Assembly (NCBI GenBank): GCA_017651245.1
Contig: JAGCDQ010000035.1
Location: 1 to 44,636, forward strand
DNA from: Bacteroidaceae bacterium
GTDB taxonomy: Bacteria; Bacteroidota; Bacteroidia; Bacteroidales; Bacteroidaceae
DNA length: 44,636 nt
Reading direction: 5' to 3'
The notes under the pieces are model-generated. The model was given only the letters and a program-made list of their open reading frames with translations, was not told where the DNA came from and did no database searches. Positions 1 to 44,636 of the stretch are shown piece by piece. The translations under genes were made by a program, and so were the position numbers. How positions within the stretch are numbered: the first letter of the stretch is position 1; every line of letters begins with the position of its first letter.

Positions 1-171
1 CTCGTGACGACAAGTCGCGATGACAGCACGAAGGTGTGCGTTGTTGTCTGGGTCTGGACCTCCTTCTGCCACAGCGATGGCAATCTGCTTGCCAAGGCGA
101 GTGAAAGTCTTTGCCATGTTACCCCATCTCTTCAGTTTTCTTGCTTTACGGAATTCAAATGCTCTTCCCAT
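1..171 (-). CDS. YebC/PmpR-family transcriptional regulator, N-terminal part
   Basis: The first 57 codons of a gene that runs off the left edge. The protein begins [20 protein letters not shown] and continues with a segment containing [19 protein letters not shown], which is the strongly conserved N-terminus of the YebC/PmpR family (DUF28). These are cytoplasmic DNA- or ribosome-associated proteins. Some act as transcription regulators, and the TACO1 branch assists translation of proline stretches; which role applies here cannot be told. The ATG at 169-171 is the natural family start. It lies 41 bases downstream of pheT on the same strand, so it may be read through from pheT. The spacer is a 7-base-period AT-rich repeat. 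Confidence 0.9.
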
Positions 172-177
172 AATGAT

Positions 178-212
178 ATTTACTATTTTACGATTTACTA
201 TTTACAATTTGA
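178..212. repeat. 7-base-period AT-rich tandem array between pheT and yebC
   Basis: TTTAC occurs at 179-183, 187-191, 194-198 and 201-205 (steps of 8, 7 and 7 bases), so the whole spacer is a degenerate heptamer array. It ends directly at the pheT stop codon. Confidence 0.6.
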
Positions 213-2732
213 TTACTTACCACGCACTGTTGCACCTGTTGCTTTGCAGATGCTCTGTTCAATCTTGCTCATGATGGCTTCGATGGCCTTGTCGTTGAGA
301 GTCTTTTCTTCACTCTGGAGGGTGAAGTTCACTGCATACGACTTCTTGCCAGCTTCGAGGTTCTTGCCCTCATACACGTCGAAGAGCTTCACCTCCTTCA
401 GCAGTTTCTTCTCTGCCTGATATGCGGCTGCCTCAATCTGGGCAAACTGCACACCCTCATCCACAAGCAAGGCGAGGTCGCGGCTCACAGCTGGGAACTT
501 CGAGAGGTCGTAGTAGGTGACCGTCACCTTCTTGATGAGCTTCATGAGGTTCGTCCAGTTGATGTCAGCAAAGAACACAGGTGCTTCCACATCCAGCTTC
601 TTCGCCATCTTCTTGGTCACGACACCAAACTCTGCAATCTTCTTGCCACCACGCTGTGAGATGGTCGTTGCGAGAGAGAAAACATCATTCTTCTCTTCCC
701 CAAACACCAGCGCACCAAATGGCACACCCAGACGCTTGAAGATGTTCAGCACGTAAGCCTTCATCTCATAAACGGTGCTGTCCTCATCAGCATGAGCCCA
801 GTTGCCATTCACACGCTTGCCTGTCTGCCAAAGTCCGAGGTGATAGTCCTCGCTGTAGGCAGCCAGAATCTTCTTCGACGACTCAGCACTTGCCTTCAGC
901 GTCTCACCGTTCTCGTCCACTTTCTCCTGATTCTTCTCAGGTGAGAAGTAGTAGCAGTTGCCAAACTCGAAGAACTTCAGGTCAGGCATACGACGGTTCA
1001 CATTGCGGGCAATGGATTCCAGACCGCCGAAGAGCAAGGTCTGACGCAACACCGCCAAGTCCTGACTCAGCGGATTCATCAGCTTCACGCAGTTCTCCAG
1101 TTTGTAGGCCTCTCCCTCCTCGTAGTAAGCCACCTTCGTAAGCGAGTTGTTCAGGATTTCATTGAAACCACAGCCCACCAGCTGTTCAGCCACGTGGTTC
1201 TGCAGTTTGTTGCTCTTGTCAAGTTCACCCTTCGTGGTGAGCGATGAGCGCACCTGAGAAGGAATCTCGATATTGTTGTAGCCATAGATGCGCAGGATTT
1301 CCTCCACCACATCACAAGGCTTCTTCACATCCACACGGAAAGCAGGAGCCTTCACCTGCATCGTCTCTGCATCGCTCTTCAGAATCTCAAAGCCGAGGTT
1401 CTTCAAGATGTTCTGCTGTGTCTCCACAGGGAGTTCCTTGCCGATGAGGTCAGCCACATACTTGTATTCCACATCGATGATGGCATCCTGAGGCAGCGTG
1501 TCGTTCTTCACGTCCACAATCTCCATGCTGATTTCACCACCAGCCAGTTCCTGTGCCAGCATCGCAGCACGCTTGATGGCGTAAATCTGACCTGCTGGGT
1601 CGATGCCTCTCTCGAAACGGAAGCTGGCATCAGTCTGAAGTCCATGACGGCGGGCACTCTTACGAATCCAGGTTGGGTGGAAGTAAGCACTCTCGAAGAG
1701 CACGTTCTTCGTGGTCTCATAAGTACCACTACCCTTTCCACCAAACACACCAGCAATACACATAGGCTCCTCCACGTTGCAAATCGCCAAGTCCTTGTCA
1801 GAGAGCTTGTGCTCCTCACCATCGAGGGTGACGAAAGGCGTGCCTTCCGGCATCGTCTTGACCACCACCTTGTTGCCCTTCACCATATCGGCATCGAAGC
1901 AATGCAAAGGCTGGCCGTACGCCATCATGATATAGTTGGTGATATCGACGATGTTGTTGATAGGACGCTGACCAATTGCCGTCAATCTGTCCTTCAACCA
2001 CTTGGGACTTTCCTTCACCTCGCAGTTCTTCACCGACACAGCGCAGTAACGAGGACAAGCCTCACCTGCTTCCACCACCACATCAAACTTCAGGTCGTTC
2101 GACTGCACCTTGAAGTCGTCCACACTGGGACGATGCAGCGAAGTCTCAAACCCGTTCTGCTTCAGGTAGGCATAGAAGTCACGAGCCACACCCCAGTGCG
2201 AACAAGCATCTGAGTGGTTAGGCGTGATGTCCACCTCAATCACGAAGTCGCTCTCCAAACCATAGTACTCAGCAGCAGGGGTGCCCACCACTGCATCCGC
2301 TGGCAACACGATGATGCCGTCGTGACTGGTGCCCACACCAATCTCGTCTTCTGCACAGATCATACCGTTCGACTCGATGCCACGCAGCTTGCTCTTCTTG
2401 ATGACGAACTCCTGGTCGCCATCATACAGTTTGCAACCCAGCTGAGCCACAATCACCTTCTGGCCAGCAGCCACGTTAGGGGCACCACAGACAATCTGCT
2501 CCACCACACCATTACCTTCATCCACTGTGGTCACGTGCATGTGGTCGCTGTTGGGGTGAGGTTCGCAAGTCAGCACCTGACCCACCACGAGTCCCTGCAG
2601 ACCACCCTTGATGCTCTGCACTTCCTCCACAGCCTCCACTTCCAAGCCCATGCTGGTGAGTGCCTTACCCACCTCCTCAGCTGTCATGTCGAAGTCCACA
2701 TATTCCTTCAACCATTTGTAAGAAATGTTCAT
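213..2732 (-). CDS. pheT: Phenylalanine--tRNA ligase beta subunit
   Basis: Cytoplasmic aminoacyl-tRNA synthetase subunit. With PheS it forms the alpha2-beta2 enzyme that charges tRNA-Phe. The 839-residue length is normal for the long bacterial PheT. Visible domains: the N-terminal B1 region starting MNISYKWLKEYVDFDMT; a tRNA-binding EMAP/OB domain at about residues 40-155 (GQVLTCEPHPNSDHMHVTTV); the B3/B4 editing domain in the middle (GQRPINNIVDITNYIMMAYG); a B5 domain with the dyad-forming sequence; and the C-terminal ferredoxin-fold anticodon-binding domain (KFPAVSRDLALLVD). pheS is not adjacent, so the two subunits are encoded apart. A strong Bacteroidetes promoter lies about 80 bases upstream of the start. 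Confidence 0.97.
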   Translation of the reverse strand: MNISYKWLKEYVDFDMTAEEVGKALTSMGLEVEAVEEVQSIKGGLQGLVVGQVLTCEPHPNSDHMHVTTVDEGNGVVEQIVCGAPNVAAGQKVIVAQLGCKLYDGDQEFVIKKSKLRGIESNGMICAEDEIGVGTSHDGIIVLPADAVVGTPAAEYYGLESDFVIEVDITPNHSDACSHWGVARDFYAYLKQNGFETSLHRPSVDDFKVQSNDLKFDVVVEAGEACPRYCAVSVKNCEVKESPKWLKDRLTAIGQRPINNIVDITNYIMMAYGQPLHCFDADMVKGNKVVVKTMPEGTPFVTLDGEEHKLSDKDLAICNVEEPMCIAGVFGGKGSGTYETTKNVLFESAYFHPTWIRKSARRHGLQTDASFRFERGIDPAGQIYAIKRAAMLAQELAGGEISMEIVDVKNDTLPQDAIIDVEYKYVADLIGKELPVETQQNILKNLGFEILKSDAETMQVKAPAFRVDVKKPCDVVEEILRIYGYNNIEIPSQVRSSLTTKGELDKSNKLQNHVAEQLVGCGFNEILNNSLTKVAYYEEGEAYKLENCVKLMNPLSQDLAVLRQTLLFGGLESIARNVNRRMPDLKFFEFGNCYYFSPEKNQEKVDENGETLKASAESSKKILAAYSEDYHLGLWQTGKRVNGNWAHADEDSTVYEMKAYVLNIFKRLGVPFGALVFGEEKNDVFSLATTISQRGGKKIAEFGVVTKKMAKKLDVEAPVFFADINWTNLMKLIKKVTVTYYDLSKFPAVSRDLALLVDEGVQFAQIEAAAYQAEKKLLKEVKLFDVYEGKNLEAGKKSYAVNFTLQSEEKTLNDKAIEAIMSKIEQSICKATGATVRGK

Positions 2733-2808
2733 ATCGTAATGTTTTAGTTTATCTCTTTTTACCTAAAGTCAAAATGTTCACGCACACATGCGCGCACAAA
2801 AAACGGTG

Positions 2809-2840
2809 CAAAGATAGTACAAATCAAGCGAAACACCAAA
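2809..2840 (-). promoter_or_regulatory. Bacteroidetes-type promoter for pheT
   Basis: Read on the minus strand, TTTG (2840-2837), 20 bases, then TATCTTTG (2816-2809). This is an exact match to the TTTG-N19-21-TAnnTTTG signature of the Bacteroidetes primary sigma factor. It leaves a leader of roughly 70 nt before the pheT ATG. Confidence 0.85.
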
Positions 2841-2902
2841 GGAAAATTCCTTTTTCTTTGTATTTCCGAGATGCAGCCTATCTTCGGCGTACAACAAGCC
2901 AT

Positions 2903-2940
2903 AAAAAAAGCTACTAAAGTCCATCAACTTTAGAAGCTTT
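2903..2940 (-). terminator. Rho-independent terminator of the lipoprotein gene
   Basis: A 14-bp stem with one mismatch (arms 2907-2920 and 2927-2940, loop of 6), followed on the minus strand by a run of seven T. It lies 27 bases beyond the stop codon of the lipoprotein gene and before the pheT promoter, so it separates the two units. Confidence 0.85.
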
Positions 2941-2966
2941 ATGGTTATTAAGGGCAACAACTCTGA

Positions 2967-4580
2967 TTACAAATCAACCATCACATCAATATCATAACTA
3001 CCGCCATTTGCATCAGAATAGACAGCCACCTTACCTCTGTTCTCGCCAACGATAGGAACCCACAGAGCAATATTGTCACCATTCTTGGTCGTAGCCTCAT
3101 ACTTGATAGACATATTTGCCGCTTCGAAATGAACATACTTCCTTTCGAGGTTTTGATACTGAGCAGCATCGCTCCAATCCAGGCTGACCCATTCGCCCTC
3201 ATCCTTGGTGATGTCACAAACGTAGAAGCCGTCCTTCGTCACATTGCCACATCCAATGCCCTCGATATAGGCATTGATCGAGCCTGGATAGTAAGAAGGG
3301 ATGTTACGCATCGTAAACTTACCTTCACCTGTTGCCTTAGGATTGAAAGTGCACATGATACGTACTGGCGGGTTCTGGCCATCGTCGTTCAGGATGAACT
3401 TGAAGGTGGATTCTGTTGTGGCAAAACCTTTAGCAAAGAACTTGTCGTCATCGAAACCTACGCCAATCGATATTGCCTCTTCATAGACCCTCTCACCCAC
3501 TGTTGCGTCGTTGGTGTTGACGCGGTAGAACCCCAGACTGTTCGGCTCATCCACACCATCAGGATGGTGATGGTTGCGTACAGCATAGAATTCACCAGCA
3601 ATCGTAATCAACGACCAACGAGTATTTTCGTCCACATCAATCCCGGTCAACCGTTTCAGCGTTTTAGTCGAAGTGTTGTAGATGTATGGTACGGGGAACT
3701 TCGTGTTCTTCTCGCGACAAACCACGCCCAGATTGTTGCCTGCTGGGAGGATGTGAGCCACATCGTATCCGTCCACCTCAGCTGGAATGATCTGCTCATA
3801 GCTCAGTTCAGATCCCCTGTCGGTGATGCACAGCACACGCCCACTTGGATGATAATGGTCAATCTCATATCCACCTTCACGCACATAAATGTGGTTGCCC
3901 ACAGCATGGAGCCAGCCATTCAGCATGCTCTGTGGATTGTAGCCATCGTTCAAGTCGTTAGGAGCGCCGTCCGCAATACTCCATTCAAACAAAGCACCGT
4001 CACTCTTGCGAATCAGATACTGTCCACCATGCACATTATGATGTGCCTCATTATATCCGTCCCGAATCTGCGTGAGAATCTTCTTGACAGGGCTCTCCTC
4101 CATCTCGCTGTAACCAGGAATTTCATAAAAGCAGTTGCTCAGCCACAGATAATCTTCACCTACATTAAAGATGAAGTTAGGAGAGATTTTAATGCTGGAG
4201 TTGACCCTTTCAATAATGGTCTGCACTTCAGGATTTTCCTCATCGCTACCATCCACCAAGATATTCTTTCCATTCTCGTCTTTCAGAGCCACCTCCACGT
4301 CAAACGTGTAGTTCACCTCAATGAACTTCATGTCGTCAGATACTTTCAGCAATGTGTTGACGGTTGTCACATCACCTGCGGCACGTGTCTTGAGTGTACC
4401 GTTCTTTCTTCCCACTGCCAAAGTTTTAGCGTTTTTAATATTGCTGGAGCTGGCAACAACACTTGTCACATTCAAATTATTGAAGTTGGCATAACTGCCG
4501 CCGTCACCATTTCCATCCGAACATGCTACAAATGCGATTGCGGTCAACATGAGACCCGACAAATAAAGATACTTTTTCAT
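2967..4580 (-). CDS. Large Bacteroidales lipoprotein of unknown function
   Basis: A 537-residue protein that I do not recognise beyond being a surface or periplasmic lipoprotein. Residues 1-20 form a lipoprotein signal peptide ending in FVAC, with Cys20 followed by SDGNGDGG, an acidic/Gly stretch of the kind that can direct lipoproteins to the outer surface in Bacteroidetes. The mature part is rich in Tyr, Gly and Asp and alternates short beta-like segments such as GGQYLIRKSDGALFEW, NHIYVREGG and PYIYNTSTKTLKRLTG. That rhythm resembles a beta-propeller, but no known repeat family could be named. No SusC/SusD partner is adjacent, so it is not obviously part of a polysaccharide locus. It is monocistronic, with its own promoter and terminator. 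Confidence 0.85.
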   Translation of the reverse strand: MKKYLYLSGLMLTAIAFVACSDGNGDGGSYANFNNLNVTSVVASSSNIKNAKTLAVGRKNGTLKTRAAGDVTTVNTLLKVSDDMKFIEVNYTFDVEVALKDENGKNILVDGSDEENPEVQTIIERVNSSIKISPNFIFNVGEDYLWLSNCFYEIPGYSEMEESPVKKILTQIRDGYNEAHHNVHGGQYLIRKSDGALFEWSIADGAPNDLNDGYNPQSMLNGWLHAVGNHIYVREGGYEIDHYHPSGRVLCITDRGSELSYEQIIPAEVDGYDVAHILPAGNNLGVVCREKNTKFPVPYIYNTSTKTLKRLTGIDVDENTRWSLITIAGEFYAVRNHHHPDGVDEPNSLGFYRVNTNDATVGERVYEEAISIGVGFDDDKFFAKGFATTESTFKFILNDDGQNPPVRIMCTFNPKATGEGKFTMRNIPSYYPGSINAYIEGIGCGNVTKDGFYVCDITKDEGEWVSLDWSDAAQYQNLERKYVHFEAANMSIKYEATTKNGDNIALWVPIVGENRGKVAVYSDANGGSYDIDVMVDL

Positions 4581-4613
4581 AAGCTATTGAAATTTATTAA
4601 GGTGAATTATTTG

Positions 4614-4644
4614 CAAAGATAATTGCTTTTATTGATTTCTGCAA
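4614..4644 (-). promoter_or_regulatory. Bacteroidetes-type promoter for the lipoprotein gene
   Basis: Minus strand: TTG (4644-4642), 20 bases, TATCTTTG (4621-4614). The start codon of the lipoprotein gene is about 33 bases further on, giving a short leader. Confidence 0.8.
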
Positions 4645-4667
4645 TAGTTCTGGTTCTTTTTCTGCGA

Positions 4668-5939
4668 TTATTTTTCAAATCGCTCGCCCCACAACTGCAT
4701 CATTCGTTCGTGCAGCTTGTTCTCAGACGGATTCTCCTGCGGATGCCAGAAACGTGCATCCGTCGCCCCGTCAGGCAGGAACTGCTGCTGCACGAAGTTG
4801 CCCTTATAGGCATGGGCATATTTGTAGTCCTTGCCATAACCCAGCTGCGACATCAGTTTGGTAGGTGCATTGCGCAGGTGCAACGGCACAGGCAGGTTGC
4901 CCGTCTCACCCACATATTGCAACGCCTCATTGATCGCCTCGTAGGCAGAATTGCTCTTGGGAGAAGTCGCCAGATAGACCGTTGCCTCTGCCAATGGGAT
5001 GCGTCCTTCAGGCATTCCGATTTTCGACACAGTGTCGAAAGCGGCATTCGCCAACAAGAGTGCATTAGGGTTCGCCAAGCCGATGTCCTCACTGGCAGAA
5101 ATGACCAATCTGCGGGCAATGAAAATCGGGTCTTCACCCCCTTCAATCATGCGAGCCAGATAATAGATGGCAGCATCAGGATCACTCCCTCGGATGCTCT
5201 TGATGAAGGCAGAAATGATGTCGTAATGCATCTCACCATCCTTGTCATACGCCAACGGATTCTGTTGAAGCGTTTCTGTAACGACATCATCGTTAATCAC
5301 TGATGATGATTCCGTTACCAATTCAAGGATATTGAGAAATTTTCTCGCATCACCTCCGCTGTATCGCATCATCGCCGTCGTCTCCTGCACATCAATCTCC
5401 TTCGTCTTCAGGAACACATCCGTCTTCAGTGCATGGTCGAGCAAACTGAGCAAATCCTCCACCTCCAGACTCTTCAGCACATACACCTGACAGCGGCTCA
5501 GCAACGGACGGATCACCTCGAACGAAGGGTTCTCAGTCGTGGCACCAATCAGCGTCACCACTCCCTGCTCCACAGCCCCCAAAAGGCTGTCCTGTTGCGA
5601 CTTCGAAAAGCGGTGGATTTCATCGATAAACAAGATGGGAGACACCCCACCCTTCACATTGCCGAAGAAACTGCTTGCCTTCGCCTTTTCAATCACCTCA
5701 CGCACATCCTTCACACCCGAAGTCACGGCACTCAGCGTGAAGAACGGCACCTCCAGCGTCTTGGCGATGATGCCCGCCAGCGTCGTCTTGCCCACCCCTG
5801 GAGGTCCCCACAAGATGAAAGAGGCAACACGCTTCTGTTCAATCATCCTGCGTATCACCGCCCCCTCACCCACGAGGTGCTTCTGTCCTATGTAATCGTC
5901 CAACGTTTGCGGACGCAATCTCTCTGCTAACGGTTGCAT
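4668..5939 (-). CDS. rarA: Replication-associated recombination protein A (AAA+ ATPase)
   Basis: RarA/MgsA, the relative of human WRNIP1 and a clamp-loader-like AAA+ ATPase that acts at stalled replication forks. The protein has 423 residues. It begins with the family N-terminus PLAERLRPQTLDDYIGQKHL. Walker A is GPPGVGKTT at residues 45-53 and Walker B is LFIDEIHRF at about 103-111. Sensor 1 is the GATTENPSFEV segment, followed by a clamp-loader-like helical region and the C-terminal MgsA tetramerisation domain (YLARMIEGGEDPIFIARRLV; AINEALQYVG). Nothing is missing. It is transcribed away from glyA from its own promoter and stops 87 bases before the start of the next minus-strand gene. Confidence 0.96.
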   Translation of the reverse strand: MQPLAERLRPQTLDDYIGQKHLVGEGAVIRRMIEQKRVASFILWGPPGVGKTTLAGIIAKTLEVPFFTLSAVTSGVKDVREVIEKAKASSFFGNVKGGVSPILFIDEIHRFSKSQQDSLLGAVEQGVVTLIGATTENPSFEVIRPLLSRCQVYVLKSLEVEDLLSLLDHALKTDVFLKTKEIDVQETTAMMRYSGGDARKFLNILELVTESSSVINDDVVTETLQQNPLAYDKDGEMHYDIISAFIKSIRGSDPDAAIYYLARMIEGGEDPIFIARRLVISASEDIGLANPNALLLANAAFDTVSKIGMPEGRIPLAEATVYLATSPKSNSAYEAINEALQYVGETGNLPVPLHLRNAPTKLMSQLGYGKDYKYAHAYKGNFVQQQFLPDGATDARFWHPQENPSENKLHERMMQLWGERFEK

Positions 5940-5963
5940 GGCTTTGTCTTTCTAAAATCAGTG

Positions 5964-5971
5964 CAAAGATA
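5964..5971 (-). promoter_or_regulatory. -7 box of the rarA promoter
   Basis: TATCTTTG on the minus strand, 25 bases upstream of the rarA ATG. No convincing TTTG was found 19-21 bases further upstream, so only the -7 element is called. Confidence 0.55.
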
Positions 5972-6030
5972 CGAATATAAATCTGGAATTATTACTTTTT
6001 CACAGAAAAGAATCTTCCATATAGAAAATA

Positions 6031-6062
6031 ATTCCTAATTCCTACTTCCTAATTCCTAATTT
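6031..6062. repeat. Heptamer array (ATTCCTA) upstream of glyA
   Basis: Four exact-length 7-base units: ATTCCTA, ATTCCTA, CTTCCTA, ATTCCTA (6031-6058), plus the start of a fifth. It sits where the -33 region of the glyA promoter would be expected. Confidence 0.8.
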
Positions 6063-6067
6063 ATTAT

Positions 6068-6075
6068 TACCTTTG
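6068..6075 (+). promoter_or_regulatory. -7 box of the glyA promoter
   Basis: TACCTTTG, a perfect Bacteroidetes -7 element, about 60 bases upstream of the glyA start. The -33 position falls in the heptamer array and has no TTTG. Confidence 0.6.
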
Positions 6076-6134
6076 CATGTTCTTAGGAGAATTCCCAACG
6101 GAAACAATCATAATAAACACAATAAAAACTAAAA

Positions 6135-7415
6135 ATGGAAAGAGACAACATTATTTTCTCTCTTATCGAGAAGGAGCATCAGCGTCAGCTGAAAGGTATT
6201 GAATTGATCGCATCAGAGAACTTCGTGAGCGACCAAGTGATGGAAGCAATGGGCAGCTACTGCACCAACAAGTATGCCGAGGGTTATCCTGGTCACCGTT
6301 ACTATGGTGGTTGCCAAGTGGTGGACGAAATCGAGCAGCTTGCCATCGACCGCGCGTGCCAGCTCTTTGGTGCTGAATATGCCAACGTGCAGCCCCACTC
6401 TGGTGCTCAGGCTAATGCAGCCGTGCTGTTGGCTGTGCTGAAGCCAGGTGACGTGTTCATGGGTCTGAACCTTGATCACGGTGGTCACCTCTCTCACGGC
6501 TCTCTCGTGAACACTTCTGGTATTCTCTATAAGCCTGTAGGCTACAACCTCAACAAGGAGACTGGTCGTGTGGATTACGACGAGATGGAGGCATTGGCAA
6601 AGGAACACAAGCCCAAGCTCATCATTGGTGGTGGTTCTGCCTACAGCCGCGAATGGGATTATGCCCGCATGCGCAAGATTGCTGACGAAGTGGGTGCCCT
6701 CCTGATGATTGACATGGCTCACCCTGCAGGTCTCATCGCAGCAGGTCTGCTGGAGAACCCTGTAAAGTATGCTCACATCGTGACCACCACCACACACAAG
6801 ACTCTTCGTGGTCCTCGTGGCGGTCTCATCCTCTTGGGCAAGGACTTCGACAACCCATGGGGCTACACAACACCAAAGGGTGTGGTGAAGAAGATGTCTC
6901 AACTCCTCAACTCAGCCGTATTCCCTGGACAGCAGGGCGGTCCTCTGGAGCACGTGATTGCTGCCAAGGCTGTGGCATTCGGTGAGGCACTGAAGCCTGA
7001 GTTCAAGGAGTATGCCAAGCAGGTGAAGAAGAACGCTGCTGTGTTGGCTGACGAACTCACCAAGCGTGGCTTCGCTATCGTGAGCGGTGGCACTGACAAC
7101 CACTCTATGCTCGTTGACCTCCGCACGAAGTACCCAGACCTGACTGGTAAGGTGGCAGAGAACGCACTGGTGGCTGCTGACATCACCATCAACAAGAACA
7201 TGGTGCCATTCGACACCCGTTCTGCCTTCCAGACTTCTGGCTTCCGTCTTGGCACTCCTGCCATCACCACTCGTGGTGCGAAGGAAGACCTCATGGTGCA
7301 GATCGCTGCATGGATTGAGGAAGTGCTCAACGACCCAGAAAACGAGGCAGTCATTGCAAAGGTACGTGGTGAGGTGAACGAGACCATGAAGAAGTACCCA
7401 CTCTTCGCATGGTAA
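6135..7415 (+). CDS. glyA: Serine hydroxymethyltransferase
   Basis: A cytoplasmic PLP enzyme that converts serine and tetrahydrofolate to glycine and 5,10-methylene-tetrahydrofolate, the main source of one-carbon units. The 426-residue length fits the bacterial enzyme. The family landmarks are intact: [10 protein letters not shown] near the N-terminus, [15 protein letters not shown] for substrate and folate contacts, and the PLP-binding lysine (codon 222) within [15 protein letters not shown]. The start is the ATG giving [15 protein letters not shown]. The next gene, rlmN, follows after 53 bases on the same strand, so glyA probably leads a transcription unit. Confidence 0.98.
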
Positions 7416-7468
7416 CCAGCCCATGCGCTGGGCGATTTTCGCCATCCGGCATGTAAGTCAATCACAAA

Positions 7469-8500
7469 ATGAATAAGACCTCACTATTAGGTATGACATT
7501 AGAGGAGTTGCAGGACGTGTGCCTGCAACTCTCTATGCCTAAATTCACAGCCAAACAAATGGCACAGTGGATTTATGGCAAGCATGTGCATACCATCGAC
7601 GAAATGACCAACCTCTCCAAGGCAAACCGCGAGAAGTTGGATTCGTTGTTTTGTGTGGGGTGCATGGCTCCCGTCGAGACTTGCCAAAGCAAGGACGGAA
7701 CGGTGAAGTACCTTTTTCCCACAGAAGAGGGAAAGTTTGTGGAGACGGTCTATATTCCTGATGGCGAACGTGCCACGTTGTGCGTGAGTTGTCAGGTGGG
7801 CTGCAAGATGAACTGCCTCTTTTGTCAGACAGGCAAGCAGGGTTGGCAGGGCAACCTGTCAGTGAGGGACATCCTCAACCAAATCTACAGCGTGGACCAG
7901 TTGGTCGCTGAGGAGGGAAAGACGCCCCTGACCAACATCGTCTATATGGGACAAGGGGAACCACTCGACAATCTGGACAACGTATTGAAATCGACAGAGA
8001 TTCTGACAGCCGATTATGGCTGGGCTTGGAGTCCACATCGCATCACCATCTCGACGGTGGGATTGAAGATGAACATGCAGAGGCTGTTGGATGAGAGTGA
8101 ATGCCACGTTGCTGTGTCGCTCCACTCCCCCATCCACGAGCAACGCCTGCAACTGATACCAGCAGAGAAACAATTCGCCATTGCCGACATCGTGGCACTG
8201 CTGAAGGAATACGACTGGAGTCATCAAAGACGCATCACTTTCGAATACACGATGTTTGGTGGCACCAACGACACGCCCCTGCATGCGAAGGAACTGACCA
8301 AGTTGCTACGTGGACTCAACTGCCGCGTGAACCTCATCCGTTGGCATCGAGTGCCTGAAGTGCCCTTGAAAGAAGTGGAGATGGACACGATGGAACACTT
8401 TCGCGACTACCTGAACAATCACGGCATTCCCACCACGATACGTGCCTCAAGAGGACAAGACATCTGGGCTGCTTGTGGACTTTTATCATCGAAACGATAA
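7469..8500 (+). CDS. rlmN: Dual-specificity RNA methyltransferase RlmN (23S rRNA A2503 / tRNA A37)
   Basis: A radical-SAM enzyme that methylates C2 of A2503 in 23S rRNA, and of A37 in some tRNAs. The protein has 343 residues. The cluster-binding CxxxCxxC is Cys112-Cys116-Cys119 (GCKMNCLFC). Cys105 corresponds to E. coli Cys118, and Cys336 near the C-terminus (AACGLL) corresponds to the methyl-carrying Cys355 of E. coli, so the two extra cysteines needed for catalysis are present. The motifs MGQGEPLDN and ISTVGL are also typical. The 53-base gap after glyA contains two weak 5-bp hairpins but no clear terminator. Confidence 0.97.
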   Translation: MNKTSLLGMTLEELQDVCLQLSMPKFTAKQMAQWIYGKHVHTIDEMTNLSKANREKLDSLFCVGCMAPVETCQSKDGTVKYLFPTEEGKFVETVYIPDGERATLCVSCQVGCKMNCLFCQTGKQGWQGNLSVRDILNQIYSVDQLVAEEGKTPLTNIVYMGQGEPLDNLDNVLKSTEILTADYGWAWSPHRITISTVGLKMNMQRLLDESECHVAVSLHSPIHEQRLQLIPAEKQFAIADIVALLKEYDWSHQRRITFEYTMFGGTNDTPLHAKELTKLLRGLNCRVNLIRWHRVPEVPLKEVEMDTMEHFRDYLNNHGIPTTIRASRGQDIWAACGLLSSKR

Positions 8501-8517
8501 CTCGTAAACCAACCAAC

Positions 8518-9531
8518 ATGAAATTCAGAATTATAGCAATACTTTTACTCATTGCCTTTGCCTTTGCCGCTTGTGACAATCCCACCAAGAATGGGCGCCG
8601 TCGCAGAAGTGCCAGTTTGCTCACCCCTGTCTCGTCAGGCAATCCGTATGAGGTGATGGTGGTGGCAGATGACAGCGTGTGGAACGGCTATGCAGGTGCT
8701 GCCCTGCAGCGTATCCTCGACAAGCCCTTGCTGGGTCTTCCCCAACAAGAACCACAGTTTCACAAGAGCCACATCACAGAGGCACACTATGACCACATCA
8801 CGAACCTGTTCCGCAATATCTTCCGCATTCAGATTGGTAAGGAATACACGATGGCGAAGATGACGGTGGAGAAGGATGTGCATTCCACGCCACAGATGAT
8901 TCTCACGCTTCATGCACCCAATCAGGTGGAAGCATCGGTCTATATCACAGAACACGCCAAAGGCATCGAAGGACTGATCACCAGTGAGGAAATCAACCGT
9001 ACTGCCAATGACTTGTACTTCCAGCACAACATCAAGTTTGCGAAGCAGGTGAAAGAAATGTTTGGCTGCGAGTTTTACATTCCTGTCGATGTCAAGAAGA
9101 TGAAGGTGGGTGAAGATTTCATCTGGGCAAGTGACGATGGACTCTCCTCCATCCAGAACATTTGCATCTACTCCCTGCCATACGTGAGTGAGAAGATGTT
9201 CACGAAGGGTCCCTATATTGCCCTGCGCGACACCATCATGAAGCGTAACATCCCTGGTGAGAAACCCAATCAATGGATGCAGACAAACCCTGAGTTCGTG
9301 TGGACCAAAAACATCACTGTGAATGGCGAATTCGCGATGGAAGCACGTGGGCTTTGGGAGATGCGCAACGATGCGATGGGTGGTCCCTTCGTCAGTCATA
9401 CGAGATTGGATGAGAAAAACAATCGTGTCATTGTGGTCGAGGGTTTTGTCTATGCACCTGACAAGATGAAACGCACGATGCTCAGAAGGTTGGAGGCTGC
9501 GTTATATACGTTGGAAATAGCAAAAGAGTAG
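8518..9531 (+). CDS. DUF4837-family lipoprotein
   Basis: A 337-residue lipoprotein. The signal peptide is MKFRIIAILLLIAFAFAAC with the lipidated Cys at residue 19. An in-frame ATG at 8473 would overlap rlmN and add a hydrophilic leader before the signal peptide, so the ATG at 8518, 17 bases after the rlmN stop, is preferred. The body (VVADDSVWNGYAGAALQRIL near the N-terminus and MTVEKDVHSTPQMILTL in the middle) matches the DUF4837 family of Bacteroidetes, whose function is unknown. It lies between an RNA-modification gene and pdxA and gives no functional clue beyond cell-envelope location. Confidence 0.85.
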   Translation: MKFRIIAILLLIAFAFAACDNPTKNGRRRRSASLLTPVSSGNPYEVMVVADDSVWNGYAGAALQRILDKPLLGLPQQEPQFHKSHITEAHYDHITNLFRNIFRIQIGKEYTMAKMTVEKDVHSTPQMILTLHAPNQVEASVYITEHAKGIEGLITSEEINRTANDLYFQHNIKFAKQVKEMFGCEFYIPVDVKKMKVGEDFIWASDDGLSSIQNICIYSLPYVSEKMFTKGPYIALRDTIMKRNIPGEKPNQWMQTNPEFVWTKNITVNGEFAMEARGLWEMRNDAMGGPFVSHTRLDEKNNRVIVVEGFVYAPDKMKRTMLRRLEAALYTLEIAKE

Positions 9532-9607
9532 GTTGGAGGTTTGAGATTTGAGGTTTCTTGGCAAGCCAAGCGTGCTAAAGATACGATAAGAGATAAGAGA
9601 TTTAATT
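9531..9607. repeat. Two heptamer arrays upstream of pdxA
   Basis: First array 9531-9558: units GGTTGGA, GGTTTGA, GATTTGA, GGTTTCT. Second array, at about 9584-9604: CGATAAG, AGATAAG, AGATTTA. A short palindrome lies between them (CTTGGCAAGCCAAG, near 9557-9570). The 15-mer GGTTTGAGATTTGAG in the first array also occurs on the minus strand between ilvD and ilvB. Confidence 0.65.
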
Positions 9608-9613
9608 TGAATT

Positions 9614-10699
9614 ATGGAAAGAATTAAAATAGGAATCACACAAGGTGATATCAATGGTATCGGTTATGAACTGATACTGAATACATTTGCAGCAGAGGAA
9701 ATGTTTTCCATCTGCACACCCGTTATCTACGGTTCTCCCAAGGTGGCGACCTACCATCGCAAGACTTTGGGAAGTGAGACAAGTTTCCAAGTGGTTGAAT
9801 CGGCTGAGATGGCAAAAGACGGTCATCTCAATATGGTGAACTGCTTTGGTGAAGATGAGCAGAAAATTGAGTTTGGACAAGCGACAGAGGAAGCAGGACA
9901 GGCTGCCCTCACCTCGCTCGACAAAGCGTTGATTGACCTGAGAGATGGGAAGATTGCCGCATTGGTCACCACCCCACTCAACAATGCCACCATCAAACGT
10001 GTTGATGGAAAAGCTTTCAAAGGTCAGACAACTTACATTGAAGAAATGGTTGGTGAAGGTCAGAAAGCCATCAAGCTTTTCATTGCTGACAGGTTACGCA
10101 TTGCTTTGGCAACAGACAAGATGCCTGTGTCAGAGATTCCTGCACACATCACTAAGGATGCCCTTGCAGAACGCCTGGTCATGCTGCACAACACGTTGAA
10201 GCGCGACTTCTTCATCGACAATCCTCGCATTGCCGTTCTCGCACTCAACCCACATGCTGACGGCAAGGAAGAGCAGGAAATCATCGTTCCCATCATCGAC
10301 GAACTCTTCAAGCGTGGCGTACGTTGTGTAGGTCCATACGCTGCTGACGAGTTCTTTGGAACAGGTAATCACAACCACTTCGATGCTGTCCTCGCCATGT
10401 ACTACGACCAGGGCGTGTCAGCCTTCAAGTCGATTGCCCAGAATGAGGGAATCAACTACACGGCCGGTCTTCCAGTGCTTCGTACAGCACCAGCCATTGG
10501 CGTCAGCTACGACCTTGCTGGCAAGAACCTGCTCGAAGACGAACAACCTTTCCGTCAGGCCATCTACACAGCTGTTGATGTGGCACGCAATCGTGTGCGT
10601 TTTGACAAGGAGCGCGTCAATCCCCTGCAGAAGCAGTATGTGGCAAAACGTGATGACTCAGACAAACTGAAACTCGACCAAGTAGAGGAAGAGAACTAA
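9614..10699 (+). CDS. pdxA: 4-hydroxythreonine-4-phosphate dehydrogenase
   Basis: An NAD-dependent, metal-requiring cytoplasmic dehydrogenase in the DXP-dependent route to pyridoxal phosphate. It oxidises 4-phosphohydroxy-threonine, and the product feeds PdxJ. The protein is 361 residues, longer than the roughly 330 of E. coli PdxA, with extra sequence at the C-terminus. Landmarks: GITQGDINGIGYELI at the N-terminus, LVTTPLNNATIKR, the metal-site region GQTTYIE, LNPHADGKEEQE and FDAVLAMYYDQG. Another family member acts on D-threonate-type phosphates, but without neighbouring sugar-acid genes the vitamin B6 role is more likely. Only 22 bases separate it from the next gene. Confidence 0.93.
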   Translation: MERIKIGITQGDINGIGYELILNTFAAEEMFSICTPVIYGSPKVATYHRKTLGSETSFQVVESAEMAKDGHLNMVNCFGEDEQKIEFGQATEEAGQAALTSLDKALIDLRDGKIAALVTTPLNNATIKRVDGKAFKGQTTYIEEMVGEGQKAIKLFIADRLRIALATDKMPVSEIPAHITKDALAERLVMLHNTLKRDFFIDNPRIAVLALNPHADGKEEQEIIVPIIDELFKRGVRCVGPYAADEFFGTGNHNHFDAVLAMYYDQGVSAFKSIAQNEGINYTAGLPVLRTAPAIGVSYDLAGKNLLEDEQPFRQAIYTAVDVARNRVRFDKERVNPLQKQYVAKRDDSDKLKLDQVEEEN

Positions 10700-10721
10700 A
10701 GGAGTTTTTGGTTTCTCACGC

Positions 10722-11771
10722 ATGAAATCCAAGACCAGAAATATCTTCTTTGCCTTTGGACTCTTTGCAGTCATCGTGATGCTGTTCACGTTCAAGGTGT
10801 CGTTTACCCAATTGTGGGCAGACATTTGTCATGCAGGCTATTGGCTCTTCGCCATCTTGGGACTTTGGATATTCCTCTATATGATGAATGCCTGGACTTG
10901 GCGCATCATCATCCGCGGGTCAGGTGATTGCCCCATCCCCTTTTGGAAGATTCTGAAACTCACCATCACAGGGTTTGCCCTCAACTATGCCACACCAGCA
11001 GGACTGATGGGTGGAGAACCCTATAAAATCATGGAACTGAAGCCCTATATTGGCACTCAGCGAGCCACCTCCAGCGTGCTGCTCTTTGCCATGATGCATA
11101 TCTTCGCCCATTTCTGGTTCTGGACGACCAGCATCGCCGTCTATCTTGTCTTGGCTGCGTTTGGCATCCTCCCCATCAACGTGGGAATGGGTATCGTACT
11201 CCTCTTCATGACTTGTTTTTGTGGAGCGGGCATCTACCTCTTCATGCGAGGCTACAAGAATGGAATGGTGGTCAAACTCATCCGTTTCATCAGTCACATT
11301 CCAGGCTGCAAGAAATGGGGACGACAGTTTGCAGAAAGTCATCAGGAAGACCTCATGAAGATAGACCGCCAGATCTCTCAACTCCAATCGCAGAACCAGC
11401 GTAGTTTCTTTGGCAGTTTTGCCCTCGAATTCATTGGGCGCATCCTGCAAAGTCTTGAAATCTATTTCATGCTGTTGCTCTTCGAGGCAGGCACAGGTGG
11501 AGGGCTTACCTTCGTGTACGCGTTCCTGATTCTGTCCTTCACAAGTCTCTTCGCCAACCTTCTTTTCTTCCTACCCCTTCAGTTGGGTGGTCGTGAGGGA
11601 GGTTTTGCGATGTCAGTTGCCCAGATGGGTATGACTGCCGACATTGGTATGTTTGTCAGCATCATCTGTCGGGTACGCGAACTCTTCTGGACAGCCATCG
11701 GATTGCTACTGATGAAGGTGGGCAACAAACTTCCCATTTCTGAAACCACTGAACAAACCACACCTGTATGA
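10722..11771 (+). CDS. Flippase-like membrane protein (LPG synthase TM / UPF0104 family)
   Basis: A 349-residue polytopic inner-membrane protein with about eight hydrophobic segments. It resembles the transmembrane flippase half of MprF (lysylphosphatidylglycerol synthase TM region, UPF0104) without the soluble synthase half. The family hallmark FFLPLQLGGREGGFAMS occurs near residues 284-300, and ATPAGLMGGEPYKI near 88-101 carries the matching N-terminal motif. Members of the family move lipids or lipid-linked intermediates across membranes. Its stop codon overlaps the next start by 4 bases (ATGA), which suggests translational coupling. In this context it could flip the product of the CDP-alcohol phosphatidyltransferase encoded two genes downstream; that is inference. 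Confidence 0.85.
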   Translation: MKSKTRNIFFAFGLFAVIVMLFTFKVSFTQLWADICHAGYWLFAILGLWIFLYMMNAWTWRIIIRGSGDCPIPFWKILKLTITGFALNYATPAGLMGGEPYKIMELKPYIGTQRATSSVLLFAMMHIFAHFWFWTTSIAVYLVLAAFGILPINVGMGIVLLFMTCFCGAGIYLFMRGYKNGMVVKLIRFISHIPGCKKWGRQFAESHQEDLMKIDRQISQLQSQNQRSFFGSFALEFIGRILQSLEIYFMLLLFEAGTGGGLTFVYAFLILSFTSLFANLLFFLPLQLGGREGGFAMSVAQMGMTADIGMFVSIICRVRELFWTAIGLLLMKVGNKLPISETTEQTTPV

Positions 11772-12619
11772 AAATCTTAGGAATCAGCAGAGGACTTAAA
11801 TATTCCCCCAATCTGGCAGGAAATGATGCCGCCATCTTCACCGCTGTCAAAGACGAACTGAAAGCGATGGGACACGAAGTGGAGAGCATCCACGAAAGTG
11901 ATATGGTGGGATTCGACTATACACCTTACGAACGGGTGTTCAGTATGGCAAGAGATATCTTCTCGCTTTTCATGCTGGAAAAGGAAACAGACTTGACGAC
12001 ACAACAAAAGTTCGTCAACAGCATCAATGGCATTCTCACTTGCACCAACAAGGCATCAGTGGCAACACATCTGTTGGAGGCAGGCGTTCCACAACCTGAG
12101 TTTCTGATTGGGAAGCAACGTGATTTGTTGTTTTGTTCGGCTGGTCAGAAAGAAAACATCATCCTTCCCTTGTGGTTGAAAAATAGTGATGGTAGTGCCA
12201 CTGTGGCTGAAGACACCCTCTATTGTTCCACGAAGGAGGAATTCAATACGGCTTTCAAGAAAATGGAAGAGAGAGAGGTGAACCTTTGGTTGGTGCAGGA
12301 GCACAAGGCTGGTGACCTCATCAAGTTTTATGGTGTGGAAGGCACAGATTTCTTCCAATGGAACTACGCCAGTCAGGGACATTCGAAGTTTGGTCTGGAA
12401 AAAGTGAACGGCAAGGAGAAGGGATACCCTGTTCATGCTGATAGAATCAAGTATTATGCTGACTTGATAGCAAAACGGATTCAAGTGCCCATCTATGGAG
12501 GCGATGCCATTATTGATGAGCAAGGTGAATTCTGGTTTATCGACTTCAATGATTTCCCAAGTTTCTCCAGTTGTCGAGAGGAAGCAGCAACAGCCATTGC
12601 ACAAAGAATCATCCAATGA
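11768..12619 (+). CDS. ATP-grasp-fold enzyme of unknown substrate
   Basis: A 283-residue cytoplasmic protein that shows the RimK-like ATP-grasp pattern. There is an N-terminal Rossmann-like lobe (MKILGISRGLKYSPNLAG). Then come NSINGILTCTNKASVATHLL and GVPQPEF (lobe B entry), LPLWLKNSDGSATV (ATP-binding lysine and loop), LVQEHKAGDLIKFYGV, and the metal-binding ending GGDAIIDEQGEFWFIDFNDF. Such enzymes couple ATP to carboxylate-amine ligation; one branch of the fold (inositol phosphate kinases) phosphorylates polyols instead. The substrate cannot be told from sequence. Both ends overlap the neighbouring genes by 4 bases, so it is firmly part of the lipid-like operon. Confidence 0.8.
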   Translation: MKILGISRGLKYSPNLAGNDAAIFTAVKDELKAMGHEVESIHESDMVGFDYTPYERVFSMARDIFSLFMLEKETDLTTQQKFVNSINGILTCTNKASVATHLLEAGVPQPEFLIGKQRDLLFCSAGQKENIILPLWLKNSDGSATVAEDTLYCSTKEEFNTAFKKMEEREVNLWLVQEHKAGDLIKFYGVEGTDFFQWNYASQGHSKFGLEKVNGKEKGYPVHADRIKYYADLIAKRIQVPIYGGDAIIDEQGEFWFIDFNDFPSFSSCREEAATAIAQRIIQ

Positions 12620-13596
12620 AAGAAGAGATACAACAGACCTTGAAATCGAATGACACTGAGGAGTGGTTAGACACAGTGTGGACGCGTCCCATCGGGTACC
12701 AATGGGCGCGATTCTTCGATGCATTGAACGTGCATCCCAACACCGTCACCATCCTATCAATGATCATCGGTGTGGCATCTGCCTACTTCTTTGTTCATGG
12801 TAGTTTCCGTACGGAGGGAATGGAAGGACTTCTCTACAACATCGTGGGTGTCCTCCTGTTAGCTTGGGCAAATTTCTACGATAGTGCAGATGGGCAATTA
12901 GCTCGTATGACGGGTAAAAAGACGCAGTTGGGACGCATCCTCGATGGTGCCGCTGGTGACGTGTGGTTCTTTGCCCTCTATCATGCATTGACCCTCCGTT
13001 CCTACTTTCACCACCATCTTGAATTTGAGTGGTTGGGCATCGAGGATAACACACGCAACAGCATCATTGCCACTCTTGTCTTCTATGCCTTCGCCTGGTT
13101 CTCTGGCATTGTCTGTCATGCTCGTCAATGCGGACTTTCCGACTACTATCGTCAGATTCACCTCTTTTTCTTGAAGGGCAAGGAAGGAAGCGAACTGGAT
13201 AACGCTGCACAACAGCGACGCATCTATCAAGAAACACCTTGGAAGGGAAATGTCATCTACAAGTTGTTCCTGCTCACCTATATCAACTATACACGGAGTC
13301 AGGAAAAACAAACACCTCAGTTCCAACAACTCTGGAAGAATCTTCAAGAAAGATATGGTTCTGTAGATAAGGTGCCACAGGCCTTCCGCGATGCGTTCCG
13401 CCTGTTGAGCCTGCCAATGATGAAATGGGCAAACATCCTTACGTTCAACACACGTGCCATCGCATTTTATGTGTCTTGTCTCATCGACCTCCCCTGGCTC
13501 TATCTGGTGTTTGAAATTGTGGTGATGACGTCGTTATATTTTTATATGCGCCACACACATGAGGGATTCTGCAAACAACTAAACAGCAAACTGTAA
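12616..13596 (+). CDS. CDP-alcohol phosphatidyltransferase family protein with altered motif spacing
   Basis: An integral membrane enzyme family that transfers a phosphatidyl or similar group from a CDP-linked donor to an alcohol. The protein is 326 residues, starting at ATG 12616 (MKEEIQQTLK), 4 bases inside the previous gene; an upstream ATG at 12571 lies deep in that gene and is rejected. The signature is D89-x2-D92-G93-x2-A96-R97-x8-G106-x3-D110-x4-D115. Everything fits the family pattern except the last gap, which is normally 3 residues. It is larger than housekeeping PgsA or PssA (about 180-250 residues). The acceptor alcohol is unknown. Neighbours suggest a dedicated head-group pathway. 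Confidence 0.85.
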   Translation: MKEEIQQTLKSNDTEEWLDTVWTRPIGYQWARFFDALNVHPNTVTILSMIIGVASAYFFVHGSFRTEGMEGLLYNIVGVLLLAWANFYDSADGQLARMTGKKTQLGRILDGAAGDVWFFALYHALTLRSYFHHHLEFEWLGIEDNTRNSIIATLVFYAFAWFSGIVCHARQCGLSDYYRQIHLFFLKGKEGSELDNAAQQRRIYQETPWKGNVIYKLFLLTYINYTRSQEKQTPQFQQLWKNLQERYGSVDKVPQAFRDAFRLLSLPMMKWANILTFNTRAIAFYVSCLIDLPWLYLVFEIVVMTSLYFYMRHTHEGFCKQLNSKL

Positions 13597-13598
13597 GT

Positions 13599-14339
13599 AT
13601 GGTTCAAGCGATTATATTTGACTACGGAGGTACCATCGACACCAATGCACAGCATTGGAGCGAAGTGTTGTGGGAAGGATACCAGCACGTGGGCATTCCT
13701 GTAAGCAAGGAGGAGTTTCGCACCAGCTATGTGGTAGCAGAACGGGCACTAGGCAGACATCCTTACATTCAGCCTCATCATAACTTTCACGACCTGCTCA
13801 CCATCAAGTGTGACATTGAGACGAAGGACTTGCAGGAAAGAGGCGTTTGGCAAGTGTCGGAGGCAGAAAGGAAAGAGAAGAGCGATGCTGTGGCAAACTA
13901 CTGCTATCAGTATGTGCTGAACGTGCTGGAGGAAAGCCGTCCTGTCATTGAGGCATTGGCAAAAAGATATCCATTGGTATTGGTCAGCAACTTCTATGGC
14001 AACATCGAGACCATCTTAAAGGATTTCCGTCTGGAGTATTTCCAACGAGTGATTGAAAGTGCTGTGGTGGGCGTGAGAAAGCCCGACCCCAAGATTTTCC
14101 AATTAGGCGTGGATGCCCTGAGGGATGTGATGAGAAAGACTGAAGAAGAATTGCCTGCCAAAGATATCCTCGTGGTGGGTGACAGTTTCTCCAAAGACAT
14201 CGTGCCAGCCACACAGATTGGCTGCCAGACTGTATGGATGAAAGGTGTTGGTTGGGGAAACGAGACAGTGGACGAATCTGTGCCCACACACATTATATAT
14301 AATATAGGAGAATTATTGGAAGTGTTCCATCAGGAATGA
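13599..14339 (+). CDS. HAD-superfamily protein lacking the usual second aspartate
   Basis: A 246-residue cytoplasmic protein with a Rossmann-type HAD core and an alpha-helical cap (about residues 18-110). Motif I is FDYGGTID: the nucleophile Asp8 is present, but the +2 residue, normally the Asp acting as general acid in phosphatases, is Gly10. Motif II is LVSNFYG, motif III has Lys in GVRKPDPKIF, and motif IV is VVGDSFSKDI. Loss of the +2 Asp is known in dehalogenase-like and phosphonatase-like HADs, so a plain phosphatase role is uncertain. It starts 2 bases after the CDP-alcohol transferase stop and overlaps the next gene by 4 bases. Confidence 0.85.
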   Translation: MVQAIIFDYGGTIDTNAQHWSEVLWEGYQHVGIPVSKEEFRTSYVVAERALGRHPYIQPHHNFHDLLTIKCDIETKDLQERGVWQVSEAERKEKSDAVANYCYQYVLNVLEESRPVIEALAKRYPLVLVSNFYGNIETILKDFRLEYFQRVIESAVVGVRKPDPKIFQLGVDALRDVMRKTEEELPAKDILVVGDSFSKDIVPATQIGCQTVWMKGVGWGNETVDESVPTHIIYNIGELLEVFHQE

Positions 14340-16942
14340 AGAAAGCTGTCATTGGCATATTATTCATGATGCTGTGCTGCTCGATGCAGGCGCAAGTGAC
14401 GGGACGTGTCATAGACAGCAAGACCCGCGAGGCGCTTGACCTCGTGAATGTCTATTACGATGGCAAGAACGTGGGTGAGCAAACGGATGAGGAGGGATGC
14501 TTTGTCATCAAAGAGGACAGCACTTGGAAAGAATTGAGCATCTCCTCCTTGGGGTATCAGACACAGACGATTCGCCTGAAAGATTTTGGCAAGAACAAAG
14601 ACATCACCGTGAAATTAGTGCCTGACACCAAGACGCTGACAGGTGTGACCGTCACCACCAAACGTGCACGCTACAGCCGCAAGAACAACCCAGCTGTGGA
14701 ACTGATGAAGAAGGTGATTGCCAACAAAAAACAGAGCGACCTTCATGCCAAAGATTTCTTCACCTATACCAAATACGAGAAGATGACTTTCTCACTCAAC
14801 GAGGTGAGTGACAAAGTGTTTGACGAGGGAGAATACAAACGATTCGCCTTTTTGAAAGACCACGTGGAACGCTCTCCACAGACGGGTAAACTCATCTTGC
14901 CACTGACGGTCGATGAAACGCTGGCAGATGTATTCTATCGCAAAGACCCCAAATCGGAAAAGCAGGTCATCAAAGGTGAAAGCAACAAAGGTGTGACGGA
15001 GTTGGTGAATACGGGTGAAATCTTTACCACCACACTGAAGGATGTCTTCACCGATGTGGACATTTACCAGAATGAGTGCCGACTTCTCCAATACCCCTTC
15101 CGTTCGCCTATTGCCGACAATGCGATATCCTTCTATCGCTATTACCTGCAAGACACCCTCTTCATCGAGCAAGACAAAGTGGTGGATGTGGGGTTCCTGC
15201 CAAACAACCAGCAGGACTTTGGATTTTCAGGACATTTGTACATTCTGCTAACCCCCGACTCCACGTTTCAAGTGCGTCGTGTGGAACTCACTATCCCCCG
15301 TCGCAGCGATGTGAATTTCGTGGAGAACATGATGATTTCACAAGACTTCACTGAACTGGAATCAGGCGATCGTATTGCAGCCACCAACGACATGCTGGTG
15401 GAGTTGCAACTCACCAAGTGGCTGGGTAAGTTCCAGGTGCAACGAGTGACCCGAATGAGCAACGTGAGCTTTGAGGAAATTCCTCGTTCCTTGTTCAAGA
15501 ACATCAAGGGAAACACCTTGCGCGAACCTGATGCCTCCATGCACGACGAAGATTTCTGGAATGAATATCGACAAGTGAAACTCTCTTCGTCTGAGGGAAA
15601 GATGGACAGTTTCCTTGACCGTCTCACCCATATCAAGGGTTTCTCTATCTTCCTTTTCGGCTTCAAGGCATTGGTGGAGAATTTCGTGGAGACAGGCGAC
15701 TCCCTCCATCCTAACTACGTGGATATAGGTCCTGTCAACACCATCATCTCAGCCAACCACTATGACGGTTTGCGTTTCCGTGCCTCAGCACTCACGACCG
15801 CCAACCTCTTCCCTCACCTCTTTGTCAACGGCTATGTCGCCTATGGCACCAAGACCCACAACGTCTATTGGAAGGGACAACTCACCTACTCCTTCAACAA
15901 GAAAGCCTACTTGCCACGCGAGTTTCCACAACACAACTTGTCGGTCTATTGGTGGGATGATGTCATTTCGCCTTTTGACAAGTATGTGCCTACCGACAAG
16001 GACAATATGTTCACCGCTTTCCATGCCTCAAAAGTGGATCAGTACCACCATGCACGCGAATTGCACATTGACTACACCCGTGAACTTGAGACGGGTGTCA
16101 AACTCTATGCACAGTTCACCCGCACTCGGAATCATCCTGTTGATGCATTGTTCTATCAGCGACTGGATGGTGTCGGCACACCAGTCAACGACCCCACCCA
16201 ATGGCTCTCAGGCATCACTACCGCCCAGTTCAAGGTCGGTGTGACTTACGAACCTAATGTCACTTATGTCAACACCAAGCAGCGCCGCATCAAGGTGAAT
16301 CACGACGCTCCCATCCTTTCCCTTAGCTACACTCGAGGCATCAATGGATTCTTAGGGGGGCAATACAATTATAACCTTACAGAACTGGGATTTTACAAAC
16401 GTCTCTGGTTAGGTCAGTTTGGTAAGATTGACACTGATATCAAGGCGGGTGCACAATGGAATAAAGTGCCTTTCCCGCTCCTCATCCATCCTGCTGCCAA
16501 CGCCTCCTACATCATCGAGGATAACACCTTCTACCTTATCTCCAACCTCGAGTTCCTCAACGACCGCTATGCTTCGATGTTTTTCGAGTGGGACCTGAAT
16601 GGTTGGCTGCTCAACCGCATTCCGCTCATCCATAAACTCAAATGGCGTGAATGCGTGGGCGTCAATGTTCTGTGGGGACAACTTACCGACAAGAACAATC
16701 CTGCCACCCTCAACTACTCTGACCCCGACCTCTTTTACTTCCCAGGTCACTTCCAAGCCGACGGCACGTACGAACAAAACACCGTCCGCATGAATGAACG
16801 CACCCCATACATCGAATGGCGTGTCGGTATTCACAACATCTTCAAGTTAGTTGAAATTGACTACGTTCGTCGCATCACCTATCGTCACGACCCCAACACC
16901 AACCGATGGGGCATCCGCTTCAAAGTGAGAATGACGTTTTAA
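14336..16942 (+). CDS. DUF5686 / carboxypeptidase-regulatory-like outer-membrane protein
   Basis: An 868-residue protein with signal peptide MKKAVIGILFMMLCCSMQAQ. Next is a CarboxypepD_reg-like domain at about 21-105 (VTGRVIDSKTREALDLVNVY; TDEEGCFVIKED; LSISSLGYQTQTI). A DUF5686 region starts near KNNPAVELMKKVIANK, and a long C-terminal part of amphipathic strands ends in FKVRMTF. A terminal Phe after a beta-signal is typical of outer-membrane barrels. Proteins of this type sit in the Bacteroidetes outer membrane and their function is mostly unknown. Its start overlaps the HAD gene by 4 bases (ATGA), and it is the last gene of the unit, followed directly by a terminator. Confidence 0.85.
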   Translation: MKKAVIGILFMMLCCSMQAQVTGRVIDSKTREALDLVNVYYDGKNVGEQTDEEGCFVIKEDSTWKELSISSLGYQTQTIRLKDFGKNKDITVKLVPDTKTLTGVTVTTKRARYSRKNNPAVELMKKVIANKKQSDLHAKDFFTYTKYEKMTFSLNEVSDKVFDEGEYKRFAFLKDHVERSPQTGKLILPLTVDETLADVFYRKDPKSEKQVIKGESNKGVTELVNTGEIFTTTLKDVFTDVDIYQNECRLLQYPFRSPIADNAISFYRYYLQDTLFIEQDKVVDVGFLPNNQQDFGFSGHLYILLTPDSTFQVRRVELTIPRRSDVNFVENMMISQDFTELESGDRIAATNDMLVELQLTKWLGKFQVQRVTRMSNVSFEEIPRSLFKNIKGNTLREPDASMHDEDFWNEYRQVKLSSSEGKMDSFLDRLTHIKGFSIFLFGFKALVENFVETGDSLHPNYVDIGPVNTIISANHYDGLRFRASALTTANLFPHLFVNGYVAYGTKTHNVYWKGQLTYSFNKKAYLPREFPQHNLSVYWWDDVISPFDKYVPTDKDNMFTAFHASKVDQYHHARELHIDYTRELETGVKLYAQFTRTRNHPVDALFYQRLDGVGTPVNDPTQWLSGITTAQFKVGVTYEPNVTYVNTKQRRIKVNHDAPILSLSYTRGINGFLGGQYNYNLTELGFYKRLWLGQFGKIDTDIKAGAQWNKVPFPLLIHPAANASYIIEDNTFYLISNLEFLNDRYASMFFEWDLNGWLLNRIPLIHKLKWRECVGVNVLWGQLTDKNNPATLNYSDPDLFYFPGHFQADGTYEQNTVRMNERTPYIEWRVGIHNIFKLVEIDYVRRITYRHDPNTNRWGIRFKVRMTF

Positions 16943-16948
16943 AATACA

Positions 16949-16974
16949 AAAGGATTGCTTTCTTGCAATCCTTT
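16949..16974. terminator. Bidirectional terminator between the DUF5686 gene and tRNA-Ser
   Basis: A perfect 10-bp inverted repeat (16949-16958 with 16965-16974, loop of 6), A-rich on one side and T-rich on the other, placed between two converging transcripts. It starts 6 bases after the DUF5686 stop codon and 3 bases beyond the 3' end of the tRNA. Confidence 0.85.
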
Positions 16975-16977
16975 CTG

Positions 16978-17064
16978 CGGAAAGTGAGGGATTCGAACCC
17001 CCGGAACAGTTACCCGTTCACCGCATTTCGAGTGCGGCCCGATCGACCACTCCGGCAACTTTCC
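16978..17064 (-). tRNA. tRNA-Ser(CGA)
   Basis: An 87-nt class II tRNA on the minus strand. Acceptor arms GGAAAGT/ACTTTCC pair over 7 bp with discriminator G at 16978. The T arm contains GGTTCGAATCC. A long variable arm follows the anticodon stem. The anticodon stem-loop is CCGCA-CTCGAAA-TGCGG, giving anticodon CGA, which reads UCG serine codons. CCA is not encoded (the bases after the discriminator are CAG), so it must be added enzymatically. The 5' end lies 4 bases from a 14-bp hairpin, and no separate tRNA promoter was seen, so it may be processed from a longer transcript. Confidence 0.95.
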
Positions 17065-17068
17065 TTGT

Positions 17069-17102
17069 AAAGGGTGGACTTAAATGAATAAGTCCACCCT
17101 TT
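17069..17102 (-). terminator. 14-bp perfect hairpin between the ncRNA candidate and tRNA-Ser
   Basis: Arms 17069-17082 and 17089-17102 are perfectly complementary with a 6-base loop. On the minus strand only three T follow, so it would be a weak rho-independent terminator for the upstream RNA. Alternatively it is a processing or structural element in a joint ncRNA-tRNA transcript. Confidence 0.55.
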
Positions 17103-17389
17103 ATAAATAGCCGGGAGGAGATGTGATGAAACTCCGACGTGATAAGATTTGAGTATTTACCGACCTTTGTAATCCACCGACTCTATGGTTTCCAGATGCC
17201 GAAACCCCATGCTCGACGACATGGCGACTTCTGGGTTGTGGCCCGCCATTGGAACGGTAAAATCATCTCGGTTTCAGTATATAATTTGATGAGTATCCCG
17301 ATCGATCCTGTACCCCGGCTGTATGTTTACGTCAGCTGTCCCTTTTTGTTCGATTCTCTCACCGAATCAGACGGCTTTCGTTATGTTCT
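17103..17389 (-). ncRNA. Candidate structured non-coding RNA (about 290 nt), possibly Bacteroidales-1 / 6S-like
   Basis: There is no plausible protein here, but the interval has an exact Bacteroidetes promoter at its 5' side and a strong hairpin at its 3' side. The ends can pair: AAAGCCG at the 5' end (plus-strand 17372-17378) with CGGCUAUUU at the 3' end (17105-17113). Internal helices include GAUUC/GAAUC (17352-17368), AUGGCG/CGCCAU (17221-17226 with 17244-17249) and GGUUUC/GAAACC (17187-17192 with 17201-17206). A promoter plus 3' hairpin is the architecture described for the Bacteroidales-1 RNA class, but I cannot verify family membership. tmRNA, RNase P and SRP RNA hallmarks are absent. 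Confidence 0.55.
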
Positions 17390-17394
17390 ATGGG

Positions 17395-17426
17395 CAAAGG
17401 TAATACATTCTAAATATAAAAACAAA
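17395..17426 (-). promoter_or_regulatory. Bacteroidetes promoter for the ncRNA candidate
   Basis: Minus strand: TTTG (17426-17423), 20 bases, TACCTTTG (17402-17395), an exact consensus match. The TTTG box is part of the T-rich tail of the htrA terminator, so the two elements are fused. Confidence 0.8.
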
Positions 17427-17454
17427 GGATTTGAAGAAAAAAATCTTCAAATCC
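17423..17454 (-). terminator. Rho-independent terminator of htrA
   Basis: A perfect 11-bp stem (17427-17437 with 17444-17454, loop of 6 A on the plus strand) followed on the minus strand by TTTGTTTTT. It lies 24 bases after the htrA stop codon. Confidence 0.85.
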
Positions 17455-17478
17455 CTCATTTTTTAACATTTCGACCAA

Positions 17479-19026
17479 TTATTCACCAAGGTACACCGCA
17501 AATGACATCGCTCTGCCGGCTGGAGTCTTACCCCAAATCCAGAGGGTCTGCTCATCGCTTCCCTGTGCCGATTTGAAGGCTGATTCCATATCAGCAACCG
17601 TCTTGATGTTCTGGTTGTTTGCCTTCAGGATGATGAAGCCTTCAGGCACACCAGCATCCTTCAGATAGCCGCTCTTCAGTTTTGTCACCTGCACACCATA
17701 AGAGAGGTTCAGCGTCTTCTGCTGGTTCTCGGTCAGTTCCTTGAACTCTGCGCCCAGCGTATCCAGCTTGACATTTCCATTGACCAGTTTGGTGTTGCCC
17801 TTCGCATTGCGGAAGGTGATGGTTGCCGTCTTTTCCTTCTTGTCACGGATGTAACCAATCTGTGCCTTGTCACCAGGACGATACTTCGTGGTGGCTTCCT
17901 GCAATTCTGACATCTTCGTGATCTTCTTTCCATCCACCGACACAATCACATCACCACTCTTGAGACCTGCATCTGCAGCGGCACCATCGTCCGTCACTTC
18001 TGCCACATAGACACCATCCACTGTGCCGAAGTCAGCAGAGAATTTTTCGTCATCACGCTTCTTGGCATCGATATAATCGTGGAGTGTCATACCGCTGATG
18101 CCAATCATCGCACGTTGAACCGTTCCATAAGTCTGCAAGTCGGTCACCACCTTCTTCATGATAGTCGTAGGAATAGCAAAACCATAACCTGTAAACGAAC
18201 CCGTCTGTGAATACAGCATCGCATTGATGCCCACCAGTTCGCCACGTGTGTTCACCAGCGCACCACCAGAGTTGCCCTGATTGATGGCTGCATCTGTCTG
18301 GATGAACGACTCAATGCCATTCTTGTGTGCACCAATGCCACGAGCCTTTGCCGACACGATGCCTGCCGTCACCGTCGAAGTCAGATTGAACGGGTTGCCC
18401 ACAGCCAACACCCACTCACCCACCTTCAACTGGTCAGAGTCGCCAATCACGATAGCAGGGAGTCCTGAAGCATCAATCTTCAACAGAGCCAAGTCCGTGT
18501 CAGCATCCGTGCCGATGACCGTAGCCTTGAACTCGCGGTTGTCATTCAGTGTGATGGTGATTTCGTCAGCATTCTCCACCACGTGGTTGTTCGTCACGAT
18601 ATAGCCATCATCTGAGATGATCACACCCGAACCGGCAGCCTCACGCTTAGGCGTTTCCACCTGACGACGCTGAGAGCCGCCGCTACCACGACCGAAGAAG
18701 TCACCAAAGAAATCCTCGAATGGGTCACGATATTCGATGGTCTGTTGACGCCCCTTCTGCACCACTTTAATATATACAACCGCATTGCAAGCCTTCTCGG
18801 CAGCCTCCGTCAAATCCACGGGCTGAGCGGCAGGCGATGCTGCAGTCGAGAGTTGCATCATGCTGCGTTCTGGTTCCTGTGCCTTCTTAGGTTCCGTGAA
18901 GGAGAAAGCAGGCAAAACCTTATCCACTGACTTTTGAGAGAGGGAATATGCAAACGCCCCAGTCAATCCAGAGAGGAAGGCAACACCTACAAGTGTGCCA
19001 TAGAATCTTTTAGTAGTCTGTTTCAT
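17479..19026 (-). CDS. HtrA/DegP-type periplasmic serine protease
   Basis: Do-family protease and chaperone for misfolded envelope proteins, 515 residues. An N-terminal hydrophobic segment (residues 9-27) acts as signal or anchor. A flexible Gly-rich loop with phenylalanines (about 103-117) matches the LA loop. The catalytic triad is intact: His148 (TNNHVV), Asp178 (DTDLALL) and Ser253 (GNSGG). A first PDZ domain covers about 285-385 (DAGLKSGDVIVSVDGKKI) and a second, more divergent PDZ-like domain follows to the end (GFIILKANNQNI). It is monocistronic, with a promoter upstream and a terminator downstream. The region upstream of its promoter carries no gene. Confidence 0.95.
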   Translation of the reverse strand: MKQTTKRFYGTLVGVAFLSGLTGAFAYSLSQKSVDKVLPAFSFTEPKKAQEPERSMMQLSTAASPAAQPVDLTEAAEKACNAVVYIKVVQKGRQQTIEYRDPFEDFFGDFFGRGSGGSQRRQVETPKREAAGSGVIISDDGYIVTNNHVVENADEITITLNDNREFKATVIGTDADTDLALLKIDASGLPAIVIGDSDQLKVGEWVLAVGNPFNLTSTVTAGIVSAKARGIGAHKNGIESFIQTDAAINQGNSGGALVNTRGELVGINAMLYSQTGSFTGYGFAIPTTIMKKVVTDLQTYGTVQRAMIGISGMTLHDYIDAKKRDDEKFSADFGTVDGVYVAEVTDDGAAADAGLKSGDVIVSVDGKKITKMSELQEATTKYRPGDKAQIGYIRDKKEKTATITFRNAKGNTKLVNGNVKLDTLGAEFKELTENQQKTLNLSYGVQVTKLKSGYLKDAGVPEGFIILKANNQNIKTVADMESAFKSAQGSDEQTLWIWGKTPAGRAMSFAVYLGE

Positions 19027-19082
19027 AGTCTGTTTATTATAAGAATAGTTATTGTTAATGCTTGATTTTTCAAATTCGAGCG

Positions 19083-19113
19083 CAAAATAACGACATTTTC
19101 ACGTGACCACAAA
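19083..19113 (-). promoter_or_regulatory. Probable promoter of htrA
   Basis: Minus strand: TTTG (19113-19110), 19 bases, TTATTTTG (19090-19083). There is one mismatch in the -7 box (second base T instead of A). The leader would be about 50 nt. Confidence 0.5.
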
Positions 19114-19413
19114 ACATTTCTCCCCTATTTTTCTTTCTCTTTGATTTAGTTTAACAAATCGCCCAAAGTGTTAACACCGCTTAAGAAAAATCCTTAATTT
19201 TTTCACAACCAATTAACACTCAAAAAGGCTTATTCCAAGATGTGTAAAAGGTCAGTTTCTGCCCGACCTCTTTACATCTGGCATTAACAGTATATTGCCG
19301 ATAAATGAATATCAGTACTAGCACCGCTATCACCAAGAAATATATGGCATCTCTATTTACATATCCCATACAGACTATACGCCCCAACAACTAATAAAAT
19401 ATTCCGAAGATAC
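19114..19413. other. Gene-free spacer between htrA and the rhodanese gene
   Basis: No convincing coding sequence was seen. An imperfect hairpin of about 12 bp lies at 19239-19278 (GATGTGTAAAAGGTC against GACCTCTTTACATC) without a T tract. The rest is AT-rich with several stop codons in every frame. It may be decayed sequence. Confidence 0.5.
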
Positions 19414-19797
19414 TCATTTAGTTATGACTGGTTTCCCTGCCTCTTTCCAAGCAACAATACCACCTTTCAGATTTACACATTTATACCCAACATCAGCCAG
19501 TTTGCCAGCAGCATTGGCAGAACGACGACCTGTTCTGCAATAGATGGCAATAGTTTTTTCAGCTGGAAGTGTCGCTTTCGCTTTCTCCACGAAATCGTCC
19601 TGGCCTTGGTCAATAAGAATGGCTCCCTGAATATGACCTTCTGCGAACTCGTCGGTAGTTCTCACATCTAAGATAACGACTGTGGAATCTGCAATAAGCT
19701 CTACAAATCCCTGAACATCTGTATTCTCGTAAGTTTGTTGGCCACAAGCTGATGTCAGTCCTAAGGCAGCCAATATGCATGTTAGTATTCTCATCAT
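19414..19797 (-). CDS. Rhodanese-domain lipoprotein
   Basis: A 127-residue, single-domain rhodanese with a lipoprotein signal peptide (MMRILTCILAALGLTSAC, lipidated Cys at residue 18), so it works in the periplasm or on a membrane surface. The sulfur-carrying active-site loop CRTGRRS is complete and follows the strand IAIYC; the family motif VILDVRTTDEFAEGHI lies upstream. It could handle persulfide sulfur or act as a redox helper; the substrate is unknown. Either of the first two ATGs could be used. It has its own promoter at a distance of about 130 bases, and the upstream neighbour is decayed DNA. Confidence 0.9.
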   Translation of the reverse strand: MMRILTCILAALGLTSACGQQTYENTDVQGFVELIADSTVVILDVRTTDEFAEGHIQGAILIDQGQDDFVEKAKATLPAEKTIAIYCRTGRRSANAAGKLADVGYKCVNLKGGIVAWKEAGKPVITK

Positions 19798-19925
19798 AAT
19801 TCTATGTTGGAGTTCCGTTATTCCGTTCTTGGTCTTCGCTCAGTTTGTTCCCTTCGATAGCCAGCGAGGAGTGAATGGTTTTGATTTAGGTTATTCGCCA
19901 TTTTATCTTCACTTTTATGTAGTTG

Positions 19926-19956
19926 CAAAGTTAGCATTTATTATTGACTCCACAAA
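19926..19956 (-). promoter_or_regulatory. Bacteroidetes promoter for the rhodanese gene
   Basis: Minus strand: TTTG (19956-19953), 19 bases, TAACTTTG (19933-19926), an exact match. It leaves a leader of about 120 nt with no obvious structure. Confidence 0.75.
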
Positions 19957-19980
19957 ATTTCAGCTCATTTTTTTCAGTTT

Positions 19981-20123
19981 GGGTGTCAGGTGTCATCGGT
20001 GTCATTTTCAATTTCAATTTCTGAAAACTGATTTTGACTCACTATAAAATAATATAATATATTATTATAGTGGCGACTTGACACCATCAAAAATCGATTT
20101 TGACACCTTGACACCTGACACCC
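19981..20123. repeat. 143-bp inverted repeat with iterated TGACACC units
   Basis: The outer arms 19981-19995 and 20109-20123 are perfectly complementary (15 bp). Inside, both sides contain more copies of GGTGTCA/TGACACC at 8-10 base steps: left side near 19982, 19989 and 19999; right side near 20079, 20101, 20109 and 20117. The centre (about 20039-20073) is a separate AT-only hairpin flanked by CACTAT/ATAGTG. A further TGACACC follows at 20125-20131. The whole could extrude as a cruciform or be a small mobile-element remnant or iteron-like site. Confidence 0.7.
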
Positions 20124-20177
20124 ATGACACCCTGCAAAAGTGACCGTGCTTTTTTGCGTGCTTATTTTGCCCTTTAA

Positions 20178-20209
20178 TTTGTTAACCCTTTCAAAATGCC
20201 GTAACTTTG
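20178..20209 (+). promoter_or_regulatory. Bacteroidetes promoter of the decayed HU-like gene
   Basis: TTTG (20178-20181), 20 bases, TAACTTTG (20202-20209), an exact consensus match. It now drives only a gene stub, after a leader of about 200 nt that contains ATTTTCCCTATAGGGG and a heptamer array. Confidence 0.75.
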
Positions 20210-20282
20210 CATCGTATTCCTAAGGAGAAAATTTGCAGCCCCTAAGGGTAACAAAATTTTCCCTATAGGGGAACAAAAAATT

Positions 20283-20310
20283 GGTGAAAGGTAAGAGGTG
20301 AAAGGTGAAA
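20283..20310. repeat. Heptamer array (GGTGAAA)
   Basis: Exactly four 7-base units: GGTGAAA, GGTAAGA, GGTGAAA, GGTGAAA, within the leader of the HU-like gene stub. Confidence 0.8.
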
Positions 20311-20423
20311 GAGCCTACGGCTGTTCTGCGCGCGTCAGCCCCCACTCAGAGCCCTAAACTCCAGCTCTAATCAAAACAACTAACCAACTAATTATTAACA
20401 ATCTAAAAACTATCTAACTAACT

Positions 20424-20480
20424 ATGGCAATTAAGGTAAATGCAAGAGAAACCGAACTCAAAATCGGTAAGAACCCAAGG
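20424..20480 (+). pseudogene. 5' stub of an HU-family DNA-binding protein gene (tentative)
   Basis: An intact promoter and start codon give MAIKVNARETELKIGKNP, which from memory resembles the N-terminus of the longer HU-type DNA-binding proteins found in Prevotella and Bacteroides mobile regions. After about 18 residues the similarity ends, and the sequence runs into the reverse-strand remnant of another gene. The frame stays open to 21011 only because it is antisense to that remnant. The identification rests on a short stretch and is tentative; that it is truncated is clearer than what it was. Confidence 0.4.
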
Positions 20481-20501
20481 GAGATGGAACTTTTTAATGG
20501 T

Positions 20502-20852
20502 CTAAAGTCTAAGGTAAAAAGACAAAGGAAAGGAGAGGCTTTCGGTGCCACGGACATAGGTCAGTTCGATAGTACCATTACCAGTCTTGACGGGGCGAGC
20601 GATGTCGTATGTTCCTGTGCGAAAGAGCAGATAGCCCGGACATCCAGCATTGAGTGTCGCCTGCACGTCAGCGGCAAGTGTCTCGGTGTTGGCATCGCGG
20701 TAAGCCTGCAAACTGGGGACGATTTTCTGATAGCCCAGAGTTTTCAGGTAGTTGATGTTCTGAGTCACCGATGTGACATCGTATTCATAGTCCACAGAAT
20801 AGAGCATCGGGCAGAAGAACTTTTCAGCATGAGATTTGACAATATCCACTTA
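20502..20852 (-). pseudogene. 3' remnant of an enzyme gene, possibly a TIM-barrel glycosidase
   Basis: About 115 codons with good coding character and no start region. The segments FFCPMLYSVDYEYDV, YQKIVPSLQAY, ADVQATLNAG and GYLLFRTGTYDIA look like the last strands and helices of a TIM barrel, as in some putative glycoside hydrolases, followed by a short C-terminal beta tail. A stop codon (TAA) sits immediately upstream, in frame, and the only start is a GTG with no 5' domain, so it is probably a leftover C-terminus. A run of seven G/C (20861-20867) lies just upstream. The left end abuts the HU-like stub. Confidence 0.5.
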
Positions 20853-21040
20853 TTCTTGTCGGGGGGGTCTCATGATGACTTTCAGTTCACGATTGCAAAG
20901 ATATATCAAGTTGACAACACCACCAAATTTGTGACAAACTTTTTTCCGAACGAGGCGTCTTGTTGGACTTTTTGTGAAAAACAAGGGAAAGAAGTGGGGT
21001 TTTCTTATTAAATATTGTGTGTATTTCGTGAAAAAATCGT

Positions 21041-21048
21041 ACCTTTGT
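21041..21048 (+). promoter_or_regulatory. -7 box of the his operon promoter
   Basis: TACCTTTG, 29 bases before the hisH ATG. The nearest TTG upstream is at 22 bases, slightly long, so the -33 box is weak. No histidine-rich leader peptide or attenuator was seen between box and start. Confidence 0.6.
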
Positions 21049-21077
21049 CGCCGTTTTATGTGGTTTAGTGAAGCAAA

Positions 21078-21680
21078 ATGAACGTAGCAATCGTAAAATA
21101 TAATGCGGGCAACATTGGTTCCGTGGAAAATGCTGTGAGGCGTTTGGGACTGGAACCGATGGTGACCGACAACCCCGAACTGATTCAATCGGCTGACCGT
21201 GTCATCTTCCCCGGACAGGGCGAGGCGCACAGCACGATGGCTTATCTGAAGGCACATCGACTGGATGAGGTGATCGTGAACCTGAAGCAGCCTGTGCTGG
21301 GCATCTGCATCGGCATGCAGTTGTTGTGCCGACACAGTGAGGAACAAGACACGGACTGTCTGGGCGTGTTTGACGTGGATGTGAAGCGGTTCATTCCCCA
21401 GGCGCACGAAGACAAGGTGCCACAGATGGGATGGAACACGGTGGAGGATGTGAAGAGTCCCCTGTTTGCAGGGTTTGAGAAGCCAGAATTCGTGTATTTC
21501 ATCCACAGTTTCTATGTGCCGACCTGTGACTGGACAATTGCCACGACGAATTACATTCAGCCCTACTCTTCTGCGCTGCACAAGGATAACTTCTATGCGA
21601 CGCAGTTCCACCCGGAAAAGAGCGGAAAGGTGGGCGAAAGGATTTTGGAAAACTTTATTCAATTGAAAGTTGAAAGTTGA
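21078..21680 (+). CDS. hisH: Imidazole glycerol phosphate synthase subunit HisH (glutaminase)
   Basis: The glutamine amidotransferase subunit. It supplies ammonia to HisF for making IGP and AICAR from PRFAR, the fifth step of histidine synthesis. The protein has 200 residues. The class I amidotransferase triad is visible: Cys77 in GICIGMQLL, and His178 and Glu180 in TQFHPEKSG. The oxyanion region FPGQGEAHSTM is also present. The last residues (LKVES) and the stop codon are encoded by a 7-base-period repeat, which probably extended the original C-terminus by a few residues. hisA follows after 28 bases. Confidence 0.97.
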   Translation: MNVAIVKYNAGNIGSVENAVRRLGLEPMVTDNPELIQSADRVIFPGQGEAHSTMAYLKAHRLDEVIVNLKQPVLGICIGMQLLCRHSEEQDTDCLGVFDVDVKRFIPQAHEDKVPQMGWNTVEDVKSPLFAGFEKPEFVYFIHSFYVPTCDWTIATTNYIQPYSSALHKDNFYATQFHPEKSGKVGERILENFIQLKVES

Positions 21681-21697
21681 AAATTGGGAAATTGAAA
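21663..21697. repeat. Heptamer array (TTGAAAG) across the hisH stop codon
   Basis: Five units in strict 7-base register: TTGAAAG, TTGAAAG, TTGAAAA, TTGGGAA, ATTGAAA. The first units are translated as the C-terminus of HisH and supply its stop codon. Confidence 0.8.
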
Positions 21698-21708
21698 GTT
21701 AGGATACA

Positions 21709-22431
21709 ATGATCGAGATAATTCCTGCGATAGACATTATTGACGGTAAATGTGTGCGTCTGACACAAGGCGACTACGACACGAAGAAGGTCTATAACGA
21801 AGACCCCGTGGAGGTTGCCAAGATGTTTGAGGCGCATGGTGTCCGTCGTTTGCACACAGTCGATTTGGATGGTGCACGTTCGCAACACATCGTCAACTAC
21901 AAGACCATCGAGCGCATTGCCGACCACACTTCTTTGGTGATTGACTTCGGAGGCGGCATCAAGTCGGACGAGGACATTGACATCGCTTTTGCCAGCGGTG
22001 CCACGATGGTGACCATCGGTAGTGTGGCGGTGAAGAAGCCAGAACTGTTTGAAACCTGGCTCGAAAAGTACAACGACAACAAGATCATCCTAGGTGCCGA
22101 CGTGAAGAACGGACGCATCAGCATCAATGGCTGGAAGGAAGAGGGAGAGGATGAACTGCTGCCATTCCTGCATCGCTATGTGGCGAAGGGTGTGGACAAT
22201 GTGCTTTGCACGGACATCAGCAAGGACGGCATGCTGGAGGGTCCTGCCATCCAGTTGTATGAGGACATCATGAAGGAATTCCCCAACCTCTATCTGATTG
22301 CCAGTGGAGGAGTGAGCTGTGTGGAGGACATTGACCGCCTGAACTCGGCAGGCATTCCTGCCGTAGTGTTTGGCAAGGCGATTTATGAGGGGAAGATCAA
22401 AATGGAGGAATTGGAGAAATACGTGGGATAG
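21709..22431 (+). CDS. hisA: ProFAR isomerase (phosphoribosylformimino-5-aminoimidazole carboxamide ribotide isomerase)
   Basis: A (beta/alpha)8-barrel enzyme, 240 residues, catalysing the Amadori rearrangement of ProFAR to PRFAR, the substrate of HisH/HisF. Landmarks: the N-terminal catalytic Asp in PAIDIIDGKCVRL; DFGGGIKSDEDI; a phosphate-binding segment near VTIGSVAVKKPE; the second catalytic Asp region CTDISKDGMLEGP; and the C-terminal phosphate site ASGGVSCVEDI. Complete and normal in length. It sits between hisH and hisF, as in many bacterial his operons. Confidence 0.97.
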   Translation: MIEIIPAIDIIDGKCVRLTQGDYDTKKVYNEDPVEVAKMFEAHGVRRLHTVDLDGARSQHIVNYKTIERIADHTSLVIDFGGGIKSDEDIDIAFASGATMVTIGSVAVKKPELFETWLEKYNDNKIILGADVKNGRISINGWKEEGEDELLPFLHRYVAKGVDNVLCTDISKDGMLEGPAIQLYEDIMKEFPNLYLIASGGVSCVEDIDRLNSAGIPAVVFGKAIYEGKIKMEELEKYVG

Positions 22432-22455
22432 TTGAGTGTATAGAGTTTAGAGAAG

Positions 22456-23247
22456 ATGTTAGCAAAAAGAATCATACCTTGCCTGGATATCAAGGACGGA
22501 CAAACGGTGAAGGGCACGAACTTCGTGAACCTTCGTCAGGCTGGCGACCCGATTGAACTGGGCAAACTATACAGCGAGCAAGGTGCCGACGAGTTGGTGT
22601 ATCTGGACATCACAGCTTCGCACGAGGGACGCAAGACGTTCACGGAACTGGTGAAGCGCATCGCGCAGGAAATCAATATTCCTTTCACTGTGGGTGGCGG
22701 CATCAATGAATTGTCGGATGTGGATCGTCTGCTGAATGCCGGTGCCGACAAGGTGAGCATCAATTCAGCAGCTTTGAGACGGCCAGAACTGATTGACGAA
22801 ATTGCGAAGAACTTCGGCAGCCAGGTGTGTGTGGTGGCAATCGATGCGAAATGTGAGGATGATACAGTACACGAGAATGGTGACCCGCTGATTGATGGCG
22901 ACTGGGTGTGTTACGTGAATGGAGGCCGTGTGCCAACCCAATACAAACTTTTCGACTGGGCAAAAGAGGCGAACGAGAGAGGTGCTGGTGAAATCCTGTT
23001 CACGTCGATGAATCATGATGGTGTGAAACGAGGCTTTGCCGATGTGGCACTCCGGAAACTGGCTGACTCCCTGACCATTCCTGTGATTGCCTCAGGTGGT
23101 GCTGGAAGTAAAGAACATTTTCGCGACACGTTCCTGAATGGACACAGCGATGCAGCGCTGGCTGCCAGCGTGTTCCACTTTGGAGAAATACCCATTCCTG
23201 AGCTGAAGCAGTATCTGACCAGCGAGGGTGTGAACGTGAGACTTTAA
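22456..23247 (+). CDS. hisF: Imidazole glycerol phosphate synthase subunit HisF (cyclase)
   Basis: The barrel subunit that joins HisH-derived ammonia to PRFAR and cleaves it to IGP plus AICAR. The protein is 263 residues, slightly longer than the usual 250-256 because of a longer loop after the second catalytic Asp (around [15 protein letters not shown]). The catalytic Asp residues are present in [14 protein letters not shown] and [11 protein letters not shown], and the phosphate-binding segments are [10 protein letters not shown] and [11 protein letters not shown]. The 24-base spacer before it is a degenerate 7-base-period sequence. Confidence 0.97.
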
Positions 23248-23276
23248 TAGATCTGATAATTATTAAAAGTGACATA

Positions 23277-23888
23277 ATGGAAATTGATTTCAAGAAAATG
23301 GATGGTCTTGTGCCTGCCATCGTGCAAGATGCCAAGACGCTGAAGGTGCTGATGCTCGGCTTCATGAACGAGGAAGCATACAAGAAGACTGTGGAAACCG
23401 GCAAGGTGACTTTCTATAGCCGCACCCGCCAGACTCTTTGGACAAAGGGTGAGACAAGCGGCAACTTCCTGAACGTGGTGGAGATTCTGAACGACTGCGA
23501 CAAGGACACGCTGCTCATCAAGGCTAACCCTGTAGGACCTGTGTGTCACACGGGCGCTGACACTTGCTGGGATGAGAAGAACGACAACCCTATCATGTTC
23601 TTGGTGGAACTGCAGCGTTTCATCGAGAAGCGTCATGAGGAAATGCCTGAGGGCAGTTACACCACTTCCCTCTTCAAGGATGGCTGTCACCGCATGGCAC
23701 AGAAGGTGGGTGAAGAAGCATTGGAGGCTGTCATCGAGGCTGTTGCCAACAACAACGAGCGACTCGTGTATGAAGCATCTGACATGCTCTATCACCTCAT
23801 CGTATTGCTCACCTCAAAGGGATTGACCATCGAAGACCTGGCTGCAGAGCTGGCTGAACGTCACGACCCTAACTGGCATAAACATTAA
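23277..23888 (+). CDS. hisI: Bifunctional PR-AMP cyclohydrolase / PR-ATP pyrophosphohydrolase
   Basis: HisIE fusion, 203 residues, performing steps two and three of histidine synthesis. The N-terminal HisI domain (about 1-105) has MLGFMNEEAYKKT, TFYSRTRQTLWTKGETSGN and the zinc-ligand region GPVCHTGADTCW. The C-terminal HisE domain (about 110-203) has GSYTTSLFKDG, KVGEEALEAVIEA and ASDMLYHLIVLL, a MazG-like pyrophosphohydrolase. The first enzymes (HisG, HisD, HisC, HisB) are not in the window. The next gene begins 5 bases after the stop. Confidence 0.97.
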   Translation: MEIDFKKMDGLVPAIVQDAKTLKVLMLGFMNEEAYKKTVETGKVTFYSRTRQTLWTKGETSGNFLNVVEILNDCDKDTLLIKANPVGPVCHTGADTCWDEKNDNPIMFLVELQRFIEKRHEEMPEGSYTTSLFKDGCHRMAQKVGEEALEAVIEAVANNNERLVYEASDMLYHLIVLLTSKGLTIEDLAAELAERHDPNWHKH

Positions 23889-23892
23889 AACA

Positions 23893-24597
23893 ATGAACCT
23901 GATTGATTACAGAGGCGTCAACGTCTATCAAGAGTCGCAGTTGGTCTTGCAAGATGTGAACGTGCAGATTGGCGAAGGACAATTCGTCTATCTGACGGGC
24001 AAGGTGGGTACCGGCAAAAGCTCTTTCCTCAAAACCCTCTACGGCGAGATACCCGTGAAGGAAGGCGAGGCAAAAGTGATGGGCTTCGACATGAACGGAT
24101 TGAAGCGCCGACATTTGCCCGACCTGCGCAAGAAACTGGGTGTCATCTTCCAGGATTTCCAACTGCTGACTGACCGAACGGTGGATGCCAACCTGCGTTT
24201 CGTGTTGAAGGCAACGGGATGGAAGAACAAGGTGGAAATCAACCAACGCATCAGCGACGTGCTGGAGTTGGTGGGAATGTCGACCAAGGGCTACAAGATG
24301 CCCTCGGAACTGTCAGGTGGCGAGCAACAGCGCATCGTCATTGCGCGTGCCATCCTGAACAGTCCCAAACTCATCCTGGCTGACGAGCCTACTGGCAATC
24401 TTGATGCTGAAACCGGTCGTCAGATTGTGGAACTCCTGCGCCAAATCTGTCGGGCAGGAAGCACGGTCGTGATGATCACGCACAACCTCAGCCTGATCGA
24501 AGAGTTCCCTGGACGGCAACTGCTCTGTGAGAATCATCAGTTGACTGACGTGACGCTACAGGAAGTGGAGGAAGACACAATAAATGAAATAGATTAA
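23893..24597 (+). CDS. FtsE-like ABC transporter ATPase
   Basis: A 234-residue ATP-binding subunit of the FtsE/LolD/MacB type. Walker A is [11 protein letters not shown], the Q-loop segment is [10 protein letters not shown], the signature is LSGGEQQRI, Walker B is [12 protein letters not shown], and the H-loop is VVMITHNL. The sequence is closest in style to FtsE, which works with FtsX in cell division and peptidoglycan-hydrolase control. No membrane partner gene is adjacent, so the permease must be encoded elsewhere. It is embedded between histidine and lysine/DAP biosynthesis genes with gaps of 4 and 25 bases. LolD-like function is an alternative. Confidence 0.88.
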
Positions 24598-24622
24598 AAA
24601 ATAATACACATATAATATATTT

Positions 24623-25939
24623 ATGAAAGTACTTAAGTTTGGCGGAACATCCGTAGGCACTCCTCAGCGAATGAAGGATGTCGTAAAACTCATCACTGAC
24701 GGTGAGCAGAAGATTGTTGTTCTCTCAGCTATGTCGGGCACAACCAACTCACTGGTGGAAATCTCTGACTATCTCTACAAAAAGAACCCAGAAGGTGCGA
24801 ACGAAACCATCAACGCATTGGAGAAGAAATATAAGAAGCATGTGGACGAACTCTACACCACCGATGAAATGAAGCAGAAGACTCTTCAGTTCATGAAGGA
24901 GGAGTTTGAATACCTGCGCTCTTTCACCAAGGGCATCTTCACGATGTTCGAGGAGAAAATCATCGTGGCTCAAGGTGAAATCATCTCCACCAACATGGTG
25001 ACGAACTACCTCATCGAACAGGGTTACAATGCCATGTTGATTCCTGCCTTGGAGTTCATGCGCACAGACAAGAACTCTGAGCCTGACCTCGAGTATATCC
25101 GTGAGAAAATCAAGGTGCAGCTTGACGAGAACCCTGGCAAGGAAATCTACATCACACAGGGTTTTATCTGCCGCAACGCTTACGGCGAGGTGGACAACCT
25201 GCAACGTGGCGGTTCTGACTACACAGCATCACTGATTGGTGCTGCAGTGGGTGCATCAGAAATCCAGATTTGGACCGATATTGATGGTATGCACAACAAC
25301 GACCCACGCTTTGTGGAGAACACTTCTCCTGTCAATCATCTGCACTTCGAGGAGGCTGCCGAACTGGCATACTTCGGTGCGAAGATCCTGCACCCAACAT
25401 GTGTGCAGCCAGCCAAGTATGCAGGCATTCCTGTGAAGTTGCTCAACACGATGGATCCAACGGCTCCAGGCACCGTCATCAGCAACGAGACTGAACGTGG
25501 AAAGATTAAGGCTGTGGCTGCCAAAGACAACATCACTGCGATCAAGATCACTTCTTCACGCATGCTGTTGGCATATGGTTTCTTGCGCAAGGTGTTCGAA
25601 ATCTTCGAATCGTACAAGACTTCCATCGACATGATTGCCACTTCAGAAGTGGGCGTGAGCGTGTCTATCGACAATATCACAAACCTTGATGCCATCGTGA
25701 ACGAACTGAAGAAATTTGGTCATGTGCATGTGGACAAGGATATGTGCATCATTTGTGTGGTGGGTGATCTCGATGCTGAGAACGTTGGTTTCGAAAGCAA
25801 GGCTACAGAGGCACTCAAGGAAATACCTGTCCGCATGATTTCCTACGGAGGTTCGAACCACAACATCTCCTTCCTCATCTCTGCAGATGACAAGAAGAAG
25901 GCACTTCAATCACTCAGTGACCATCTGTTTAACGAATAA
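24623..25939 (+). CDS. lysC: Aspartate kinase (monofunctional)
   Basis: Phosphorylates aspartate, the entry step to lysine/DAP, threonine and methionine. The protein has 438 residues. The kinase domain begins with KVLKFGGTSVGTPQRM and includes QGFICRNAYGEV, RGGSDYTASLIGAAVGA and WTDIDGMHNNDPR. The C-terminal third holds two ACT domains (from about 300) that usually mediate feedback control by end-product amino acids. It is not fused to homoserine dehydrogenase. Being followed by lysA in the same unit suggests that this isozyme serves the lysine/DAP branch. Confidence 0.96.
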   Translation: MKVLKFGGTSVGTPQRMKDVVKLITDGEQKIVVLSAMSGTTNSLVEISDYLYKKNPEGANETINALEKKYKKHVDELYTTDEMKQKTLQFMKEEFEYLRSFTKGIFTMFEEKIIVAQGEIISTNMVTNYLIEQGYNAMLIPALEFMRTDKNSEPDLEYIREKIKVQLDENPGKEIYITQGFICRNAYGEVDNLQRGGSDYTASLIGAAVGASEIQIWTDIDGMHNNDPRFVENTSPVNHLHFEEAAELAYFGAKILHPTCVQPAKYAGIPVKLLNTMDPTAPGTVISNETERGKIKAVAAKDNITAIKITSSRMLLAYGFLRKVFEIFESYKTSIDMIATSEVGVSVSIDNITNLDAIVNELKKFGHVHVDKDMCIICVVGDLDAENVGFESKATEALKEIPVRMISYGGSNHNISFLISADDKKKALQSLSDHLFNE

Positions 25940-25943
25940 AAAT

Positions 25944-27107
25944 ATGGGCATAGATTTAAATATGGAAAGGCTTGCGAATATCCGCACGCCTTTCTACTAT
26001 TACGACACAAACATCCTGCGTCAGACGCTCGACGCCATCAACGCAGAAATCAAGAAACACGACAACTATTTTGTCCACTACGCAGTAAAGGCTAACGCCA
26101 ACATGAAGGTGCTGGGCATCATCAATGAGGGGGGCTTCGGCATTGACTGTGTGTCAGGTGGCGAAATAGAGCAAGTGCTCAAAGCAGGTTTCCCTGCCAA
26201 CAAGATTGTCTTTGCAGGAGTGGGCAAAAGCGATTGGGAAATCGAGTTGGGACTCGACAAGGACATTTTCTGCTTCAATGTGGAGAGTATTCCTGAATTA
26301 GAAGTCATCAACGAGATTGCCGCCAAGAAGGGAAAGGTTGCCACAGTGTGCTTCCGCATCAATCCCAACGTAGGTGCTCACACGCACGCCAACATCACCA
26401 CAGGTTTAGCTGAGAACAAGTTCGGCATCGACATGCAAGATATGGAGATGGTGATTCGTCTGGCACAAGGCATGAAGAACGTGCAGTTCAAGGGATTGCA
26501 TTTCCACATCGGTTCCCAGATTCTGGAGATGGATGACTTCATCGCCCTCGCTCACCGCATCAACGACTTGCAAGACCAACTAGAGGCGGCTGGCATCAAG
26601 ATTGAGATTGTGAATGTAGGTGGCGGTCTTGGCATCGACTACTCAAATCCACAAGGCAACCCTATCCCCAATTTCAAGGACTACTTTGCCGTGTATGACA
26701 AGTACCTCAAACTGCGTCCAGGACAAAGTGTTCACTTCGAACTCGGTCGTGCCGTCGTAGGTCAGTGTGGTGCCCTTATCACCAAGGTTCTTTATGTGAA
26801 GGAGAACGCCATCAAGAAGTTCGCGATTGTAGATGCTGGTTTCACTGACCTCATCCGTCCAGCTCTCTACGATGCACACCATAAGATTGTCAACATCACC
26901 AGTAACACGACAGAGACAGACACCTACGATGTGGTGGGTCCCATCTGCGAGTCATCCGATGTCTTCGACAAAGACATTCCTTTGGCAAAGACCAAACGTG
27001 GTGATCTCATCGCTCTTCTCTCGGCAGGTGCTTACGGTGAAATTATGGCATCAAGTTACAACTGTCGTAGAATTCCTGAGGGTTACACCAATGAAGAATT
27101 GCAATAA
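25944..27107 (+). CDS. lysA: Diaminopimelate decarboxylase
   Basis: A PLP enzyme that makes lysine from meso-diaminopimelate. The chosen ATG (25944) lies 4 bases after the lysC stop and gives 387 residues; an ATG at 25962 is also possible, while an in-frame ATG at 25887 lies inside lysC. The PLP-binding Lys is residue 49 in VHYAVKANANMKVL. HIGSQI, the Gly-rich phosphate loop NVGGGLGIDY and the Cys of VGPICESSD, which contributes to the partner active site of the dimer, are present. A terminator follows. Confidence 0.96.
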   Translation: MGIDLNMERLANIRTPFYYYDTNILRQTLDAINAEIKKHDNYFVHYAVKANANMKVLGIINEGGFGIDCVSGGEIEQVLKAGFPANKIVFAGVGKSDWEIELGLDKDIFCFNVESIPELEVINEIAAKKGKVATVCFRINPNVGAHTHANITTGLAENKFGIDMQDMEMVIRLAQGMKNVQFKGLHFHIGSQILEMDDFIALAHRINDLQDQLEAAGIKIEIVNVGGGLGIDYSNPQGNPIPNFKDYFAVYDKYLKLRPGQSVHFELGRAVVGQCGALITKVLYVKENAIKKFAIVDAGFTDLIRPALYDAHHKIVNITSNTTETDTYDVVGPICESSDVFDKDIPLAKTKRGDLIALLSAGAYGEIMASSYNCRRIPEGYTNEELQ

Positions 27108-27131
27108 TGAACACAAAAACGTCATATCAAC

Positions 27132-27168
27132 AAAGAGAGCATATCCGTCAATTGGATGTGCTCTTTTT
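27132..27168 (+). terminator. Rho-independent terminator after lysA
   Basis: An 11-bp stem with one G-T pair (27136-27146 with 27154-27164, loop of 7), followed by a T run. It closes the his-lys unit and lies about 90 bases before the glmS promoter. Confidence 0.88.
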
Positions 27169-27254
27169 GTGACATTTCGTCACGAGAAATCATATTTTCA
27201 CTTTCAATTATAAAAAATATCAAGGAAAATAATGATAAAAAGAGAATTATTCCG

Positions 27255-27262
27255 TACCTTTG
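27255..27262 (+). promoter_or_regulatory. -7 box of the glmS promoter
   Basis: TACCTTTG, about 24 bases before the glmS ATG. The -33 region is only AT-rich. There is no room for a glmS ribozyme. Confidence 0.6.
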
Positions 27263-27285
27263 CACAAACAAAATGAAATGCTATC

Positions 27286-29130
27286 ATGTGTGGAATTGTA
27301 GGATATTTAGGTAAACGTAGTGCCTACCCTGTTTTGATTAAGGGACTTAAGCGTTTGGAATACAGAGGTTATGACAGTGCAGGAGTGGCTCTCCTGACTG
27401 AAAATGGAGATTTGAGGATATATAAGACCAAGGGAAAGGTGGCAGACTTGGAGGCTTATGCTGCTGACAAAGATATCACAGGAACCGTCGGCATCGCCCA
27501 CACTCGTTGGGCAACACACGGAGAACCTAATTCTACAAATGCCCACCCACACATCTCTTACACGGGCAATTTGGCAATTATCCATAACGGCATCATCGAG
27601 AACTATGCTGTGCTGAAAAAACAATTGCAGGAACACGGCATCGAGTTCAAGAGCAATACTGACACTGAAGTGTTGGTACAATTAATAGAATATGTACGCA
27701 CGAAGAAGAATGTGGACTTGCTTACGGCGGTTCGCCTCGCTTTACGTTCTGTGATTGGTGCGTATGCCATCGCCATTCTCGATAAAGATGACCCAGACCA
27801 AATCATTGCGGCTCGAAAGAGTAGCCCGTTGGTGGTAGGTATTGGCGAAGATGAATTCTTCTTGGGTTCGGATGCCAGCCCTATCATTGAATACACAGAC
27901 AAAGTAATCTATCTGGACGATAAGGACATCGCCGTCATCCGTCGCGGCAAAGAGGTTGAAGTGGTCGATTTCAACAACGAAAAGATGGAACATGAGGTGA
28001 CGAAGGTGGACCTCAACCTGGCACAGATAGAGAAAGGTGGTTTCCCTCATTTCATGTTGAAGGAAATCTTTGAACAGCCCGATTGCCTGAAAGACTGTAT
28101 GAGAGGTCGTGTGAACGTGGAAGCAAACAATGTGGTGCTTTCAGCCATCATCGACTATCGGAAGCAGCTCATCAACCCACGCCGCATCATCATTGTGGCA
28201 TGTGGAACTTCTTGGCATGCAGGCTTGATTGGCAAACAGCTGATTGAAGACTTCTGCCAGATTCCAGTCGAAGTGGAATATGCCAGTGAGTTCCGTTACA
28301 GCAAGCCTGTCATCAACGACCAAGATGTTGTCATTGCCATCAGTCAGTCGGGTGAGACAGCCGACACATTGGCTGCCATCGAACTGGCAAAAAGCAAGGG
28401 TGCATTCATTTATGGTATCTGCAACGCCATTGGCTCCAGCATACCACGTGCCACCCATACAGGTTCATACATCCATGTGGGACCAGAAATCGGCGTGGCT
28501 TCCACCAAGGCATTCACGGGTCAGGTGACTGTGCTCACAATGCTGTCTTTGGCGTTGGGAAAAGAAAGAGGAACAATTGACAATGTGCGCTATACAAACG
28601 TGTTGAAAGCCTTGAATGAGATTCCTGACAAGATGGAACAACTGCTCAAGCTGAGTGATGACATCAAGGATATCAGTCGCATCTTCACCTATGCACACAA
28701 CTTCCTCTATCTGGGTCGTGGATACAACTACCCAGTGGCACTGGAAGGTGCATTGAAACTGAAAGAAATCTCATACATCCATGCAGAGGGCTATCCCGCT
28801 GCGGAGATGAAACATGGTCCTATCGCGCTGATAGATGATGAGATGCCTGTGGTGGTGGTGGCCACAAAGAATGTGCTCTACGAGAAGGTGGTCAGCAACA
28901 TTCAGGAAATCAAGGCACGTAAAGCCCGTGTCATTGCCATCGTCAGCGAGGGTGACGAAACCATCCGCAAGATGGCAGATGCAGTCATTGAACTGCCACA
29001 CACAGAGGAATGCCTCGAGCCACTCTTGGCATCGATTCCATTACAGATGCTCGCCTATTATATCGCTGTGGCGAAGGGTAAGGATGTGGATCAACCAAGA
29101 AACTTGGCGAAATCAGTGACAGTGGAATAA
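27286..29130 (+). CDS. glmS: Glutamine--fructose-6-phosphate aminotransferase (isomerizing)
   Basis: Makes glucosamine-6-phosphate for cell-wall and lipopolysaccharide synthesis. The protein has 614 residues. After removal of Met, Cys2 (MCGIVGYLG) is the catalytic nucleophile of the glutaminase domain; RGYDSAG, HTRWATHG and HNGIIENY are typical of this domain. Two SIS sugar-isomerase domains follow (about 290-420 and 460-600: ACGTSWHAGLIGKQL; ISQSGETADTLAA; LGRGYNYPVALEGALKLKE). The C-terminus is the conserved AKSVTVE. Complete. It leads a probable unit with carA, carB and trmD. Confidence 0.98.
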   Translation: MCGIVGYLGKRSAYPVLIKGLKRLEYRGYDSAGVALLTENGDLRIYKTKGKVADLEAYAADKDITGTVGIAHTRWATHGEPNSTNAHPHISYTGNLAIIHNGIIENYAVLKKQLQEHGIEFKSNTDTEVLVQLIEYVRTKKNVDLLTAVRLALRSVIGAYAIAILDKDDPDQIIAARKSSPLVVGIGEDEFFLGSDASPIIEYTDKVIYLDDKDIAVIRRGKEVEVVDFNNEKMEHEVTKVDLNLAQIEKGGFPHFMLKEIFEQPDCLKDCMRGRVNVEANNVVLSAIIDYRKQLINPRRIIIVACGTSWHAGLIGKQLIEDFCQIPVEVEYASEFRYSKPVINDQDVVIAISQSGETADTLAAIELAKSKGAFIYGICNAIGSSIPRATHTGSYIHVGPEIGVASTKAFTGQVTVLTMLSLALGKERGTIDNVRYTNVLKALNEIPDKMEQLLKLSDDIKDISRIFTYAHNFLYLGRGYNYPVALEGALKLKEISYIHAEGYPAAEMKHGPIALIDDEMPVVVVATKNVLYEKVVSNIQEIKARKARVIAIVSEGDETIRKMADAVIELPHTEECLEPLLASIPLQMLAYYIAVAKGKDVDQPRNLAKSVTVE

Positions 29131-29175
29131 TAAGTTATAAGCGCAATAAGATTTATAAAACTCTCAAACAACAAA

Positions 29176-30270
29176 ATGAAAAACGTAACACTTCTTTTAG
29201 AAGACGGCACAACCTTCCACGGAAAATCTTTCGGTTACGAAAAACCAGTGGCAGGTGAGGTGGTCTTCAATACTGCCATGATGGGCTATCCAGAGAGTTT
29301 GACCGACCCATCGTATGCAGGTCAGATGATGGTGCTCACCTACCCTCTTGTCGGTAACTATGGTGTGCCATCCTTTAGCATAGAGTCCAACGGAATCGCC
29401 ACCTTCATGGAAAGTGAGAAAATCCACGCTGAAGCTATCATCGTGAGCGATTACAGCACTCAATATTCACATTGGAATGCCAAAGAGAGTCTTGCTGATT
29501 GGCTGAAACGCGAGCAAGTGCCGGGCATTACGGGTATCGATACACGCCACCTCACCAAAGTGTTGCGTGAGCATGGTGTGATGATGGGCAAGATTCTTTT
29601 TGACGACGAACCCGACAACATCCCCACAGCACAATACGAGGGAGTGAATTATATTGCCAAGGTTTCATGCAAGGAAGTGATTCGTTATCAGAGCACTCAG
29701 GCTTCTGCAAAGAAGGTTATCTTAGTGGATTGTGGTGTGAAAAACAACATCATCCGCTGCTTGCTCAAACGAGGCGTTGAAGTTATTCGTGTTCCTTGGA
29801 ACTATGATTTCAACACGCTTGAGTTCGACGGTCTTTTCCTCGCTAATGGTCCTGGTGACCCTGACACTGCTGTAGAAACGGTAGAACACATCAGGCAGTT
29901 CCTGACCACAGAATCGGCAAAGGGCAAAGTACGTCCTTGCATGGGTATCTGCATGGGTAACCAATTGCTCTCCAAAGCGGCAGGTGCCACTATCTATAAG
30001 CTAAAATATGGACACCGCTCGCACAACCAACCTGTGCAGCAAGTGGGTACGCAACGCTGTTTCATCACGTCGCAGAATCACGGATACGCAGTGGACAGCA
30101 AGACCTTACCCAATGAATGGGAACCACTCTTCGTCAACATGAATGATGGTTCGAACGAGGGTATCCGTCACAAGAAGTATCCTTGGTTCTCTGCACAGTT
30201 CCATCCAGAAGCAGCCAGTGGTCCTGTCGATACAGAATTCCTTTTTGATGATTTTGTGAAACTCCTTTAA
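29176..30270 (+). CDS. carA: Carbamoyl-phosphate synthase small subunit
   Basis: The glutaminase subunit that passes ammonia to CarB. The protein has 364 residues. It has the CarA-specific N-terminal domain (LLLEDGTTFHGKSFG; FNTAMMGYPESLTDPSYAGQ) and a class I amidotransferase domain with Cys259 in GICMGNQLL, plus the downstream His and Glu in AQFHPEAASGP. It starts 45 bases after glmS and ends 11 bases before carB. Carbamoyl phosphate feeds pyrimidine and arginine synthesis. Confidence 0.97.
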   Translation: MKNVTLLLEDGTTFHGKSFGYEKPVAGEVVFNTAMMGYPESLTDPSYAGQMMVLTYPLVGNYGVPSFSIESNGIATFMESEKIHAEAIIVSDYSTQYSHWNAKESLADWLKREQVPGITGIDTRHLTKVLREHGVMMGKILFDDEPDNIPTAQYEGVNYIAKVSCKEVIRYQSTQASAKKVILVDCGVKNNIIRCLLKRGVEVIRVPWNYDFNTLEFDGLFLANGPGDPDTAVETVEHIRQFLTTESAKGKVRPCMGICMGNQLLSKAAGATIYKLKYGHRSHNQPVQQVGTQRCFITSQNHGYAVDSKTLPNEWEPLFVNMNDGSNEGIRHKKYPWFSAQFHPEAASGPVDTEFLFDDFVKLL

Positions 30271-30281
30271 GACTCAAAGAC

Positions 30282-33200
30282 ATGATGGATTCAAATATTA
30301 AGAAAGTTCTTCTCTTAGGCTCTGGAGCCTTAAAGATTGGTGAAGCTGGTGAGTTTGACTATTCAGGCAGTCAGGCATTGAAAGCATTGAAGGAAGAGGG
30401 CATCGAGACTGTGCTCATCAATCCCAATATCGCTACAGTTCAGACCTCCGAAGGTGTTGCCGACAAGATTTACTTCTTGCCTGTGACGCCGTTTTTCGTA
30501 GAAAAGGTGATCCAAAAGGAGAAGCCACAGGGCATCCTTTTGGCATTCGGTGGACAGACCGCACTCAATTGTGGTGTGGAACTCTATCAGCAGAAAATCC
30601 TTGAGAAATACAATGTAAAGGTGTTAGGCACACCTGTTCAGGCGATTATCGATACAGAAGACCGCGAACTCTTTGTAAAGAAACTGGATGAAATCGAGGT
30701 GAAGACCATCAAGAGTCACGCCTGCGACAATATTGAAGATGCACGTAAAGCTGCTGCAGATCTTGGCTATCCTGTCATCATCCGTGCTGCTTACGCACTT
30801 GGAGGACTTGGTTCTGGCTTCTGCGATACCGAAGAGGAACTGAACAAGTTGGCAGAGAAAGCCTTTTCTTTCTCTCCACAGGTACTCGTGGAGAAGTCGC
30901 TGAAAGGCTGGAAGGAAATTGAGTATGAGGTGGTGCGCGACCGTTTCGACAACTGCATCACTGTCTGCAACATGGAGAACTTCGACCCACTCGGCATCCA
31001 TACGGGCGAGTCAATTGTGATTGCACCATCGCAGACGCTCACCAACAGCGAATACCACAAGTTACGTGCACTCTCCATCAAGATTATTCGCCACATTGGC
31101 ATTGTGGGAGAATGTAACGTACAATATGCTTTTGATCCTGAAAGCGAAGATTACCGTGTGATTGAAGTGAATGCACGCCTTTCACGCTCATCGGCTCTGG
31201 CATCAAAAGCAACAGGCTATCCACTCGCCTTTGTTGCAGCCAAACTTGGATTGGGCTACGGACTCTTTGATTTGAAGAACTCTGTCACCAAGACCACTTC
31301 TGCTTTCTTCGAGCCAGCCCTTGACTATGTGGTGTGCAAGATTCCACGTTGGGACCTCGGTAAGTTCCGTGGTGTTGACCGCGAATTGGGTTCATCCATG
31401 AAATCCGTGGGCGAGGTGATGGCAATTGGTCGTACTTTCGAGGAAGCTATCCAGAAGGGACTCCGCATGATTGGTCAGGGTCTGCATGGCTTTGTGGGCA
31501 ATCATGAATTGTCGATTGACGATGTGGATGCAGCTCTCAAAGCACCAACGGACAAGCGTGTGTTGGTGGTAGAGAAAGCGCTTCACAGTGGATACACTAT
31601 TGACCAGATTCACAACCTCACCAAGATTGACAGGTGGTTCCTTCATAAATTGCAGAACATTCGTAACACGTATGAGGAATTGCAGCAAAAAGGAGCGATT
31701 CAGAATGTGGATGCTGAACTCATGCGTCGTGCAAAGGTGCAGGGTTTCACCGACTTCCAGATTTCTCGTGCTGTAGGTCTCGAAAGCCTAATTGATGCAG
31801 AAATTGCCACTAAGTTGGTGCGTGAATTGCGTAAGCAAATGGGCATTGTCCCTGTGGTGAAGCAGATAGACACTTTGGCTGCGGAGTATCCTGCACAGAC
31901 GAATTATCTGTACCTCACCTATAGCGGTGTGGCTCATGATATCAATTACGAGAACGACCGTAACTCCATCATCGTACTTGGAAGTGGTGCTTATCGTATC
32001 GGTTCAAGTGTGGAGTTCGACTGGTGTGGTGTTCAAGCACTTAACACCATCCGAAAGAATGGATATCGTTCCGTGATGATTAACTATAACCCCGAAACGG
32101 TTTCCACCGACTACGATATGTGCGACCGTCTCTATTTCGATGAATTGACCTTCGAACGTGTCATGGACATCATCGAACTGGAGAACCCACATGGTGTCAT
32201 TGTGTCAACAGGTGGACAGATTCCTAACAACCTCGCCATGCGTCTTGACAGCGAGCGTGTACCCATCCTCGGTACCTCAGCCAAGAGCATCGACAATGCT
32301 GAAGACCGAGACAAGTTCTCTGCAATGTGTGACCGCATCGGTGTGGATCAACCTGCATGGGCAGCATTGACTTCAATGGACGATATCAACCAGTTCATTG
32401 AGAAAGTCGGTTTCCCAGTTTTGGTTCGTCCTTCTTATGTGTTGAGTGGTGCAGCCATGAATGTATGCTCCAACCAAGATGAGTTGGAACGCTTCCTTCA
32501 GTTGGCAGCTAACATTAGCAAGAAACACCCAGTTGTGGTCAGCAAGTTCCACGAACACAACAAGGAGATTGAGATGGATGCTGTGGCAAAGGATGGTGAG
32601 ATTATCGCTTACGCTATCAGCGAGCACATCGAGTTTGCTGGAGTGCACTCTGGTGATGCCACCATTCAGTTCCCTCCACAGAAAATCTATGTGGAGACTG
32701 TGCGTCAAATCAAGAAGGTTTCCAGAAAGATTGCGAAAGAACTGCATATTTCAGGACCCTTCAACATCCAGTTCCTTGCTGAGCAGAATCACTTGCGCGT
32801 GATTGAATGTAACTTGCGTGCTTCACGTTCGTTCCCTTTCGTTTCAAAGGTGTTGAAACTCAACCTCATTGAGTTAGCGACCAAGATTATGTTGGGACTC
32901 CCCTTCGAGCGTCCAGAGAAGAACCTCTTCGAACTTGACTACGTGGGCATCAAAGCATCGCAGTTCTCTTTCAACCGTTTGCAAAAAGCAGACCCTGTGC
33001 TGGGTGTCGATATGGCATCAACAGGTGAGGTGGGATGTATTGGTGACGACACCGCTTCTGCCCTACTCTGTGCCATGCTCTCCGTGGGTCATCGCATTCC
33101 AAAGAAAGGCATTCTTCTTTCCACGGGTCCAGGCAAACAAAAGGCAGACATGCTTCGTGCAGCCCAACAGCTCATAGAACACGGTTACCAACTCTACGCT

Positions 33201-33506
33201 ACAGGTGGAACTTCACGCTATTTGGAAGAGAATGGCATTGCCAACACACTCGTTCATTGGCCCAGCGAAGAAGGTCAACAGCCGCAGGCACTTGACTTGC
33301 TTCACAGCCACGACATCGACATGGTGGTGAACGTGCCTAAGAACCTCTCTGTGGGCGAGTTGACCAACGGCTACAAAATCCGTCGTGCTGCCATCGACCT
33401 CAATATTCCGCTTATCACCAACTCCCGTCTTGCTTCCGCATTCATTGACGCTTTCTGCACAAAGAGTCTCGATGATATCGAAATCAAGTCATGGGGTGAG
33501 TTTTAG
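30282..33506 (+). CDS. carB: Carbamoyl-phosphate synthase large subunit
   Basis: The 1074-residue synthetase subunit with the typical duplicated ATP-grasp architecture. The first half (about 1-400) phosphorylates bicarbonate (LLLGSGALKIGEAGEFDYSG; VIEVNARLSRSSALASKATGYP). An oligomerisation domain lies at about 405-550. The second half (about 555-935) phosphorylates carbamate (IVLGSGAYRIGSSVEFDW; VLVRPSYVLSGAAM). A C-terminal MGS-like allosteric domain follows (LLSTGPGKQKADMLRAAQQL). Adjacent ATGs at 30282 and 30285 are equivalent choices. trmD follows after 15 bases. Confidence 0.97.
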   Translation: MMDSNIKKVLLLGSGALKIGEAGEFDYSGSQALKALKEEGIETVLINPNIATVQTSEGVADKIYFLPVTPFFVEKVIQKEKPQGILLAFGGQTALNCGVELYQQKILEKYNVKVLGTPVQAIIDTEDRELFVKKLDEIEVKTIKSHACDNIEDARKAAADLGYPVIIRAAYALGGLGSGFCDTEEELNKLAEKAFSFSPQVLVEKSLKGWKEIEYEVVRDRFDNCITVCNMENFDPLGIHTGESIVIAPSQTLTNSEYHKLRALSIKIIRHIGIVGECNVQYAFDPESEDYRVIEVNARLSRSSALASKATGYPLAFVAAKLGLGYGLFDLKNSVTKTTSAFFEPALDYVVCKIPRWDLGKFRGVDRELGSSMKSVGEVMAIGRTFEEAIQKGLRMIGQGLHGFVGNHELSIDDVDAALKAPTDKRVLVVEKALHSGYTIDQIHNLTKIDRWFLHKLQNIRNTYEELQQKGAIQNVDAELMRRAKVQGFTDFQISRAVGLESLIDAEIATKLVRELRKQMGIVPVVKQIDTLAAEYPAQTNYLYLTYSGVAHDINYENDRNSIIVLGSGAYRIGSSVEFDWCGVQALNTIRKNGYRSVMINYNPETVSTDYDMCDRLYFDELTFERVMDIIELENPHGVIVSTGGQIPNNLAMRLDSERVPILGTSAKSIDNAEDRDKFSAMCDRIGVDQPAWAALTSMDDINQFIEKVGFPVLVRPSYVLSGAAMNVCSNQDELERFLQLAANISKKHPVVVSKFHEHNKEIEMDAVAKDGEIIAYAISEHIEFAGVHSGDATIQFPPQKIYVETVRQIKKVSRKIAKELHISGPFNIQFLAEQNHLRVIECNLRASRSFPFVSKVLKLNLIELATKIMLGLPFERPEKNLFELDYVGIKASQFSFNRLQKADPVLGVDMASTGEVGCIGDDTASALLCAMLSVGHRIPKKGILLSTGPGKQKADMLRAAQQLIEHGYQLYATGGTSRYLEENGIANTLVHWPSEEGQQPQALDLLHSHDIDMVVNVPKNLSVGELTNGYKIRRAAIDLNIPLITNSRLASAFIDAFCTKSLDDIEIKSWGEF

Positions 33507-33521
33507 AATGATTGACACATC

Positions 33522-34220
33522 ATGCGAATAGATATCATCACCGTTCTGCCAGAACTGATAGAGCCATTCACCCAAGAGAGCATTCTCGGCAGGGCACAGA
33601 AGAAAGGTCTTGCAGAGATACATGTTCACAACTTGCGTGACTACACGACGGACAAGCATCGACGTGTGGATGACTATCCTTTTGGTGGTGCAGCAGGAAT
33701 GCTCATTCAATGCCAGCCATTGGATGCCTGCATCTCTGCTCTGAAGGCAGAACGTGACTACGATGAAATCATCTTCACGGCTCCAGATGGCGAGAAGTTT
33801 GACCAGCCTATGGCAAACGAACTTTCGCTAAAGAAGAACATCATCATCATCTGCGGACATTACAAAGGTATTGATTATCGTATTCGCGAACATCTTATCA
33901 CCCGGGAAGTAAGCATTGGCGATTTTGTGCTGACGGGTGGCGAATTAGCTGCCGCTGTGATGGCAGATGCTATCGTGAGGGTTATCCCAGGTGTGATTGG
34001 TGATGTGGAAAGTGCCCTATCCGATTCTTTCCAGGATAATCTGTTAGAGCCTCCTGTTTATACAAGACCTGCAGAATACCATCCTGTCAGCAGTCCTGAC
34101 GAGACATGGGGCGTTCCAGAGGTGCTGCTTTCTGGACATGAGGCAAAGATTAAAGAATGGGAATACGAACAGGCTTTGGCACGAACGAAAGCGTTGCGAC
34201 CTGACTTACTCGACGAATAA
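33522..34220 (+). CDS. trmD: tRNA (guanine37-N1)-methyltransferase
   Basis: A SPOUT-class enzyme that methylates G37 next to the anticodon and prevents +1 frameshifting. The protein has 232 residues. Landmarks: [16 protein letters not shown] at the N-terminus, [15 protein letters not shown], and the trefoil-knot SAM site [11 protein letters not shown] and [14 protein letters not shown]. It is the last gene of the glmS-carA-carB-trmD run, separated from rimM, rpsP and rplS, with which trmD is often found in other phyla. A bidirectional terminator follows. Confidence 0.97.
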
Positions 34221-34235
34221 TACATCTATCATAAC

Positions 34236-34272
34236 AAAGCGGGCTATCTCCAATGGGAAGACAGCCCGCTTT
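34236..34272. terminator. Bidirectional terminator between trmD and the phosphate transporter gene
   Basis: A perfect 10-bp outer stem (34236-34245 with 34263-34272) of GC-rich core and AAA/TTT ends, extended by inner pairing TCTCC/GGGAAGA. It lies between two converging genes. Confidence 0.85.
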
Positions 34273-34286
34273 ACTTTTCCAAGAAC

Positions 34287-36056
34287 TTACGCGATTCTCA
34301 GACGTGTACCCATACGTGCCTCTACCACGTTGACCACATAGTCGCCGAGTTTCTCGCATTCGTTGATGAGGTCCATATAAACCGTACCAACAGCGTAGGT
34401 GTACTTGTGGTTGTTCACATCGCTGATGTTTTGCGACTTGAGTTGGTTGCGGAAGTTGTTGATTTCGTTCTCTGTGTTGAATGTACGATTCACATCGAAA
34501 GATTCCTTGCGACCAGCCATCAACTCGTTCATTTGTGTGAGGGCGGATTCGGTAAGGTCCATCATCTGGTGGATGTTGTCATATTGCTGATCGTTGAAAT
34601 GTTCTTGCTTGCTGCTGTACTTGCGATTGATGGTACGAGCAAGATTGTAGCAGGAATCTCCGATACTCTCCAATTCTGAAATCTCACGCAACATGGCACG
34701 AATCTTCGCTTTTGTCTCGTCAGACAAATGTGCATCACTCACCTGATCCAAGTATTTGGCAATCTCCAATTCCATGCTATCCGAGATGTCCTCATATTTC
34801 TCAATACGTGAAAACAGTTTGTTAAAGTCTTTGTTTTGTGAACCCTTCTTGTTGGCCGTATTCGTGCTTGAGAGTACAAGCAACTCACGCACCATGTCAA
34901 ACATGCGCTGCATACGGTCTGCAAAAGCCTGAATCTCCTTCTGTGCCTCAAAGACAGAAAGCTCTGGCGTCTTCATGATTCCAGCAGTAATGAAATGCAG
35001 ACGGAAGTCTTCCTCTTCATCCACTTTCTTCGGCTTGATCACCCAGCAGACAAATTTCTCTATCTGAGGAATAAACCAGATGAGAATCATCGTATTGACC
35101 ACATTGAACGTGGTATGGAAAGCTGCCAACACGAAATTCAACTTACCAGCGTTGGCAAGGAATGCAGCAGCACTGGCACTTTCTTTCGTCATTTCAACAT
35201 CGTAGTCCACCCATCCGCAAACCATATCGATGAAATAACGGAAGACGAACAGAATCCAAAACACACCGAACACGTTGAAGAACATGTGGGCAAGGGCGGC
35301 ACGACGAGCTTGTGTGTTAGCCGACAAGGCAGCGAGGTTCGAAGTGACGGTTGTTCCGATATTCTCGCCCAGCACTAAAGCAATACCTTGATAGATAGGC
35401 ATGGCACCTGTGGAGCACAACAACATCGTGATGGCCATCACAGCTGCAGATGACTGCACACAGAATGTCATGATACCACCCAAGAGCAGAAAGACGAGCG
35501 TTGTCCAGAAGGAGTCAGGATCAAATGATTTGAAGAAAGAGGTGACGATCTCATTGTTTGCCAAATCCATCGACATACCCGTAGCCTTCAAAGTAGTCAG
35601 ACCCAATAGCAACAAACCAATACCAAACAGGAAATCACCAATATATCGATGCTTCTTCATGTAGATGAGCACAATGCCGATGAAAAAGCCTATATAGGAC
35701 ACGATGCTGATGTCAAATGGAGAAACTTCGCTTCCCGATGTACCTACAGCCATGATCCAAGCCGTCAGTGTCGTACCGATATTCGCACCCATGATGACTG
35801 AGATGGCCTGTGCCAATGTCAACAAACCGGCGTTGACAAACGATACCGTCATCACCGTTGTGGCTGTTGAAGACTGTACAGAAGCGGTGACTACTGTACC
35901 CGTCAACATACCTGTGAAGCGGTTGGTGGTCATGGCACCGAGCACGTGGCGCAGTTGGGGACCAGCCATCTTCTGTAGGGCTTCACTCATGGCCTTCATA
36001 CCAAACATGAGGAGCGCAAGCGAACCCAGAAGCTTGAAAATAATCCAAATTGACAT
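34287..36056 (-). CDS. Na+/phosphate cotransporter family protein with PhoU-like domain
   Basis: A 589-residue inner-membrane protein. The N-terminal two thirds hold about eight to nine hydrophobic segments in two inverted Na_Pi_cotrans repeats, each with the QSS substrate/ion motif: Gln61 in QSSTATTVM and Gln201 in QSSAAVMAITM. A cytoplasmic PhoU-like helical domain follows from about residue 370 to the end (ELSVFEAQKEIQAFADRMQ; LESIGDSCYNLARTI; ECEKLGDYVVNVVEA), a common fusion in this family. Function: sodium-coupled phosphate uptake or export. It is divergent from the GH35 gene, with separate promoters for each. Confidence 0.93.
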   Translation of the reverse strand: MSIWIIFKLLGSLALLMFGMKAMSEALQKMAGPQLRHVLGAMTTNRFTGMLTGTVVTASVQSSTATTVMTVSFVNAGLLTLAQAISVIMGANIGTTLTAWIMAVGTSGSEVSPFDISIVSYIGFFIGIVLIYMKKHRYIGDFLFGIGLLLLGLTTLKATGMSMDLANNEIVTSFFKSFDPDSFWTTLVFLLLGGIMTFCVQSSAAVMAITMLLCSTGAMPIYQGIALVLGENIGTTVTSNLAALSANTQARRAALAHMFFNVFGVFWILFVFRYFIDMVCGWVDYDVEMTKESASAAAFLANAGKLNFVLAAFHTTFNVVNTMILIWFIPQIEKFVCWVIKPKKVDEEEDFRLHFITAGIMKTPELSVFEAQKEIQAFADRMQRMFDMVRELLVLSSTNTANKKGSQNKDFNKLFSRIEKYEDISDSMELEIAKYLDQVSDAHLSDETKAKIRAMLREISELESIGDSCYNLARTINRKYSSKQEHFNDQQYDNIHQMMDLTESALTQMNELMAGRKESFDVNRTFNTENEINNFRNQLKSQNISDVNNHKYTYAVGTVYMDLINECEKLGDYVVNVVEARMGTRLRIA

Positions 36057-36102
36057 ATTGGTAAATCGAATCTATGGGGTAAATAATTAGTTTTTTGCCT
36101 TA

Positions 36103-36134
36103 CAAAGGTACGTCATTTTTATGTTTGATACAAG
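36103..36134 (-). promoter_or_regulatory. Bacteroidetes promoter for the phosphate transporter gene
   Basis: Minus strand: CTTG (36134-36131), 20 bases, TACCTTTG (36110-36103). It is divergent from and almost touching the GH35 promoter; the outer boxes are 15 bases apart. Confidence 0.75.
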
Positions 36135-36149
36135 ATTTTATCGAAAAAG

Positions 36150-36181
36150 TTTGTAGAAAATCGAAAGATACAGTACCTTTG
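36150..36181 (+). promoter_or_regulatory. Bacteroidetes promoter for the GH35 gene
   Basis: TTTG (36150-36153), 20 bases, TACCTTTG (36174-36181), an exact consensus match, 33 bases upstream of the start codon. Confidence 0.85.
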
Positions 36182-36214
36182 TGGAGAGAAATCTAATATA
36201 AACCTATTTATACA

Positions 36215-38635
36215 ATGAGAAAAATCATCTATTTGTTTTCCCTTGTGGCTGCCATGCTGGTGGCTACCCCGACTTATGCGCAGAAAGCCAAGGGAACTTT
36301 CGAGGCAGGCAACGGCACGTTCCTGCTCAATGGCAAGCCCTTTGTGGTGAAAGCTGCAGAGATTCACTATCCCCGTATTCCCAAGCCTTATTGGGATCAT
36401 CGCATCAAGATGTGTAAGGCTTTGGGCATGAACACCGTCTGCATCTACATCTTCTGGAACATCCACGAGCAGCGTGAGGGTGAGTTCAACTTCACTGACA
36501 ACAACGACGTTGCGGAGTTCTGCCGTCTGGCGCAGAAGAACGGCATGTATGTCATCGTGCGTCCCGGTCCTTACGTTTGTGCTGAGTGGGAAATGGGCGG
36601 TCTGCCTTGGTGGCTCCTGAAGAAGAAAGACATCCAGCTTCGTGAGCGTGACCCTTACTTCATGGAGCGTGTGAAAATCTTCGAAGAGAAGGTGGGCGAG
36701 CAACTGGCTCCGCTGACCATTCAGAACGGTGGTCCCATCATCATGGTGCAGGTGGAGAACGAGTATGGTTCCTATGGCGAGGACAAACCTTACGTCTCAG
36801 AGATTCGTGATTGTCTGCGTGGCATCTATGGCAGGGACTTGACACTCTTCCAATGCGACTGGTCTTCCAACTTCGAGAAGAACGGCTTGGATGATCTTGT
36901 GTGGACGATGAACTTCGGCACAGGTGCCAACATCGATGACCAGTTCCGTCGTCTGGGTCAGCTTCGTCCCAATGCGCCCAAGATGTGTTCAGAGTTCTGG
37001 AGCGGATGGTTCGACAAATGGGGAGCACAGCATGAAACCCGTTCTGCCAAGGACATGGTTGCTGGTATGGATGAAATGCTCTCGAAGGGTATTTCCTTCT
37101 CTCTATATATGACACACGGAGGTACTTCCTTCGGACATTGGGCTGGAGCCAACTCTCCTGGCTTTGCACCCGATGTGACGAGTTATGACTACGACGCCCC
37201 CATCAACGAATATGGTCATGCCACAGAGAAATACTACGAGCTACGTGAGATGATGCAGAAGTACAGCGACAAGAAACTGCCTGCTGTGCCCAAGGCTCCG
37301 ATGCCCATCATCACCATTCCCAAGTTTGAGCTGACGGAGTTTGCACCCCTCATGATAGCAGTAGGCACAGCGCAAGGCGGAAAGAGCGAGAAAGGTGCTT
37401 TGAAGTCTTTCGAGGATATGGATATGGGTTGGGGAACCATGATTTACTCTACCCGATTGCCAGAGATTACATCTTCCAGCGTGCTGACAGGAAAGTTCCA
37501 TGACTTTGCGCAAGTGTTCATCGACGGCAAGTACATCGGTAAGATTGACCGTGTGAAGAACGAGAATTCGCTCACCATTCCTGCTGTCAAGAAGGGAGCA
37601 GACCTGATGATTATTGTCGAAGGCATGGGACGTATCAACTTTGGGCGTGCCATCAAAGACTTCAAGGGCATCGTGGGCAATGTGGTGACCCTGAGCACAG
37701 AGACTGACGACATAGAGATGGTGCTGACACCAAAGAACTGGACAAATGTGGCAATCCCAGATGACTATGAGACAGCCAAGAAAGCCCTTGACATCGTGAA
37801 GGGTGTTAACGACCAGGTTGCTGCTGGAAAGGTGACAGGGAGTGTACCCGGACTTGCCCTCACACAGGGCTATGAAGGCTCGAAGCACCTTTCAGATTTC
37901 TTCAAGCCTGGCTATCATCGTGGCTACTTCAACCTCACCAAGGTGGGCGACACCTTCCTCAACTTTGAGACTTGGGGCAAAGGACAGGTATATGTGAATG
38001 GTCATGCTTTGGGTCGCATCTGGAGCATTGGTCCTCAGCAAACGCTCTATGTGCCTGGTTGCTGGCTGAAGAAGGGAAAGAACGAAATCATCGTGCTGGA
38101 TGTGGTGGGTCCTCGTGAGGCTGTGGTTTGGGGACAGGCTGAGCCAGAACTCAACAAGCTCCAGTTGGAGAAGTCGAACAAGCACAACAACATTGGCGAC
38201 AAGCCCGACCTCAACAGCGCCACACCTGCTGCCACAGGAGCTTTCAACGCTGGTAATGGTTGGCAGACCGTCAAGTTAGCTGCGCCACAAAAGGGTCGTT
38301 ACCTCGCCATCGAATGCACGTCCACCCAAGACGGCAAGTCACAAGTGGCGATTGCAGAACTATATCTGCAAGGTGCTGATGGCAAGCGTATCTCTCGCGA
38401 ACCTTGGACGACCAAGTATGCCAACTCAGAGGAAGAGAATGGTAACCATACGGGTGACAAGGTGTATGACTTGCAGGAATCCACATATTGGCAGACAGAA
38501 AAGAGTGCCACCCTGCCCCACCTCCTCGTCATTGACCTCGGTAGCGAGCAGACTATCTCTGCCCTTGAATACCTGCCACGTGCAGAGCAAGGTGCTCCTG
38601 GCAGCGTGAAGAACTATAAGGTTTATCTTTATTAG
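36215..38635 (+). CDS. GH35 beta-galactosidase with C-terminal discoidin-like domain
   Basis: An exported glycosidase of 806 residues. The signal peptide is cleaved after PTYA (residues 1-22), and there is no lipobox, so it is probably periplasmic. The GH35 TIM barrel covers about 30-350. The acid/base is Glu183 in QVENEYGSYG and the nucleophile is Glu260 in CSEFWSGWFDKWG. Beta-sandwich domains follow, including the jelly-roll segment ending NEIIVLDVVGPREAVVWG. A C-terminal F5/8 type C-like carbohydrate-binding domain starts near residue 680 (GRYLAIECTS; LLVIDLGSEQTISALEYLPR). No SusC/D, sulfatase or regulator genes are adjacent, so it acts outside a polysaccharide-utilisation locus. It has its own consensus promoter. 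Confidence 0.95.
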   Translation: MRKIIYLFSLVAAMLVATPTYAQKAKGTFEAGNGTFLLNGKPFVVKAAEIHYPRIPKPYWDHRIKMCKALGMNTVCIYIFWNIHEQREGEFNFTDNNDVAEFCRLAQKNGMYVIVRPGPYVCAEWEMGGLPWWLLKKKDIQLRERDPYFMERVKIFEEKVGEQLAPLTIQNGGPIIMVQVENEYGSYGEDKPYVSEIRDCLRGIYGRDLTLFQCDWSSNFEKNGLDDLVWTMNFGTGANIDDQFRRLGQLRPNAPKMCSEFWSGWFDKWGAQHETRSAKDMVAGMDEMLSKGISFSLYMTHGGTSFGHWAGANSPGFAPDVTSYDYDAPINEYGHATEKYYELREMMQKYSDKKLPAVPKAPMPIITIPKFELTEFAPLMIAVGTAQGGKSEKGALKSFEDMDMGWGTMIYSTRLPEITSSSVLTGKFHDFAQVFIDGKYIGKIDRVKNENSLTIPAVKKGADLMIIVEGMGRINFGRAIKDFKGIVGNVVTLSTETDDIEMVLTPKNWTNVAIPDDYETAKKALDIVKGVNDQVAAGKVTGSVPGLALTQGYEGSKHLSDFFKPGYHRGYFNLTKVGDTFLNFETWGKGQVYVNGHALGRIWSIGPQQTLYVPGCWLKKGKNEIIVLDVVGPREAVVWGQAEPELNKLQLEKSNKHNNIGDKPDLNSATPAATGAFNAGNGWQTVKLAAPQKGRYLAIECTSTQDGKSQVAIAELYLQGADGKRISREPWTTKYANSEEENGNHTGDKVYDLQESTYWQTEKSATLPHLLVIDLGSEQTISALEYLPRAEQGAPGSVKNYKVYLY

Positions 38636-38667
38636 GCTACAGAAACGGTCAAACGTAAACCGACAAT

Positions 38668-38712
38668 AAAAAGCGCCTCGGCTGGAAATCCAACCAAGGC
38701 GTTTCTTTTTGT
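38668..38712. terminator. Bidirectional terminator between the GH35 gene and ilvC
   Basis: A GC-rich imperfect stem of about 14 bp (GCGCCTCGGCTGG against CCAACCAAGGCGT) with A-rich and T-rich flanks, between converging genes. Confidence 0.8.
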
Positions 38713-38730
38713 TCTCTATTGAGGGAAGAA

Positions 38731-39774
38731 TTAGTTGTTCTCAGGACGGAGCTGACGAACCACCTCTGCTGTGCGCCACATTTCAGAATCGTGGAGAGCA
38801 GCAAGCTCCTTCTCAAGACCTACACGGTAGTCAGGCTTAGAGTTTGCGTCGATAGAAATCTGAGCCTCGTTACCACACTTCACAGATGCGTAGAGCTTCT
38901 CAACAACTGGCTTGATAGCATCGTGGAAAGGACCCATCCAGTCGAGGGCACCACGCTGTGCAGTTGTAGAGCAGTTTGCGTACATCCAGTCCATACCCTT
39001 CTGAGCGAAAAGAGGCATGAGTGACTGAGTGAGCTCTTCAACTGTCTCGTTAAATGCCTCAGATGGAGTGTGACCATTCTCACGGAGCACCTCGTACTGA
39101 GCGAGGAGAAGACCCTGGATAGCACCCATGAGTGAACCACGCTCACCAGTGAGGTCAGAAGTAGCCTCACGCTGGAAAGTAGTCTCGAACAGGTAACCAG
39201 AACCGATACCGATACCCAGAGCGAGTGTACGGTCGAGAGCCTTGCCTGTAGCGTCCTGATATACAGCGTAAGAAGAGTTCAGACCACGACCCTCGAGGAA
39301 CATGGTGCGGAGTGATGTACCAGAACCCTTAGGAGCCACCATGATCACGTCGATATCCTTAGCAGGAACACAACCTGTGCGGTCGTTCCAAGTGATAGCG
39401 AAACCGTGAGAGAAGTAGAGAGCCTTACCAGGAGTGAGGTACTGCTTCAGGGTTGGCCATACAGACATCACAGCTGCGTCAGACAACAGACACATCACGA
39501 TAGTACCCTTCTCAGCAGCCTCTTCGATAGAGAAGAGAGTCTCGCCTGGTACCCAACCATCCTTAATTGCCTTCTCGAAAGTCTTGCCCTGACGCTGACC
39601 AACGATCACGTTGAAACCATTGTCGCGGAGGTTGCAAGCCTGACCAGGACCCTGTACACCATAACCAATCACTGCGATGGTCTCGTCCTTCAAAATCTCA
39701 CGAGCCTTCTCGAGTGGGAATTCTTCACGTGTCATTACCTCTTCGATAACGCCACCAAAATTCATTTTTGCCAT
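38731..39774 (-). CDS. ilvC: Ketol-acid reductoisomerase
   Basis: NAD(P)H-dependent isomeroreductase of valine and isoleucine synthesis, acting after acetolactate synthase. The protein is 347 residues, the class I form with the Bacteroidetes-type N-terminus (FGGVIEEVMTREEFPL). The Rossmann motif is VIGYGVQGPGQACNL, with Pro-Gly replacing the usual His-Ala after GxQG. The metal and substrate region has APKGSGTSLR, SDLTGERGSLMGA and the C-terminal knotted domain SEAFNETVEELTQSLMPL. It is the last gene of the ilv unit. A perfect 8-bp palindrome lies just upstream. Confidence 0.97.
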   Translation of the reverse strand: MAKMNFGGVIEEVMTREEFPLEKAREILKDETIAVIGYGVQGPGQACNLRDNGFNVIVGQRQGKTFEKAIKDGWVPGETLFSIEEAAEKGTIVMCLLSDAAVMSVWPTLKQYLTPGKALYFSHGFAITWNDRTGCVPAKDIDVIMVAPKGSGTSLRTMFLEGRGLNSSYAVYQDATGKALDRTLALGIGIGSGYLFETTFQREATSDLTGERGSLMGAIQGLLLAQYEVLRENGHTPSEAFNETVEELTQSLMPLFAQKGMDWMYANCSTTAQRGALDWMGPFHDAIKPVVEKLYASVKCGNEAQISIDANSKPDYRVGLEKELAALHDSEMWRTAEVVRQLRPENN

Positions 39775-39795
39775 TTTGATTTTTGTTTTAATTGT

Positions 39796-39812
39796 GCAAG
39801 GAAGTTCCTTGC
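39796..39812. promoter_or_regulatory. Perfect palindrome between ilvN and ilvC
   Basis: GCAAGGAAGTTCCTTGC: two 8-base arms around one base, 22 bases upstream of the ilvC start. It could be a repressor operator or a small mRNA hairpin; it lacks a T tract, so a terminator is unlikely. Confidence 0.45.
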
Positions 39813-39833
39813 TGGTTATTATTAAAAATTAAT

Positions 39834-40526
39834 CTATTTCTTTTCTTCTCTTGCTCTTTTAGCCTCACGCACAGCCAGATACTCGTCCAAGTGTTCCACG
39901 CGGCTCTTGGTGATGCAGATGCGTCCTGAACGCACGAACTGCAACACACAGTCGAGTTTCTGCAACTTGTCGAAGAGTGCGATGATTTCGTCGGTGAAGC
40001 CTGTGATTTCCACCACTGAATACGTGCTGTTCACCTCGATGATGCGGGCGTCGTAGGAGCGCACCAGACTGCTCACCTCACGATTCTTCATCATGGCAGG
40101 CGTGCTCAGTTTGAAGAGCGCGGTCTCATTGATGAACAGTTCATCGTCGGTGTAGAAGTGTGCCTGCAACACCTCAATGCGCTTCTCCACCTGTGAGGTG
40201 AGGATGCGAGCCATCCGCTCATCGCAGTAGGCAGTGACCGTGTACTTGTGTGCCCCGGGCGTGCTGGATGCACACACGTTCAATGACTCAATGTTGACCT
40301 GACGACGGGTGAACACAGCCGTGATCTGGGAAAGCAGACCTGGCACGTTCTCCGAATAAATCAGGAAGGTATAGAGTTTTGTACTTGTATCTTGTTCCAT
40401 TGTTGGAGTTTGTACTTTTATTTCTTTTTCCTTAGGAGGATTGCTCTGTTCGAGCACACGCTGGCATTTGCCGCATGAGGAACACTCACCACATTGTCCT
40501 CCGAAAGTTTTCCTTGTCGTTTGCAT
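39834..40526 (-). CDS. ilvN: Acetolactate synthase small subunit with Cys-rich N-terminal extension
   Basis: Regulatory subunit of acetolactate synthase. Residues from about 50 onward are a normal IlvN: an ACT domain (KLYTFLIYSENVPGLLSQI; RRQVNIESLNV) that usually binds valine for feedback inhibition, then the ALS_ss C-terminal domain (IIEVNSTYSVVEITG). The frame opens at an ATG overlapping the ilvB stop (TAATG), which gives 230 residues and adds 42 residues ahead of the family start MEQDTSTKLYTF (ATG 40400). This extension contains Cys12-Cys15-Cys18-Cys21 (CGECSSCGKC, spaced CxxCxxCxxC), like a metal or Fe-S site. The overlap favours the long form, but use of the internal ATG, leaving a 126-base spacer, cannot be excluded. 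Confidence 0.9.
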   Translation of the reverse strand: MQTTRKTFGGQCGECSSCGKCQRVLEQSNPPKEKEIKVQTPTMEQDTSTKLYTFLIYSENVPGLLSQITAVFTRRQVNIESLNVCASSTPGAHKYTVTAYCDERMARILTSQVEKRIEVLQAHFYTDDELFINETALFKLSTPAMMKNREVSSLVRSYDARIIEVNSTYSVVEITGFTDEIIALFDKLQKLDCVLQFVRSGRICITKSRVEHLDEYLAVREAKRAREEKK

Positions 40527-42217
40527 TATAACTCAAGCAGCATCTCGTCAATGTTGGCTCCTGGAGGTGTCATCGGAAGCACGTTGTCCTCTTCCTTGAT
40601 GGCACATTGCAAGAGGAATGGACCAGGCGTTGCCAGCATCTCAGCGATGGCTCCGTCGAGGTCTTTTCTCTCAATCACCGTCTTGGCTGGGATGCCGTAA
40701 CCCTTGGCGATGAGTTCGTAGTTCGGATTCAACATCGGAGTGAACGAGTAGCGGTGAGCGAAGAACATCTCCTGCCACTGGCGCACATTGCCCAGGAAGT
40801 TGTTGTTCAGGAGGATAATCTTCACAGGTGCGCCCTGCTCCATGATGGTGCCGAGTTCCTGAATGGTCATCTGCAAGCCACCGTCGCCCACGAAGAGGCA
40901 AACCGTTCTGTCGGGAGCGCCAAACGTGGCACCAATGGCAGCAGGAAGACCGAAGCCCATTGTGCCGAGACCACCAGAGGTCACCACCGAACGCTTCTGG
41001 GTGAACTTGAAGTAGCGGCAAGCCATCAGCTGGTTCTGACCCACGTCAGTCACCATGATGCCCTTGTTTTCGGCTGCCTCGCTCACCTTGCGAATCACCT
41101 CACCCATGAGGAGAGGTCCTTCCGTTGGATGGAGTGCCTTGTCAATCACCTTCTCATATTCCTTCTCTTCGTATGGCTTGAAACCTTCAATCCAAGACGT
41201 GTGCTTGGCTGGAGAAATCAGGTTCGTCACAGCTGCCAGCGTCTCCTTGCAGTTGCCCCACACCTTCAGGTCAACCGACACGTTCTTGTTGAACTCCGCA
41301 CGGTCAATGTCGAAGTGGATGATCTTTGCCTGCTTGGCATAGGTGGCAAGATTGCCCGTCACACGGTCGTCGAAACGCATTCCAATGGCTATAAGCAAGT
41401 CACACTGGTTAGTCATCACGTTCGGTCCGAGATTTCCGTGCATGCCGAGGATACCCATGTTCAGGCGATGGTCTGACGGAATGGCTGAAAGTCCCATGAA
41501 CGTGGTGCCACAAGGAAGGTCAGCCTTCTCCAAGAACGTGCGCAGTTCCTCCGTTGCATTGCCGAGTTCCACACCCTGACCCACCAGCACGAAAGGCTTC
41601 ACGCTGTTGTTGATCATCTGGGCAGCACGCTCGATGTCGGGCATGTTCAAATCGGGCTCTGGCTCATAACTGCGGATGAAGTCCACCTTGGCTGGTTCAT
41701 ACTCCACCAATCCCGTCTGGGCATTCTTGGCAAAGTCGAGCACCACAGGACCTGGACGTCCACTCTTGGCGATGTAGAAAGCACGGGCAACAGCCCAAGC
41801 CACATCCTCAGGACGGCGAATCTGGTAGCTCCACTTGCTGATAGGCGATGTGATACCGACCACGTCGACCTCCTGAAAGGCATCCGTACCCAGCATGGCA
41901 ACACCCACCTGACCACAGACAACCACCATCGGCGTGGAGTCAATCATGGCATCAGCGATACCAGTCACCGTGTTGGTGGCACCCGGACCTGAAGTCACGA
42001 TGGCGCAACCCACCTTTCCGCTTACGCGGGCATAACCCTGAGCAGCATGAACCGCACCCTGCTCATGACGAACCAGGATGTGATTCAGCGTTTTCTTATG
42101 ATCGTAAAGTGCATCGTAGGTCGGCATGATGGAACCGCCTGGATAGCCGAAGAGCACATCCACGCCCTCATGCTCCAACGCCCTCATCAATGCCTCTGCA
42201 CCTGTTATCTTTTCCAT
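40526..42217 (-). CDS. ilvB: Acetolactate synthase large subunit
   Basis: ThDP-dependent catalytic subunit, 563 residues, making acetolactate and acetohydroxybutyrate. The chosen start is the ATG giving MEKITGAEALMRALEHEG; an in-frame TTG at 42244 would add nine residues without family support. Landmarks: the ThDP-activating Glu in HEQGAVHAAQGYARVSG; the FAD-binding middle domain (GMHGNLGPNVMTNQCDLLIAIG; RFDDRVTGN); and the ThDP/Mg motif GDGGLQMTIQELGTI with NNNFLGNVRQWQ. It follows ilvD by 46 bases and overlaps the ilvN start by one base. Confidence 0.96.
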   Translation of the reverse strand: MEKITGAEALMRALEHEGVDVLFGYPGGSIMPTYDALYDHKKTLNHILVRHEQGAVHAAQGYARVSGKVGCAIVTSGPGATNTVTGIADAMIDSTPMVVVCGQVGVAMLGTDAFQEVDVVGITSPISKWSYQIRRPEDVAWAVARAFYIAKSGRPGPVVLDFAKNAQTGLVEYEPAKVDFIRSYEPEPDLNMPDIERAAQMINNSVKPFVLVGQGVELGNATEELRTFLEKADLPCGTTFMGLSAIPSDHRLNMGILGMHGNLGPNVMTNQCDLLIAIGMRFDDRVTGNLATYAKQAKIIHFDIDRAEFNKNVSVDLKVWGNCKETLAAVTNLISPAKHTSWIEGFKPYEEKEYEKVIDKALHPTEGPLLMGEVIRKVSEAAENKGIMVTDVGQNQLMACRYFKFTQKRSVVTSGGLGTMGFGLPAAIGATFGAPDRTVCLFVGDGGLQMTIQELGTIMEQGAPVKIILLNNNFLGNVRQWQEMFFAHRYSFTPMLNPNYELIAKGYGIPAKTVIERKDLDGAIAEMLATPGPFLLQCAIKEEDNVLPMTPPGANIDEMLLEL

Positions 42218-42239
42218 TTCTATCAATTTGTCTAAAAAT

Positions 42240-42262
42240 CCCAAAACTCAAATCTCAAACCC
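42240..42262. repeat. Heptamer array between ilvD and ilvB
   Basis: Read on the minus strand: GTTTGAG, ATTTGAG, TTTTGGG. The 15-mer GGTTTGAGATTTGAG is identical to the one upstream of pdxA. Confidence 0.65.
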
Positions 42263-42263
42263 A

Positions 42264-44066
42264 TTAATCAATAATTCTCACGCCGCCCTTGTCAGCACTT
42301 GCCACACTCTGAGCGTATGCACGGAGCGCCTTCGACACGACTCGGTTGCGTTTGAGGGGTTGCTGTGGACGTGCTGCCAGTTCTTCGTCTGACAGACGCA
42401 CGTTGATGCTGCGGTTTGGAATGTCGATGTCGATGATGTCGCCATCCACAATCTTGCCGATGTTGCCACCCGATGCAGCCTCAGGAGAGATGTGTCCGAT
42501 AGACAGACCTGAAGTGCCGCCAGAGAAACGACCGTCGGTGATGAGTGCACATTCCTTACCCATGTGCATGCTCTTGATGTAGGAAGTTGGGTAGAGCATC
42601 TCCTGCATGCCAGGACCGCCCTTAGGACCTTCGTGGGTGATGACCACCACGTCGCCCTTCTTCACCTTGCCGCCGAGGATACCCTCACAAGCGTCTTCCT
42701 GTGAGTCGAACACCACGGCAGGACCAGAGAACTTCCAGATGCTCTCGTCCACACCTGCGGTCTTCACCACACAACCGTCCTGTGCAATGTTGCCGAAGAG
42801 GATAGCCATACCGCCGTCCTTCGTGTAGGCGTGCTCAATGTCACGGATACAACCATTCACGCGGTCAGTGTCCAACGTCTCATAGTTCGTGTCCTGAACA
42901 CCCAGCTGGTTGCAGAACACACCAGCAGGAGCGCTTGAGTAGATGCGCTTAGCCTCTGGGTCGATATTGTCTTTCAGAATCGAATACTTCTCAATGTCCT
43001 CCGCCAGTGTGGCACCGTTCACACGCTTCACGTTCGTGTCAATCAAACCACCCTTAGCCAGTTCGCCGAGGAGGTTCAGCATACCGCCTGCACGACCACA
43101 CTCCTGCACACTGTACTTCTGAGAGTTCGGAGCCAGCTTGCAGAGGAACGGTGTCTTGCGAGAGAGCTTGTCGATGTCAGCCATCGTGAAGTCCACCCCA
43201 GCCTCCTGAGCCACAGCCAAGAGGTGCAGCACGGTGTTCGTCGAAGCACCCATTGCAATGTCCAAGGTCATCGCATTGAGGAACGCCTGACGGGTGGCAA
43301 TGGAACGTGGCAGCACGCTCTCGTCTCCGTCCTCATAGTAAGCGAAGGCATTCTTCACAATCTGACGGGCAGCCGCCTTCATCAGCTCCTTGCGGTTCAC
43401 GTGGGTGGCAAGAATCGTTCCGTTGCCAGGCAGCGAAAGACCGATGGCTTCCGTCAGGTTGTTCATCGAGTTCGCCGTGAACATACCCGAGCAGCAACCG
43501 CAACCAGGGCAAGCACGGTTCTCCACCTCAGCCAGTTCCTCATCATTCACTGTGGGGTCAGCACCCTTGATCATCGCTGCAATCAGGTCGAGGTTCTCGC
43601 CCTTGTACTTTCCAGCCTCCATCGGACCACCGCTCACAAACACGGCAGGGATGTTCAGGCGCATGGCAGCCATCAGCATGCCCGGCGTGATCTTGTCGCA
43701 GTTCGAAATGCAGATCATCGCATCAGCCTTGTGGGCATTGCACATATACTCCACCGAGTCCGCAATGATGTCGCGTGAAGGCAACGAATACAGCATGCCG
43801 TCATGCCCCATCGCGATGCCGTCGTCGATGGCAATCGTGTTGAACTCAGCCGCATAGCAGCCCATCTTCTCAATCTCTTCCTTCACAATCTGTCCAGCCT
43901 CGTGCAGATGCGTGTGACCTGGCACAAACTGGGTGAAAGAATTGACGATGGCAATGATTGGTTTGCCAAACTGTTCACGCTTCATGCCGTTGGCTACCCA
44001 CAGAGCCCTTGCTCCTGCCATTCGGCGACCTTCAGTGCACACGGCACTACGTAACTGATGCTTCAT
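42264..44066 (-). CDS. ilvD: Dihydroxy-acid dehydratase
   Basis: Fe-S enzyme that converts dihydroxy acids to the 2-oxo acids of valine and isoleucine. The protein has 600 residues. Cluster-ligand regions are [12 protein letters not shown] and [17 protein letters not shown]. Also typical are [31 protein letters not shown] and the C-terminal [11 protein letters not shown]. It is the first gene of the ilvD-ilvB-ilvN-ilvC unit, so in this operon the third enzyme of the pathway is made first. The leader between promoter and start is about 45 nt and contains no Leu/Ile/Val-rich leader peptide or attenuator hairpin. Confidence 0.97.
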
Positions 44067-44116
44067 ATCTGTTAGAAAAAACTTATAATCTTTTTACGCT
44101 TAACGAAAAAACTTTG

Positions 44117-44124
44117 CAAAGGTA
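44117..44124 (-). promoter_or_regulatory. -7 box of the ilv operon promoter
   Basis: TACCTTTG on the minus strand, about 50 bases before the ilvD ATG. The -33 position has only a TGTGGGATAT-like sequence, so the promoter is probably weaker or activator-dependent. Confidence 0.6.
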
Positions 44125-44160
44125 CAAAATCCTCCCCACATATCCCACATATTTAATAAT

Positions 44161-44206
44161 AAAAAAAGAGGGAACCCAGCTTTTCGCCAAGTTTCCTCCT
44201 TTTTTT
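44161..44206 (-). terminator. Terminator after the right-edge gene
   Basis: A long imperfect hairpin of about 18 bp including wobble pairs and one bulge (GGAGGAAACTTGGC against GCTGGGTTCCCTC, loop GAAAA), with A7 and T7 flanks. It lies between the stop codon of the edge gene and the ilvD promoter. Confidence 0.75.
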
Positions 44207-44253
44207 CTCCCATTTTTGCACACAACTGCGCAATTTGAGAACCTTAGAGCTGG

Positions 44254-44276
44254 TAATTTTTCAATTTTCAATTTAG
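44254..44276. repeat. Heptamer array (TCAATTT) at the stop of the edge gene
   Basis: TAATTTT, TCAATTT, TCAATTT in 7-base register. The stop codon of the edge gene (44273-44275) lies in the last unit. Confidence 0.6.
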
Positions 44277-44636
44277 ATTGTTCCATCGCCCTGGTCATCG
44301 CCACCACCGCCGTTGCCACCAGTGTTGCCGCCTGAGTTGGTGCCACTACCCTCACCATTCGTGGAATTTGTGGGATTCGTGTTCTCACTTGAACCGCTTG
44401 AACCATTGGTTTCACCCTTCGCTGCCGCAATCTCAGCCTTGGTCTTGTCCGTCCAAGCCAGCTTGGCATCCTTCTTCAGCTCCTCGCGGGTGAACTCGCC
44501 AGTGCTCTGGGCCAGCAACTTGATGGTCTTCACGGCATTGCCGGTCTTCGCGCCAGCAGGCAGCGTGCCGATGGCAGCCGTAGCCGTCTTGTCGTTCTCA
44601 GCGTCGTAGAGCACCTCCAGCGCATTGGCTTCCACC
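44273..44636 (-). CDS. C-terminal part of an unidentified protein with Gly/Asn/Ser-rich tail
   Basis: About 120 codons; the N-terminus lies beyond the right edge. The first 75 residues are helical and charged (LEVLYDAENDKTATAAIG; FTREELKKDAKLAWTDKTKAEIAAAK). They are followed by a low-complexity tail of about 42 residues of Gly, Asn, Ser and Thr ending GGGGDDQGDGTI. I do not recognise the family. Such tails occur in some Bacteroidales DNA-binding and surface proteins. Coding character is good and the unit ends with a terminator, so it is probably a real gene rather than a shadow. Confidence 0.65.
   Translation of the reverse strand, partial: VEANALEVLYDAENDKTATAAIGTLPAGAKTGNAVKTIKLLAQSTGEFTREELKKDAKLAWTDKTKAEIAAAKGETNGSSGSSENTNPTNSTNGEGSGTNSGGNTGGNGGGGDDQGDGTI

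Follow-up and report, generated by a model that had tools for sequence, protein, structure and literature searches.

Background

PI-dihydroceramide has been reported in B. vulgatus and P. veroralis (PMC9246714). The alternative inositol-lipid cluster described for B. vulgatus and Prevotella is putative and unproven (Heaver et al. 2022, PMC9246714). As described there, it combines a CDP-alcohol phosphatidyltransferase, a HAD hydrolase, an NTP transferase and myo-inositol-phosphate synthase (MIPS), the last of these unlinked in some cases; its neighbours are of the LPG-synthase and carboxypeptidase-regulatory-like types. B. thetaiotaomicron BT_1522-1526 likewise has an inositol head group, MIPS and neighbours of the same two kinds (PMC9246714), and its route has a PIP intermediate. 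The locus described here resembles both.

It lies in a 44,636-nucleotide stretch of a Bacteroidaceae genome (the window). Judging from gene content, co-occurrence, fusions, split loci and fold and profile resemblances, the operon is probably the core of a putative alternative Bacteroidota inositol-lipid pathway in split-locus form.

Operon structure and conservation

Five + strand ORFs occupy positions 10722-16942, joined by three ATGA overlaps and one 2-base gap; direct reading of the sequence confirmed this layout, which had been given in a first-pass annotation. The features are as follows.

9614..10699, +, pdxA (Pfam PF04166), recurrent upstream neighbour, outside the pathway
10722..11771, +, FLIP, LPG_synthase_TM family membrane protein (flippase-like; Pfam PF03706, 86.3 bits, cut-off 33.4)
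11768..11771, +, ATGA overlap FLIP/GRASP (sequence)
11768..12619, +, GRASP, ATP-grasp enzyme; candidate inositol (phosphate) kinase, with a RimK/MptN-like ligase as rival assignment
12616..12619, +, ATGA overlap GRASP/CDP-AP (sequence)
12616..13596, +, CDP-AP, CDP-alcohol phosphatidyltransferase-family enzyme (Pfam PF01066, 36.8 bits, cut-off 22)
13597..13598, +, 2-base gap CDP-AP/HAD (sequence)
13599..14339, +, HAD, haloacid-dehalogenase-fold hydrolase, candidate inositol-phosphate phosphatase (Pfam PF00702, 48.9 bits)
14336..14339, +, ATGA overlap HAD/DUF5686 (sequence)
14336..16942, +, DUF5686 protein, N-terminal carboxypeptidase-D regulatory-like domain (CarbopepD_reg_2), C-terminal half a predicted Omp85-type barrel

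Window proteins passed the Pfam cut-offs for LPG_synthase_TM, CDP-OH_P_transf, HAD and DUF5686 plus CarbopepD_reg_2, which bears out the families first assigned to four of the genes. GRASP had no Pfam match at 0.001. The best solved matches of its predicted structure (mean pLDDT 92.8) were ATP-grasp enzymes, in agreement with the original call. For CDP-AP, the ATG at 12616 is a likelier start than the TTG at 12571, which was listed mechanically.

The order FLIP-GRASP-CDPAP-HAD-DUF5686 was kept in six same-genus loci (L035 to L040) and in the rumen MAG RUG11335 (L135; CDP-AP identity 98%), so the arrangement is not due to chance. Upstream, glyA-rlmN-DUF4837-pdxA is a recurrent synteny; pdxA occurs in 47 of the 59 GRASP loci of the family and in the window ends 22 bases 5' of the operon. 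The operon transcript may start further upstream, perhaps with pdxA on the same transcript.

Probable pathway genes on other contigs

The first-pass annotation noted that no inositol-phosphate synthase is present. This holds for the window and fails for the genome, in which MIPS is encoded on contig C39 (G000:C39:16002-17255, 9.4e-100) and a nucleotidyltransferase (NTP) on contig C59 (G000:C59:6352-7035; 71% identical to L044's operon-linked NTP). Because both genes are on other contigs of the same genome, the suggestion of a product other than an inositol lipid lacks support. The genome also encodes a serine palmitoyltransferase homologue (2.8e-149).

Neither NTP nor MIPS was found beside the operon in any of the seven same-genus operon loci fetched. 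Another genome of this genus (G141) kept NTP, MIPS and FLIP, without GRASP or CDP-AP. The window genus most likely has a split-locus version of the alternative inositol-lipid cluster.

Co-occurrence, fusions and distant loci

Across 151 family genomes, all 92 with GRASP also had a strong NTP, unlinked cases included, and 80 of the 92 had MIPS; MIPS was not found in the other 12, six of which were at least 93% complete. HAD was present in 59/59 and 31/31 GRASP loci. One genome (G134, 86% complete) had MIPS and CDPAP-FLIP-HAD without NTP and GRASP. PIP synthase of the BT_1523 type, counted at E 1e-71 or better, occurred in 17 family genomes, four of them above the curated cut-off. No genome among the 151 had both this enzyme and GRASP, against 10.4 expected, and 94 of 102 MIPS genomes had one cluster or the other. 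MIPS was absent from nine of ten genomes with the IspD type of locus.

In L250, which we take to be Phocaeicola vulgatus, and in P. coprophilus (L168) the order is NTP-GRASP-CDPAP-FLIP-HAD, then MIPS. The match in homology and order to the B. vulgatus cluster is made through L250 and its assumed identity. Elsewhere the genes are rearranged, with GRASP-HAD-MIPS apart from NTP-CDPAP (L105, L211) or GRASP-NTP apart from CDPAP-HAD-MIPS (L079/L130). Fusions were of the types CDPAP-HAD (in frame in the same-genus loci L035 and L036), GRASP-CDPAP, NTP-GRASP, NTP-GRASP-CDPAP and FLIP-HAD (L084, L086).

Outside the family, 11 loci in ten genomes were sampled, with Pfam run on one representative. NTP, GRASP, CDPAP and HAD were present in 11/11, MIPS in nine, MlaE-ABC-MlaD transport genes in eight, and inositol-2-dehydrogenase-like and aminotransferase genes in seven. 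All seven loci with these amino genes had a GRASP copy in which residue 62 is Q; this residue is R in 42/42 aligned family members. This copy tracks the amino genes, as if GRASP handles the cyclitol; Q62 was also found in L246, without amino genes.

The families therefore co-occur well beyond the window's genome, and the refuting condition set in the first-pass annotation, that they do not, does not hold. Their wide co-occurrence, the fusions and the Mla genes in most distant operons uphold the proposal that the genes function as a unit devoted to a lipid with a phospho-head-group.

Evidence from the individual proteins

HAD has D-Y-G-G-T as motif I, with D8, S130, K161 and D195 in the window protein; D8 and G10 were invariant (30/30 aligned). 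Phosphatases usually carry the acid/base Asp at a position that is Gly in 30/30 here. FLIP matched HpnL (TIGR03476) only below cut-off, and its flippase role is presumptive. The C-terminal half of the DUF5686 protein is modelled as an Omp85-type barrel, which may be of the BamA/Sam50-like kind. The outward export first proposed is thus favoured in part, by gene association and this model.

The profile of CDP-AP matched AF2299 (8.6e-13) and 4mnd (5.5e-5). CDP-AP also had weak matches to PIP-synthase models (1.3e-7, 8.6e-7) and solved PIP synthases (2e-3 to 9e-3). Against NF052561, the model for BT_1523-type PIP synthase, the window protein scored 28.9 bits (cut-off 350). Its motif, DX2DGX2ARX8GX3D then X4-D, keeps the first three Asp of the canonical signature DX2DGX2AR...GX3DX3D (as in PMC9246714) and departs from it at the fourth, which is shifted by one residue. 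In 85/85 ATP-grasp-type rows the canonical fourth position was G, A or S and the residue after it Asp. In a quick tree, window-genus CDP-APs fell in a starred set with aryl-polyene-like and aminotransferase-type branches, both without ATP-grasp, and not with most NTP-linked CDP-APs.

The two best solved matches of NTP were heptose-pathway nucleotidyltransferases. The inositol-1-phosphate cytidylyltransferases 4jd0 (so named in PMC12275187) and 2xme were third and fifth of seven.

Proposed pathway and alternatives

MIPS, HAD and GRASP together would make an inositol phosphate. There is a little under an even chance that HAD and GRASP act as a phosphatase/kinase pair that sets the phosphate in the position required by the following enzyme: HAD would strip the MIPS phosphate and GRASP re-phosphorylate inositol, or the order would be reversed. 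From its family and linkage, NTP would then form CDP-inositol, from which CDP-AP would transfer phosphoinositol to diacylglycerol and/or dihydroceramide. FLIP might flip the lipid to the periplasmic side, and most speculatively the predicted Omp85-like barrel of the DUF5686 protein might serve outer-membrane placement. Observations that speak against this pathway are the GRASP genomes without MIPS, the gene sets of G134 and G141, the differing groupings in rearranged clusters, the RimK/MptN profile matches of GRASP (below), the Gly in HAD, the Asp spacing and tree position of CDP-AP, the heptose-pathway matches of NTP and Q62 in L246.

GRASP is a candidate bacterial inositol kinase. Among PDB entries, the top five matches of its catalytic half were inositol-phosphate kinases (3e-4 to 7e-3), with RimK at 0.73. 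Its likeness to ITPK (inositol 1,3,4-trisphosphate 5/6-kinases) is one of profile and fold; the Pfam model (PF05770) was unmatched at 0.001, with weak matches in 2/42 GRASP members (best 0.02). Alternatively, GRASP could be a RimK/MptN-like carboxylate-amine ligase attaching an amino acid to the lipid or its head group, giving an aminoacylated inositol lipid, which we think rather unlikely. The nearest NCBIfam models were RimK, matched by 34/42 members (best 2.2e-11; window protein 27 bits against TIGR00768, cut-off 143.4), and MptN ligase, matched by 31/42 (best 1.3e-12); the MptN match of the window protein spans residues 76-282, which takes in the catalytic half. Fold scores were a near-tie. 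However, kinases precede RimK among solved structures, position 186 is Lys in 42/42 but Arg in the aligned ATP-grasp protein 7drm, and no amine-making gene recurs in family ATP-grasp loci.

The remaining alternatives concern the other enzymes and the head group. CDP-AP might, in a mycobacteria-like route, join inositol phosphate to CDP-diacylglycerol, with HAD dephosphorylating the PIP-lipid and NTP and GRASP as accessories. The weak PIP-synthase matches and the constant presence of HAD agree with this, but it is improbable given that NTP accompanies GRASP even when unlinked and is several times fused to it, that 4mnd, named for CDP-inositol use, is a better match, and that the partners of sister CDP-APs are other cytidylyltransferase-like genes. 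It also seems quite unlikely that HAD is a PI-dihydroceramide synthase acting last, as suggested by Heaver et al.: CDP-AP-HAD fusions in L035, L036 and P. veroralis (PMC9246714) would suit this, yet HAD is also fused to FLIP, is grouped with GRASP and MIPS in L105 and L211, and is recognised by Pfam as a HAD domain alone, with no membrane domain. The unusual non-inositol head group of the first-pass annotation would accommodate the 12 GRASP genomes in which MIPS was undetected, the IspD-like or aminotransferase genes adjoining other CDP-AP branches and the position of window-genus CDP-APs near the aminotransferase type. Against it, MIPS and NTP are both in the window's genome, and the ATP-grasp/HAD type is the MIPS-tied one, while MIPS is missing from nearly all IspD-type genomes; we give this little credence.

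A fuller reading of the inositol-lipid pathway is offered tentatively. GRASP would be an inositol (phosphate) kinase, related to the ITPKs of eukaryotes, that joins HAD in remodelling the MIPS product so that correctly configured CDP-inositol can form. In distant Bacteroidota the module would extend to inosamine-headed lipids (dehydrogenase, aminotransferase and R62Q GRASP), with outer-membrane delivery by Mla proteins encoded in the operon or by DUF5686. If the kinase reading is true, bacterial lipid synthesis includes an ITPK-like step.

Comparison with known systems

In contrast to the B. thetaiotaomicron cluster, the window CDP-AP is far below the cut-off of that cluster's PIP synthase model, and none of the 151 genomes contains both GRASP and a strong member of that family. 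Hyperthermophile CDP-inositol enzymes (IPCT, DIPPS; 4jd0, 2xme, 4mnd) similarly pair a nucleotidyltransferase with a CDP-AP working from inositol phosphate, but differ in the acceptor. We know of no ATP-grasp or HAD partner for them. In the Caulobacter ceramide phosphoglycerate pathway the head group is instead glycerate, and the words ATP-grasp and CDP-alcohol are absent from the main text of PMC12275187; the resemblance lies in the nucleotidyltransferase CpgD, which that paper compares with inositol-1-phosphate cytidylyltransferase and which supplies the CDP-head-group of a sphingolipid.

The cluster of Heaver et al. differs in that NTP and MIPS in the same cluster are typical there, though not defining (the paper names MIPS exceptions), whereas in the window's genome both are on other contigs. 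In addition, an ATP-grasp gene lies inside the window operon, whereas the words ATP-grasp and RimK are absent from the main text of PMC9246714; the numbers given there, BVU_RS13095/13105/13115, are spaced so that one further gene could lie between each pair. The predicted route persists when its genes are in separate loci, a form that neighbourhood searches miss. The comparison adds a regular partner, the ATP-grasp enzyme, to the predicted alternative route and gives each gene a testable biochemical role; through the links to Mla and DUF5686 it also becomes possible to test whether a particular lipid is exported to the outer membrane.

The operon and the genome that carries it

The five plus-strand genes at 10722-16942 were read directly from the sequence, and their positions and junctions agree with the first-pass annotation; the operon is real. 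Pfam families were found above cut-off for four of the five products: a flippase-like protein (LPG_synthase_TM; FLIP), a CDP-alcohol phosphatidyltransferase-family protein (CDP-AP), a HAD protein and DUF5686. The second product, which had no Pfam match at 0.001, is, as modelled, an ATP-grasp protein (GRASP). The block is preceded by glyA-rlmN-DUF4837-pdxA and followed on the opposite strand by a tRNA-Ser. The rumen MAG RUG11335 carries the same gene block (CDP-AP identity 98%). The downstream features are:

16977-17064, minus strand: tRNA-Ser(cga)
17479-19026, minus strand: HtrA-type protease-like ORF, from a reading of the ORF

The operon had been interpreted as a pathway for lipid head-group synthesis which, lacking a myo-inositol-phosphate synthase (MIPS), need not make an inositol lipid. 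The first part of this reading holds; the argument from absence fails, because MIPS and a nucleotidyltransferase (NTP) lie elsewhere in the same genome, on contigs C39 and C59, respectively. The NTP gene is 3 bases from prs, which it adjoins in all nine same-genus genomes examined, own included (L115, L117, L118, L120-L125), whereas in other genera it neighbours operon genes. MIPS is present in all nine. The genome has only two DUF5686 genes, so that adjacency of one to the operon is not due to abundance. As a serine palmitoyltransferase homologue is also encoded, dihydroceramide is a possible acceptor. From a reading of ORFs, the same genome carries two phosphatidylserine decarboxylase-synthase pairs (contigs C25, L002, and C58, L003).

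Co-occurrence, fusion and loss

Among 151 family genomes, CDP-AP was found in 108 (three of them weak, at 26-30% identity), ATP-grasp in 92, a strong NTP in 95 (any match at 0.001 in 110) and MIPS in 102. NTP accompanies ATP-grasp in 92/92 genomes and occurs without it in three (G123, G129 and G141). MIPS accompanies ATP-grasp in 80 of the 92; where it does not, imported inositol could be a conjectural source. A PIP synthase of the kind encoded by BT_1523 was found at E 1e-71 or better in 17 of the 151 genomes (four over the curated cut-off), 14 of which have MIPS. It shares no genome with ATP-grasp (10.4 expected), and thus the two gene sets look like replacements for each other. Neither set is present in eight of the 102 MIPS genomes, including G134, which has CDPAP-FLIP-HAD (L113) without NTP or ATP-grasp.

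Of 80 family loci fetched, 59 have ATP-grasp, accompanied by HAD in 59, NTP in 51, FLIP in 48, DUF5686 in 26 and MIPS in 19. NTP is at the ATP-grasp locus in 0/7 cases in the window genus versus 51/52 outside it. In the named loci (n = 80, 31 with ATP-grasp) the corresponding counts are 31, 27, 21, 17 and 9. Single reading frames join CDPAP-HAD (L035, L036), GRASP-CDPAP (L044), NTP-GRASP-CDPAP (L049), NTP-GRASP (L050, L089, L090) and FLIP-HAD (L084, L086).

In the same-genus genome G141, pdxA-FLIP is intact (L249, 11294-13439), the other four operon genes are missing at the locus after FLIP, and NTP and MIPS are kept elsewhere. Since neither ATP-grasp nor CDP-AP was found anywhere in this genome, at least these two were lost together. 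MIPS there has a DUF5686 homologue 3.3 kb away (L126), and G141 may have another use for inositol.

Other CDP-AP branches have other partners. An IspD-like cytidylyltransferase pairs with a side branch at loci without ATP-grasp (L083, L085, L091, L092, L095, L096, L101, L106, L111, L114, L209), and MIPS, NTP and ATP-grasp are all missing from nine of ten family genomes with this branch. In Segatella baroniae B14 (L147, 6830-11036), the neighbours of CDP-AP and FLIP are an aminotransferase resembling HisC/CobD and a further NTP transferase; aminotransferase-type CDP-APs have Phe at the displaced-Asp site in 29 of 31 tree rows. CDP-AP with FLIP and/or DUF5686 shares a common FAD-dependent oxidoreductase gene at L041, L043, L139, L140, L141, L143 and L163; the ORFs of L139 and L143, as read, resemble a fatty-acid-synthase-like (aryl-polyene-looking) cluster.

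Relation to a published cluster

Genome G496 (L250), which we take to be B. vulgatus ATCC 8482, has the order pdxA-NTP-GRASP-CDPAP-FLIP-HAD, then MIPS. Its core order recurs in P. coprophilus (L168), P. abscessus (L193) and Alloprevotella tannerae (L200), with MIPS inside the locus only in L168. In the genus of G112, presumably Phocaeicola, a match to this CDP-AP at 0.001 is present in 50 of 61 genomes, and in 36 of these the identity is ≥ 73%.

Besides the inositol-lipid cluster BT_1522-1526, Heaver et al. 2022 describe a putative alternative cluster near MIPS, comprising NTP (BVU_RS13095), CDP-AP (BVU_RS13105) and HAD (BVU_RS13115), neighboured by LPG-synthase and carboxypeptidase-regulatory-like genes (PMC9246714). 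The same source reports a CDP-AP-HAD fusion in P. veroralis and production of PI-dihydroceramide by B. vulgatus and P. veroralis, and terms the alternative-cluster functions not confirmed; the words ATP-grasp and RimK are absent from its main text. A 2023 review (PMC10191378) takes up the prediction again and describes it as still not fully characterised, and the collection of papers searched contains no subsequent functional study of the cluster. The BVU_RS tag numbers leave space for one gene between each pair, and ATP-grasp and the flippase occupy such places in G496-type loci, a match by numbering and order rather than by BVU sequences. The operon is a variant of a known, unproven cluster type; what is new is a testable role for the ATP-grasp gene.

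Kinase or ligase

In a profile search of solved structures, the ATP-grasp protein matched ITPK4 (7pup, 4.5e-4), an inositol 1,3,4-trisphosphate 5/6-kinase (ITPK; 1z2n, 5e-4), the ATP-grasp protein 7drm (6e-4), human ITPK1 (about 5e-3) and RimK (0.023). Against a kinase, and in agreement with a ligase, are the bacterial and archaeal models of NCBIfam, among which rimK matches 34/42 members (best 2.2e-11; residues 55-178 of the window protein) and MptN 31/42 (best 1.3e-12; residues 76-282, catalytic half included). When the C-terminal catalytic half alone was compared with solved structures, the best five matches were ITPKs (3e-4 to 7e-3), ahead of RimK (0.73). A further point against the kinase is that fold scores were a near-tie. 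The enzyme is tentatively predicted to be a kinase, with slightly less than an even chance, and a ligase is rather unlikely.

Beyond the family

The ATP-grasp profile at 1e-10 matched 12 of 296 phylum genomes, including the own genome and one family genome. From the other ten genomes 11 loci were fetched; NTP, CDP-AP and HAD are present at every one, FLIP at ten and MIPS at nine. In eight of the 11, genes for MlaE, an ABC ATPase and MlaD, each identified by Pfam on a single representative, lie between NTP and ATP-grasp, which favours movement of the lipid across the envelope. Seven loci encode a Gfo/Idh/MocA protein and a class III aminotransferase (Pfam on one representative). The best NCBIfam model for the former is inositol 2-dehydrogenase (6.4e-19, under cut-off), and because of these two genes inosamine formation at the seven amino loci is a fair guess. 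Two tandem ATP-grasp genes are present in four of the seven. The eight Mla operons are L237-L242, L244 and L245; all but L240 have the dehydrogenase-like and aminotransferase genes and are candidate inosamine-lipid operons.

All 42 aligned family members, and seven of the distant copies, have Arg at position 62 of ATP-grasp. Eight other distant copies have Gln there: each of the seven amino loci has one such copy, and the remaining one is in L246, which has no amino genes. This distribution hints that the enzyme may meet the ring.

Proposed pathway

From its family, MIPS would convert glucose-6-phosphate to inositol phosphate, which HAD and ATP-grasp may dephosphorylate and then rephosphorylate. 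NTP, with its strong linkage, probably makes CDP-inositol, from which CDP-AP would place phosphoinositol onto diacylglycerol or dihydroceramide. FLIP may then flip the lipid and DUF5686 might conceivably place it in the outer membrane. The inosamine clusters would fit an order of dephosphorylation, oxidation, transamination and phosphorylation, which is like the step order of streptomycin-type inosamine synthesis.
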